NCBI GenBank assembly: GCA_037349315.1
Contig: JBAIAC010000010.1
Span: 32,280,001-32,344,000, forward strand
Source of the DNA: Chelydra serpentina
Taxonomy: Eukaryota > Chordata > Testudines > Chelydridae
Reading direction: 5' to 3'
Length of the DNA: 64,000 bases
The translations under genes were made by a program, and so were the position numbers. How positions within the stretch are numbered: position 1 is the first letter of the stretch; each line of letters opens with the position of its first letter. Shown here one piece after another: positions 1 through 64,000 of this stretch. Under the pieces are notes generated by a model. The model worked only from the letters and a program-made list of their open reading frames with translations. It had not been told where the DNA came from and did not search any database.

Positions 1-156
1 TAAAATACAGTCTTGTTCTATAAATGCAAAATATATGCATCTAAGGCATTAGACTAATGAAATTAGCACTAAACCATAGTTACTACTTCTCTCTTTCTGT
101 TTTTCATATACTCCCATCCAGTGCTTTCTCTAATTTTTTATATCCCTGTGCAGAAT

Positions 157-227
157 GAATTTTATGTGCACAAATATGGCGGTGATGTGTGACATCATAC
201 CTTCATATTGGTGCACAAAACAAAATT
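157..227. repeat. Imperfect hairpin with GTGCAC arms
   Basis: GAATTTTATGTGCAC on the left is mirrored by GTGCACAAAACAAAATTC on the right, and the arms continue inward (AAATATGGCGGTGATG against CATCATACCTTCATATT). The hairpin spans about 70 bp with few mismatches. It lies at the left end of the composite repeat and is probably a terminal structure of that transposon. Confidence 0.6.
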
Positions 228-234
228 CATGTGG

Positions 235-500
235 TGGGGGTGGGGCTGAGGGGTTCGGAGTGTGGGAGGGGGCTCAGAGCTGGGGCAGAGGATTAGGGTG
301 GGGGAGGATGACGTCTCTGGCTGAGGGGGTGGGCTCTGGGGTGGGGCTGGGGATGAGGGGTTCGGGTGCGGGAGGGGGCTCGGGCAGAGGGTTGGGTACA
401 GGGGGTGAGGGCTCTGGCTAGGGATAAAGGCTCTGGGGTGGAGCCGGGGATGCGGGGTTTGGGGTGCGGACTCTGGGGTGGGGCCAAGGATGAGGGATTT
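235..500 (+). repeat. G-rich degenerate minisatellite
   Basis: Repeated phrases such as GGGGCTGAGGGGTTCGG, GGGAGGGGGCTC and GGCTCTGGGGTGGGGC recur at irregular spacing of about 50-100 bp. The plus strand is dominated by runs of three to five G and could form G-quadruplexes. Confidence 0.6.
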
Positions 501-579
501 TGGGGTACAGGCTGCCCCAGGGCTGCAGTGGGGAAAGAGGACTCCCTGCAGCCCTCTCTCACTGCAAAAGCTCGGGGCA

Positions 580-860
580 GCGGACAAGGCGCCTCTCCCC
601 GGCTGTGGCAACTTTGGCAGGGCTGGGCCAGGCTGGGCCGAGGGAGGGGCTCCTCTCCCCCGGCTGCGGCAAGTCTGTGTTGGGGCTGGGAGAGGGGTGC
701 CTTTCCTCCGGCTGCGGCATGTCCGTGCTACGGCCAGCGGGGAGCAGTGCCTCTCCCCACCGCAGCAGTTCCATGCTGGGGCCAGCAGGGAGAGGCACCT
801 CTCCCTGCCGTGGCAGGTCCGTGCTGGGGGAGAGGCATCTTTCCCAGCTGCAGCCCTGAG
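580..860. repeat. GC-rich degenerate tandem repeat, unit about 55 bp
   Basis: Five or so diverged units share the phrases GGCTGCGGCA, GTCCGTGCTGGGG, CCAGCAGGGAGAGG and GCACCTCTCCC. Unit boundaries are blurred by substitutions and indels. It is part of the composite repeat and shows no sign of being coding. Confidence 0.5.
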
Positions 861-916
861 CCCCTGCGTGGGGCTTAATAGGCAGCTGCACGACCGTGCA
901 GCTTAGAGGGAACTTA

Positions 917-1201
917 GGGTATTATGTAAGTGCCATGAGGTGGGAGGGTCCCAGAGCCCAGGCTTCATCCCAAGCACAAACGTCTACACTGCAATTAAAC
1001 AGCACCTTAGCCTGAGCCCCGCAAGCCCTAGTCAGTAGAACCCTGAGTGGATATCCGCATCTGATCTGTGATCTGCTGATACCCGCATCCACGGACGCAG
1101 ATATCTGCGGATATAAAGCAAATATCCGTGGATTTGCAGGGCTCTACTAGTCAGCTGACAGGGGCCAGCCACGTGTGTTTAATTGCAGTGTAGACATACG
1201 G
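917..1201. mobile_element. PIF/Harbinger-like MITE, interrupted by a hAT MITE
   Basis: The element starts GGGTAT after TTA (914-916) and ends ATACGG before TTA (1202-1204), consistent with the 3-bp TWA target duplication of PIF/Harbinger. GTCTACACTGCAATTAAAC near 981 is mirrored by GTTTAATTGCAGTGTAGAC near 1177. A relative lies at 10028-10178. It is non-coding, and it contains the later insertion at 1036-1146. Confidence 0.55.
1036..1146. mobile_element. hAT-type MITE nested in the Harbinger-like MITE
   Basis: This 111-bp element has 10-bp terminal inverted repeats, TAGAACCCTG on the left and CAGGGCTCTA on the right (one mismatch). It is flanked by a perfect 8-bp direct repeat, CTAGTCAG, at 1028-1035 and 1147-1154, the signature of hAT insertion. 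The interior is rich in ATATCCGC/GCGGATAT palindromic words and codes for nothing. Confidence 0.85.
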
Positions 1202-1204
1202 TTA

Positions 1205-2454
1205 GTAAACAACTCCATTGCTGACTCACAAGATGGGTTGGGATAGAATCTTCAGCTCACTCCCTCTTAGCTGTGTTGGTTCTGCAGGGCTGACATAATC
1301 TCTTCTAAAAGTGACAGGAAAATAAAAGGTATGTTTCCCACAGCATCCTTAACTGTCCCTTATGTGTATATTTTGCAATGGGATGTTCTGGTACGTGATA
1401 CCAGAAAACACTATGGACCAGACTGTAGCCTTCCTTCCTGTCCACATACAAGAGTGAGGGGACATAAGGCAGCGCCTTTATCCCCTGCACTGGCTACCCG
1501 TACCTTGAGTAGCCATGCTGAAGGGAGAGCGGCTTCCATGGGTTTGCTAAATGCCTCTCCATGCATGTGGGTAGGAAGGGGCAGGAAATTAGCAGAGTCA
1601 AACCTCTGTCCCATGTCAGGAAATGTATAGAACATTCTGCCAGATATAGGGATGGCACAGGGTACGTCGTCATCCATCCTCTCCCCTGCCCCCAACTCCA
1701 CCCTTTCAGAACAGGGTAGGATCCAGAGCACAGATTGCAAATATGAGTCACAATCTGCTTCTTGGTCTACTTCCAGAGCAGCACAACTATACACAGGGTA
1801 GATTGCAAAATGGCAATCTTACTCTCAGTATGCAAAATATGTGTATCTAAAGTGTTAAATTAATTAAATTAGGGCTAATGCATACTATGCCCATTGTTAC
1901 ATGGGTGCACTACAATGAGGATGTAATTGGCTCCAGATAAACTCCCCTTTTTGTATTCTTTTCCTGAAAGTTTCCAAACCTGGATACACAAATTTTCTCA
2001 ATACATTTCCTTTTGATAAAACTGCATGCCAGGAAAGTATCTGGCAATAATTAATGCAATGGTTTATTTCTATAAGTAAGGCCTACTAGATCAGGTTACT
2101 GTATTTGGTTGTGTTATGCATTGAATTTGAGATTCCTCCTGTATTTGTATGCCTATCAAATTACTTCTGGTACTTTTAAACAGCATTCTTGTCTGTGTAG
2201 ATTTTGTGCAACTTCATAAAAAAATTAATAGTGGTTAATGGAGTTCAAAATGAAGGCCTGGAGAGGGATACTTTTGCATCAAACAAGAAGTAGTTAGCAA
2301 TTCTATTGTGATTTCCAAACAATAACAAAAAAGAAAGTAAATATTTAATCTGTCAATTGCCACAAATTCTTCAGTCATTTTTTCTTGGTATAGACAATTA
2401 GAGAATTTTCAATGAATTATATTTTTGAAAAGGCCCAAAGTGCTATCTTAACAA
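1205..2454. other. No gene recognised
   Basis: AT-rich sequence with short open frames only, on both strands, none with recognisable domains. I see no clear repeat termini. Confidence 0.5.
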
Positions 2455-2600
2455 GTCTGCTCATAGCCTGTAAGAAGATCTTTTCCTTCTTTATCCTCCC
2501 ACATCCTCAGGGGCATAAGGCATCCGCCAGTTTCCACCATTTATTTCAGCCTTGTGCTAGTCTGGTATCCTCAAGGCTAAAACAAGAAGGCAAATAAAAA
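2455..2600 (-). repeat. Diverged interspersed repeat, related to 33540-33720
   Basis: The segment around TTCTTTATCCTCCCACATCCTC, followed by GGGGCATAAGGCATCC and CCATTTATTTCAG, aligns by eye with 33555-33625 (CTTCTTTATTATGCTCC, GGTGCATAGAGCATCC, GCATTTATTTCAG). Two independent copies show a dispersed family, possibly the 3' part of an old LINE read on the minus strand; the class is uncertain. Confidence 0.4.
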
Positions 2601-3039
2601 GGACCCAAAACTTAGTAGTACTGTAGTAGCAATATTCTAAATCTTGTTATTTTTAAGACAATCTCATGATATTTTAGGGCTTGATTCATGATTTTTGAAC
2701 ATTCAAGGTTGGCAATACTGGATTTCATAATCAATCAACATTGCCAAATAATTCAGGGTACCTCTGCCAAATAAAATGGGGTTGGGATGCTGAATTATTC
2801 AAGAATAACGTGCCACATAGTTTAGGCACCCTGAAGTAAGAGTAAACAATTGTCACCAAAGCCTTAAAGCTGCCCAGCAGGCCCTCAGCCGATGCAACCT
2901 CCTTCCCATCCCTGTCACTAGGTGAGTGTTCTCTGCCGCTTTAAAGAGGAAGAATCCTTTGATTGCTCCTGAATGACAAATATTTCTTATCCTAGGAGAT
3001 ATGTGTGCACCCTGTTTTCATTGTAAAACAATAATAATG

Positions 3040-3146
3040 AAATTGAAACTTATAGTTTCCAGTAGGGAAAAATACTGAACTGGCTGGCAAGATGAACTAG
3101 ATGACCTAATAGGTCTTTTTTTACCTCTAATGTCTGAATGTTCTCT
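3040..3146 (+). mobile_element. CR1 LINE 3'-end fragment
   Basis: GATGAACTAGATGACCTAATAGG followed by TCTTTTTTTACCTCTAATGTCTG matches the characteristic CR1 3' end (GACTAGATGACCT...GGTC). Only the tail remains, as usual for 5'-truncated CR1 insertions. It has no coding content. Confidence 0.65.
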
Positions 3147-3149
3147 GAT

Positions 3150-4130
3150 TCCTACAAGTCAGCCTAGGAATTTTAGTGTAAATAACCAAGGTTCTTACTC
3201 CCCTTTCAGGATCGCCTCTAGAAAATGAAAACATTATTTGGAACCTTTCCGAATTTCATGGGCTTTAGGATTCTAAGCCATATAGAATTTATGAGGTTTT
3301 ATCCCATGTATGTGGCTAAGATGAAAGAGAGCATATGTTCACCTTTAAAAATCTGAATACTTGTTGAGGTTTAATGAAACCTTAGACTTTTCCAAGTTCC
3401 TTGATCCTCAGTAATAGTTTGCCAGCAAGACATCAGGCAAGTTTACCTTCTATTACAATGTTAAATGCTATTCTGTTATAAAAAACAAACCCTCAGCCTG
3501 GATAGGAACAACTGGAATTATATAATGAAGTAAAGTCAATGGGACTATCACGCATTGGATGACTTGCAGGATTTTCTCATGAAGGTAGATTAATTGTATT
3601 TTCAGGCAAATAATTAGACCCTCGATTGATTTATGCTTTTTGTAATCAGAATCTTTCTGCATTATGCTTTGTTATAGTTAAAGAATATGTTGCAATTTTA
3701 CTGGAATTTGTCTTCCTGAGCTGGAATGAACAGCATAACCATTACCAGACACATACACCCCTGGCCTACACCAATCTTTGTATTTCTTAGCAGCCTGCAA
3801 CATAATCTTCTGTCCCCCACTACCCAACGCAACCAACTTACACCCATCCTGATCACTTCACTGTGCACAAGTCCTGCTTGAGGATTCAGAGAAAGATGAT
3901 TTAAGGGAGACCCACAAACAACACTAAACATTATATTAAAAAGCAAGCAACCGCCTGTACATGCGTGGGAGAGAAATTCAGGTTCCCTCTCCTCATCCTC
4001 CTGATTCAGGAGGGACTAACTCCAGCAGTTTTGCTGGGGTTCATGATTAGTTGCCAACATGATAGGCCTGGGGGCCACTGGAGGGTTGTGTATGCATTCC
4101 AGTAGATGCGAGCCTTTATCCAGAGCTGTA
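3150..4130. other. No gene recognised
   Basis: AT-rich, with only short open frames lacking family features. Nothing repeat-like could be named. Confidence 0.45.
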
Positions 4131-4134
4131 TAAA

Positions 4135-4300
4135 CACTGACTAATTAATCACCAGGGCCTCTCTGTCAGTACTGTTGTCTCCATCTTACGTATGGGAATA
4201 GTGAGGCAGAAAGTGATACAAAGGGTGTCAGTGACAGAGTCAAGAGTGGGACATAGGAATCTCTTGCTCTCAATCTCATGCTTTGGCGTGGAGCCTCTCA
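4135..4300 (+). mobile_element. MIR-like SINE relic
   Basis: TCTCCATCTTACGTATGGGAATAGTGAGGCAGAAAGTGATAC is a diverged version of the MIR core (CCATTTTACAGATGAGGAAACTGAGGCACAGAGAG). Being ancient, it lacks target duplications. Confidence 0.45.
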
Positions 4301-4309
4301 TACTATTGA

Positions 4310-7015
4310 GCAGTTCCTCCTTGTGGTGAGATTCACACTGGCTCCTTGGTAGTGGAAGAAGGTGGACGGAAGCTTGGCTTAGTGCTAGGGGTGACATCCT
4401 GGGCAGCAGTGTCTCCCCCATTAATAAGCTGATCTGGTCTACTCCCAAAAAGTCTGAGGGGCTTGTGACTGTTTCCAGTGTTCCCAAATGCCAGGGCTGG
4501 GTGGCTGTCAGGGACTCTGAAATTTTTTTTAGAAAAATTCATTAATAAGCTTTTGATACCAGCAATACTTTTGCGTCAGTTACATTTTCAGGGATATTTT
4601 TGCAAGAAAAACAACTAGAAACTTCCCTTTAAAAAAAATAATCCTAACAAATAAAGCTGAAATTAGCACTGTCTAATCAGGTATACCATGGCCACAAGTT
4701 TCATGGGTCCCAAAATCTGGCTCTGCCCCAGTCAAGGGCAGACAAATATAAAAGCCTCCCCATCATTATTATAACCTATTAATCTTATACAACTCTCTAT
4801 AGGACTCACTGCTTGTGGGCCCATGAGACTGGAAGACTTGATACAAATAAGCAGGTTTTGTTCGGCATACACAGAGCTTCCCTTCCATCTTGTAACAAAA
4901 GCAAGGAAGAAAACGTAAAAAATAAACATCAAACGTAAGAGAAAACAAGATGTTCAGCACTCTGGAGAGATTGCAATTGATTTGCCCTATACTGTATACA
5001 CAGTACACAGAAAGTCAGTAGTTCTCTGTGCTGACTTTCAAAAAACCTACAAGGTTCTGCTCATTCTCTCCCAGGGGTTTTCCCTCTATGAGCGGCTATT
5101 GCTGAAGTCTGACTGGTTTTGGGTTTTTTGTGCAGACTCAGAGATACCTCTGTTCAGGCTAGCTCTTCCAACAGTGAAGACCATGCTATATCTAGAGCCA
5201 CATTTTTCCCTCCGTTACACCTGTGCAACATGATGGACTTTAGTGCTGTTGCACTGGTGTAACTGGAAGCAGAATTTAGCGCTAGTTTGTAGGGATGATG
5301 CAAACGTTCAGGTATCTGTGAAGCCTCAGTACTTGTGGCTTGTTGGGTTGATATCAAGGCATAAGTCTCTGTGAACGTTACTATCTCAGCAGCCATAGTG
5401 TGCTAATCTGATGTCAGGAGTCAGCCCACTGTGAGATCACTAGGTCAACTGCTTTAGAGTGCTGGACTGAATCCAAAACAGGGTTCAGAGGCCTTTGCAA
5501 AGTTACTGGCTAAGCATGAATGATTAAAGATCAATATAAAAAGGGGGGCTCACCAGTTCTGGTGGTTGTGTGTCTCTGTGGGGATTGCTGTCATGTGGTA
5601 AAGTGACATTGCATTGGCTTGTGTGACGGGATGGGACATAGCAATTGAATGCATCTGAAGAGGCTATCTCCCTAAGGAGGCCCATTGCTAGTCAAACAAA
5701 AGTGTGTGTGAGAAAGTGTTTATGTGCACAGGGTTTGGAGCTATACATGGGGGTGGCAGTGGGGGGCTTCCAGGTGGGGAAGAGAGAACTATTTCCCCTG
5801 GGTTTTGGCAAGGGGAGGGGAAGCCACTAACAGTCATCCGTTCCTCTTAGAGGAGGAGGCACCAGATCCTGCCTCTTTCCCCACAGAGGGCCAGGGGAAA
5901 GATTTTCCTGACTAAAAAGAAGAAGAAAGACGGGGAGCTTCCATCTTAGACAAATCTTCTCTTCCCATCAGGTGCCAATGCTTCTACACCTTCTGGAGGT
6001 AAGGCTGGCAGCACCATCTGCTCCCCACAGAGGTCCTAGCTCCTCCTGCTGCTCCCACTTCAGACTCTCCTGCCTGATACAGCCCCACTTCACCAGTTAG
6101 TAAAGAGGCGGGAGATGGGGGAGCTCTGAGGGACATACTTTAATCCCTGGATGATCATTACTTTTTAATCGACTTTGTATTGCAGCTGGACCAATTCCTA
6201 CCTTTTATAAGTGATACACTCTGCTGGTTTGGCCCTGTGCATGGAAGAAGAGAGCAGAAGAGGAAAGAAAGGGTGTAAAGAGCAGAGAGAGTGTATAGTG
6301 ATGGAGGGCATAAAGTAATGGATATTTTGTCTGTTTTTTAGCCAAAAATAGGGCTAAAATTTGCTAGTGTAGAGAGGTAGAACCTCTAACTCAACTGTAC
6401 TCACATTGACTCCACCACACTTTTTGTTGCATGACAGTAAAAATAGCGAGAATACCTTTGTATCTGAATATACAAAATAATAAAGTATCCTTTCTGTTTT
6501 CATCAAACTGGCTTTTACATCCTCTGGATCCGAATGTAAATCTCTGCCAAACAGAGGGTTTTTAGAGTGTTAATCATGTGGCTCATTTTACACAGGGCAG
6601 AGTGATTTGAAGTCATTGGGGAGCAATTAGATTTTCAGAGGAGAGTCCTAGGTTGAGGCTGCAGTTTGTAACACTGCTAAAAAAGTATACACAACTTCTA
6701 CGACAGCATAAGGTAATGATTTCAAAAAATCAGATTTAGGAATGGAAAAGAGACATTCTTGAAAAATCCAAACCCACTTGACTGTATTTAGCCCAATCCT
6801 GTAGTCCTCACTGAGGCAAAGCTGTTGCCTGTATTCAACAAACATTGATGGCGGTTTTGCCCAAGTACAGAGCCCAGGATTGAGCCCTTTGTATTGGAAA
6901 ACTTCCCAACAAAACTAACCCTCTTTGGATCTGCATATATTTGGAAACACTGAGCCTTATTCTCCACTGGCTTGTACCTCATGTAGTCGCTTGTACCTGT
7001 GCAATCAATCAACGT
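4310..7015. other. No gene recognised
   Basis: Short open frames only, without domain features. I see no tandem arrays, RNA genes or well-defined mobile-element ends here. Confidence 0.45.
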
Positions 7016-7020
7016 CACTG

Positions 7021-7362
7021 TCACTCTTTAGAGAGCATGGTGTATGCACCAATGAGTTCGTTGATAGCTGCTGAGTCCAGTGCGCAAGTGACAGGCCCAT
7101 CCACAGCGGATTCTTTCCTCCTCTGACTCCAGTCATCACAAAGCTTGATCCAGTCCGCTTCACACTGCTTCGCTCCATCTACAAGCTGACTCCACCAACC
7201 AGAGCGGCATTCTGCGCTCCTTTCCCAATCATCCACAGAGAGTCCAAAGGATACTAAAGCATCTTTGCAAGCACCCTGAAATCTGCGCAGCAGTCTGCCT
7301 CTCTTTCTAGACCCTCTGCGAGCTTCAGAGTACAGCACACTCTTTGATGTGCACCTGTGCAA
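7021..7362 (-). pseudogene. Decayed LINE ORF2 C-terminal fragment
   Basis: The minus-strand frame has the spacing of the C-terminal region of a non-LTR retrotransposon polyprotein: an RGR-like basic stretch, LLRRFQGACKDAL, then VDDWERSAE followed by a W-containing segment (SGWWSQLVDGAKQCE). This parallels the better-preserved LINE at 56785-58165, whose C-terminus has RFKDVCKRDL, a WEELAQDR block and a W-rich tail. No RT domain or zinc-finger end remains. I infer an old relative of that LINE; a chance resemblance cannot be excluded because only weakly conserved blocks are left. Confidence 0.4.
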
Positions 7363-7369
7363 AGTGAGT

Positions 7370-8600
7370 GTAAAACATTCTTTTTTGATTTGGTAGCATT
7401 TGTATATCTATTTTGCATAACTATAAGTGACTATATTAAGTGCAAGGCAGTGGAGAGCCAGGGCTGTTTTCTGCAGGGGAAGAGGAGTCTGAAGATCAAT
7501 TCACTTGCCTCCTTGAGCTTGCCAGCCAACCAGGCTATCTCAAGCACACAAGGTGGCAAACTGATTGGTTCCCACACAGCAGTGGAGTTGGGACAAACTG
7601 GAAGTGAGAAAGGAGCCAGCACAGTTGCAGAGGAATGGTGTGTGAGAGTCTGTGGAGATGTCCTTTTTGAAGAAAATGCCTAGAGAAGCTAGCCTGGATG
7701 GTAAAAATGGCAATTTATCACTTAAATAAAAAACGACCAAAATGAAAAACAAAGAACCCAGATAGACTTGAACTATCAAAAGATGAAACCTGACTCAGAG
7801 GCTGAGTCAACATTGAGTTTTCCTTAACATATCTCACCCCTGCACTAGCCTCTTGGAGCTCCACCAATGGTAGCAACAGTGGAGTTTTAGGACAGACAAA
7901 ACATTGGTATCTTTACCATCCTGACATCTGATCCTGCCCAGAGCCTGTCTAGACAAGAGGGTAGAAAAATGCTGCATGCACATTAGCTATGCTAGAGTTA
8001 CCACTGGTAGTAAGCTACTGGCAGGAAAAATTAAGAAAAAGCTCTCTGTAGAGCCCAGGAATTACTTCTTGCCTAGTGACAGTCAGGCTATCTCCCTTAA
8101 ATCTGGATCAGACTTCTAACGCTTGGCCATTCCCCTTTCTACCAATAGCCATTTGCTTCAGTCACAGAGAGAAAAATGTGCATTACCTCTACCAGATGCA
8201 CTAAAGTTTGTCCATTTCTGAAGAATTTTCCCCAACCTTTCCCATGACTGGGTAAAGACTAAGGCTTAATTGAAAGAGTAAACTGGAAAGAAATAATATG
8301 GGAAGCTGATAATGACTCCTATATTTAGGTTGTCTAATACTTGCTATCATAAAAGATTCTTGCCAGGTTTTAGATTTTACTTATTTATTTTATAGGAATT
8401 CCAACACCTCCATTATTTGCAGCAGGCCTTTGAAATTTGGCAGGAAAAAAGCCCCGGCAGAAGAGAAGTCCTTTTCTCTGTCCCATGAAATTCCATTCAG
8501 GTTTGGATGAAATATAAACTTTTGAAAATTGTCATTTCCCTTCCGCTATTTGCATCAGCAGCAAAATTTTAGCAGCCTGCCAAAATAAATTAACGTAAAC
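7370..8600. other. No gene recognised
   Basis: Non-coding in appearance, with short frames only. It ends at the target site of the Penelope-like element. Confidence 0.45.
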
Positions 8601-8753
8601 ATTCTAAGGAGCGGTTTCAGAGTAGCAGCCGCATTAGTCTGTGTCAGCAAAAAGAACAGGAGTACTTGTGGCACCTTAGAGACTAACAAATTTATTTCAA
8701 CATAAGCTTTTGTGGGCTACAGCTCATTTCATCAGATGCATAGAATGGAACAC

Positions 8754-8996
8754 AAAGTAAGCAGATATTTATACAAATCTAACATCAGGAATCATAACAT
8801 TCAAAAACCAATAGGAGAACACTTCAACCTCTCTAATCACCCAGTGACAGACTTAAAGGTGGCAATTTTGCAACAGAAAAGCTTCAAAAACAGACTCCAA
8901 CGAGAAGCTGTTGAACTTGAATTAATATGCAAACTAGATACCATTAACTTAGGTTTGAACAGAGACTGGGAGTGGCTCGGTCATTACGTTAATTGA
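8754..8996 (+). pseudogene. C-terminal relic of Penelope-like GIY-YIG endonuclease domain
   Basis: The frame carries IGEHFNLSNHPVTDLKVAIL, then a basic stretch, REAVELELICKLDT and LNLGLNRD-like residues before a stop at 8996. These are the conserved C-terminal blocks of the GIY-YIG endonuclease that ends the Penelope-like ORF (an EHFN..H motif, a catalytic-side glutamate in the E-x-E helix, and a GLN-D ending). The N-terminal GIY/YIG strands and the whole reverse transcriptase are missing. The nominal ATG at 8712 lies in the inverted terminal repeat and is accidental, so about 80 codons are authentic. The product would be non-functional. Confidence 0.7.
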
Positions 8997-9209
8997 ATCT
9001 ATTTCCCCTAGTTAACTATCCTCACTCACACCTTTGTGTCAACTGTCCGAAATGGGCCATCTTGATTATCACTTCAAAAGTTTTTTTTCCCCTGCTGATA
9101 TAGTTCCTCTTAATTAATTAGCCTCTTAGAGTTTGTATAGGTACTTCCACCTTTTCATGTTTCTCTGAATGTATAAATATCTGCTTACTGTGTGTTCCAT
9201 TCCATGCAT

Positions 9210-9253
9210 CTGATGAAGTGAGCTGTAGCCCACGAAAGCTTATGCTGAAATAA
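9210..9253 (+). ncRNA. Hammerhead-ribozyme-like motif in Penelope terminal repeat (probably inactive)
   Basis: CTGATGA (9210-9216), a stem-II-like hairpin (GTGAGC/TGTA/GCCCAC, one mismatch) and GAAA (9234-9237) appear in the order and spacing of a hammerhead core. They are followed by AGCTTATGCT, able to form a 3-bp stem III. Hammerhead motifs with very short stem III are known in Penelope-like terminal repeats. Against activity, the residue at the cleavage position after GCT is G, not A/C/U, and no good stem I is visible. The inverted copy (core at 8729-8735, minus strand) keeps CTGATGA but has CAAAA in place of CGAAA. Confidence 0.45.
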
Positions 9254-9309
9254 ATTTGTTAGTCTCTAAGGTGCTACAAGTAATCCTGTTCTTTATTCTA
9301 AGGAGCCAG

Positions 9310-10025
9310 ACCCATGTCACTGCTAAGGCGGCAGCAGCAGCAGGCACTATGCAGGGAATCCCAGGATCAGGCAGACTGGAAGGAAGGAAGAGAGAGCTGG
9401 CTGGGCATCTTCCCACAACTTCTCACCCTAGATCCAGCACAAAACCCTAATGGCCCAATCTGCTCCTTCTGGGGGCACTACAGGGAAAAGAGTTCCCACC
9501 AGCTCCTATGATGGGGGACTGGGAGGACAGGGAGAACAAGAAGCCATGATCCCAGCATAAACCTCCCAGAATCAGCAGATGGTCCCAGTGTCCCCTTTTG
9601 GATCAAAGCTCACAGCCCTCTCTTGCTGCCAAGTAATATACTTACTCCTGAAGCTCAAGTTATAGCAGTGTTGAAGGTTCAGGGATTCAAACCCTACTGA
9701 TGATGCAACATGTGAAATACCTGTCTTCTGAGAAAGTAGTTAGCAGTACTTAAACATAAAAATGCACTTACCCAGGTTTTTCTTATCATACTGGAGGTAA
9801 ATTATATTACTTCAATTTGGAGATGAGTCAAGCAGTAGTAGCTTAGCAGTTTATTATACAAAACAACATGAACACTTGAAATAATCTGTAATACAGGATT
9901 ATTATTATTATTTTTAAATGTACTTCAGTATTTGAAGAGGGAAGTTTCATCAGAAAAATGTATTTGGAAAGCTACACAATCAGGATGTCTGATTATTACT
10001 TAATATTTATATTACAACAGTGTTA
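9310..10025. other. No gene recognised
   Basis: Short frames only; no mobile-element termini are evident. Confidence 0.45.
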
Positions 10026-10027
10026 GC

Positions 10028-10178
10028 CAGATGCACCATTGTGATAGGTATGCTGTACACGCACCATGGCTGGGGCTCCAGCCTGAGCCCAAACGTCTAC
10101 GCCACAGTTAAACAGTCCCTTAGCTCGAGCTGGAGCAGGCCAGCTGCTGGTTTTTAATTGCTGTGTAGACATATCCTC
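10028..10178. mobile_element. PIF/Harbinger-like MITE fragment
   Basis: AACGTCTACGCCACAGTTAAACAG near 10090, the CTCGAGCTGGAGCAGGCCAGCTG core and TTTTTAATTGCTGTGTAGACATA near 10150 match the element at 917-1201 in order and orientation. The ends are diverged, so boundaries are approximate. Confidence 0.5.
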
Positions 10179-10184
10179 TAAGTC

Positions 10185-11020
10185 CGGTATAAGAGAGGGT
10201 TTTTTCAGTTTAGCTTGAACCCCTTCCCAAGCAACATAAGATAAGCTGAAAAAGCCACTGTTATACCAGAAAAAGAGCATCTATCTACACAGGGACTATA
10301 CCAATATAACTATACATTTAAATTCACACCTTAGCTTATACCACTCAGGAGTTCACTATTGCTGCTGATTTTATATGAAAGGCACTCAGATACTACAATG
10401 ACAGGAGGCAATGTAAAACCCATAGATACCCCAAAACACCTCTCCCATGTAGACAAGGCCTTACACACATTAATAACTTTATGCATACGAATAAGCACAT
10501 GCAACACAAGGCCCTACAGGTGACATATGAAGTGTTGCCAGCTTTTGCAACTTTGTTGCAAGGCTTGCAAAAAAAATTTGTTTTTTCTTCCAATCCCAGG
10601 TCCTGGAGTTAGGTAATTATGTAAGACTCTGGTTTCCATAAATAAATAAAAATAAAATACAAGCCTAGCTCTCATGATGGGGGGGGGGGACGGGACTTGA
10701 AAACATGGCCCATATGCACCTTAAAGGCTCAAAAACCAGAAGGCAAAGAAAGAGAATCTCATTTTTTAAAATAAACTATAATTTCAGCTAATCTTGTGAT
10801 ATTGTTGAATTCTGATTTTTTGAATACTCAGGTGGGATGGAGGTAAATAACATTTAATATACCTATATACATATGCTATTTAAAAAATGCCAACTGTCCC
10901 CATCTTCCCCATAACCATCATTAATTGGCTGAGATTATTGCCATCATCCATAACAAACAAGGAAAAGGTGATTAGATTAATTTGTTAAATTTAAGTGAAT
11001 GTGTCATGAGACTTGAAAGC
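10185..11020. other. No gene recognised
   Basis: AT-rich, including a short poly-G run (10680-10689). No gene or named repeat is visible. Confidence 0.45.
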
Positions 11021-11024
11021 TACA

Positions 11025-11812
11025 TGTATAGTTTGTAGGGTAGGGTTTTGGCAGGAATTTTTCTAGGCTCAATCTAAAACCCAATCCTGATAGGAATTGT
11101 GGGGCAAACAATTTAATTAGTTTTAAAAGAGAGCTGGACAGATTTATGAGTGCAATTGTATGACTGGCTTGTTTGTGATGATAGGGGCCGGGGCTCAACA
11201 TCCCTGGGGCTCACTTCCAGTTTATGTCTTATGTTCCTAAAGCTCATGCTTCAGAGCTTCAGCCAGCCACCAGCAGGGGTCAGAAAGGGATTTTCCCTCC
11301 TCCCCAAAGTATTCTGGGAGGGTTTTATTTATCTCCTGCCTCTGAAGTATCAGGGATGGCCAGAGCTGGAGATGGGTCATTGGTGAGCGTGGGCCAGGGC
11401 TTCGAGGATGCACAGAGCATTCTGTCTCTCAAGGGCGTGGCTGGCTGGTTCTTGCTCACATGGTCAGGATCTAACTGATCACCATATGTGGGGTTAGGAA
11501 GGAATTTTCTCCCGGGGACAGGGAGGTTGCCTTCCTCTGCAACATGTGGGTGCACGGTCACTTGCCAGGGTTATCTGCATATATCTCACTTAATCATTTC
11601 CCTGTCATTGTGGGGGTCTTGGGCACTGGTGTATATCAGTCCCTCCTGTTCTCTGCCTGTGGCACATAATAGTCTGGTCCTGTGAGCTGTAATACTTTGG
11701 TCTCATTTTGTTTGTTGGGTTGGTATGCAGGTGCTTGGTGGGGTTGATGGCCTGTGCTATACAGGTCAGACCAGATGATCTAGTGGTCCTTCTGGACTTA
11801 AATTCTAAATTA
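11025..11812 (+). mobile_element. CR1 LINE, 3' end (last codons of ORF2 plus 3' UTR)
   Basis: The left part encodes a decayed CR1 ORF2 C-terminus (SFKRELDRFM block, with stops). It is followed by the CR1 3' UTR: GTTAGGAAGGAATTTTCTCCC, then GCCTTCCTCTGCAACATG, then GACCAGATGATCTAGTGGTCC at the 3' end. The same 3' UTR phrases occur in the CR1 ending near 55950. It is 5'-truncated and older than that copy. Confidence 0.75.
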
Positions 11813-12589
11813 CATTTATTTCTTCATTTAAAAGGGACATGGTCAGGGTAAAAAATATTTTAACACACTAACTTCCTTACCTACGTTAGTAGTAACCACC
11901 TTTAGGTTAGAATAAAACAACAAGAACAAATACAGTCTAATTTACTTTGCACTATTTATACTGTTTACTTTCAGCCCTTCTTCACTCTGTTTAAAATAGA
12001 TCAGTTTTACTTTCATTTCTAGAGAGTTTTAAGGTCAGTGTCACTCTCTGGATTTCATGCACCAGCACAATTTGGCAATGCTAGGTTGCAAGCACTATAA
12101 GGGAATGTTTAAATCCAAATTAAAAACCTGCTTTTACTGACTTTTAAAAAATGGAATGAAAGCATATTGGGTGAAATCCTGGCCCCATTTAAGTCAGTGA
12201 TACTATGGTATTGAAATCCTTTTTAACAATTTGTTTTCCTAACCTGCATACCATTATAACTTTAAAACTAAATTGAATCAATGGTCTCAACAAAATCATA
12301 TCCAGATGTTTACTGACTATTGGCTAAACAAAGGTAAAAGAACTTTATTCGGGCACACATCTGTTAATGGAGTCTCAACTGTGTTATACTCTTTTTCATG
12401 ATGATGCAGTGTATTCCCACAGTGTTTGACTAATAACCAAACACTGTTTTTCTGCAAACTGTTAAATGTATTTTATATCTATAACAAAACATTTCTGAGA
12501 AATCCAATTACTGTGGTTTCGTTTATCTAGTTAGTACTGCAGTTATAAACAAGTGCTGGTAGGGGTTGTTGAAATGGGAGATAGTCCCT

Positions 12590-12770
12590 ATCAATAAAGA
12601 GCATGGCACTGGCTGGTGGGATTCCAGGGTTCCATTCCTAGCTTTACCATAATACAGGTTGTGCAAGCCATTTAGCATCTGTGGCTCAAATAGGGGAATA
12701 CTTACCTACCACACAGAGGTTTAGAGACATAATTGTTTTTAAAGTGCTGTCAGTCTAATTCTATCTTAAG
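12590..12770 (+). mobile_element. MIR-like SINE relic
   Basis: GGGATTCCAGGGTTCCATTCC, then GTGCAAGCCATTTAGCATCTGTGGCTCAAATAGGG, then GAATACTTACCTACC follows the layout of the MIR 3' half (B-box-like region, CTCATCTGTAAAATGGGG, ATAATACCTACCT). It is strongly diverged. Confidence 0.5.
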
Positions 12771-12891
12771 AATATCAAGTACCATAGTAGCTAGGCACTT
12801 TGGGTGAGAGCCATGGAGGAACTGAAGCCCAACTGGCTGCCGATGGCAGGTTCCCGTTCATGGACTGCAAGCAGAGATAGGCACCTCCCTG

Positions 12892-13018
12892 TAGGGTGAC
12901 CAGATGTCCCGATTTTATACGGACAGTCCCGATTTTGGGGTCTTTTTCTTATATTGGCTCCTATTACCCCCCCCCCCACCCCGTCCCGATTTTTCACACT
13001 TGCTGTCTGGGCACCCTA
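12892..13018. mobile_element. Small palindromic hAT-like MITE
   Basis: Terminal inverted repeats are TAGGGTGACCAGA on the left and TCTGGGCACCCTA on the right (one mismatch). Inside, ATGTCCCGATTTTAT, ACAGTCCCGATTTTGGGG and CGTCCCGATTTTTCACA repeat a TCCCGATTTT word. Flanking 8-mers CCTCCCTG and CCTCCAGC are similar, suggesting a decayed 8-bp target duplication. It is non-coding; a poly-C run lies at 12967-12976. Confidence 0.65.
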
Positions 13019-13019
13019 C

Positions 13020-15355
13020 CTCCAGCCTGGACTTAGGTGCCTACCACCATGAAAGGGATAGTGCTTAACATATCCCTCTCATCATCATCACTCATTGGCT
13101 AACTTAGCATGCTAGGTTTTGTGGATCACATTCTTAGGTGCCTATCTCTCCCCGTTCATTGTGTGGGGACCCTAGGCACCTAACTCAGGCTTTGGGAATT
13201 GCTGGGGTGTTCCTGAGTTTCTAGGTGCCTAAAGGTTAGGTGCTGTGACACACACCATTGTGACCCTTTGTGGATCCCTACGACCCTTTGTGGATCCCAC
13301 CCGTTGGGCCTAATTCTTCAAGGTGTTGAACTCCTAAGAGGCACTGAGTGCCTTCACCTCACATTGCCTTCAAAACATCGTCTTTTCAGGCCAAACCAAC
13401 CTTCCAAGACAAAGTTATAGTGGGGTCTAAAATAAAGCTTTGCAAAGGAATCCATTTGCAACCTTAGCTATGGAGAGTGGCTGCTGCCTCTCCATAATTC
13501 AAATGAAAACACTTTTGAATTTATATAGCACCTTTCATCTAACCATTGCAAAAGGCCCAACCGTGCAAGAAACTGACTGTGTTCCTCCACCCAACTTGTT
13601 TTCAAAAGCCAGTAAATACTTTCTGTTATATGTGCCTGTTTACATGTATTCATAACATACTGAACCTCCTTCCTCTGGGAAGATCTCAAATTAGTTTCAC
13701 CCTGATGGAAAAAGAAACATGCAGCGTAAAAGGATGCCGTCACCTGCCAAAATATGGTAAATCCCATCCAGAATCTTGAAAAAATATGGTGTATGTATAT
13801 ATAAATAAAGATACAGCATAAGAGTCAGGGCTGTGCCTCTCAGGAGGTCCAGCAAGAGACATAAACCAGGCATGGGGGGGGGGGGCAAACATGACTTTAA
13901 GACTCCTTTGTGCCACCAGAATCTGGGCAGTTCTAGGTACCTGCACAGTCCCTTGAGGACATGAAATCAGTGCCAGATGGAGCAGGATCATGAACATGAG
14001 ACTTCTGTATTGAGAAAATGCTGTCCTGGGAAGCATTTAGGTCTGATTTTAAGCCTTTCCCTGAAAGGAAGTTTGATGCAGATTTGATCTGACAAGACTT
14101 TAAGTGTGTGCTTGTAGATCAAGTTCTCCTCTCTCCCCAGGTATAAGCCTGATATTTAACCTCTCAGAATATTCCAGGTGCTTTGGTGAAGATAAGTATA
14201 ATATGTGGTGACATCTAGGCTACAGTGTGAGAGAACACTCCCTCAGGAAATATACAGAAAGTACCTGCCAGAAGACAAGATTCAGGGGCTTACATGTGCA
14301 TTTATATTGTGTTAGATGACTAAAATGATACTCAAAGTGGTGAAACTAAACAGAACTGCCACCATTGGGAATAATTCATTAGAACAGTTTTCCAATGGTA
14401 GCTTTAAATAATCAAATCTTAAAGTTCATTGGCTTTCTGAAAATGTTGTCTTTGCAATTATTCAAGGCCAAAGCATTGCCAGTTTTAAAAACTAATCTTG
14501 CAAATATTCACTCTAAGGATCCTTCAAAATCACTGTTGTAATGGTGCTTCTTTTTAACTTGCCTTTAGTTTGATTTTAAGGCCATCCTTAAATAAAAATT
14601 CTGGAGACTTCTTGCCTTTGAAAAAGAAACCTTCAAAAGATCAAGCCTTGGGAGCAGAGGGGTAATTAGGCCTTGACCAGAATCAAAAATGTTGTGCTTT
14701 CAACATTATTTGTGTTCGCAGCAGGTTTGACCTCTGTAGTGGTGGCACGTCTCATCAATTGTTTTGTCTGCCTCCTTTATGCTAGATGTGATGTCTCTGA
14801 ACAAACATCCCAAGGGACAGCCTAACATAGGTTTAATGGACAAGCTTCTGACTACAGCTGGACTAGCAATGTCACGCAACAGGGGAACCAGAGAGTATTC
14901 TTGGCACTCAGTGCCTCACCTCAGCATTTGATATTTAGTGTCACAAGCTTGTGGTACTTCCCCTGAACAAAAATGCCTTCTAACTACTATATTTCAAAGG
15001 TATCCGGGCCTTAGAAGCATTTTGTTCAGATCATCACATTCATATTCTTTGACCCAGGCCACCCACATACAAGTGTGTTGCACATGGCTGTCAGAGCTCT
15101 GACGACACATTTTCCATTTCTGGATTGTTCTGTTTCAACTTACTTTGTTCATTTACTTCTTGCTGTTGCTTGACTGTGACTGAGTGCAAAATGAATATTG
15201 TGATAAAGATCTGTTGCAGAACCAACATGTTCCATACTTGCCATTCCCCCTGCCCAAGAAAGGACATGACACACTGTTCTAGACAAGGAAATGTACAGCT
15301 TATTTGTAATGTCTTGACAACATGCTTCTTATAGTGCTATTTTCAGCCATGGAGT
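13020..15355. other. No gene recognised; short tandem duplication
   Basis: Only short frames are present. GACCCTTTGTGGATCCC is repeated twice in tandem near 13262-13300, and a poly-G run lies at 13876-13886. Nothing else could be named. Confidence 0.45.
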
Positions 15356-15358
15356 TTT

Positions 15359-15440
15359 CACTTAGGGTATGCCTATACTGCAATCCCAGGTGAGACTGCA
15401 GCACAGGTAGACATACCCATGCTAACTTTATCCATGCTAG
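15359..15440. mobile_element. Harbinger-like MITE fragment
   Basis: ACTTAGGGTATGCCTATACTGCAATCCC resembles the TTAGGGTATGTCTACACTGCAAT terminus seen at 914. It is followed by CAGGTAGACATACCCATGCTA, an inverted phrase. Only one end is recognisable. Confidence 0.35.
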
Positions 15441-15444
15441 CCAT

Positions 15445-17980
15445 TTTTCTGACCTGTTTTCCATAACTATGTCTGACACTGCTGTAGCCAAATCCACTAC
15501 CTGGCGCATTCATTCACAGATCTGATGATATTTACTTGTGGCAAGAGGATCCACAGAATCGGTCTCGTACTTGTTAAATATTCTGCCAATATTTGAACCT
15601 TCTTCCATGGATGCGGAAGAAAGACGGCTACAGCGAATTCAGCGTTGACTCTACACAAACATTGACTGCTGAGATCTTCAGGTATGTTCCATGTTTTGCA
15701 CTTAAAGCAATATTTTTGGTTATATAGCATTGTTATATCATATATTCTAAGCTTTCAGGAACAGAGAGCTAAAACGAATCCTCACTTCCCCAATATGGTC
15801 TCAATTGATTCTTACAGACTTGCTCTTGATTTCTGTAGTGAAGTTTTTCAGTGCCCTTGTGGTTAACTGGAAGTTTCAAGGTTATATCCCTGCCATACCA
15901 CAGCCATGTCTTCCCTATCCTGAAAATGAGGCCACCCTGGATAATATTACTTGAACTTTCTAGAACACCCATGAGATCCACTGGAACAAGTTTTCTTTGT
16001 GTATCCACCATGCACAATACTCCCAGAAGCCCTGGACACTCTTATCAGCATTAGAAAAGGTCTAGCTCCATAATATGTGGAAGAGCACATACGGTATGTG
16101 CAATCTAGCATGTGGAACCGTAAAATGAAAATGTAAAATTGTGAAAATCTGAGTGAACTTCATTTTGCCCTGCTTGGGAAAGCATGCTCCAAATCTACAG
16201 GAAGATATGACACCTATGGAACACATTAGAAGATTTCAGCATTTTCAAACACTTTGATACTATAAATTATATTGGTATCACATGGAATAGAGCCACTGAA
16301 GTTTGCATATATTAAGGAGTTAGCAATGGAAATGATACTCATTTAAAGCGTTGTAAAGATTCCCTAATGGCTTGTGAATTTCCTGTGTCTACAATAAAAA
16401 TAGCCTCCCACTCTTCAGGCACTTTGATCATGTAACCTGGATCAGTTTTCCTTGTACCTGAGTTACTTACCAATCTTTTACAACTCTCTGAAGATCTGGC
16501 TGCAGACAAGGAATAGAGTAGTAGACAGTCTTCTGGACTCCCTGTTGCCTGTCTCTGACACCACTACTCCTAGGTATATTAATCCCTTTAAAAATTATTA
16601 GTAAGATGGCTGTCTACCTAATAGAAGCTCTCCTTTTTCACTCCTGCTTGGTCTAAAGTATACTTTCAGTTACTGATTTGGGATAGGACAAAGGACTAGG
16701 AGAAGCTAGTGACTTCTGTGAAAAAGTGTTAGTCACAGACTCAGACTCGGAGTCCTTCCTTTCGTGGATACTCTAATTTTGACCAAAAGTGTTTGGGGGA
16801 TCTCAAGTAGATAAGGCTCTTCCTCCATTCCCTCCTAGATCTAAAAGTTAAGGTGGGGATGGATGGAATGAACCTAATGGAACTAGAGGCTTTCTCTAAG
16901 CAACACATTCATTGAACAAACTGTATTTCTTAACACTTTTTTCAGACATACTTAAGAACGGACATACAAATTTCTCTTTTCTCTTGAATTCCACCAGAGA
17001 AATCAAGACAAAAGTGCAAGTACCACTAAAGCCAAACCCCAGGAAGAGAGTTTGGAAGTAACTCTGGGCCTGTGGGCCAGATTCATACCTTTGCCAGCAC
17101 TAGGGTATGCATACCTTTGCACAGGGACCTAGGAGAGGCTGCATACCATTCCCCTGTTCTACTGCTGGGGACAAAGATGCAGGCTAAGAAAGGTAACGGG
17201 TTACCTTAAATTGTGCTTCCCCCGTCACAAGTCTTATGGGGCTAGAGGCAATGGGGAATTGCTGGGTTGTAGGTCCACTTCAGCCATGCCTCCTCGTACT
17301 CAGAGGAGGGTGGTGGGTTACAGAGATGGTGCAGAAGTGGCAGAGTTGGTGCAGGGGTGGATCTGAACTAGGCGGGGTTCAGTGTGATGGGGGAGGTGAG
17401 CTAGTGTGACTGCAACACAGGGGTGAATTATTCCCATTGTGTGCTTTTCTGATGATGGAGTAAGGACCCAATCCATTCACACAGACCACTCTGAAGCCAG
17501 CCTACATACACATCTGAATCTTTAGAACACTTTTATTTCCACTAAAAAACCCCAACTTTCTTTGCTTTATTTTTGCCAGTTCAGCTTATTTTTACCTTTC
17601 TCACCAGCCAAGTTTCCTTTTAAATTCATGGTGATCCATGCTGACAAGTTCACTTCTTGTTTTAGTTACACAGAAGCACTCAAATAGCATGAAGATTCCA
17701 TGAAAATCATCGACAAGACTGAACATGAACAAGTTGAACTTCTCTACCGATCAATACTGTTAATCTTTATGATCAGGGAAATCAAGCCCATTTCCTGATT
17801 TAAACAAATTCTGCAGTTCGCCTCTCCAGCTCTCGCCTCCTCCACATGGAATTTTGAAATAAAAGGTGGTATTATAGTGCAAATAATTTCCATTTCTCTA
17901 GCTCACTTTCAGTGCAATCATTTAGCCTTGTTACTTAGAGTAATTCTATTTGCTTTCTACAAATGAAAGGAAACAACAAC
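15445..17980. other. No gene recognised
   Basis: Intergenic DNA downstream of ABRACL. Frames are short and lack family features. Confidence 0.45.
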
Positions 17981-17984
17981 AATT

Positions 17985-18345
17985 ATATAAATTTAGGCAT
18001 GTTTTATTTTATACTTTCACAGCAGATTTTGGTTTGTAAACACAGATAAGTTACCAGTTCTGTCTCTTCTTTCATGGTGACAATAACTGAGAGATACATT
18101 TAAAAAATGCATTACCTGAGTTAAAAAGAGAGATTTTGTGTCTTTTACCTTACACTCATTTACAGTAATGTTCACAGAAGGGATACAAAAAGGAATATTT
18201 TCCAAAATAAGACAGTCTCCTTCTTACTATAAAGTTATAGAAAAATACATCAAAACACGCTAGGATGATTTGCCTTGATCTGAAATGTCTGCATATCGTT
18301 TACCTGAAACAAATTAACTAATGCACAAGAGAAGTGCAAACTGTA
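17985..18345 (-). other. ABRACL: ABRACL 3' untranslated region
   Basis: Downstream of the ABRACL stop codon the minus strand is AT-rich and unbroken by splice sites, up to an AATAAA polyadenylation signal at 18003-18008. The mRNA end is inferred to lie 10-25 bp beyond, near 17985. The small frame at 18017-18205 lies within this UTR and is not a gene. Confidence 0.55.
18003..18008 (-). terminator. ABRACL: ABRACL polyadenylation signal AATAAA
   Basis: AATAAA on the minus strand about 340 bases after the ABRACL stop; it is the first canonical signal seen downstream. Confidence 0.5.
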
Positions 18346-18530
18346 TTAGTCCTGCAGTAACAAAATATCAACATTGTCATGAACACCTTGTAAAAGTAAC
18401 TCTCCTGGGTAAGTAACAATCTTCCTTCGTTTTGCAGCCTTAAGAGTGCCCACTAGGGCTTCAAAGAGGTTGGCACATTTTTCATCAGCAAAGAGCACAC
18501 CAAACTTCACACTCAGCTTTCCATCAGCAT
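18346..18530 (-). CDS. ABRACL: ABRACL coding exon 3 (costars domain, C-terminal part)
   Basis: This exon encodes most of ABRACL, a small actin-dynamics-associated protein of the costars family (the C-terminal domain of ABRA/STARS, a winged-helix-like fold). It follows a TTTAG acceptor (intron end at 18531-18532) and begins in phase, completing an Asn codon with the single A left by the previous exon. It reads ADGKLSVKFG, a KCANLFEALVGTLKAAKRRK block, then VTYPGELLLQG and an ILLLQD-like end before TAA at 18346-18348. With exon 2 it gives 81 residues, the usual vertebrate length, with no lesions. Recognition of the family rests on this near-invariant sequence. The longer open frame up to 18561 runs into the intron and is an artefact. 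Confidence 0.95.
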
Positions 18531-18639
18531 CTAAATCGGAGATAGGAGTGTTACAACACATACAGATTGTCCTTCAGTTGGAGGAATATTTGGAGGTCTT
18601 GATATGAAATACAGTCAAAACACGACAGGAGAGTTGGGT

Positions 18640-18775
18640 TGTCTTTCCAACTCAGTCAATGATCTTTTGTGTGACCTTGGCCATGCCACTTCACCACTCT
18701 GATACTTACCTTTCTTTGTAAAGTGGAGATCTATGGATGAAAAGCACTATACGAAATTATTACTGGAGCTGTAGA
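18640..18775 (+). mobile_element. MIR-like SINE relic
   Basis: GTGTGACCTTGGCCATGCCACTTC, GATACTTACCTTTCTTTGTAAAGTGGAG and GATGAAAAGCACTATACG correspond to the MIR 3' half. It lies in ABRACL intron 2. Confidence 0.55.
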
Positions 18776-19226
18776 AATTGATTTGTTTTAAAACAGTTTC
18801 TTATCCCAGTTAACATTTAAAGTCCAAATTGAAAAGCTAATGTGTCCCTCCTTGCCTCACAAAAATAGCTCTCTTGAAGTGGTGCAAATTAATTTCAAAA
18901 CAATCACTCAATCTACAATCTCTCTAACAAGCAGATAATGTTATGTGATAAACAAAATTTAATTAACAGGGTTTTTTATTAAAATAAATACAAATAAACA
19001 GAGTTACACTTTCATAAAGCTGGAATAACAAATTAGCGAACCAGATCCTAGTTGTACACATTTCTTATCATTATAGACAATTTTTTTTAAATGTAGGGTT
19101 CTAAGAATGTTAAATGTGATATACTGCAGTGAAAAGAATAGTCTTTGTTCTAGGCAAGTTCATGGAATTTGGAAATGATTTTCAAAGACGTTGAGCAACC
19201 ACCTACAATAGCAGTCTTCCCTCGCA

Positions 19227-20420
19227 CCATAGAATCATAGGACTGGAAGGGACCTCGAGAGGTCATCTAGTCTAGTCCCCTGCATTCGTGGCAGGACTAA
19301 ATATTATGTAGATCAGTGGTTCTCAGCCAGGAGTCCGGGGCCCCTTGCGGGGCTGTGGTCAGGTTTCAGGAGGGCCGCCAAGCAGGGCCAGTGTTAGACT
19401 CGCTGGGGCCCAGGGCAGAAAGCCAAGGCCCCACCACATGGAGCTGAAGTCCAGGGCCTGAGCCCTACCACCCAAGGCTGAAGCCAAATTTAACGTCACA
19501 GGGGCCCCTGTGGCATGGGGCCCCAGGCAATTGCTGTGCTTGCTACCCCCTAACACTGGACCCGGCTTTTATATGCAGAAAATCAGTTGTTGTGGCACAG
19601 GTGGGCTGTGGAGTTTTTATAGAATGTTGGGGGGGCCTCAGAAAGAAAAAGGTTGAGAACCCCATAAACTAGACCATCCCTGACAGGTGTTTGTCTAACC
19701 TGTTCTTAAAAATCTCCAATGATGGAGATTCCACAGCCTCCTTAGGCAATTTATTCCAGTGCTTAACCATCCTGACAGGAAGTTTTTCCTAATGTCCAAC
19801 CTAAACCACCCTTGTTACAATTTAAGCCCATCGCTGCTTGTCCTATCCTCAGAGGTTAACAAGAACAATTTTTCTCCCTTCTCCTTGTGACAACTTTTTA
19901 TGTACTTGAAAACTGTTATCATGTCCCTTCTCAGTCTTCTCTTCTCCAGACTAAACAAACCCAATTTTTTCAATCTTCCCTCATAGGTCGTGTTTTCTAG
20001 ACCTTTAATCATTTTTGTTGCTCTTCTCTGGACTTTCTCCAATTTGTCCACATCTTTCAATTATTTCTCATGTCTTGCGTAAAACACTCCTGCTAATACA
20101 TCCCAGAATGATGTTTGCTTTTTTTGCAAGTGTTACACTGTTGACTCATATTTAGCTTAGGCTCCATTATGACCTCCAGATCCCTTTCCACAGTACTCCT
20201 TCCTCGGCAGTCATTTCCCATTTTGTATGTGTGCAACTGATTGTTCCTTCCTGAATGGAGTACTTTGCATTTGTCCTTATTGAATTTCATCCTATTTACT
20301 TCAGACCATTTCTCCAGTTTGTCCAGATCATATTGAATTTTAATCCTATCTTCCAAAGCATTTGCAACCCCTCCCATCTTGGTATTGTCTGCAAACTTTA
20401 TAAGTGTACTCTCTATGCCA
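19227..20420 (-). mobile_element. Old 5'-truncated CR1 LINE (interrupted by a hAT element)
   Basis: On the minus strand the 3' end reads GACTAGATGACCTCTCGAGG-TCCCTTCCAGTCCTATGATT, the CR1 signature (plus strand 19227-19280). Upstream are decayed CR1 ORF2 blocks: [36 protein letters not shown] and an RT catalytic block. The usual FADD is FADN here, so this copy is dead even apart from its frameshifts. The 5' end is lost near 20420. A hAT element (19314-19666) interrupts its 3' part. It lies in ABRACL intron 2, same strand as the gene. Confidence 0.8.
19314..19666. mobile_element. Non-autonomous hAT (Charlie-type) element inside the CR1
   Basis: It begins CAGTGGTTCTCAGCC and ends AGGTTGAGAACCCC, the inverted pair typical of Charlie-like hATs (CAGTGGTTCTCA). 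The CR1 resumes directly after it. Flanking 8-mers ATGTAGAT and AACTAGAC look like a decayed 8-bp duplication. The interior is GC-rich and non-coding. Confidence 0.7.
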
Positions 20421-20523
20421 TTATCATGCTGAATCATTATGTCAGTATTGACTTCCAAGGGAAGAGTGCTACTTCCTATAATACCTGGGCTGACACTGGA
20501 AAACTCCCATCCAGCTAATGACC

Positions 20524-20594
20524 AAGGGTAAAATCCTGACCCCACTGAAATCAATGGGAGTTTTGCCATTGATTTTGATGGAGCCAGGATTTCA
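20524..20594. repeat. Ancient palindromic repeat
   Basis: GGGTAAAATCCTGACCCCACTG and CATTGATTTTGATGGAGCCAGGATTTCAGTCC are imperfect inverted copies around GGGAGTTTTGCC. The same words (GTGAAATCCTGGCCCCAT) occur at 12172-12190. It is probably an old amniote hairpin repeat. Confidence 0.5.
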
Positions 20595-20819
20595 GTCCAA
20601 GGCCCTCAACCTGTATTGACTTATGCGTGTACTTAACTTCATGAATAAAAGTAGTCCTCGTTATGCAATGTGAGCAGTGCCATTGAAGACCAAGTTAAAC
20701 ATATATGTAAGTCTTTGCAGAACTGGGGCCTACGCCTTCTTGGTTGATGAGTGATGTCAAGTTCACAAGTTGACATGGTAAGGTTAGACCTGTGTGATCA
20801 GTGAGATTACAGTACTTAC

Positions 20820-20880
20820 TTTTGGTCCCCAGCCGCCGAATCTCCTCAACTAAGAGGTTAATTTCATGTTCCACATTCAT
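20820..20880 (-). CDS. ABRACL: ABRACL coding exon 2 (start codon exon)
   Basis: The ATG at 20878-20880 opens the costars protein with MNVEHEINLLVEEIRRLGTK, the N-terminal helix of ABRACL. The exon starts at 20886 after a TTTGTAG acceptor, leaving only six untranslated bases (ACAACA) before the ATG. It ends at 20820 with a single A before a strong GTAAGT donor (20819-20814). Splicing to 18530 restores an Asn codon and the family sequence. The open frame continuing to 20695 is intronic. An upstream non-coding exon is therefore required, and a candidate lies in the CpG island near 30.1 kb. Confidence 0.95.
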
Positions 20881-21796
20881 TGTTGTCTACAAATAGAGTA
20901 AATGTACATTTAGATAAATATAAGGTATTAAGACCAATCGTTGCAATTTCTTTTAACTCATCTGATCTGATCCTTGTTTATATATCTCCAGTGTTGTCAA
21001 CTCTTATACTTTTATCATGACTCTCACAATATTGATGTTTCACTCAAAGCCCCAGATTTTGAAGACATGTGATTATTTGACAAGCAGGTTTCAATATTTA
21101 AACGAGAAGGTTTCTAGCCCTCATGGTTTCAGAGGAAAGCTTGAAAATGTGACACAAATGCACTCAGTAGGCTCAAAGCCTAGAAGCAAATAAAAAAGAA
21201 CCCCAAATGTGTTAATTTTTTTAAATCTCATTATATTTAGGGAGTGAGTCCTGATTTTTGAACATCTGGGCTTGACAATACTATATATCTTTGTGAGCTG
21301 GTGACTTTTTCACCAGCCCAGGAAAGAGCCAGTGCCACACCTGAGTCTATTTCAGTCCCTTGCCTCCAGGCACACTTTATTATTCAAACACCAACCACAA
21401 AACAAAGCAATTCAACTGACCAACTTCAGTCCCCAGCCCAGCCAGCTGCCCTTAAACCCCCTGCTAGATCATGTGACAGGCAGGTAGCCTTTAAAACTTT
21501 TTTGACTGTTTTACCCTGTCAGTCTTTCCTGCCTCCTGCCAACCTCTCATCTTTCTGACTGCAATATGGCATCAATAGGAGTGTCAGCATCTTACTTTGG
21601 GCCCCTCAGTCATGCATTTGCAACCTCTAAGGTATTAGCATGGCATTCTAATGTGAAATGCATGGCTAAGACTTAATAGCTGTGTCTGCCCTAAAAGGGC
21701 TTTCCCCCCTAAAATTTCCCACAATTACTATAGTGGGAGCAACCTTGGGAGCACTCTAGAAAAGGCTCCAGACAGCCACTGGTGTTTTCAGCACCA

Positions 21797-21886
21797 CAGG
21801 CCAGATCCTCAAGTGGTATAAATAAGTGTTGTTCCGTTGAAGTCAATGGAGCTAAGCCAATTTACTTGAGTTGAGGATCTGGCCCA
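21797..21886. repeat. Ancient palindromic repeat
   Basis: CAGGCCAGATCCTCAA at the left is mirrored by TTGAGGATCTGGCCC at the right. Inner arms are GTTGAAGTCAATGGAGCTAAGCC and diverged mates. This hairpin class recurs in amniote genomes; the function is unknown. Confidence 0.55.
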
Positions 21887-23882
21887 AACAAACCTAATCC
21901 TGCTCAGAGCAGGTTTACACAACATGGGGGGTTAAAAGGCCAGTGATCATTGATACTTTATATACGCTGGTACTCCCACCTTACTATTGCCAGTGAACTG
22001 AATGGGTTTTAGCAGTGCTGAGAAATTTCAGACAAATGCCCTATCACGATTCCAATATTTAATTCACAGTGATCCCAAAGAACTATTACAAGAGAAAATG
22101 CCCCTGAATATGTTTTGTAAGGCTCTTGGCCCACTGAAATGCAACTTCTTTTTCTGTGAAATATGGCAACAATCAATGCTATACAATAGTTTAGGACAGG
22201 AAGTGAAGAATAACTTATTTGGTAAAAAGACCGTAATTACCCAAATTGTTATTTGGTCAAAATACCAGGGTTAATAACTCTGTGCTTTTGAAAAATGTCA
22301 TGGGATTTATAATGTGCACAAGTTTTCAGGGTCTCTTGCACCTCATTTAAAAGGCAGTGGCAATATGACCTTGCACCATGATGATACATTACTTGCTGCT
22401 GATGCAGAGGGCAGAGGACCATCTACTCAATCGACATCATTTCTTAGGGCACCTAGCATTTTCTAGGCGATCACCACTCAGGTTTGACCCTGCTTAGTTT
22501 GTAAGAGTTGAAAAGATCACAATGCAGTGTAGTATGATGTACATCAACAAGCAAGTACAAAGAAACCTGACTGGGCAAGTGCGATAAGGGTTATTTTGAC
22601 ATGCAAACTGCACATCTCACTAGAATCTGATGCCTTGAATGGGCCCAGTGAACTTGGCCAGTTCCTGGAAGATAGACAGGGACCATTGCCTCTCTGCCAA
22701 GAATGGCATGGAAGTACTTTATATTCTAAAACCCCAGAACTTTTATGGGAAATGCTTAACCCCTTTGACTGGGTCTTATCAAATAGTAAGAGGGCAGTGA
22801 TAGTCAGAATAGGTTTTATTATTTTATTATTTAACAGATTTGTTCCATGTGTGTATTAAGAGTGAGATCAGTTCTCTTTTGACCTGACAACAGTAAGTTT
22901 TTACTACTTTTAAACTCCTGCTAGCCCAGCAAAGCAAATTCCATTATGGAAGCGTGGACTGGGTTCTTCTCTCTCTCTGCCATGCACCAAAAGAATCTTT
23001 AGCTTGGTCCCACTTTCAGATCATTTATTACACATGCAAGACCAAGGGACAAAATGTGACTTTCAGATCCTAGATTCAGTTTGCAAACTTGGCATCTAGA
23101 AAAAATAATCTTTGTTAATGTAAAATGAGCAAGTTTGGCATGGAATCATTGAGACAATAAACATGGGAGGCACCCCATTATGCTAGTTTTTCGGTGTTAT
23201 ATAACTCCTTCCTCTTGTGTTAAACGTTTATTAGAAAAGCCAGCTCCACCAACTTTGTGGCTTTATAGGCAGATAGATTGCTCACATGTGCATGGGTTTA
23301 GGGGATTTGGCACACACAACCTTATCCAACCTACATTTCCTCCCTAAAGCATGATAACATGATTGATCATGAATATGCAAGTAGGTATTAGCAAGTGCTG
23401 AACAATATTCCAACAGCAGATGCTGCAGTGCTACCACCTCTTCAAAACGTGTTTAAAATTAAATGGCAACATGATATCAAAGTTCTAATTATATTAGCTG
23501 ATGCAGCAAATGAATTTTTCAAACTTGATGTTCCTTTTTTTTTTTAATTTAAAGTGATGGCAAAGTGCTTTGCATTGTATAAGACACAGACAACATGCCC
23601 CAAAAGTCCCAAGGAGCTTACAGCCTAAGAGCTGATCCTTCAAACACTACCAAGTGTAGTGCTTGCTACTGTAAGTAGTATCATTGACTTATATTTGAAA
23701 ATGACTGTTTAAAATTAATTTAGAATTTCCCCACCACCACCATCAGTTTAGGAAAGAACATCTTGCAGCCTGAGCCTGAACTACTTCTTTATGCAAAATT
23801 CCCATTAAAAGTCAAAGGAGATTGTATAAGGCGTGCATAACTGGAAGAATGGACACAAGGTTATTATTTTAAGCAATACTTA

Positions 23883-24175
23883 GGGCTGGTCTACACTGGC
23901 GGGGGATCGATCTAAGATACGCAACTTCAGCTACGTGAATAGCGTAGTTGAAGTCGAATATCTTAGATCGATTTTTAAAAGTACTTACCCCGGTCCACAC
24001 GGCAGCAGGCAGGCTCCCCCGTCGACAGCGCTTCCTCCGCTCGCAGAGCTGGAGTTCTGGTGTCGACGGGGAGCAGCTCTGGGATCGATTTATCACGTCT
24101 AGACGAGACGCGATAAATCGATCCCAGAACATCGATAGCTACCCGCCGAATGGGGCGGGTAGTGTAGACATAGCC
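23883..24175. mobile_element. Harbinger-like MITE with two internal palindromes
   Basis: Flanked by TTA on both sides (23880-23882 and 24176-24178). The ends are GGGCTGGTCTACACT and AGTGTAGACATAGCC, a 15-bp inverted repeat with mismatches. Two internal hairpins are visible, 23906-23972 (ATCGATCTAAGATA / TATCTTAGATCGAT) and 24079-24127 (CTGGGATCGATTTATC / GATAAATCGATCCCAG, perfect arms). It is non-coding. The TWA duplication fits PIF/Harbinger. Confidence 0.7.
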
Positions 24176-24384
24176 TTAGACATTATTCACTTTACTTTGG
24201 AATAAATCCTCCATGCCAAATGTCAAAGCAAATGTCAACTCTAACATTCATTATACTAGTGCTGTTTGTGGCATCCAACATGATTTTCACCAGGTATTAG
24301 GAAAATAAAATTTCACTTTGCATTCTGGAAATTTGTCTAGCAGAAAAGTGTAATATTATTTTGCCTGCATACCTGGAAATATGT

Positions 24385-24505
24385 TGTCAGTGCCTCTTTG
24401 TGCCTCAGTTTTCCCATCTGTAAAATGGGGATAATGATACTTACCTCCTTTGTATAGTTCTTTGAGATCTACTGATGAAAAACACTGTAGAAAAACTAGG
24501 TTTTA
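24385..24505 (+). mobile_element. MIR-like SINE 3' half
   Basis: TGTGCCTCAGTTTTCCCATC, TGTAAAATGGGGATAATGATAC, TTACCTCCTTTGTATAGTTC and TTTGAGATCTACTGATGAAAAACACTG are a well-preserved MIR-type 3' half. Confidence 0.75.
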
Positions 24506-26139
24506 TTATTGTAATCATTTGTACATCGTTTTTATCACCGAAAATATGTCTAAAGTATCTGATGTTACAGCTGCTCAGTGTAATACTATGTTAGATTAAA
24601 AGCCTGAACCTGTTCCCACTGAAGTAGGAATTTCCACTAAACTTTCCATTAACTTTAGCAGAATCAGGATTGGACCTACCTGGTCAAGCTTTATGATGTT
24701 TGTATTGTACTGAGATATGCTGGTGTAAGGTTCATGACTACTGCTCATCTAGTCCTAAAACTATTACAATTCAATGGCAAAAATTAATGTTAATTCAGAG
24801 ATAAGGTTGCTTAGTGGTAGGTCGTCCCCTGGCAGAACGCTCAATTGAGCACTCTCAAACTTCTGAAAACCAGGAAATGCACAGTTAAGGTTGCCAATGC
24901 AACCTTAACCTCTTTCCGCACTGCCCCGGTATGTCCCATTAACACCCATACATTTACTCTGCTAACCCCATAGTTGTTGAAATGTTTGCGTTTTGCTCAA
25001 CTCAATATTCTGTAAGAGGACGACATACCACCAACTGAAGGACAGCTATGTTACAGTGGAATGGTGTTCCTGGTCATGTTTCAGAATGGTTGGATGGTGG
25101 AGTTTGTGGCAGGACACGTGAGAGAAATCACAGGAGGGGTTTCTGTTCCAAAATACTGACAGTTTTAGGTTTGAGAGAAAGATCCTCTGAACCTTTTCCA
25201 ACAGATGTACCTCAGAGGTGTTAGAACTTGTATTTTTCATTGCCATACCGTACACCTTTTCTGGTCAGCCACAAACCCTCCCATTTCTTATTTAATGTTC
25301 TTCCAACGCTTCTTCCATATTGTTACTATAACAGTTTTTTCAGAGAAAATTATTACAGCTCCTGGACACAAATCTTTGATGCAGTCCAAATCTGCTCTTA
25401 CACTTTATGAGGTGTGCACCAGGAATGAGGCCCAGATCATTTCCACCAGAGTGAATCATCATAATGTCTGGTAGATCACAACCTCTTACGTCACTGGTTA
25501 GATGCTGTGGAGTGAGCAAAAGATTATGCCAGTTCAGGACACCTCTCTCCAGCTAATCTACCTGTAATCAGCAACCTTCATGTCTTGGTGTACTCCTTGC
25601 TCTCCCACAAACTTTTGCCACCTCATGATCCACCCAGAATCCACATATTGGCAAGCCTGGCAGCACACACGTGTCTATAAATTCTTTTCCCTCAACAGTC
25701 AAGGTGCCTGTGGTGTCAGTTCCAAACCCCCACACTATGTATCTTCGAAAACACCATATTAATTTGCCCCAAGATCAGGAAGTAGCCATTTGCCCATCCT
25801 CACACACACACTTCCCAAGGGCAAGTAAAACACAGATTTTCTCAAACAACCAATCCAAGGCTTGTCTACCACCCATCCTCATTTCCCATCCCCTCCAGAG
25901 CCACAACCCCTCTCCCTGTGGCTATCCCGTCATTCCCTCATAGCCCTGCACAAAGTTCTCTGGCTCATCCCCACCTGATATAATAAAAATTCTGGTTACT
26001 CTGTCTGTTGCCTATTCTGATGTGTTCACAGTAAACCTCCCCATAAAATAGAAACATATTATAAAAGAGACAACTTGTAGCAAGCAACTTGAAGTATTAC
26101 ATCTGATTGTATACAGGAGGTGCATACACGTATAAAGGA

Positions 26140-26470
26140 TCAGATACTGCCTTGGGTAAACTCGACAGACTGAAACCATTTTGACCCGCATCACATCAAT
26201 AATTCGATCTCTAGCTCTGAGCAGAGACTCCACCTAGAAACTTTTTGAAAAATGGCTATTTTTCCAGGGCTTATATCTTTGCAACCCATAGCTCAAATGA
26301 CCCCAAATTTGGGTCACTAACTCTACCCTGCACCCTGCTGAGGCACCAAATTTCAAAGAAATACAACTAAGCCTGTCAATTTAGAGGACTTAGAAAGGTC
26401 ACCTGTTAAACTGAAGTCATGATGCAACCTCAATTAGAGTGGCACTACCGCAGCACTATAATAACAGAGA
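26140..26470 (+). repeat. Local/dispersed repeat, copy A
   Basis: Aligns by eye with 27345-27600 plus 28196-28290: CTTGGGTAAACTCGACAGACTG, GAAACTTTTTGAAAAATGGC, CTCAAATGACCCCAAATTTGGG, CACCCTGCTGAGGCAC and TGTCAATTTAGAGGACTTAG all recur. It carries no Harbinger insertion, so it preserves the empty site (AACTAAGCCTGTC). Confidence 0.65.
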
Positions 26471-26539
26471 AGTCCCTGCCCCAAAGAGCTTATAGTCCAA
26501 TGGAATTGGTGGATGTGTGAAGGGTTTGTACATGGATTG

Positions 26540-26680
26540 AGGTGCACAGGTTGAACTCTGGAGTGCAGGGGGGGTTGGGATGCACTGGCAGAGCTGTGGG
26601 GGGCCGGAATTTTGGGGTGCACTGGCAGAGATATGGGGTGCAGGGATGGGGTGCACAGGCAGAGATGGGGGGCAAGGACT
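26540..26680 (+). repeat. G-rich degenerate tandem repeat
   Basis: GGGGTGCACTGGCAGAG, TATGGGGTGCAGGGATGG, GGGTGCACAGGCAGAGATGG and related phrases repeat at about 20-50 bp. The open frames across it are low-complexity. Confidence 0.45.
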
Positions 26681-27079
26681 CCCTCACCTCTCTTCCCTCC
26701 TCTACCATGCATCCCCCTAAGCCCACTCCTTTTGCTGCAGCCCCAAACCACTCTCCCCATGTTTCTCCAAACCTCCATCCCCTAATACCACTCCCCTCTC
26801 CTCTACCTTCCCCCCAAAATACTTTGATTACATTCCCCTCCACCCCCAAATAAAACTGCCACCCATGACTGACAAATTGCAGCAACCTCTGGCCACTCAG
26901 TGCAAAACTCCCTTTGTCTTAGGTGGGGGCTTGTCATTAATTTATTCTTAGTTATATTAATTTAAGGCTGAGTTCACCACTATCAATTTCAATGAGGCAT
27001 GTCATTCATCCAGTCTTTAGTAGCTCTCAGTTTAACAGTATAAGGCAGCAGAAACTGGGTTTTTGAGAAGGTGTGTAGA

Positions 27080-27190
27080 GGACTGTAACTAAGGAACCTC
27101 TCAGTCAAATGACCCCAAATTTGCATCAGTAATGCTATCCAGTGCCCCCTGGGGCACACCAAATTTCCAAGCAAGCTGATTAACCAATCA
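27080..27190 (+). repeat. Local/dispersed repeat, partial copy C
   Basis: TCAAATGACCCCAAATTTGC, CAGTGCCCCCTGGGGCACACC and AAATTTCCAAGCAAGCTGATTAA follow copies A and B in order, more diverged and shorter. Confidence 0.5.
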
Positions 27191-27344
27191 TATTTTAGAG
27201 CATTACTAAGCATCGAGCTTTAAAGTTTATAAAACAACAGGAATGGAAACTGGTCTAGTCAGTTTCCTTGGTATAGGCCTACTGTAAAAAATGTACATGA
27301 AATAACATTCTTAATTTAGGTCCCCCAAAGATGTAGTGGGTGCC

Positions 27345-28290
27345 ATGCACTACCTTGGGTAAAACTGGACAGACTGAGACCATCTTGACCCACATCACAT
27401 CAGCGGTTTGATCCCTAGCACTGTACAAAAGACCAAACAAAGAAACCAAACACATACACCACCTGGAAACTTTTTGAAACGTTGCTATTTATTTCAAGAC
27501 CCATATCTCTGGAACACCAAGCTCAAAAGACCCTAACTTTGGGTCATTTATCCTACCCTGCACCTTCTTGAGGCACACCAAATTTTAAAGGAATCTGACT
27601 AAGGCCTTGGCTACACTTATGAGTTACAACGCAATAAAACTGCCTGCAGCGCTGTAACTCACTAACTGGCTACACTTGCAAGGCACGTGCAACGCTGTAT
27701 CTCCTCAGAGAGTGGGGGGGGGGGGGGCCTCCGTTAGGAATGCTGCAGCAAAGTTGGCTTGGAGAGAGGGGGGGGGTCAGAAAGAACGGTGGGGGGGAGG
27801 GGGCGGGCTCCGTTTCCCCGAGTTCTCTTTTATCTGCTCTTTAAAAACAAACAAAGCCCCTGCTGCTTGCTTTCAGTGATTGTGAGAGAGGCGGGGGATG
27901 TGGAGGTGTGTAAACTTAGGAGATAATGAGCTGACACTCTGTGGATACCCCAAAAATCCACTCTCTCTCCCCACACGCTTCCTGTCACACTCCCCCTCAT
28001 CCCCCCCATTTGAAAAGCACGTTGCAGCCACTTGAACGCCCCGCTCCCAATACAGCTGCAAATGCCTCAAATGTAGCCACGTTAGTGCGCTGGCAGCTGC
28101 CAGTGTGGACAGGCTGCAGCGCTTTCCCGACTCAGCTGTACGAAGACGGGTTTAACTCACAGCGCTGTACAGCTGCAAGTGTAGCCAAGGCCTAAGCATG
28201 TCAATTATAGAGGACTTAGAAAGATCCATCTTTAAACATAAATTATGATGCAACCTTAACTATAGTGGCACTGCAGCACCATGATAATGC
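27345..28290 (+). repeat. Local/dispersed repeat, copy B (split by Harbinger-like element)
   Basis: Matches copy A on both sides of the insertion at 27603-28192. Joining the flanks across one TAA gives the same order of words as in copy A, which shows the target duplication to be 3 bp. Confidence 0.65.
27603..28192. mobile_element. Harbinger-like non-autonomous element (590 bp)
   Basis: Perfect 16-bp terminal inverted repeats GGCCTTGGCTACACTT, flanked by TAA on both sides (27600-27602 and 28193-28195). The interior is GC-rich with poly-G runs (27713-27727 and others) and an inverted AGCGCTGTAACTCA / TTTAACTCACAGCGCTGTAC pair near the ends. No transposase is present. The empty site in copy A of the host repeat confirms the boundaries. 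Confidence 0.8.
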
Positions 28291-28558
28291 CCAAGTCCCA
28301 ATGCTGCTTGAAGATCTGCTAACATGAACCATATTTCCTCACTGAATCCTGCTGCAGTCAATAGAACTCATGAGTGCAAGGGACCTTGCCAGAAGATTCT
28401 GTTACAGGATCAGAGCGTAAGATGTCCATTTCAAGAGACCATCCCTTCGAGCAAAATGTTTAAACATAACAATTAAAAAGAAGGTATACCGAGTCAGAAT
28501 GCAGTAAAATTATTCCTTTTTCTGGCCAACCTGTCTGCTGACCTTTAAACTCAAGGCT

Positions 28559-28740
28559 ATGAAATCATAGAATATCAGGGTTGGAAGGGACCTTAGGAGG
28601 TCATCTAGTCCAACCCCCTGCTCAAAGCAGGACCAATCCCCAATTTTTGCCCCAGATCCCCAAATGGCCCCCTCAAGGATTGAACTCACAACCCTGGGTT
28701 TAGCAGGCCAATGCTCAAACCACTGAGCTATCCCTCCCCC
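28559..28740 (-). mobile_element. tRNA-derived SINE with CR1-type tail (turtle Pol III SINE)
   Basis: On the minus strand: GGGAGGGATAGCTCAGTGGTTTGAGC (box A region), GGTTGTGAGTTCAATCC (box B), a unique region, then AGGTCATC-type CR1 tail ending TTCTATGATTTC. The plus-strand tail (CAGGGTTGGAAGGGACCTTAGGAGG) is almost the same as the 3' end of the CR1 at 37881, implying shared retrotransposition machinery. A second copy is at 41211. Confidence 0.85.
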
Positions 28741-28744
28741 AAAA

Positions 28745-29375
28745 CTAGTGCTCCAGATGAGACAACAAATCTGACAACTCACATGAGGCAGAGATTTCTT
28801 TTGAGTGATGTTGTAAATGGCTTATTGAAACACAAGCAGAAAAGCTCTTCTCCCAAAGGAGAAGCTTCAAAAACTGCTAAAAACTCTCTCCAAAAGAGTA
28901 AGACTTGGCAGGGAACTCTCTGATGGTCTTGCAAATGTGTCAATTTAGTTTTAAACAAACCTGCATGTTTTCCCTGTTTGTGTTTAAAGGGCCATAAGCA
29001 CATTCCTTTGCATTAGCTCAGTAAATAATAGGTCTGCATGTGGAGAATGACTAACTTCCTTCCTGATATATACCGCACACCCTATTTGGTCACGGTGCCT
29101 CGCTTGGAGAAGCACAGGGCTCATCCAGTATAGGCTCTAGCCACACTTCAGCCCGCGCGCTTTGCCTTCCTGCTGCCTCCAGATTCCTCTCTGTCCTGCA
29201 TAGTCCCTCCTATGCATAATGACCAACAAACCGCGTTTGCCTCCTCCCGCCTAGCAAGGCAGCACGGAGCAGAAAGGCGACAAAGCAGCCTGCGGGATAA
29301 TGATTTCCCTACACCCCCCCCCCGTTTTGTGAACTAGTTACATGCCAAGGTAGTGACACCCCCCCCCCAGTAAAT
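28745..29375. other. No gene recognised
   Basis: Transition from AT-rich sequence into the CpG island. Poly-C runs lie at 29315-29324 and 29360-29368. Confidence 0.45.
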
Positions 29376-29886
29376 TCGAACACCCCACCTAATTTCAATT
29401 CCTGGGAGGCCACTGCTGCGGGAGGCCAGGGGATGCGGGGCGTGGAGAGTGTGAACTGCTGGGGTTGCGACAAGCCAGTGCAGCAGCAGCGCCCGAAGTA
29501 CAGACCCGAAGGGGGGAACTCCCCACCCGGCGCAGGGGGCACACCGCACAGTCCTTTGCCCTCTTCTGGAAAGCGCCTCATGGCCTGTGAGCCCCGACGC
29601 TGTGGACTGGGTCTGCCCTGGTGCCCCGCTCCTCCATCCCCTGGACTGCCACGGCGCGCTGGGGCGGGCAGAGGAATGTGGCCTCCCCGAGAGCTGGGAC
29701 TGAGAGTGCGGCAGGGGGATCCCACCCCAGCCCTGTGCAGTGCGGTGTCACATGGGTCCCGGTGCGGAAGCGCTGCCCGCAAGGAGCCGCCAGCCCCTTT
29801 CACTGCCGCGGGCTCCCCCGGGCCAACCCCGGGAACAGGGACTTCGGCGCGCTGTGCTCCGGCCCCAGGGACTCCGCCGCCCTCAG

Positions 29887-29926
29887 CCCCTGCCCCTGCC
29901 CCTGCCCCTGCCCCTGCCCCTGCCCC
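29887..29926. repeat. Hexamer microsatellite (CCCCTG)n
   Basis: About six tandem copies of CCCCTG within the CpG island. Confidence 0.9.
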
Positions 29927-30069
29927 GCGAGCGGGCTCCCTTGCTGCGGCTCTGCAGTCATCCCGCGGCAGCGTGCGGGGAAGGCTCGGTCTGCAAAGCC
30001 CAGCCCCCTTCCCCTCCTCCCCGGCCCGGTGCCCCCCGCGGCTTGGGGAGCCGGGCAGGTTCCACTCAC

Positions 30070-30200
30070 CCGGTTTATCTGCCCGCTCGGTGGCTTCTCT
30101 TGCCGTAATCAGAAGGGAGCCCCCTTGGAGCGGCCTGAAATGCCGAGTGCAGGAGGAGGAAGTGGTGGCTGGGGGAGGGAGGCAGAGAGAGCTGCAACAA
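30070..30200 (-). other. ABRACL: Candidate ABRACL non-coding exon 1
   Basis: A consensus donor, GG followed by GTGAGT, lies on the minus strand at 30070/30069, inside the CpG island. The coding exon 2 has an acceptor six bases before its ATG, so an upstream non-coding exon must exist. The 5' boundary near 30200 is a guess; no TATA box is evident. Confidence 0.4.
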
Positions 30201-30430
30201 GTGTATTTCAAATGCAGGGAGAAAGTGCCGCCCCCATGAATGGGGAAGCCTATGAGAATGGGGGCGGGGAGGGGGAATTCAACACAGAGTCTGCCTTTGT
30301 ACAGCCCCAGCTCAAGAGGTCATGCAGGGGCTATTTCTCGCCCCAGCAGCCTCTCTCCCTCATCTTTTCGTTGTCTGCTGCAGGAGTCCCCCCCCCCCCG
30401 CGCTGAAGGTGACTTCCAGGAGGTTTAAAG

Positions 30431-30990
30431 CACAGGGCTGCCTGGAGACCAGGTCTGGGACTTGTAAGACAAACTAAATCATGCATCCCCATGCCCTTTT
30501 AACATCAGAGTTTCAAGCAGCAGCTTACAAAACCAAGTGGGGAGGAGGTCAGGATACAATGACATAAAAGGGATAGGATGACTTAAGTCACTTTTTTTTT
30601 CTTGACCCGCATTTATTCTGTAATATATTTTTCCATGTTGCCTTGGTGCAGGATTTCCTTTACCTCACCACTATACTTGCACCGTCACTGGACCCCATAT
30701 CACACAGTCGTTAGGCTGCCACAGAGCCGTCAGGCAGAGGCTGCAAGGTGAATTAACTCAGCCATTGAAAGGGATGCCAGAAACATCAACTCCAGGCAAG
30801 TGTATCATTAGAGTCTCTAAGCTCTCCCATTATGTAGGGGGTTTTTTTAGTTTGGTAATTTTTATTAACTTGCCATCCACTATTTTTGTGGATGGAGAGG
30901 CATTTTTTGGCTAGAGCCGGTCAGGAAAATAATGTACTATTTCCTGCACAAACTCAAGGAACTTTGCATTCATCAATTCACAGATAAACC
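30431..30990. other. No gene recognised
   Basis: Flank of the CpG island with no coding or repeat features that I can name. Confidence 0.45.
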
Positions 30991-30994
30991 CAAA

Positions 30995-31095
30995 CAAAAC
31001 AAAATATTATTATTCATATAGCACCCAAAGGTGTACTGTGCTTTATAGACATAAGAACCCAAGTCAATGCCCCAAAAGAATTTACAGTCTACTTA
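30995..31095 (+). repeat. Ancient interspersed repeat fragment
   Basis: TATTATTATTCATATAGCACCC, GTGTACTGTGCTTTATAGAC and ATGCCCCAAAAGAATTTACAGTC recur in diverged form at 23575-23630 (TGCCCCAAAAGTCCCAAGGAG) and 26475-26500. It appears to be a common old amniote repeat. Confidence 0.45.
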
Positions 31096-31330
31096 AGCAA
31101 TCTACAGGCAAAGAAGAAGGGATACAATGCAAGATTTCCTCTCTCTCCCATGGTGTGCTATCGAAAATGTAACTTTTTCCCTTCTCTTCATATATTTGGA
31201 GAAATAAAGGTTTGTTTTGTGTGTAGTCCTCCAACATAGAGAAAAATGTATTGGGTTTGGACCAAAAGCCACAGATGGTTGTCTGTGCCTCTGCTTATCT
31301 ATCAGTTCTACTAGATATGAAAATGGATAT

Positions 31331-32345
31331 GATTCATAGATTTTAGGGCCAGTAGGGACCAATATGATAATCTAGTTTGACCTTCTGCATAATGTGGGCC
31401 ATAGAACCTCACCTAGCTATTTCTGCATAAATAACTATGCAGTTATTTATTACTAAGGCTATGTTTTAGTCATGGGTATTTTTAATAAAAGTCATGGACA
31501 AGTCACAGGCAGTAAAAAAGTTCATGGCCCATGACCTGTCCATGACTTGTACTATATACCCCTAACTAAAACTTGGGTGCTCTGAGGGGGTTGGCCCAGG
31601 GGCGCTATGTATGCTCTAGGGAGGCCTGGGACCCCCGCTGGTGCTGGGGGGTGGGGGGTGGGAGCTGCGATGGCAGTGCCCGTCCTGAGACGCCTGCTGC
31701 TGCTGCTGGGTGGGGGGGTTTGGTAGGGCTGGCAAGCTCCCTAAATGACTCCACACTGCTCCCTGGAAACGGCAACATGTCCCTCCCTCAGCTCCTAGGT
31801 GGAGGCACGGCCAGGGGGCATTCCACACGCTGCCCCTGCCCTGAGCGCCCACTCCGCAGCTCCCATTGGCCGGGAACCGCAGGCAAGGGGAGCTGCGGGG
31901 GCGGTGCCTGCGAGCGAAGGCAGTGCACAAAGCCACCATGCCTCTGCCTAGGAGCTGAGGGAAGGACATGTCGCCGCTTCCAGGGAGCCACCCCAGGTAA
32001 ATGCCGCCTAGAGTCCTCACCTCCTCTTGCACTTGAACCCCCTGCCTCAGCCCAGAGCCCCCTCCCACACCCAAACTCCTGCTGCTTCTGGGAGTGGGGG
32101 TGCGGTGTCCTGAGACTGCCCCTGTAGCAGCCAGTGCTGCTGGCCCAGGGACTGCCCAAGCTGCACAGGCCGCCCCTGGGCCAGCCGCACTGGCCACTGC
32201 AGAAGTCACAGAGGTCCTGGAAAGTCACGGAATCCACAACTTTTCGGGACCTCCATGACAGACACAGCCTTAATCATAATTTCCCAGGCTTGCTTTCAAG
32301 GCTTCAAGTAACAGAGAATCTGCCACATTCCTAAAATAGGTCTCT
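31331..32345 (-). mobile_element. CR1 3'-end fragment split by a MITE
   Basis: ATTCATAGATTTTAGGGCCAG, then TAGGGACCAATATGATAATC and TAGTTTGACCTTCTGCATAA is a CR1 3' end read on the minus strand. CR1 sequence resumes after 32272 (AGAGAATCTGCCACATTCC). It carries only the non-coding tail and is diverged. Confidence 0.6.
31454..32272. mobile_element. Non-autonomous DNA element with foldback core
   Basis: The ends are inverted: TAAGGCTATGTTTTAGTCATGG on the left and CCATGACAGACACAGCCTTA on the right. The core contains a long inverted repeat: GGAAACGGCAACATGTCC to GAGGCACGGCC (31765-31815) pairs with the complement of 31930-31990, around CCCATTGGCCGGGAACCGC. A TAA/TTA pair at the ends hints at Harbinger but the target duplication is not clean. 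The 150-200-codon frames within it are GC-driven and overlap in antisense. Confidence 0.6.
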
Positions 32346-32491
32346 AACATAATGGAAAAGTAGAACATCCTTTCCACAGAGAACAAAGAAGACTTACTGG
32401 CTGCAGATCTGAGAAACAGACTGACAGCAAGTCAGCGATGTCTCAGAGATGTGCTAGGGGCAAACAAGAATCTAGAGACTGTTGCAGTTGG

Positions 32492-33253
32492 AAATAGAGC
32501 AGTGGTTCCCAAACTGGGGTTCGTGAACCCCTGGGGGTTTGGGAAATGTTACAGGGGTTCTTGGGAAAAAATTCCCTAATGGCAGACAGAGCTGTCCCTA
32601 GGGACCCCGGGCAGCACGGGGCCAGCAGCCCGGAGCCCCTGGACTTCCAAGAGTTAAGCAGATCAAAGCAAGCATATCTATCACACACTGAGGAGATTTG
32701 AACTTCAAAACTCCTTATAAGAAATGGAAAGGGAGGTGGATATTTTTTGCTATTTTTAAAATTAAATAGGCAGCTAGTATTGTTTTTTAAATTATTATGA
32801 AGAACAAGTTTAAGCTTTGTTGTAACATGCGTTGTTTGCCTGGACTGCTCAAGACCTGAATGCTTGTGTAGGAGGAACTCTTTGAGCTGGCTTCTTAAAT
32901 ACCTTCCTGCTGTTTCACATCTGATACTCCTTGATGAAACATAGGAGCCTTGTCTTATGACAGGCTTATTCAAAGATACAAGCTACAAAAGTGAGATCTT
33001 GGAAGAGTGTTGCCGTTTGCATAATGTAATAAAAATACTGTGATGATAAATAATAATTAATAATAAATACTGTGTAATAAGCATGTAATAAAAACAAATT
33101 TTATATTTCCAAGATCACTGCTTTTATAATTTATACTCAGGTAAAGGAGAAAATCCCTGGAAATATTGATTTTTAGGAGGGGGTTCGCAAGACTTGACAT
33201 TTTAGTGAAAGAGGTTCACAGGTTGTTAAAGTTTGGGAACCACTGAAATAGAG
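32492..33253. mobile_element. hAT (Charlie-type) non-autonomous element with perfect 8-bp TSD
   Basis: The element (32500-33245, 746 bp) begins CAGTGGTTCCCAAACT and ends AGTTTGGGAACCACTG, perfect 16-bp inverted repeats. It is flanked by AAATAGAG at 32492-32499 and 33246-33253. The interior is AT-rich with scattered stops; a minus-strand frame runs 32443-32973 and crosses the element end, so it is not a native gene. No recognisable transposase motif remains. Confidence 0.9.
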
Positions 33254-33539
33254 GTATAATATTGTTGGTTCAGCCACACCATTCTCTCAGGAAAATAGCA
33301 TTTATAAATGCTTTTTTAGCTAAGAAATCAGAAGAAGAATATTCTGAAGATGCAGTAGCACCTTGAAATAGAAATTTTATATGAGCTTTTAAAGTGATTG
33401 CTCCTCTGTCACTGCTACCTTAAGCTGGATTGCAACCCAATAGACTGACCATAGGTTGGGGGTTGGATTTTGTCCCACTCTTCTACCATGCAGGAGACTG
33501 GCACAAAACCCAATTACTCTGGCTTTATGCTAGTTCCAG

Positions 33540-34180
33540 AAGGTCATCTTCTTCTTTATTATGCTCCTGCACCCTCAGGTGCATAGAGCATCCAACAATT
33601 TCCCGCATTTATTTCAGTCCTATGATGTCTGTAAGGCTTCTGATTGCCTTATTGCTGGATTTGGCTTCTTTCTCTGTTGTGCTGCATAATGTTGCTTTAG
33701 GTCACCCTCTTTGTCTCTTTTCAGGTAGTGACCCTATTATCACATGTTGTGGAAGTCGTGTTGGTGGCATCCTTAAAGTGTGTCCTAAATATTTCCACTG
33801 TCTTCTTACTTATGTAAGTTACATAAGAATGGCCATACTGGGTCAGACCAAAGGTCCATCTAGTCCAGTATTCTGTCTTCCAACAGTGGCAAATGCCAGG
33901 TGCATCAGAGGGAATGAACAGAACAGGTAATCTAGTCATCAAGTGATCCATCCCCTGTCACCCATTCCCAGCCACTGGCAAACAGAGGCTAGGGACACCA
34001 TCTCTGTCCATCCTGGCTAATAGCCATTGATGGATCTATCCTCCATGAATTTATCTAGTTCTTTTTTGAAGATCCTTTTTTTAAAGATGCTTTTTGAAGA
34101 TTACTAATGCTTTAAGCTGATTTCCTCTCCTTAGAATTTCTGATGTTTCAAGAAACTCTTTCCAATGCACTCTGAAGATC
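33540..34180 (-). repeat. Old LINE-like repeat, split by a CR1 fragment
   Basis: Shares the TTCTTTATTATGCTCC...GCATTTATTTCAG block with 2455-2600. Text after 33630 (GGTCACCCTCTTTGTCTC, GGTAGTGACCC, GTGTCCTAAATATTTCCACTG) looks like a non-LTR ORF read in antisense. It is interrupted at 33822-34072. Confidence 0.4.
33822..34072 (-). mobile_element. CR1 3'-end fragment
   Basis: ACATAAGAATGGCCATACTGG, GTCAGACCAAAGGTCCATCTAG, ATTCTGTCTTCCAACAGTGGC, AATGAACAGAACAGGTAATC and TGGATCTATCCTCCATGAA are the hallmark text of one CR1 subfamily tail. It is well preserved. Confidence 0.8.
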
Positions 34181-34251
34181 TTTCACAGGCATTCACTGGA
34201 CCTCTTCTCTATTATAGAACAAACTGTTTTTTTATTTCAGATGTGGCTTTT

Positions 34252-34268
34252 TGTTTGTTTGTTTGTTT
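34252..34268. repeat. Microsatellite (TTTG)n
   Basis: Four to five tandem TTTG units. Confidence 0.8.
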
Positions 34269-34269
34269 A

Positions 34270-35210
34270 ATTTCAAGGCCCAACATGCATACTGAATTGT
34301 TGATATTTGTGGGGTGACTGCTGTACTTTGGGTCCCTTTGAGCACACTTTATGGGACCACCGAAGCAGATAACGAAAGATACGCAGGAAAGAGTCTGACA
34401 GTAGTGGACCCATTTCCTTCTTAAAAATCATCATGTAAGGGAGAGTGAGCATGGCTGACCAACCTCAGGAAAACAGAGAAACCAGAAATAGAAAAGCTAG
34501 TAAGTGTTCACCATCTTGGACACTGATTTCTGCTAACATTTACATGAGTAATCCCACTGAGTTACATGGGATCACTCACATGCAGTTACTCACTTGTATG
34601 ATTGAAGAATTAGTTTATAAAGTAGGTTTCTCTTTAGGAAGTTGCCTCAGTGCAGCCCTGCTCTTGCCCATATCCACATCCCATTATATGCTTCTGGGGA
34701 ATTCATCCCTCCTTCTCCCTAAATTTAGCAGTATAACTCTTTTACCGTTGGATGAGAAAAGGAGGAGGAGTCTTCCTCAGGGATCCCTTAAAATCTGATG
34801 TAGAATACCAAGGCAACTTTTCTTTGGTCTAACCTAAGCATAAATCTCTCTCAGGAATGAAGAAAGTGTTGCACTTGAGTGCAGACTGCAAGATTGGCCA
34901 ATAATGTTAGTAATACAATAGAGAGCTAAAAGAGCTTCAGGATGACCCTAAAGGTCCGCTTGGTGGACGTCACTTGAAATAATTAAAACTGAAGTTGAAG
35001 CCTGTCTAATTGTGCATGAAGGCAGAGTTGGTAGAGAGTGTGTTTGTGGGGGTGTCTTTTATGTGTAGCAGGGTATGGGGTATGATGTGTTTTTCAGGAA
35101 GTCTTGATATTATGGGTGCTGAGTGTGGTATAGTGTTTGGGGACAAGAGTGTATGAAGGAAAGGCGTCATGAGAAGATGTTTCAATTACTGGCTGTATCT
35201 GTCTAAGGTA
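34270..35210. other. No gene recognised
   Basis: Short frames only, including a 117-codon frame at 34445-34798 with no domain features. Confidence 0.4.
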
Positions 35211-35217
35211 CTTATAT

Positions 35218-35460
35218 GACTCTCTCTACTGTAATATCTCAGCATCTCACATACTTTGATGTATTCATCCTCACATCACCTCTACGAGGAAGGGAAGTGC
35301 TGTCATTCCCATTTACAGATGGGGACCAGAGGCACAGAGAGACCAAGTGACTTGCTCAAGGTCATATCATAAGTCTGCAGTAGAGCAAGGAAGTGAACTA
35401 CACTCTTTTGAGTCACCAGCTAGCACCCTAACTGCAGGCTGAGACTTCTTCTCTACCTCA
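35218..35460 (+). mobile_element. MIR-like SINE
   Basis: TCCTCACATCACCTCTACGAGG, ATTCCCATTTACAGATGGGG, ACCAGAGGCACAGAGAGACC and AAGTGACTTGCTCAAGGTCA are the MIR core in order. Confidence 0.8.
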
Positions 35461-35464
35461 TACA

Positions 35465-36645
35465 CTCAGCCCTCTTTGTTAAGCAAGTGCCTGCTCCACC
35501 CAGGTATCACTTGTACTTCTTCAGAAAATTGACAAGCTTGCTCTTCATACAGTTGTCAACTAATGGTAATAGTGATGACAGTTACATTAATATTACTATT
35601 TCACCTCAAATTCTGCTCTGAATTTAATATTTGTATTTATTAATTTGACATAAATTGCCTTCTTAGTGCTCAAGCATTAATTATGACTCATGACAGAAGT
35701 GCCTCAAATCTTTGTCTGAAGGAAATCTTATTGAAATACAACCGAACTCTGTCTGGGTGTTTGTCAAGACTGATTTATTTAACATGTGAAACCTTGTTAT
35801 GGCAAAAATCATTACATTTAATTTTTGTCAGAAAACGTCAAGCCTAACTACTGGTCATGGGAGCATATTTCACAGCCATCCAGCAGACCTATGAGTGGAA
35901 GGAGACATGAGAAGATTTCTGTCATTGGATTTATTGGAGTTGGTTGCTGTTCAATGCATTGATTTTGAGAAGTGCGAAACACCCACGACTCCCACTGAAG
36001 TTGTGATGCTGAACACCTCCAGAATCAAGCCTTAATTCAACAAGTGTGTTTATAATTGGATTTTAACATTCACGACATTCCATCATCTCAATCAAACATA
36101 TCTCTGTGATCCTCTGTGTTTTATCCTGATGTCAAATGAAGGAGGCATTTTAATAGATTCCATTTCTAGGGATCTATTTTTTAGGGTCAAACTTTTATCT
36201 AGTGTATTAGGAACTCTTTTTTTCTGTTAAGTCAAAATGCAATGTCAATTTTGAAATCTAAACTAAAAGACTAAGATCTAAAATCTATGCTGTCACAACT
36301 CTGTCAATTTCATTGGAGTTACAGCAGCTCAGTACTGGTCCCAGTTTGTGTGGTTTGAAACAAAGGGATAAAGAGCACTGGTCAGAACCAGGTATAACTT
36401 CCCACAAAGCTCTCTCAGTGCACAAGATTGATCCAATAGTCTAGCAGATGCCTCTAATGAATCCCACAAAAGGCCAAACTGGGGGTTGGTGGGGAAAGTG
36501 TGAATAGTAGACAAATGCCTACTAGGGGCCTAGGATGAGAACTTGTGACCAAATGAATTATTTAAACGGAAGTGAAAGGCCAATGAAATTGTCTTCTGCA
36601 TCACCTTTCTCAAGTTTCATGTGTTCTTCATCTTTAAAATTAATG
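35465..36645. other. No gene recognised
   Basis: AT-rich intergenic sequence without named features. Confidence 0.45.
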
Positions 36646-36649
36646 GTGT

Positions 36650-37480
36650 CTGCAGTGAGGGAGAGCGAGGGACCACTACACTCCCCTTCATGGGTGGAGC
36701 AGAATCCACCTTGCCCTGGACACCGGAAGTCCTGGGAAAGGACAGGACATATAAAAGGAGAGCCGTGGAGCCCAGTTGGGGCTGGACCACCAGAAGGAGC
36801 GGAGATTTTTGCAGGATCCTGCAATAGCCCCTGACTGGAGCCACGCTTTGCGGTTGGAGGAGACGGACAAGTATCCCGAGGAGCTGCCAGGACTGCCATC
36901 AGATGAATGCCCCGAGGAGCAGTGGAGACTGCCAGCGGCTGAGTACCCTGAGGAGACAGAGGACCTTTGGATTACAGAGCCCTATACCCAGACTGTGGTA
37001 GGAAGTAGCCCAGAGGAAACAGACTTTAGTCCACTTCTGCTACCAGAGAGTGAGTCAGCATATTTCGGGAGGATCCCCGCTGACGAGTGGCAGACCCATC
37101 CACCACTGTTAGGGCCCAGGGCTGGGACTCAGAGGAGTAGGGTGGGCCTAGATCCCCCTACCCTCCCTGCCACTGACCCCACCCCGGGGTGGTGGCCAGA
37201 CCCACTCTTTTTGGCCAGAAGGCCTAGGCTATGTTGTGGGCTCACCCCCAGCCAGAAGGCTGTGGAGCCATAAACTGTGCTCTGCCCCACCCAGAGGGCC
37301 AGAGCTCCCTTATAGACTGTTATTTACTGTCTGCCCCAACCAGAAGGCTCTGGGCTAAAGACTGTTTGTGGCTCAGCCCTGCCCAGAAGGCTAGAGCTTC
37401 CCCTAAAGACTGTTACTTGCTGTAGTGAGGTAGAGTGGCCTCCCTCCCCACTCGAGAGCAAGGGACCACTATCAGCGTCC
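36650..37480 (+). repeat. Unclassified interspersed element with terminal direct repeats and TATA box
   Basis: GAGAGCGAGGGACCACTACA at 36661 and GAGAGCAAGGGACCACTATC at 37454 are near-identical 20-bp direct repeats bracketing about 790 bp. A good TATA motif (TATAAAAGGAG) lies at about 36750. The right third has four diverged copies of a 45-50-bp unit (GCCCAGAAGGCT...AAAGACTGTT). It resembles a recurrent turtle repeat I cannot assign; an LTR-type origin is possible. Confidence 0.5.
36776..37273 (+). other. 165-codon open frame within the unclassified element
   Basis: It starts 25 bases after the TATA-like box and stays open for 165 codons, acidic at first (repeated YPEE/CPEE: DKYPEELPGL, CPEEQWRLP, EYPEETEDLW) then P/R-rich. 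The three related PEE segments spaced about 15-20 residues apart suggest a tandemly repeated origin. I recognise no family. It may be a chance frame in a repeated sequence. Confidence 0.25.
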
Positions 37481-37880
37481 AAAACTCTTACATGGCTTTG
37501 TAAATCTCAGCCTTAATCTCTTATGTTCAAGGAAACTTTGTCCAATCATCTTTGGCATGTGTGGTAATGTTTAGATTTTGTATAAGTCTAAGCATAAGGT
37601 GATGGTGTTATCTATTTTAATTTTTAGGTAGTTTCACTGAATGTTGTTAGCTGCTGATTTAGTCAACTTTATAAGTATTTTAAGTTTTGCATAATCTTAT
37701 GCCTTTAGTTTAGTAGCATTGAGACAACAGGTTTTTTTTCCTGTGTTGCAGAAATGAGTAGGAGAATTGAGCCTCATACCTCTTATAGATGCTCATAGTA
37801 AGCAGCCATAGACATTAAAGCATTCTATTTGCAATGTATGTGTTTGATTGATACAGAATTTGTGGGTGGCTTGTATACAT

Positions 37881-39784
37881 TCATAGAATCATAGAATCTC
37901 AGGGTTGGAAGGGACCTCAGGAGGTCATCTAGTCCAACCCCCTGCTCAAAGCAGGACCAACCCCAACTAGATCATCCCAGCCAGGGCTTTGTCAAGCCTG
38001 ACCTTAAAAACCTCTAAGGAAGGAGATTCCACCACCTCCCTAGGTAACCCATTCCAGTGCTTCACCACCCTACTAGTGAAAAAGTTTTTCCTAATATCCA
38101 ACCTAAACCTCCCCCTCTGCAACTTGAGACCATTACTCCTTGTTCTGTCATCTTCTACCACTGAGAACAGTCTAGATCCATCCTCTTTGGAACCCCCTTT
38201 TAGGTAGTTGAAAGCAGCTATCAAATCCCCCCTCACTCTTCTCTTCTGCAGGCTAAACAATCCCAGTTCCCTCAGCCTCTCCTCATAAGTCATGTGCTCC
38301 AGCCCCCTAATCATTTTTGTTGCCCTCCGTTGGACTCTTTCCAATTTATCCACATCCTTCTTGTAGTGTGGGGCCCAAAACTGGACACAGTACTCCAAAT
38401 GAGGCCTCACCAGTGCCGAATAGAGGGGAATAATCACGTCCCTCGATCTGCTGGCAATGCCCCTACTTATACAGCCCAAAATGCCGTTAGCCTTCTTGGC
38501 AACAAGGGCACACTGTTGACTCATATTCAGCTTTTTGTCCACTGTAACCCCTAGGTCCTTTTCTGCAGAACTGCTGCCCAGCCATTCGGTCCCTAGTCTG
38601 TAGCAGTGCATGGGATTCTTCCATCCTAAGTGCAGGACTCTGCACTTGTCCTTGTTGAACCTCATCAGATTTCTTTTGGCCCAATCCTCTAATTTGTCTA
38701 GATCCCTCTGTATCCTGTCCCTACCCTCCAGCGTATCAACCACTCCTCCCAGTTTAGTGTCATCTGCAAACTTGCTAAGGGTGCAGTCCACACCATCCTC
38801 CAGGTCGTTGATGAAGATATTGAACAAAAACGGCCCCAGCACCGACCCTTGGGGCACTCCACTTGATACCGGCTGCCAACTAGACATGGAGCCATTGATC
38901 ACTACCCATTGAGCACGACCATCCAGCCAGTTTTCTATCCACCTTACCGTCCATTCATCCAGCCCATACTTCTTTAACTTGCTGGCAAGAACACTGGGAG
39001 ACTGTATCAAAAGCTTTGCTAAAGTCAAGAAATAGCACATCCACTGCTTTCCCCTCATCCACAGAGCCAGTTATCTCATCATAGAAGGCAATTAGGTTAG
39101 TCAGGCATGACTTGCCCTTGGTGAATCCATGCTGACTGTTCCTGATCACTTTCCCCTCCTTTAAGTGGTTCAGAATTGATTCCTTGAGGACCTGTTCCAT
39201 GATTTTTCCAGGGACTGAGGTGAGACTGACTGGCCTGTAGTTCCCCGGATCTTCCTTCCTTCTTCCCTTTTTTAAAGATGGGCACTACATTCGCTTTTTT
39301 CCAGTCATCCGGGACCTCCCCCGATTGCCATGATTTGTCAAAGATAATGGCCAATGGCTCTGCAATCACATCGGCCACCTCCTTTAGAACCCTCGGATGC
39401 AGTGCATCCGGCCCCATGGACTTGTGTTCGTCCAGCTTTTCTAAATAGTCCCAAACTACTTCTTTCTCCACAGAGGGCTGGTCACCTCCTCCCCATACCA
39501 TGCTGCGGAGTGCAGCCGCCTGGGAACTGACCTTGTCTGTGAAGACAGAGGCAAAAAAAGCATTGAGTACACTAGCTTTCTCCACATCCTCTGTCACTAG
39601 GTTCCCTCCCTCATTCAGTAAGGGGCCCACACTTTCCTTGACCTTCTTCTTGTTGCTCACATACCTGAAGATGTTCACATATTTCTTTTGTCTGTGAGCT
39701 CTTAGAGAAACTTCTCTATGCACTTTCCCTGATCCCGGCTCTTTCTCATGCAAGCTGAGACAGGCTTCCACCTTCCACTGCACT
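37881..39784 (-). mobile_element. 5'-truncated CR1 LINE with most of the RT domain
   Basis: On the minus strand it runs from a truncation at 39784 to a 3' end at 37881 with the CR1 terminal repeat (TTCTATGATTCTATGAATG). ORF2 blocks are visible: a pre-RT segment (39783-39270), FSKAFDTVS (about 39010), [19 protein letters not shown], the catalytic FADDTKLGG, then the C-terminal [26 protein letters not shown] and [16 protein letters not shown] blocks. Two frameshifts break it, near 39260 and near 39000; the last segment (37967-39058) is open throughout. It is a moderately young defective copy. Confidence 0.92.
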
Positions 39785-39794
39785 GCCTTATATT

Positions 39795-41200
39795 ATTCAG
39801 AAAGCTGACCTTCATTTTCACTTCAAATAAAACATTTGAAATAATATTAGATTGTGAGGAGGAGCCTGAAATTAATGCAAGTATACTTCTGTCTTGTGAG
39901 GGTTTGCAAATTTGTGGTAACTGAGCAGGTTTTATTGATGGCATCCCAAAACCAGACATAAAGGGATTTCTTCTGTGTAGAGAATTAGACGGAGTTGTAA
40001 TTGTGACACCATCAGGAAGCAAAAAGTGAAAACTACTGTATATCTGCAAGTGCTAGTAATTTAGGATTTTTGGTTAAATGTGTAGAGGACATGATGCAAA
40101 TAACTGTAAACAGTCTCCCTGTATAAAAGTATGGTGGTGGCTCAGGGGTTCGACAGATGTTTAAGAAAATATAAAGCCTCTGGTTGTTAAGGCATGCTAA
40201 CTGTGTACACATTTTAAGTCTAACACATCCCTGTGTTTGGTGACTTTGTGACCACAGGAAGCTGGCATTTAGGGACTCTTCTTACCCCCTTGACGAGAGG
40301 AGTAAGGTGCTACATGATTAGTTTTGAGTTCTTCACTATGTGTTGGGATACTTCTGCATGCTATTTATAAATAGTAGTTCTTTGATCACTGTTGTAAACC
40401 AACAAAGATACAACTGGTAGTATCAAGTAACTTAAAGTGCTGTTAATACTTAGGTTAAACTGTCTATGCTTACCACCCATTCCACTGGTTAACCAATGAT
40501 TCTTTATGCAAGTAAATTCGTAAACTTCAGTAGTAATGGATCCTCTCAGTGGATTTCCAATTGGTACATTTAGAAACCTTTTGTGGGGGAAGATGCTCTC
40601 TCTCCGTATTCTGACTACTCCTCACTTTTTCCATCACAACTGCAAGCAGAGTGCTTCACCAAGACAAATATAGATTCTACTTCATTCATTTGTTACTTAA
40701 GGAACATACATACTTTATTACTCAAAACTAAAATTCATACAAAAATAACCAGCACTGACTGTTCTTCCAGCAAGTTGGATGTAAGGAAACAGAACAATTC
40801 CACTTCCTTCCAAACCTCTTTATAAAACCGAGAGGAAAATAGGTCTAGACCCATTGTTCTTAGGGCATCCTGACTCCTTTCTACTATGCCTCATTTGGAA
40901 AAGCAAAGCCCTATAGCTCTTAATAAGGTTGATTACATGACAAGAACATCTAATTAGGTTCATGCATTTGGATATCTTTTTGTAGAAGTGGCACTAACAG
41001 TACAAAGGCTGCATCACAATGAACTTGCATTTGATTGATTGAAGACTATACAATGCTGTAATGTTGCAGACCTCTAACCTGGTCATGTGTCGATGCAGCT
41101 GCTGCCTCAGTTTCCCTTTTAGGTAAAGATGGCTCTCCAACTAAAATGAGCTCTACCCTTTCCAGGGTAATCCTGTCCACAAAAATTCAACAAAATAAAC
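39795..41200. other. No gene recognised
   Basis: Short frames only and no named repeats. Confidence 0.4.
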
Positions 41201-41210
41201 AATCTTACGG

Positions 41211-41390
41211 AGGGGAGGGATAGCTCAATGGTTTGAGCATTGGCCTGCTAAACCCAGGGTTGTGAGTTCAATCCTTGAGGGGGCCATTTAGGGATCTGGG
41301 GCAAAAATTGGGGATTGGTCCTGCTTTGAGCAGGGGGTTGGACTAGATGATCTCCTAAGGTCCCTTCCAACCCTGATATTCTATGATTCT
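41211..41390 (+). mobile_element. tRNA-derived SINE with CR1-type tail
   Basis: Box A lies in TAGCTCAATGGTTTGAGC and box B in GTTGTGAGTTCAATCC. Then comes CTTGAGGGGGCCATTTAGGG, the LINE-derived tail GGGTTGGACTAGATGATCTCC, and a TCTATGATTCT end. It has the same structure as the copy at 28559-28740. AATCTT flanks both sides (41201 and 41391), a possible short target duplication. Confidence 0.88.
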
Positions 41391-41399
41391 AATCTTCTT

Positions 41400-42185
41400 G
41401 AGTGGTTTCTTCCCAGGTGTTTCTTCCAAGGGAACCAACTCATCCTCGTGGTGCAAGGACCAAACATAAACAACAAAACGTTCTGAGCTACGAAGAGTAT
41501 CTGGCCTGTTCTTTGGCTACCTGGGTTTCAGACTTTTTGCCAGTCTTACAACAAACTCCCACCCAAATACAGTGAGGAATGGATACAGGGAGCTTGTACC
41601 TTCCCTCTGCTAGAATCTTCAGCCCATGGCTTCTAAAAGGAAGCAGATGTTCACCCCAGTCTTTCAGCAAGCTCTGCTTTATTGCCCATCCACAGAAAGT
41701 CCCTCCAAAATAATTGAAATAGCCCTACCCAGGGCTTCCCCTTTCCCATGTCTCAGCTCTCTGTAAGACACCTTTAGCAGCACTCACTGGCCAGACTCCT
41801 TCCAAGGCCCATCCTACGGAGACACACCACCACATCTTTCTCTCTGTGTTGTGAGAGGAAAATAGAGGTTTATATAGTCTGATCTCTTTCTCATCATGCC
41901 TTGTAATCACCCACAGTTCCCAGGCTTCCTTTCAAACTGTAAGTCCCACATTGTCTTGCTGCCAAGGCACAAGTAATGCAAGCCCAGAGGCCTGCTTTAG
42001 AGTGAATATGCTGCATATGACTTGTGACACATGGCTAGAAAGGGTTAAACATCCTGCAAAATAAATAACCTTCAAAAGCCATGTGAGGAGATAATGTTTG
42101 TTGTTTTGTGTATTTACATATGTATAAGTAGGGTCCACAATGTGATCAACAGTTCCCATCTATGCTGTATTCTGATCATTCAGAG
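41400..42185. other. Possible LTR-like repeat, unassigned
   Basis: The SINE sits inside a stretch whose flanks (CTCAGTTTCCCTTTTAGG, CTACCCTTTCCAGGG on the left; TTTATTGCCCATCC on the right) look repeat-like to me, but I see no termini or encoded motifs. Confidence 0.2.
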
Positions 42186-42189
42186 ATCA

Positions 42190-43065
42190 AAAGAATATCC
42201 TAGCATTTAAATTACCTTGTAAACATGGGATATCTCTGTATTCATCTCTCTTTGAGATGTATAGCAAATAATCTGTGAATGGTGGCCGAACAAGCAAATT
42301 GCCTTATGTTAATTCTATAGCTAAGTACTGATGATGGATCTCCTTCAAAGTCATGCCAATTACCGTTTGAACTCCAGCTTTTCAAAAAGGACATGAAATT
42401 GGATAAAAGATCCTTGGGTCCTGATTCTGTAATCTCAGATCTGCTTAAACTGCATCGGGAAAACTTTGAGTTGCAAGACTGAGGTCCCAGCTATGCTGGT
42501 ACACCCTGAATATAGTATTTGGACATTGGACTATAACCTATGAACTATTTCTGAAAGAACTCTTTGCAGCTACAAAGCTCATGATCTCTGCTATGAATCT
42601 GAACCTCAATGAATTGAACTCATATCTGTCTATATATTGATTTTTTAACCATACTCTCTCTTGTTTTTTTAATAAATTTTAGTTTCGTTAATAAGAATTG
42701 GCTGTAGCGTGTATTTGGGTAAGATCTGGAATAATCAATAACCTGGGAGGAAATGTGTCTGATCCTTTGGGATTGGTAGAACCTTTTATTTTATATGATG
42801 AAATAATATTTTCAGAAATCATCATATTTGACTTAGGTACCTGAATGGAGGCCTGAGGCTGGATCACTTTTAGGGAACTGTGTTGTTTGGACTTCTGTGT
42901 AACTAGTGAGGTAATAAAGAAGCTATTTTATGCTGGCTTGATACATCTAAGTATTGGAATATCCACCATCTTTATGGGGATTGTCTGCCCCATTCTTTGC
43001 AGTTCATCCTTATTGAGTGACCACAGCTGGCCCGCACTGGGAACCCGGTCACCTAACTATAATTA
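42190..43065 (+). repeat. Probable interspersed repeat, class unknown
   Basis: Text such as GTTAATAAGAATTGGCTGTAG, GTGTATTTGGGTAAGATCTGG, GGATTGGTAGAACCTTTTA and GGGGATTGTCTGCCCCATTC seems familiar as recurrent turtle sequence, perhaps LTR-derived. No terminal repeats, primer-binding site or coding motifs are visible. Confidence 0.3.
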
Positions 43066-43069
43066 AACA

Positions 43070-44365
43070 CAAAACAGATACTCATTCCAAAACTATAACC
43101 TTTCCAGTGATGTACATTTGCAGTATAATCACTTAATGAGTCAGTTACTCTACCTCTTTTAGGGCTAAACAGTTCCTAGCCTGTAAGCAGGTGAAGTGGA
43201 GTGCAGTTCCTCCCATTTTGACACCCTACTCATGGGCAAGGAACACTTGTAGTCCATGCACTCAGGGTAGTGCAGGGCTACTCTCTCTGTGTAGTCAGGA
43301 GTACAAATCTTTTCAAAGGGCTAGGCTGGAGATGAGGCCATGTATCCTCCTCATCAGCCCATGAAGTTCATCGAGTGTAGGGAAGGGCACAGGTTGCACC
43401 TTTAAAGGGGATGGAGCAGTGTGCATAACATCCTGCCAAACTCAGGCCTTTCAGCAATGCAGCAGAGATCTCTACCACTTAATGTAACCTATTAAGTCCA
43501 CTTAGCTGGGTTGTTATCTTCTAGTGGGCCAGCCACTGGATGAGCCCTGTGCTAACATGGGTTATGAATGTGCACTTCCACTTCACACAAAAGACTAGTG
43601 GAGGATTGTTCCAGTCTCTCCCAGAGTTCCCCCTGGGTGATGTGCTTTTACCATCTAACTCTTACTCAACAGTTGTTGTTGGGTAATTACTTAATAAATA
43701 TCAATAATTCATGTTAGAACTGATTAAAACATAAAATTTACAGATAAATCAAATACTAATAATCTCATGATTAAATATTAGCTTTTCACATTTGGACTTA
43801 AATTACAACTTTGAGCAATCCTTTCCAAATATTTGTTGATTGTGATCTTCATAATGGAAAGAGCATCTACAGATCTGAGGCATTCTAATGGAGAATAATT
43901 TCAAGTTGTTAAGGTAGCCCATCAACATGTAGAACTGGGCTTGTGTTCATGTTTTAAAGTGACAGAAAATTAGTTGGCAACCAAACCCAATTTAGAGAAA
44001 TTGTCTGACAACAGCTTGTGATGTCATGGGGGGCTTTGTGATTTTGGACTTGAAACACATTAGGAGAACTTCCTGGAAGAAGAAGCATCCAAAAGTCCCA
44101 CAGATGACACAAGTAGTTCAGCGATACATAAGCTGTCAAAGTTTCACAATCTTATGTAAATATGCCTCTCTGTGGCCAGCCCCCAGTACCCCCCTGCCAG
44201 TTGGTCTCAGTCTAGGCCACTACGTAGGCTCAAGCAGAAGAGCGAGCCTACTGGTGGGTCCTTTTGTGAGATGGGAACCCCAAGCTGCGGGCCAACCAGA
44301 GAAGATATCTAGGCCAGAAATCCGGCCTCTAGCCTTAGCGTTGGTTGTTTGGTAGCACCGCCATG
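43070..44365. other. No gene recognised
   Basis: Short frames only. Confidence 0.4.
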
Positions 44366-44369
44366 GAAA

Positions 44370-45540
44370 CCTGCAAGCCCTCAAAGTATGGAAGAGGCAT
44401 CTTCTTTAAAAAGCCGATTTTCAGAAATTGAGAAAACACAGAGAGAAAACATGACTCCTGCACCACGCCCATGAGAACTTCAGAGTTCATTTTAGCTCCA
44501 ATGGTAGTTGGGTACCTGCAGAAAGAGCACTACATCAGTGACTGTCTCTGAGGAGAAGGAGGAGAGCCCTCTGGCTCAGTCACTGCTGGAGACTCCAGAA
44601 CCAGACTGGGAGACCCAAGTCATCATGAGGCCGTCTGATGAGCGTGATGCCCACCCATTGTCTGAACACATGGCGGGGGAGGCTTTGTACAAGGCTGGGG
44701 AGTCTCCTTTGAACAATCAGAACCATGGAGCCAAGTCACAGGCAAATAAGATATAAAATATTGAGGGGGCTGGCATATTGAGGTGTAGGAACCAACCAGA
44801 GCTGAATAATCTAAAATGGGGGGGTTCTTTTCTGAAACTCTCTCAACAGCTGAAAGAGGCCTTTCTACAGAGACCAGAGGACTTGGACAGTGTTAGATCA
44901 GAGAACAAAGATGAAACAGGCCTAGATTGTCTCAGTATTGAACAAAAACAAAGTGTTCAAGAGACTATCAATGGTGAAGATGAGGATGGCTATTTGGCTT
45001 TAAGGAGGTCACTAGGCATAGATCTGTCTAACCCTGCATCATGCCATGAGCCCAAAGGAGTTATGCAGTCTATTTTGTGTTTCTGTGTTCACGGTATCCT
45101 TAAGCATTGTCAGGGAGTTTTTGAAGATTGTAAGGGTTATGTCATAGATATATCAGGCCAGCAGCATCACGACTGTGTGAATTGAATTTCCAAGGATATA
45201 AACTGCAAACTCTGAGCCCTTTCTGTGGATCTATTTTTGGAAAGCTTATTAACTGTTGTTATTGCCTTAGCTTATGAAATGCAATGTCTACGTTTAGCCC
45301 AAGAAAATTAAGCTTAAGGGGTGGCCTTGGGAAATGCTGTGCAAAGTGTTCAAGAACCTGATGATGTTTTAAACAAAATTACCAAACCGAAGGTTAGCTG
45401 CTTAATGGTTTATATTGACCACTTGCTTCGGACAAGAAATTACAAAATCCTACTTAAAAAAAGGCTAAGAAAACTAAAAAGGAATAAGTCACAGTATGAT
45501 GAGGGGAAAAACAGATGTTGTAAAATGTAATAAAAACTCA
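44370..45540 (+). pseudogene. Decayed coding-like sequence, unrecognised (possible processed pseudogene)
   Basis: Several plus-strand frames abut in one order and look protein-like rather than random: 44508-44756 (SEEKEESPLAQSLLETPEPD, acidic), 44778-45185 (KLSQQLKEAFLQRPEDLDSV, EDGYLALRRSLGIDLSNP, then FEDCKGYVIDISGQQHHDC), a stop-interrupted segment at 45186-45310 (LESLLTVVIALAYEMQC), and 45321-45530 (VQEPDDVLNKITKP, then a basic end). Stops and frameshifts separate them. AATAAA follows at about 45530. No introns are evident, which fits a retrocopy. I do not recognise the family and give no function. Confidence 0.4.
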
Positions 45541-45544
45541 GTAT

Positions 45545-46240
45545 CTAAATAAATATATATTGAAAAGGCCTTTGTGTCTATCTGTGGTTCTGTTACAAGC
45601 CTTAAATAAAATGGAGTGGTGGATGTTAAAGTGACCCCACTGTTACCCGCACACTCTACGGCACCCACCTTTACCCAGTTCCATGAGCTCAAGGCATAAC
45701 CCGGTTTATTTAAGTACCCACTCTTACCCTGAGCCCTGGGAACTGGGTATACATTTCTGCGTGTTTGCAGGAACTTTTACAGTGAAAGAGCTATACAGTT
45801 ATATCCTTAACCTTAATCACCAAGCAGAATGCACACGCTAAGCATACAATGCTATGCTCACCAATCCTGATCAAACAGGTGGACTTCCCCTGTTGGCCAT
45901 GCAAGGTCAGTCTCGTCTAGGTTCTGGTTGCTGCACGTGACGGTTGTGCACAGGATTCTAGCAGCTCTGCTCTTGGGCTATGTTGTTACCATATTTGCCC
46001 GTTACTTTGGGGTATGCTCATTTATTAGGGTTATTCTTCTGTGGGGCGGGGTTCTTTAATTCTATCAATGTACTGCTTGTGTCACTTGTGTTTTCATATG
46101 GAGCTCTACTTCTCCCTTCTGCAAGTGCCCTCCCAGTAGAGCTATCCTGCAGGACCTAGTTTCCCCAGGGCTGGGTTCCTCCAGTCGCAGAACCAGATGA
46201 ACACACACACACACACACACATTAACAGAGCAAGTCTGAG
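45545..46240. other. Repeat-like flank of minisatellite, unassigned
   Basis: No coding features. It may belong with 46600-48250 to one long retroelement, but I found no termini, primer-binding site or polypurine tract. Confidence 0.25.
46201..46221. repeat. Microsatellite (AC)n
   Basis: About ten AC units. Confidence 0.95.
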
Positions 46241-46600
46241 TGGACTGGGTCAAACAGCCCTCTTAAGCTGACCCCTTATATGTCCCTGGTCTCAGTGAGC
46301 TGGGTCAATCAGCACTCTCAAGCTGTCACCCTTATATGCCCCTGGGCTCAATAGGCTGGGCCAAGCAGTACTTCCAAGCTGCCATCCTTATATGCCACAG
46401 GTACCGCACCGGAATAGAGTAAGCCTGAGCAGACTGGGTTGAACAGCACTTCCAGGCTGCCACCCTTCTATGCCCCTGGACTCAGCATACTGGGTCAAGC
46501 AGCACTTTCAAGCTGCCACCTGTATATGCCCCTGGACTCAGTAGTCTGGGTTGAGCAGCACTTCCAAGCTGCCACCCTCATATGTCACAGGGGTTCAGCT
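46229..46600 (+). repeat. Minisatellite with 56-bp units in a 189-bp higher-order repeat
   Basis: Six units begin CTGGG at 46245, 46300, 46356, 46434, 46490 and 46546 (55-56 bp each, core CAAGCTGCCACCCTTATATG). Units 1-3 and 4-6 form two triplets, each led by a GAGYAAGYCTGAG phrase and ended by ATATGYCACAGG. The second triplet starts 189 bp after the first. Confidence 0.85.
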
Positions 46601-46604
46601 TGTC

Positions 46605-48925
46605 CCTATCCCACTTTCTCGTCACAATTGTTCTGATAGTAACCCACTTGATGAGCAAACCCCACAGTATTTTGGGGCGCTACAGGGATCTTTAGCTTAG
46701 GTAAGAGAAGCGTTGCTACAGAGTAAATGCGGAAGCCAGAAACACAAAAGAGTAAGTTCAGGGAGGGAGGGAAGCAACCAGCTTAACCATAAAAGTTATT
46801 TATTGAATAATCGTGATAACCACACAAGGAGAGCCTAACCAAACATAATAGTTATATTATTAAAGATCACAAAAGTCATATATAGACAACTATACCTGAT
46901 CAAACAAGTCAGGGTTAGAAAGTTATACCTGAGGTAGAAAAGAAAACAGAGAGAAAGCTGGGATCTCACCACTCCATGAAGCTTGAACTGGTCGGGGTTC
47001 CCAGGTGATGGCAGTAGCTCAGGGCCCTGAGTGCTGGAGACAGGCAGAGCCCCCAGCACGAGCAGTCAGGAGAAAATGAAATCCCAGTAGCACTGATGCA
47101 GAGTTTGGATCCATGCATCAGAACACGAGCGTGGGTAGGTTTTTTTTTTAGGGAAACGACAATGGTTCAAGGGAGAACACTAGATTTGTGTATGGGTAAA
47201 CTGATGACTCAAGGGTTTTCTTTAGGCTAAAAAATAGGAGCTGATCACTCTTGGCTATGGGCGGTGTTCCTTCCAGGGAGCTCACAATGCAGTTAGGCAG
47301 CTTCAATACTTTGGATATCAATGAAGGATTCATTACTAGAATTGGTCTGATAACTGCTGAGCTGGGTGTGTTCAGGCGTAGGTTCATTAACATCTGGAGC
47401 AGAGATCTCCCAGGATGCAGTGCTTCCCTGCTTCTCTGGGCCCATAGTTCAGTTTGGTTCTTGCCTTGGAATCTCTGTTCTCTATTCTGTATGCTAATGG
47501 AGATGCCTCCCTGTCCCATCTTTGATGCAGATGAGGCTTGGGGAATTGCCTTAATCCTATCATCCTTGTCAGGAGGGTTCTAGGTGTGTCTCCCACCACC
47601 CTTCACTGCTCTCCGCAAGTCTTTTCTCTGATCTGTTTTGGTTCAAGCAGAGGCTGGGGTGGGGGGTGTCCTTCATGAGACAGACAGGCTGGATATTGCG
47701 TCCTGGTTCCCCAAGAACACAGAGCTGACTGGTATCAATGTCTTGGAGGAGAATTCTTTTTCTTCCAGGTCTTTCCTTCTTATTTTTCTTTTCCTTTTCC
47801 TTTCTTTTCTCAGTTGGTCTCCTTCTTGGGCCTCAGTTTATATAGTGAAACTTGAGTCCTGCTTAGCTATACTCAAACCAGTCATTTCACTAAAATATTA
47901 CAAAATAATTATTTGAACAATCCTAACAAATCACAAAACAATTCCTTACCCAATCATACACCGCCACCTTAGTTGATTTAAATCTTGCAAAATTAGTTAT
48001 ACAACAGAAAGAAACAATCCAAGAACCAGACAAAAACCGTACAGATAAACAATAGAGAAGTGAGGACCATAAAGACAAAATGATAAAGAAGTAGAGATTT
48101 CACAACCACAACTGTTGATAAGTAATTCCTTTCCAGACAGAATGCTACCAAACAAAGTTTTCTTTAAATATCTTAAGATCTGTTTCTTTATCTGGTGATG
48201 GTGGGTACTATTAGGACAGGATCGCTTTCTTAACAACTTGATATTACGTTGTTTTAATGTAATTTAGATGGAATGTGAGAATGTGACTTTCTGCTTCTTG
48301 GCTCATGGCTGCTGCTCTCCAAATATGGCTGCAGAAAAAGGCCTCAGACCGTACACCACTGGCATAGGCATAGTTGGACTTCTATATTTGCGAGGAAGGG
48401 TGGCTCCAGACAGGCCAAAAGGGGCAGGGATGGGATGACAAATTCCATGCCTGCACTTTCAAGGGCTTGTGTGTGTTTTATATAGAACAGACTGTGAGAA
48501 CCCTGCTAGTGTGTCTTTAAGAAAAGAGACCTATTTCTTTTCACAGTAAAATATGGATTGCTTGTAGTAGAATCCAATGGAACTTAAAAGCCTTGTGTTT
48601 AAAATAAAGCAAAAAACTATTATATATCCTTATAAAACTTGCAGGCTTGAGCCATATGTTTGAGAAGAATAGTACTTACTCAAAGCCATTGACCTGAATT
48701 GGGGTTTAACTAGCTCTGTTGCCTTCAATGATCCTGTAAAAACGATGGGACAGATGTAATCATCCAGCCAAGTTTCCTTAACACCCCATCAGGATTAACA
48801 ATGGTTCTTTGGGGGTTGAAAAAATTATTCATAATTAGGTTTGATGAGAGTTCACCCACAGACAGGGGCTGAACCTTGAGAAATATTAAATTAAATAAAA
48901 GCCTTTAAGAGGGTTTAAAACAACA
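46605..48925. other. Unassigned, repeat-like; no gene recognised
   Basis: Only short frames. A pyrimidine-rich stretch lies at 47755-47815. The sequence may be part of an old retroelement but carries no recognisable protein. Confidence 0.25.
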
Positions 48926-49077
48926 TTAGTCAAGCCATCTCTGACCATTCAAAAAGTAATCTACAATTTAAAAATAGTTTGTTTTTAAAATTAAGCATAA
49001 ATCTAACCCAGTAATAAATAGAGTGCTCAGTCTTAAAAAGGGCAGAATTCCAAACAAAGTGTAAAACACTAGGATAA

Positions 49078-49078
<1 letters not shown>

Positions 49079-49104
<26 letters not shown>
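49079..49104. repeat. Microsatellite (CA)n
   Basis: Thirteen CA units followed by TATATG. Confidence 0.95.
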
Positions 49105-49109
<5 letters not shown>

Positions 49110-49259
49110 GTAAATTAATAAAAGGAAATAAAAAGACACTTACTCCCCAATCCCTTAAATCCACATTCTAACCACTAAATTGTTTTCCCCACAACAGAGA
49201 GGTGTGAGGTGGGGGATAAGTGTTGGCTGCTGGAGCCAGTCAAGGCTCTTACCTGGAGT

Positions 49260-49710
49260 CTGACAGACAGGGCCGGCCCTAGCTTTTTGGCCGCCCCAAG
49301 CAAAAAAAACCAAAACCCACAAGCGCCGCCCCCAGCCCCCACGCCAGCCAAAACAACCCCGGGAGCGCGGAACGCCTGCCGCCCCGCTGCCCCAGCGGGG
49401 AGCGGAGCACGCCGGCCGCCCCGCTGCCCCGGCCAGGGCGCCGGCGGGGAGCGGAGCACGCTGGCCGCCCCGCTCCCCTGGCCGGGGTGCCGGCGGGGAG
49501 CGGAGCACGCCTGCCGCCCCGCTGCCCCGGCAGGGGTGCCGGCGGGGAGCGGAGCACGCCCGCCACCCCGGCAGGGGCGCCAGAGGAAGATTTTTTTATT
49601 TTTTTTTAATTTACAAAAAAACCTAAAAACCTTGAGTGCCGCCGCCCTCCAGGTGCCGCCCCAAGCACGTGCTTGGTAGGCTGGTGCCTGGAGCCGGCCC
49701 TGCTGACAGA
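49260..49710. mobile_element. hAT-type MITE with 49-bp internal tandem repeats
   Basis: The element (49268-49702, 435 bp) has inverted ends CAGGGCCGGCCCTAG and GAGCCGGCCCTG, and a perfect 8-bp duplication CTGACAGA at 49260-49267 and 49703-49710. The interior holds GC-rich tandem units of exactly 49 bp starting at 49397, 49446, 49495 and 49544 (the last partial), each opening GGGGAGCGGAGCACG. It also contains A-rich tracts. The 90-155-codon frames on both strands are products of the GC-rich repeats. Confidence 0.9.
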
Positions 49711-49714
49711 GGAG

Positions 49715-51460
49715 ATCAGAAGGAGAAACAGTCTGTCAGCTGATAATGCAGGACAATTTTCCTTTTCTGATGGCTTTTTTTTCCTTTTGAGCATATTAGC
49801 ACTCTGGTCTAAGGATCTCTCTTGGTTTGACAGTACTGTGGGTGACAACATTATTATAAAAATATGAAATGGTTTTAACAAATTTTAAAATAAAATATTA
49901 GGCTTTTTGCTGTTTAAAAATCATATAAAAGGCATTGCTTTACCAAATCTATTTCACACACACATTTTGGACACATTTTGGATTATTTATACAAATAGTG
50001 TTTGTCTAATATACAGACAGACATTTTTAATACCAGCATGTATTTCAGCAAGCACCCACCAAGCGGGGACACAGCGCACTCTGAGGTGGGGCAGGAGGGA
50101 GGGGAGCTTGGCTGCCGGTGGAGTCGGCACCTATGGCAGGCCGCAGGAAATAACTCCGCAGGCCTGGCCCAGAATGCATAAGAAACCTAAACATTATAAC
50201 TTGATATTTGTAATTTTTTTCTAGCTTGCTCTTCCTTTGGAGCTTCATGTGGCAATGCCTTTTCACAGATGTTGCAGTAGATGGTAAAAGTAAATCCCAG
50301 CAGCTGAAATATCTACTCTCATAGGTCAAAAGAAACTTTCATACTCTAGGAGCTATATCCTGAAGCCTTACTCAGTTGTCATTCAGGCAAAACCCTCATC
50401 GTAGCCAATTGAGTAAGACATTCAGGATATGAACATCAGGCTCTATATAAAGATTTACCTTTTTGACAAAATAAATGCTATGCACTGTTTTCAAATCAGC
50501 TTTCAACATGCAACATTTGTTAGGTAATACTAGCCTTTAAAAGTGATTCTGTTCTGAAAACTGACGGTACAAATAGCTCTAGGGGGTTCTAGTTGTATGT
50601 TGATGACTTCCACATCAAATGTATGCAATTTACATGTAAAATAATATTGTTTTGCTAACTCCACTCTATAAACTCAAGCTGAGATACAAAAGTCTAGCTG
50701 TTCTTTTCTTTTCTGGCTCATGAATTAGCACTAATAATAAAGATTTTTGTATGCCAAATTTTCCCCACAGTTATACATGTACAACCTCACTGTCTCCAAA
50801 TGACAAATGGGTTGCACAGGTGTAACTGATGGCAGAATTTAGCCCCAGAGTTGGAACTTGTATAACAATTCTGCTAATGATTTGGGAGTTTGAATAGAAT
50901 CCAGTTCATTCTCTCATAACTCTGTTGACTCTCCAGTACCAACAGGTATAAAAAGTAGTCAAAATTTTTTTGTCCATTAATTTAGCTGGTATAATTCTGA
51001 ATGCAAATGAATTCAGGAAATATATCTGTTGAGTAGGAAGGTGCAAGTTTTACACATTTTTCAGAGGAAAACCACACTTCGCTTTATTATACTCAGGAAC
51101 ATACTAAGTACTCTGTGCTAAAGATTAAGTCCTGAAGGAAAATCAGGTGACTTACTCCTTCAGCTCTTAAATGGATTTTCTAGTCTCCCTTTTTATTTCT
51201 GTTTGCCACCTTAAAGACATTGAGATGATTCCAGTCGTACTATGATTCTTTAAGCTAGTCTAATTTCACAATGGTGTTTTCCTAAAAATGTAACTTTTTC
51301 TCTATCTAGGCTGGGGTGGATATATGGGAGGCTGGAGAGAGCAGGGGGTAGTTGCGACTTGATAATCACATAAACAAGGCCTTCTGAATAGTGAGCTAAG
51401 ATGAAAGTAGAACCTCCTCTTTCCCTCCCACCTTGATTCAGAGACAGGCAGCCACAGCGA
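49715..51460. other. No gene recognised
   Basis: AT-rich, short frames only. Confidence 0.4.
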
Positions 51461-51463
51461 CCG

Positions 51464-52521
51464 AGGCCCTGTCTACACTGGCAAGTTTCTGCGCAGTAAA
51501 GCAGCTTGTAACTCCCGAGGTGTACACGATGCCAAGTCACTTAGTGGGCAGAAACAGCGCAGTTGTAGTGCTTTAAAAAAAACACCCCAATGAGAGGCAT
51601 ACAGCTTTCTGCGCCGGGACTACAGTGCTGCGGTGCCAGTGTAGACACCCTGGTCAATTACAGCACAGCGATTGGCCTTCGGGAGGTGTCCCACAATGCC
51701 TGTTCTCACCGCTCTGGTCATCGGTTTGAACTCTACTGCCCTGATCAACCGTCATCCCCACCCCGTACGTTCCTTTGCAAAGCTGAAAGTCCCGTTGCTG
51801 TTTGCTCAGTGATGCATGCAGTGGTATCAGCGCATCTTTCGAGGTGGCCATGCCTGCTCCATGCACCAGGCGATCCCCAGCTTGGAGCAATGCTGAGCTC
51901 CTTAATCTCATCAGCATTTGGGGAGAGGAGGCTGTCCTGTCCCAGCTGTGCTTCAGCTGTAAGAATTATGATACCTACGGACAGATTTCATGATGCAAGA
52001 TAGAAAGGGGCCATGACTGAGACACATTGCAATGAAAGGTAAAAGTGAAGGAGCTGCGGAACACCTACCACAAGGCGCAGGAGGCAAACTGCCACTCCGG
52101 TGCTGTGCCCACGAGCTGCCGGTTCTACAAAGTGGTCAGCAGTTAGGGATCCATTCCTGAAGCCCAAAGATGCAGGGCGCGCAGTACACAAACTGTTGAA
52201 AGATGGTGCCAAATGTGGACGGAAGCACAGGGATTGCTGGGATGCAAAGCAATGCATCACAGGGCATTGGAACAGGACCCGGGATGCCCCGCAACCCCCT
52301 CCGCCTTTACACAAGTCTTAGCAGCAAAAGAGAAAGAGGTCCTCTGTGGGATAACTGCCCAGAGTGCACCACTCCTAATGCCACTGCAAGTGCCACAAGT
52401 GTGAACATGCTATTGCACAGGCAGCAGACAGTGTGAACACACAACAGCGGTTTACATTCAGTGCTCTCTGAGTGGCACTGTAACTACCGGCGCTATAACT
52501 TTGCCAGTGTAGACATGCCCC
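51464..52521 (+). mobile_element. PIF/Harbinger-like element carrying a broken Myb/SANT-like gene
   Basis: The ends are inverted: GGCCCTGTCTACACTGGCAA on the left, and the complement of TTGCCAGTGTAGACATGCCCC on the right. About 1 kb lies between. A Myb/SANT-like reading frame occupies the middle, on the plus strand; PIF/Harbinger elements typically encode such a DNA-binding protein beside the transposase. The transposase is absent. No clear 3-bp target duplication can be seen at the outer ends. The TIR core GTCTACACTGGC is shared with the MITE at 23883. Confidence 0.65.
51870..52132 (+). pseudogene. Myb/SANT-like DNA-binding domain, inactivated
   Basis: One frame carries WSNAELLNLISIWGEEAV at its start, then LSQL and KNYDTYGQIS, and after three in-frame stops KVKVKELRNTYHKAQEAN followed by TSCRFYK. 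These are the W...L...WG, NxxxYxxI and QCRxKxKxLRxxY...CRFY blocks of the trihelix/Myb-SANT-like domain found in Harbinger-linked and domesticated MSANTD/ZSCAN-like vertebrate proteins. At the usual QC position TGC has become TGA. Because all parts remain in one phase, decay is by point mutation only. Confidence 0.7.
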
Positions 52522-53336
52522 AAGCTTGAAAGACATATTTGGACTTTGACAGAAAAGATCAGCAAAATCACCAATTCTTGTTTAGAACATGACTTACAAA
52601 ATTATGTTATAACTTTTCTTACTACTTTCTCAATAAATAAACCAATTGCCCTTCTTCCAAAATTACACAAGTGTTACAGAAATAACTAGTTTACATATTT
52701 AGATCCCAAGCTTAAAAAGATGTGCCTAACTTTGACAGTATTCCCATTAACTTCAATGGTAATACTGATGTGTTTAAAATTATGCATGTACTTCAGAGTT
52801 TGTGAGATTAGGGCCTTAGTTACCTAGGATTTTGTACCCTGGAATATTTGAAAACATAGTGGTCATATATAAAGACCCATTGTGCATCCTGATGTTTTCG
52901 TTACAGGAATGCAAGCTCTTCCCCAGTAAGTCTATGCATAGAGATCTATTGATTTTTTTTCTGCTTTGGTTAAAACAGTTACATATGAGGAAAAATTAAG
53001 AGTTATATGGATATAATAAGATGTGATAGCTGATTAATTCCTTCATCAAGTAGTTGCTGAACCAACAAGGGGGGATGCCATTTTAGATTTGGTTTTGGTG
53101 AGTAGTGAGGACCTCATTGAAGAAATGGTTATAGGGGACAACCTTGGCTCGAGTGATCATGAGCTAATTCAGTTCAAACTAAATGGAAGGATAAACAAAA
53201 ATAAATCTGAGACTAGGGTTTTTGATTTCAAAAGGGCTAACTTTAATAAATTAAGGAAATTAGTTAGGGAAGTGGATTGGACTAAAAAATTTATGGATCT
53301 AAAGGCGGAGGAGGCCTGGGATTATTTCAAGTTAAA

Positions 53337-53508
53337 GCGACAAAGGGTCCTGTGGCACCTTATAGACTAACAGAGGTATTGAAGCATAAGCTTTCGTGGG
53401 TCAATACCCACTTCTTCGGATGCATCCGAAGAAGTGGGTATTGACCCACGAAAGCTTATGCTTCAATACCTCTGTTAGTCTATAAGGTGCCACAGGACCC
53501 TTTGTCGC
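53337..53508. repeat. 172-bp perfect palindrome, no spacer
   Basis: Every base from 53337 to 53422 is complementary to its mirror base from 53508 back to 53423. The centre is ATGCAT (53420-53425). The arms include GTGGGTCAATACCCAC hairpins, so nested structures are possible. Confidence 0.95.
53426..53466 (+). ncRNA. Hammerhead-like motif relic in palindrome (core mutated)
   Basis: CCGAAGA (53426-53432), a perfect 6-bp stem-II-like hairpin GTGGGT/ATTG/ACCCAC, then GAAA (53450-53453) and AGCTTATGCT. In a hammerhead the first box should be CTGANGA; the T-to-C change at its second base predicts inactivity. The mirror image on the other strand has the same features. Confidence 0.35.
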
Positions 53509-55959
53509 TTCTGCAGATCCAGACTAACACGGCTACCCCTCTGATACTTTCAAGTTAAAGTTGCAGAAGCTATCAGAAGCCTGTATCCCAAGAAAGGGGA
53601 AACAATTCATAGGCAGGAGTTTTAGACCAAGCTGGATGAGCAAGCATCTCAGAGAGGTGATTAAGGAAAAACAGAAAGCATACAAGGAGTGGAAGATGGG
53701 AGGGATCAGCAAAGAAACCTACCTTATTGAGGTCAGAGCATGTAGGGATAAAGTGAGACAGGCTAAAAGTCATGTAGAATTGGACCTTGCAAAGGGAATT
53801 AAAACCAATAGTAAAAGGTTTTATAGCCATATAAATAGGAAGAAAACAATGAAAGAAGAAGTGGGACCACTAAACACTGAGGATGGAGTGGAGGTTAAGG
53901 ATAATCTAGGCATGGCCCATTATCTAAACAAATACTTTGCCTCAGTCTTTAATGAGGCTAATGTGGAGCTTAGGGATAGTGGCAGCATGACAAATGGGAA
54001 TAAGGATGTGGGGGTAGATATTACCATATCTGAGGTAGAAGCCAAACTCGAACAGCTTAATGGGAGTAAATCGGGCGGACCAGATAATCTTCATCCAAGA
54101 ATATTAAAGGAATTGGCACATGAAATTGCAAGCCCATTAGCACAAATTTTTAATGAATCTCTAAACTCAGGGGTTGTACCATTTGACTGGAGGATAGCTA
54201 ATATAGTTCCTATTTTTAAAAAGGGGGAAAAAAAGTGACCCGGGTAACTACATGCCTGTTAGTTTGACATCTGTAGTATGCAAGGTCTTGGAAAAAATTC
54301 TGAAGGAGAAAGTAGTTAAGGACCTTGAGGTCAATGGCAATTGGGACAAATTACAACATGGTTTTACAAAAAGTAGATCGTGCCAAACCAACCTGATCTC
54401 CTTCTTTGAGAAAGTAACAGATTTTTTAGATAAAGGAAACGCAGTGGATCTAATCTACCTTGATTTCAGTAAGGCATTTGATACAGTACCACATGAGGAA
54501 TTATTGGCTAAATTGGAAAAGATGGGGATCAATATGAAAATTGGGAGGTGGATAAGGAACTGGTTAAAGGGGAGACTACAGCGGGTCATACTGAAAGGTG
54601 AACTGTCAGGTTGGAGGGAGGTTACTAGTGGAGTTCCTCAAGGTTCAGTTCTGGGACCAATTTTATTTAATCTATTTATTACTGACCTCGGCACCAAAAG
54701 TGGGAGTGTGCTAATAAAGTTTGCAGATGACACAAAGTTGGGAGGTACTGCCAATTCAGAAAAGGATTGGGATATCATACAGGAAGATCTGGATGACCTT
54801 GTAAACTGGAGTAATAGTAATAGGATGACATTTAATAGTGAGAAGTGTAAGGTTATGCATTTAGGGATTAATAACAAGAATTTTAGTTATAAGCTGGGGA
54901 CACATCAGTTGGAAGTAACGGAAGAGGAGAAGGACCTCGGAGTCCTGGTTGATCATAGGATGACTATGAGTCGCCAATGTGATGTGGCTGTGAAAAAAGC
55001 TAATGCGGTCTTGGGATGCATTAGGTGAGGTATTTCTAGTAGAGATAAGGAGGTGTTAGTACCGTTATACAAGGCATTGGTGAGACCTCATTTGGAATAC
55101 TGTGTGCAGTTCTGGTCTCCCATGTTTAAGAAGGATGAATTCAAACTGGAACAAGTACAAAGAAGGGCCACTAGGATGATCCGAGGAATGGAAAACCTGT
55201 CGTATGAAAGGAGACTCAAGGAGCTTGGTTTGTTTAACTTAACCAAAAGAAGGCTGAGGGGAGATATGCTTGCTCTCTTTAAATATATCAGAGGGATAAA
55301 TACCAGGGAGGGAGAGGAATTATATCAGCTCAGTACCAATGTGGACACAAGAACAAATGGATATAAACTGGTCATCAGGAAGTTTAGACTTGAAATTAGA
55401 CAAAGGTTTCTAACCATCAGAGGAGTGAAGTTCTGGAACAGCCTTCCAAGGGAAGCAGTGGGGGCAAAAGACCTATCTGGCTTCAAGATTAAACTAGATA
55501 AGTTTATGGAGGGGATGGTTTGATGGGATAACATGATCTTAGTCAAAGGTCAATTAATTGCCATCAGTGGTAAATAGGACCAATGGTCAATGATGGGATG
55601 TTAGAAGTTACTACAGAGAACTTTTTCCTGGGTGTCTGGCTGGTGAGTCTTGCCCACATGCTCAGGGTTCAGCTGTTATTTGGGGTCAGGAAGGAATTTT
55701 CCTCCAGGGTAGATCGGCAGAGGCCCTGGAGGTTTTTCGCCTTCCTCTGCAGCATGGGGCACGGGTCATTTGTGGAGGGTTCTCTGCATCTTGAAGTCTT
55801 TAAACCATGATTTGAGGACTTCAATAGCTGAGACATAGGTGAGAGGATTATTCCAGGAGTGGGTGGGTGAGATTTTGTGGCCTGCATTGTGCAGGAGGTC
55901 AGACTAGATGATCATAATGGTCCCTTCTGACCTTAAAGTCTATAAGTCTATAATTTAGT

Positions 55960-56780
55960 TAAGTGCCCACGAAGACAGAGGGATCGGAAGGGTGGGTCTA
56001 CAAAGATTTGAAGGATGTAAATATCAAAGATGGAGAGGAATTATATAGGATAATACATTAATACATAAATGATATATGAAGATTTTACAGATGTTGGCAC
56101 TGCAAATATCTGTAAAGTGACTGCATTTTACCGAACACTTGTATTTTACACAAATGCTTTTGACAGGGGTCCAGGATTTTTTGAAAACTAGGAAAAGGGC
56201 TCGTTTGATTCACAAAACTTGACAGTATGATCACAATGCTTTTGCATCTGGGAATAAAATTTTCCACCACCTACTGTTCCTTCTTTTTGGAAGGATTAGT
56301 AGTAGCAAAAGTCCAGCTCTTTATTCAGAGCTACTGGAATTTTTCTAAACCTATTCTGCACATCGCTAGTCTTAACCCACTTGTCTTTCAATGGAAGGCC
56401 AAGGACAAAAGAAGTTTCTGTAGCCCTGATGAGTTATAGTAGACAGGTGCACTTGGCAGAGTTTGTAAAATCTGTTCCACAGTGTTATGTATGCAAAAGG
56501 AATTTAGAAAATTAATTATAAATAAACTTTTGGTATATAATATGTCAGTTATATTTTCAGAAGTAAGCTTCAGCATGTATAACTGGCTTTTTGAAACCCA
56601 CATTGATTTACCTCTTCACAGCAGTGGGAAGACTATACAAGGTTTTAATCAACAATCCCTTTAAATGAATAAAACATTGCAACATACTTGCTATATTTGG
56701 TACCAGTGGGCAAATTCATTTCTAGTTTCCCATTAAGTTGTCCAATACTCCTTTTCTAAGAAAATTAGAATAGCGGCACA
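55960..56780. other. No gene recognised
   Basis: AT-rich with short frames only. Confidence 0.4.
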
Positions 56781-56784
56781 GGCC

Positions 56785-58165
56785 GCTATTCCTTGCCTTC
56801 ATAGACCTGACCAAAGCTTTCGACCTTGTGAACAGAGATGGGCTGTTCAAGATCCTGGTAAAGGTTGGCTGCCCACCGAAGCTGCTGAGCGTGATCCAGT
56901 CTTTTCACGACAATATGAAAGGTACAGTACTGTATGATGGCTCGTCCTCCGATGCCTTCGACATCCACAGTGGAGTAAAACAAGGCTGCGTTCTCGCTCC
57001 CACACTCTTCGGCATCTTCTTTGCAGCATTGCTGAAACATGCCTTTGGAAATTCCACAGAGGGAGTCTATCTCCACACCCGGTCTGACGGGAGACTTTTC
57101 AATCTGGCTCGACTAAAGGCCAAAAGCAAGGTACAGGAGGCAACAATCAGAGACATGCTGCTTGCAGACGACGCTGCCCTGGCCACCCACACAGAAACCG
57201 ATCTCCAGCATCTGATTGACCGCTTTTCCAGAGCTTGCGAAGAGTTCGGGTTGACAATCAGTCTTCAGAAGACCAAAGTTATGGCCCAGGATGCAGAACA
57301 TCCAAGGATTGCCATCAATGACTATGTGCTAGAGATGGTCAGTCAGTTCACCTACCTTGGATCTACCATCACAGACAACCTCTCACTGGACCCTGAGATC
57401 AACCGTAGAATCGGCAAGGCCTTCACGATTTTGGCCAGAATGTCAGAGAGTATGGAACAACAACATGCTGACCATCAACACAAAGGTCGCTGTGTACCGT
57501 GCATGTGTGTTAAACACTCTTCTCTACGCCAGCGAAACTTGGACCCTCTACGCTTCGCAAGAAAAGAGACTGAACACCTTCCACATGCGCTGCCTCCGTT
57601 GCATACTCGGGATCACTTGGAGTGATCGAATAACGAACAACAAGGTGCTGGAACATGCCAAGATCTCCAGCATGTTCACTCTCCTCCGTCAATGCCGCCT
57701 CAGATGGCTTGGCCATCTAAGTTGCATGGAAGATGGACGGATCCCCAAAGACCTGTTGTATGCCGAACTTGCCTCCGGAAACAGAGCTACAGGACGGCCC
57801 CACCTTCGCTTCAAGGATGTTTGTAAGAGGGACCTGAAGACTGTTCAAATCGACATCAACAGCTGGGAAGAGCTCGCCCAGGACAGATGCAGATGGAGAC
57901 ACGCTCTGACCACTGGATTGAAAACTGGTGAAGACAAGCTGCGGCAGCTTGCCGAGGAAAAGCGGGTTCAACAAAAAAGGAAGCAGCGGCTCCAACCCAC
58001 AGCTGACACCGCCTTCAACTGCAGCAAATGCAGTCGAGACTGCCATTCTCATGTGGGGCTCTACAGCCACAACAGACGCTGCACAACCATCAACTAAACA
58101 TTCCCCATGGGCGCATATCCATCGTCTCTCGAGACTAACGGATGCCAACAACAACAACAAGGTTT
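56785..58165 (+). mobile_element. 5'-truncated non-CR1 LINE with RT and C-terminal zinc finger
   Basis: ORF2 remains from within the RT domain. Block A is AFIDLTKAFDLVNRDGLF-like, then SGVKQGCVLAPTLFGIFF and the catalytic LADDAAL (about 57165). After RT: TYLGSTITDN, YASETWTLY, the RCLRCILGITW region, RWLGHLSCMEDGRIPKDLLY, RATGRPHLRFKDVCKRDL, then a C-terminal CCHH finger (C-x2-C-x11-H-x4-C-like, FNCSKCSRDCHSHVGLYSH). The stop is at 58095-58097. One frameshift lies near 57448 (two bases apparently lost). The 3' UTR is only about 60 bp and ends in (CAA)n. This organisation and sequence differ from CR1; similar proteins are frequent in invertebrates. The clade is uncertain (RTE-like is one option). 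CpG content is high, suggesting a young insertion. Confidence 0.8.
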
Positions 58166-58635
58166 TATAGATGAATAATTTGTTTGTAGGATCCTAAGAG
58201 GTCTGGACAGCAAAAGAATGCTGCACACCTCTTTCCTTCCATCAGCGGTCCCTGGACTTGGCCCGCCCATAATGATTTTATGACTTTGATCTTGTTTTTT
58301 TGTGCTTAGTTTGGATTTAATCAATAGCAGGGGCGCTGGAACAATTTGTAAAGTGCAGGTGCTGAGAGCCCTTCAACCAAACAGTAAACCCTGTATATGA
58401 TGGAAACCACTTCCTGCCAGGGGGTGCAGCAGCATCCCCACCACCCCTACTTCCCGCACGTGTGATCAACTGGTATCTTGCTTAGTGCTGCTCTGCAAAG
58501 GTTTGATTCAGTCCCCCACCCCCCGGCTTATGGGACGAGTCATTGAAATAAGGGATGGTCGGTCCAGGGATGGTTCCTTAAAATTAGGGATGCTTAAAAC
58601 GGGTCACCAACCACCGCGGACCGCACAGCTCAGCC
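58166..58635. other. No gene recognised; upstream flank of REPS1 promoter
   Basis: Composition rises from AT-rich to CpG-rich. No features are named. Confidence 0.45.
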
Positions 58636-58639
58636 GCCG

Positions 58640-59640
58640 CTCAACGCGCCTGACCTGCCTCTTGACCTGGGAGGCACCGAGGATCCCCCCAGGCACCGGG
58701 GCAGGCACCAAGCTTCAGCCCGCCACGCCGGCAGGGGGCGCTGCAGGCGCCGCAGTCCTGCCGCCTCCGGCACACGAAGGGTGCGGGCCTGGCCTCACAT
58801 CCGGGTATGGGGGAGGGGCGCGTTTTGCTCAGCAGCCTCCTTCCTCCCCACCTTCCCCCCAGTCTCCGGGGCTCAGTAAATGGCGGCGGCTTCGCTGGGG
58901 GGGAGGAGAAGAAGGCGGGGCCGAGGCCGAGAAACTTTATAGCCACGCCCACCCCGCGGGCCCCGCGCTTCCGGTGCGGCCCCCACGGCGCGAGCGCAGC
59001 GGCCGGGCCTCGCAGGGACAGCGGCGCGCGCGGGGCCCGAGAGGAAGCGGCTCGCGGCATTCACCTCCCTCTTCCCCCGCCCTCCCCTGCCGGGCGGCGG
59101 TTGCCCGGCGGGCGGCGCGATGGAGGGCCTGACGCTGAGCGAGGCGGAGCAGCGCTATTACTGCGACCTCTTCGCCTACTGCGACACCGAGAGCACCAAG
59201 AAGGTGGCGCCCAACGGGCGGGTGCTGGAGCTGTTCCGCGCCGCGCAGCTGCCCAGCGAGGTGGTCCTGCAGGTACCGGCCGCTGCCCGCCCCCCACCCG
59301 CGGGCTGGCACCGCCTCCCCCCGGACCGCCGCCCTTTGCCCCCGCTGCGCGGGGCGGGGATCCTCCCCCGGCCCCTCCCGCCTCCGGGCGCTGAGCAGCC
59401 CCCAGCCGCCCCCCCCCCCCTCCGGGTGCAGGGCGGATTCTGCCTCCCCCGAGCGCCCCGTCATCCTTCCCGGGGGCGCCTGGCACCGCCCTGTGGCGGT
59501 CGCTGCTGCTGCCCTGAAAGCACCGGGGGGGGGCTTCCCTCAAGGGCTGCCCCCGCCCCGCGTGCTGGGCATCTCCCTGCATCGCCCCGAGCCTGGGCTG
59601 CCCCTGCAGCCAGGGGCACGCCCCGGGGTTAACGTTGCAG
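58640..59640 (+). promoter_or_regulatory. REPS1: CpG island and probable REPS1 promoter
   Basis: One kilobase of dense CpG surrounds REPS1 exon 1. A YY1-like site (AAATGGCGGC, 58878-58887) and an ETS/GABP-like site (CTTCCGG, 58968-58974) lie 240 and 150 bp before the ATG; both are common near start sites of TATA-less housekeeping promoters. No TATA box is evident, so the start site is not fixed. Long frames in several phases on both strands are compositional. Confidence 0.7.
59120..59272 (+). CDS. REPS1: REPS1 coding exon 1 (RalBP1-associated Eps domain protein 1, N-terminus)
   Basis: The ATG at 59120 sits in a good context (GCGATGG). The 51 codons start [18 protein letters not shown] and continue through [20 protein letters not shown] and end VVLQ. 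This is the start of the first Eps15-homology (EH) domain of REPS1, an adaptor that binds RALBP1 and joins Ral signalling to clathrin-mediated receptor endocytosis. The exon ends in phase 0 at CTGCAG before GTACCG, a usable donor. Compared with REPS2 it lacks the long Ala/Gly-rich leader, which favours REPS1. The frame reading on to 59632 is intronic. Further exons lie beyond the window. A minus-strand neighbour (ABRACL) fits the known gene order. Confidence 0.95.
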
Positions 59641-59999
59641 GCTGGGGGTGGGGGATGTGACCTGCCCGAGGGCAGTCGCCGTGCTCCCGAGATGCGATGT
59701 GCAACGGCAGCTTCAGCGCCATCGACTCGTGCTGTGCTCGGGCTTGTGCCCGTGCGGTGCTGGGAACCGGGTAATTCTGCGTGTTGTCGTGGGATCGTGC
59801 TGTTAGTATGGGGTTAATATATATTTCAGAGGTCTCGATTAGCTAGGTTGGGGAGGCTCCGTTGCTGAGCTCCTGGGGTAACATTGGCCGCTGGCAGGGA
59901 AGTATGTCACTTTCAAAAGCTTTACAGTGAGGTCCACCCAAAGCATGAGCACTCCAGCAGTGCTGGGAAGTACTAGGAAACAGGAAATCTGTATTTTAT

Positions 60000-60130
60000 T
60001 CCTGATGAAGCTACTGACTCTGTGACCTCGTTCACATAATTAAATAACTCTATGCTTGTTTCCTAATTTTCAAAAATAGAGCACCTGCATATCTTTGTAA
60101 AGTGCACTGACATCTACTAGTGAAAAATGC
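60000..60130 (+). mobile_element. MIR-like SINE relic
   Basis: CTGACTCTGTGACCTCG, TTTCCTAATTTTCAAAAATAG and TTTGTAAAGTGCACTGACATC, CTACTAGTGAAAAATGC follow the MIR 3' layout. Confidence 0.5.
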
Positions 60131-61174
60131 AATTTTAAAACGATGTAATACTGGCTAGGTTGTGCTCAGGCAGTAGATTCCCACTAACAATGTGTGGAAG
60201 CAAAATTCCAGCACTACTTCTGTGACCAGTGGGAACTGGGACTCATCTGAGAGCTATGTTACAGTTACAAGTAGTGCTACCAGTGTAGCTAAAGGGATAA
60301 TTTAGCATAGTTTGTCTAGCATAGTTCCTAGAAAAGTATCCACAGGGGAACTGGAGTTGTAACAGCTGTGTCATGACTTGTTGCTATCATTGCATCCACC
60401 ATAATGTGTTTCATGGCCTTGGCATTTGTGAAGTTCTTTGAGTTCCCTGAAAGGTGCTTTAAGCAGAGTAAAGTAGTATTTCCAGAAAGCCATACCACCT
60501 CATAGGTTCAATGTTGCCTCAGTGAAGCGTTAGAGTGCATTACTGCAGCCCAAGACCAACAAGGACATTTGTCAACTTTCTGCAACTCAAGAGTGGATGT
60601 AATTTTTAGACACACAAAAGCAAGTGGCTAGATGAGGTGAAAGGAGTTTAAAATGAACCGGATCATGTGCTCCAGCTCAGTAGAAGAGGGTGATAAGTTG
60701 TGGGTGGTGTAAAAATTGTGAAGACTAAATGCCAAAATTAATTTGAATTGCTAGGAAATCTGGTTGTCTGATTATTTATCGATTTGATGTCCTTATCTTT
60801 CATTTATGTAGACACTGTTTAAATCTCTAAAAGAAAACTTTTAAAAATATTTTATGAATGAGACCTTGAGGGCCACCCACTATAAGTATTTGTGTTCTGA
60901 ATTACAGATTCCCACATTCCTTAAACTCATCATATGAACAAAATTGGATATGTTTCATTTTGTTTAGTGTCTCTTCCATGTAGTGTATATATAAAATAGT
61001 ACAGGGCTAGCACTCTTTGTGTAATAGCTTAATGGAGTAGTGTAGTCTTGTGCTTTGTACAGAAGTGGTTACAGGTTCAAATTCTAGCCTATCTCAAAAG
61101 AGGTGAATATTCTCTTGCAGAGTAATGTGTGTTGGGAGAGAGAAATGTGAACTACTTGTATATCTTACACAGTT

Positions 61175-61945
61175 TGTAAATGAATTGGATCAACTCAAGA
61201 AAGGGAACCTGGGTGTCATTGTAGACCGCTCAATGAAGATGTCTTATCAATAGGCAGCTGCAGTTATGAACCAAGCAATGTTAGGGTGCATAAGGAAAGA
61301 GATGATGAATAATATGAAAGATGTCAAATGCCCTTCTAAATCAATAATGTGGCTTCATCTGGAATGCTGTGTGCAGTACTGGTCACCCTGTCTCAAAAAT
61401 ATTGAAGAACTAGGGGAAGTTCAGAAAAGAGCAATGAATGATCAAGGGCATGGAAAAAAATGTCATATGAAGATTGAAAAGACCAGGGTTTAGTTTAGAA
61501 AAGTATATAAAATAAAGAATGGGAACATCTATTCTCATTTCATAATCCAAGAAGAGAACATTCAAAACCAAAGGTAAATTTGGTCACACCACATTTAACT
61601 CAACTGTGGAACTCAATGCCACGGGAAGTGATTGAGGCAAAGAACTTAATGAGATTGAAGAAAAGCAAATAGACGTTTGTATGGATCTCAAGAATAAGCA
61701 GTGTTAACATAACACAAATTTGTGGAAAGGTTATTGAACCTCATTCTTCAGGATACAAATCAGTCTGTAGCTATAGAAGATCAGGACGAGACCTACTGTG
61801 GGTGGCAGATTATCCCACATCTGCCTACTGTGGGGTTTTTCCACTTTCCTCTGAGGCACCTGGTGCTGAACACTGAAGGAGACAGTAGAATAGATTAGGT
61901 GGACCTCAGGCCTGATCCAATAGGACAATTCCCATGTTCCTATAG
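61175..61945 (+). mobile_element. Old CR1/L3-like LINE relic
   Basis: Encodes the CR1-superfamily C-terminal blocks in decayed form: GNLGVIVDRSMKMSYQ, then WLHLECCVQYWSPCLKN, a VQKRAM block, and LWNSMPREVIEAKNL-like residues with stops. The 3' end (GACCTCAGGCCTGATCCAATAGGACAATTCCCATGTTCC) matches the L3/CR1 tail. It is much more diverged than the copies at 38 and 53 kb. Confidence 0.7.
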
Positions 61946-61949
61946 AATG

Positions 61950-63815
61950 TAACATTTAGAACCAAACAACCAAAATGTGAGTACATTTTATAGATTTTGA
62001 GTTTATTTAGCCCAGTCAAATTGCCCCAAATTTAAGAATACTGGGTCTATGTATACATGTGGATTTCCATTATAATCTTTTCTCTTCATGGGTTCTTAAT
62101 CCGAGGCAGTAGAAATCTTAAGGCATCTTTGTTAAAATCGGTACAGGCTTGATTAAAAATCAGAATCTGACTTTGTGGGAATTTTTGTTTCGCTTGTGTC
62201 CTTCCTTGGACCTACAAGTTATTCGTTGTGCCACAAGCCTGATGGTTGGGAGCAAGGCTCACACAATCTTCTATGAGGAGCTACACATTTCTGTTGGATT
62301 TTATTCTACAACAGAGAAGGCTAATGCACAGCTGTGATGCACCCCAAAAAAACTCACTTCTGCTGCTAAACATCACCCCTCAATTTATGTATTAAATAAA
62401 TCAAGGAAATCAATATACAAAAATGTTTGTAGCGAAGCAGTTACAGTTGCTACACACACATGCTTGACAAACCCTTAAGAGCAAGAAAATGAAAAGATGA
62501 GCCACCTAATGGTGTAACCCTTTATTCCTCCACCCACAAAAACACACAGCCTACCATTACCACAACTGAGAGACCATGCACCACAACCTTAACTCTGCTA
62601 ATGTCAGCCTTTTTATTAATCCGTTTAACTGCCATTCTGCAGGCAGTTCTTTACTAAACTATTATTGGGACAAAAAATAATCTGGTTAAAGGGTGTGCAC
62701 AGAAGTGCAAATGGGGGAAAGGTGTGAGAGCCTCAGCTGTTTCATAATTAAGTCTTTTGTGTATTTTTAAATTGGGATTCAGAGTCAAGCAGTTGACATT
62801 GAGTAGTTGATACCTTTCCAGGCCCATCTGCATGTAAATAGTGTTCAAAATGCAGCAGTTCATTGTTTGGGGCACACAGCAGAGAGGCCACACATGTTTT
62901 CCCTATGCACTGTCCGTGTACTGTGAAGAACTACTCTCTGGTAGCAGAGAGGATTCGTTTGTGGACAGACCAAGGGAGGGCACAGAATGGATAACTTGAC
63001 CATGAACTACTTGTACCAAGGAGTACCAAAACCCAGACTGGCTTTACCATTGCAGTCCTAGTGACTGTACCAGTTGGAGACCATGAGACCTTTCCCTGCA
63101 CAGTGTGCTTTTTGAAAGTGAACTCCTTGATTTGGCGTGGATGAGGATTTTGCCACTTTTTTAGTCAATCTGCAATTTTAATTAGACAATGCCATATTTG
63201 CTTTCATTTGAAAACTTAGTTTGAAACCATAAGAACTAGAAATAATTTTCTAAATTGATGATTTAAACTCAATATATTAGATACCAAAAAATTATGGAGA
63301 CTCCCTGCATCCATTGATTGTGCAGAAATGTTATGGATATGTAATTTCTGTACTCAAACTTTCTCAATCACAATTGCCTTTTAAAACAAATGATTTTTTT
63401 CTTCAAATTAAAGGTTTCAATCTAACAAAGACTCTAAACATCAAAAATGAAGTGCAGAAGAAAAACCTATTAATCAGAGTTAATATTTGGTATTTTCACT
63501 TAGTTTGGATAAATCAGGCTATATTTTAAAACCTGTTTAGAATAGATAGGGTAGTAAACTGGCATTGAAATATCAAGTGAAGTCCTGCTTTTTTTTAAAA
63601 AAAAATCTTTTAAAAACTAGAAATGGCCAAAGGCTTCTTTTTTTTTTCCCTTCTCCAAACTAACAATAGATAAAACATTGTTTGCAAATGAGTGATGAGG
63701 CCCCGCCCCCAGAGGGAGGGGCAGGATAGGTAGATCAACTGAGAAGGGTGACACATGCTAATTTTCAGAATAAAAGTACCCCAATGAATTAAATTGAAAA
63801 AGTACAGAAGCACGT
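61950..63815. other. No gene recognised
   Basis: AT-rich intronic sequence with short frames only. Confidence 0.45.
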
Positions 63816-63819
63816 GTAA

Positions 63820-63837
63820 GGGGGGGGGGGGGGGGGG
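63820..63837. repeat. Poly-G tract, 18 G
   Basis: Uninterrupted run of G on the plus strand; the length may be unreliable in assembly. Confidence 0.9.
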
Positions 63838-64000
63838 CTAAAACGCCTGTGTAATAAATTAGAACATGAAATAGGAGAATTTTCTCAAAAGTAATTTAAA
63901 ATCAGTTCTTGGTGAATCTCATTAGTCTAGTATTGAAATTATTCATTAAATTAGGCCTCCATGAGTTTCCCTTTTCTTACTATTGCATTGGTTTAGGGCT

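Follow-up and report, generated by a model that had tools for sequence, protein, structure and literature searches.

How a perfect palindrome made of two retroelement ends comes into being at its insertion site is the question raised by positions 53325-53560 of the 64,000-nt stretch of Chelydra serpentina DNA analyzed here (hereafter the window). The answer that we put forward is that the palindrome is probably a non-autonomous Penelope-like product of two-ended target-primed reverse transcription.

The palindrome is an inverted repeat (53335-53422 / 53423-53510) of 88 nt per arm, 100% complementary and with a 0-nt spacer (BLAST against the minus strand, E 2e-89); inverted-repeat search and BLAST agree on the perfect, spacer-free structure reported by the first-pass annotation. 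The arm length of 86 nt given there is to be corrected to 88 nt, and the outermost bases overlap the left target duplication: the outermost pairing is formed by AAG on the left, within that duplication, and CTT on the right, within the right arm. A 13-bp direct repeat, TTTCAAGTTAAAG, lies at both edges of the insert (53325-53337 and 53548-53560) and confirms the target duplication claimed earlier. The insert proper (53338-53547, 210 bp) consists of two arms, the left one tail-less and the right one followed by a one-sided 37-nt tail (53511-53547), which is placed between the right arm and the right duplication and has no counterpart on the left. The earlier description of terminal-repeat sequence only, arranged head to head, was right about the content but not about the ends, which are unequal in that the tail is on the right arm only. 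The features are:

53325..53337, no strand: left target duplication TTTCAAGTTAAAG, a direct repeat
53338..53422, minus strand: tail-less arm, an inverted pseudo-LTR; its pairing continues into the duplication, taking in the final three bases as far as 53335
53419..53426, no strand: palindrome center GATGCATC, with the midpoint in self-complementary TGCA
53423..53510, plus strand: tailed arm, a pseudo-LTR in direct orientation, placed by the inverted-repeat pairing
53511..53547, plus strand: one-sided tail, 37 nt; the same tail is found at 8253 exact-pattern places in the genome
53548..53560, no strand: right target duplication TTTCAAGTTAAAG, a direct repeat

The coding content of the insert is nil, and it must have used an enzyme in trans or be an incomplete copy of a longer RNA. 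When the insert and one copy of the duplication were removed by script, the flanks gave a single 324-aa open frame across the joint, for which there was no Pfam match; the frame that follows it matches RVT_1 (1.5e-35). Because a frame reads across the joint and a reverse transcriptase frame comes after it, the target of the palindrome was a LINE-type element.

Related copies in the genome identify the family. Locus L048 encodes a 336-aa frame matching RVT_1 (8.5e-8) and locus L056 a frame matching GIY-YIG (4.2e-7), each upstream of the same pseudo-LTR and tail, and inverted pseudo-LTR arms are present in the window palindrome and in 27 of the 50 loci sampled by their tail. The linkage of reverse transcriptase and GIY-YIG frames in these relatives, the inverted pseudo-LTRs, the 37-nt tail at one end (optional and 30-40 nt long in Penelope-like elements), and target duplications of variable length assign the element to the Penelope-like elements, and the first-pass annotation of Penelope-like ends is supported. 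The hammerhead ribozyme motif is frequent, but not universal, in the pseudo-LTR of Penelope-like elements; no hammerhead match was found with Rfam at E up to 10 in 53200-53700 and 8550-9400. The Rfam matches in these segments were all below the gathering threshold, the best being to hairpin families that are fitted by the palindrome itself and the others chance-like. A foldback DNA transposon or MITE, with equal termini, a duplication of fixed length, and inheritance as a whole unit, was rejected on the basis of the unequal ends, the 10-18 bp duplications, and the varying junctions. Pattern scans for the pseudo-LTR in IMG/VR and GTDB contigs gave no matches.

The first-pass annotation had proposed a genome search for other head-to-head copies, and the result is that the structure is not a one-off: the 2.28-Gb genome has the strict center CACTTCNTCNGATGCATCNGANGAAGTG at 594 places (reversed control, 0), all selected for TGCA, such that the center of these palindromes is not independent evidence. 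A first genome search, with 20 nt of tail in the query, gave 1100 candidates, of which 40 were scored and all 40 were head-to-head, and a 28-nt tail pattern gave the 8253 places. Sequences were retrieved for 133 loci (247 kb). Forty-seven palindromes were selected by junction pattern alone, with the tail not in the query. The tail sample comprises 50 of the first 53 listed of the 8253 places, all on contig C1 and hence non-random, three clustered places having been skipped. From it was drawn a set of 27 two-arm insertions, whose arms lie close together; left out were L046, L056, and L120, the last with an ambiguous second arm. L046, which nearly duplicates L045 but is inverted, was excluded from the counts. 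The same insertion and flanks are present twice at L045 (C1:254271) and L046 (C1:272259), inverted and ~18 kb apart, with 2601 of 3028 positions in ungapped agreement, and the pair is either a local inverted duplication or an assembly duplication. For the haplotype comparison, 30 loci of divergent subfamilies were removed by eye and 77 copies kept, of which 60 were typed at all five sites; among 124 loci, L101 had no usable tailed arm. Junctions were compared in 36 of the 40 loci scored in the first search.

Exact target duplications of at least 9 bp flank 67 of 80 palindromes, compared with 0.7% of mismatched pairings, and the longest chance match among 491 mismatched pairings of the tail sample was 10 bp. 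Duplications of 10 bp or longer are present in 65 copies and measure 10-18 bp (mean 12.8). The duplications are 71% A+T, the nearby flanks 62%. The flanks of the same 65 copies, in which duplication edges were placed by longest exact match and are fuzzy, carry a dyad AC...GT, with C at -1 in 34, A at -2 in 39, G at +1 in 30, and T at +2 in 33 (P from 2e-8 to 2e-4), whereas the next bases are weak (T at -3, P 0.04; A at +3, P 0.06). That both strands show the same preference is as expected if a symmetric double cut leaves two 3' ends. Leaving L046 aside, the tail sample has 28 insertions flanked by duplications of 10 bp or longer, 24 with two arms and 4 with one; the left copy of the duplication in L052, L057, and L064 is not next to the arm but further out.

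Exactly one tail was found in 80 of 83 palindromes, two in none, and none in the remaining 3; for the loci selected by junction pattern only, the figures are 44 of 47, 0, and 3. The three tail-less calls comprise L094, in which a degraded tail can be recognized by eye, and L096 and L100, in which the arm is cut short beside other sequence. In both L096 and L100 the left arm adjoins similar-looking sequence, a repeat with GATCGATTGC, and the two were perhaps inserted in one repeat family. With L056 set aside, the second arm is without a tail in all 27 two-arm insertions drawn from the tail sample. In L056 an inverted tailed arm lies 617-751 nt upstream of the element's own tail, with no target duplication found, and it is a possible double-tailed insertion or else two insertions. 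Measured from the tail end, the outer end of the tail-less arm falls at 28-46 nt in 71 of 77 copies, most often at 35-37; as its starts cluster inside the tail end in this way, the two outer ends represent two defined places on the RNA. The view of the first-pass annotation that a defined step during target-primed reverse transcription was involved is supported.

A second Penelope-like insertion in the window, at 8601-9306, has inverted arms that are unequal:

8601..8612, no strand: left target duplication ATTCTAAGGAGC, 12 bp, by eye
8613..8775, minus strand: short tailed arm, inverted; 8651-8775 pairs with 9170-9294 at 94.4%
8776..9294, plus strand: long tail-less arm and ORF end; the frame 8706-8996 resembles the GIY-YIG frame of L056 by eye
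9295..9306, no strand: right target duplication ATTCTAAGGAGC, by eye

The tail is unique to the minus-strand arm and the ORF end (to 8996) to the other arm. With the short ORF piece of this insertion, GIY-YIG was not matched in Pfam, and a PDB search gave weak matches only. In the two-arm set, 15 of 27 insertions have a tail-less arm whose inward extent exceeds that of the tailed arm by more than 5 nt. Because each arm then holds bases that are absent from its partner, neither arm of these unequal insertions was copied from the other. The tailed arm is the longer in 7 of 27 and the two are about equal in 5 of 27, and these 12 insertions are compatible with fold-back copying as well. A tail-less cDNA that runs ahead of its partner on the same RNA was considered and set aside, as 15 longer tail-less arms against 7 longer tailed arms is a non-significant difference (P 0.13).

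Where the two arms meet, the sequence is variable. The canonical center GGATGCATCC is absent from 8 of the 36 compared loci, which had been chosen by overall similarity (in L027 by one substitution), and L025 and L028 have additional bases at the palindrome center; no unusual junction common to several unlinked copies was seen among the 36. Joints in the 27 two-arm insertions span from a 12-nt overlap to a 28-nt filler, and symmetric joints fall on self-complementary bases, TGCA in the canonical-center palindromes, TATA in L052, and AAATTT in L073. As the junction varies among near-identical copies, it is most likely that the palindrome was formed anew at every insertion, and we take a perfect palindrome to arise when both cDNAs stop at TGCA and pair there. 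The first-pass annotation had held that many copies with one and the same junction would reveal a mobile foldback subfamily; the copies are indeed many, but their junction is not constant.

The arms of a palindrome are also related by haplotype. Five-site haplotypes are identical between arms in 52 of 60 copies, compared with a mean of 12.7 and a maximum of 25 in 10,000 permutations. At site -104 the two classes are unmixed, 20 copies being G/G, 15 C/C, and a single one T/C, apparently through a private mutation. This sharing favors one RNA, or RNAs of one locus, as the source of both arms. It could reflect the activity of one subfamily at a time; however, the two site -104 classes, the only pair that could be compared, are similar in age (mean arm mismatch 0.9% versus 1.6%, P 0.45) and argue against this. 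Among A-family palindromes, 13 of 51 have 0 arm mismatches between positions -126 and -41 and 38 of 51 have 1 to 6. Young copies often have perfect arm pairs, and other copies keep their mismatches. The suggestion that such a palindrome must be recent or maintained by gene conversion is not supported, given the strict center at 594 places and the 38 palindromes that retain mismatches. Neither a recent origin nor gene conversion is needed, although in these data gene conversion between arms would give the same signal as a shared source.

From the target duplications, the one tail per copy, the two clustered outer ends, the unequal arms of which neither was copied from the other, the common haplotypes, and the varying junctions, all of which are read from the sequences themselves, we infer an enzyme, an order of steps, an annealing of cDNA ends, and a single RNA in the following way. 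The endonuclease of the element would cut both strands of an A+T-rich site with a stagger of ~13 bp and leave two 3' ends. Each 3' end would then prime cDNA synthesis on pseudo-LTR RNA, one at the end of the tail and the other ~37 nt further in. The one tail per copy and the common haplotype of the arms suggest that the template was either one RNA with both start sites used or sister RNAs from one source locus. Being of equal polarity relative to the RNA, the two cDNAs would meet head to head and be joined by microhomology or a short filler; since TGCA is self-complementary, two cDNAs that both stopped there would yield a perfect palindrome such as that at 53335-53510. Fill-in would generate the target duplication. 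Observations that weigh against this model are the possible double tail of L056, the 4 single-armed insertions, the 12 two-arm insertions compatible with fold-back copying, the disagreement of arms at individual sites and in L111, the lack of an Rfam hammerhead match, and the equal use of start sites on both strands in vitro.

An alternative is self-priming, in which one cDNA, or an antisense RNA, folds back on its self-complementary end and is copied into the second arm. It accounts for arms with common haplotypes and for palindromes centered on self-complementary bases, and it has been proposed for head-to-head Penelope structures of rotifers (PMC3846280). A fold-back copy should, however, include the tail, and two-tailed palindromes number 0 of 83; in addition, the 15 of 27 tail-less arms with further inner sequence contain bases missing from the tailed arm, which alone has the tail. 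Self-priming is already hard to hold for the unequal-arm copies, and for the palindrome we consider it unlikely. The 594 occurrences of the strict center and the 40 head-to-head loci out of 40 scored could be produced by a palindrome that is transcribed and mobile as an inverted-repeat unit, in the manner of a SINE or a foldback subfamily. That near-identical copies differ at the junction (8 of 36 without the canonical center, and the extra bases in L025 and L028) and that arm inequality grades continuously through the tail sample, whose joints run from 12 nt of overlap to 28 nt of filler, make mobility as a unit very unlikely.

Penelope copies are so common, with 8253 exact tails, that chance neighbors exist, and L056 may be one such case; two ordinary insertions, or an inversion after insertion, could in this way place two pseudo-LTRs head to head. 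Yet both arms lie within a single target duplication in 67 of 80 palindromes and in 24 of the 28 sampled insertions whose duplication measures 10 bp or more, and we regard this origin as highly improbable. The least probable of the explanations, to which we give hardly any credence, is an artifact of assembly or of long-read fold-back; fold-back read artifacts have been described (PMC12870357), but matching target duplications, one-sided tails, unequal arms, and an open frame across the target would all be unexpected in an artifact.

Two-ended target-primed reverse transcription invites comparison with the twin priming of L1. In L1 twin priming, the second primer lands internally and the two parts of the product are not mutual repeats. 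Both ends of the turtle insertions would instead use start sites of the element, so that the arms are repeats. A twin-primed LINE insertion, in which the inverted part is a different segment, was rejected for the palindrome, whose arms repeat each other over 88 nt. What would be shared with twin-primed inverted L1 (PMC2837659) is the use of two primers on one RNA, giving an inverted structure inside a target duplication.

The Penelope element of the rotifer Adineta vaga is among the closest published structural parallels, in that inverted pseudo-LTRs, one-sided tails, and palindromic joints are described, together with the self-priming proposal (PMC3846280). There too the pseudo-LTRs are head to head with an overlap or palindrome at the joint, a 31-bp tail is optional on one inverted pseudo-LTR, and target duplications are 8-10 bp (PMC3846280). 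According to the same text a full ORF copy usually follows in the rotifer, whereas the palindromes described here consist of two pseudo-LTR arms only, in hundreds of copies, and unlike the self-priming proposal the evidence here points to two primed ends (PMC3846280). Inverted pseudo-LTRs and 3' extensions are also noted in a curation guide (PMC8969392). PAc, a Penelope-like (Poseidon) element of Anolis carolinensis, resembles the turtle element in its GIY-YIG and reverse transcriptase frame and its A+T-rich target, and its protein cleaves and extends both target strands (PMC11167929). In vitro, two adjacent internal RNA start sites of PAc bound the tail, and start-site use is the same between strands (PMC11167929). 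The PAc work differs in being in vitro and with a hammerhead, which Rfam did not find here, and the study leaves the later integration steps open; the accessible portion of the report yielded no count of tails per insertion (PMC11167929). Because start-site use in vitro is equal between strands (PMC11167929), no known enzyme property would predict strictly one tail.

Inverted pseudo-LTRs, tails, and two-strand extension were already published. No count of tails amounting to a one-tail rule, and no reasoning from unequal arms, was found in the literature searched, which covered few subscription papers; both are apparently new. Many insertions in one genome provide a natural record of Penelope-like integration, and this record suggests that each end acts as a primer, with one start site used for the first and the other for the second, before end joining unites the cDNAs. 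The published self-priming and the published two-strand extension can be weighed against each other by means of this record, and simple bench predictions follow. A broader proposition, on which we are evenly divided, is that this Penelope-like lineage integrates as a rule by two-ended priming at two adjacent starts, leaving a single tail in each insertion, and that such priming is a general cause of inverted pseudo-LTRs: one RNA would serve both 3' ends of a symmetric double cut and two cDNAs would bridge the break, unlike the strand-after-strand scheme of LINEs.

Some palindromes have arms that disagree at individual sites. In L111 the arms differ at two diagnostic sites only and the tail-less arm has the haplotype of L113, and L111 looks like the product of two templates. 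At site -117, the base in GA[A/C/T]GAAG located ~10 nt from the palindrome center, the arms disagree in 10 of 61 copies (L010, L031, L065, L082, L098, L104, L109, L111, L119, and L129), close to the 12.3 expected under an independent draw within classes (P 0.12). The corresponding figures are 8 of 59 versus 11.5 at site -120 (P 0.11) and 16 of 64 versus 19.1 at site -40 (P 0.05), and both of these look like CpG sites. The arms may differ at -117 because the site is a mutation hotspot, because a second template was copied, or because the reverse transcriptase misread a modified base in the RNA. In L109 and L065, a rare variant near the outer end is common to both arms, yet the arms differ at -117. 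Elsewhere in the window, a 56-bp minisatellite in two blocks at 46234-46584 is unrelated to the palindrome.
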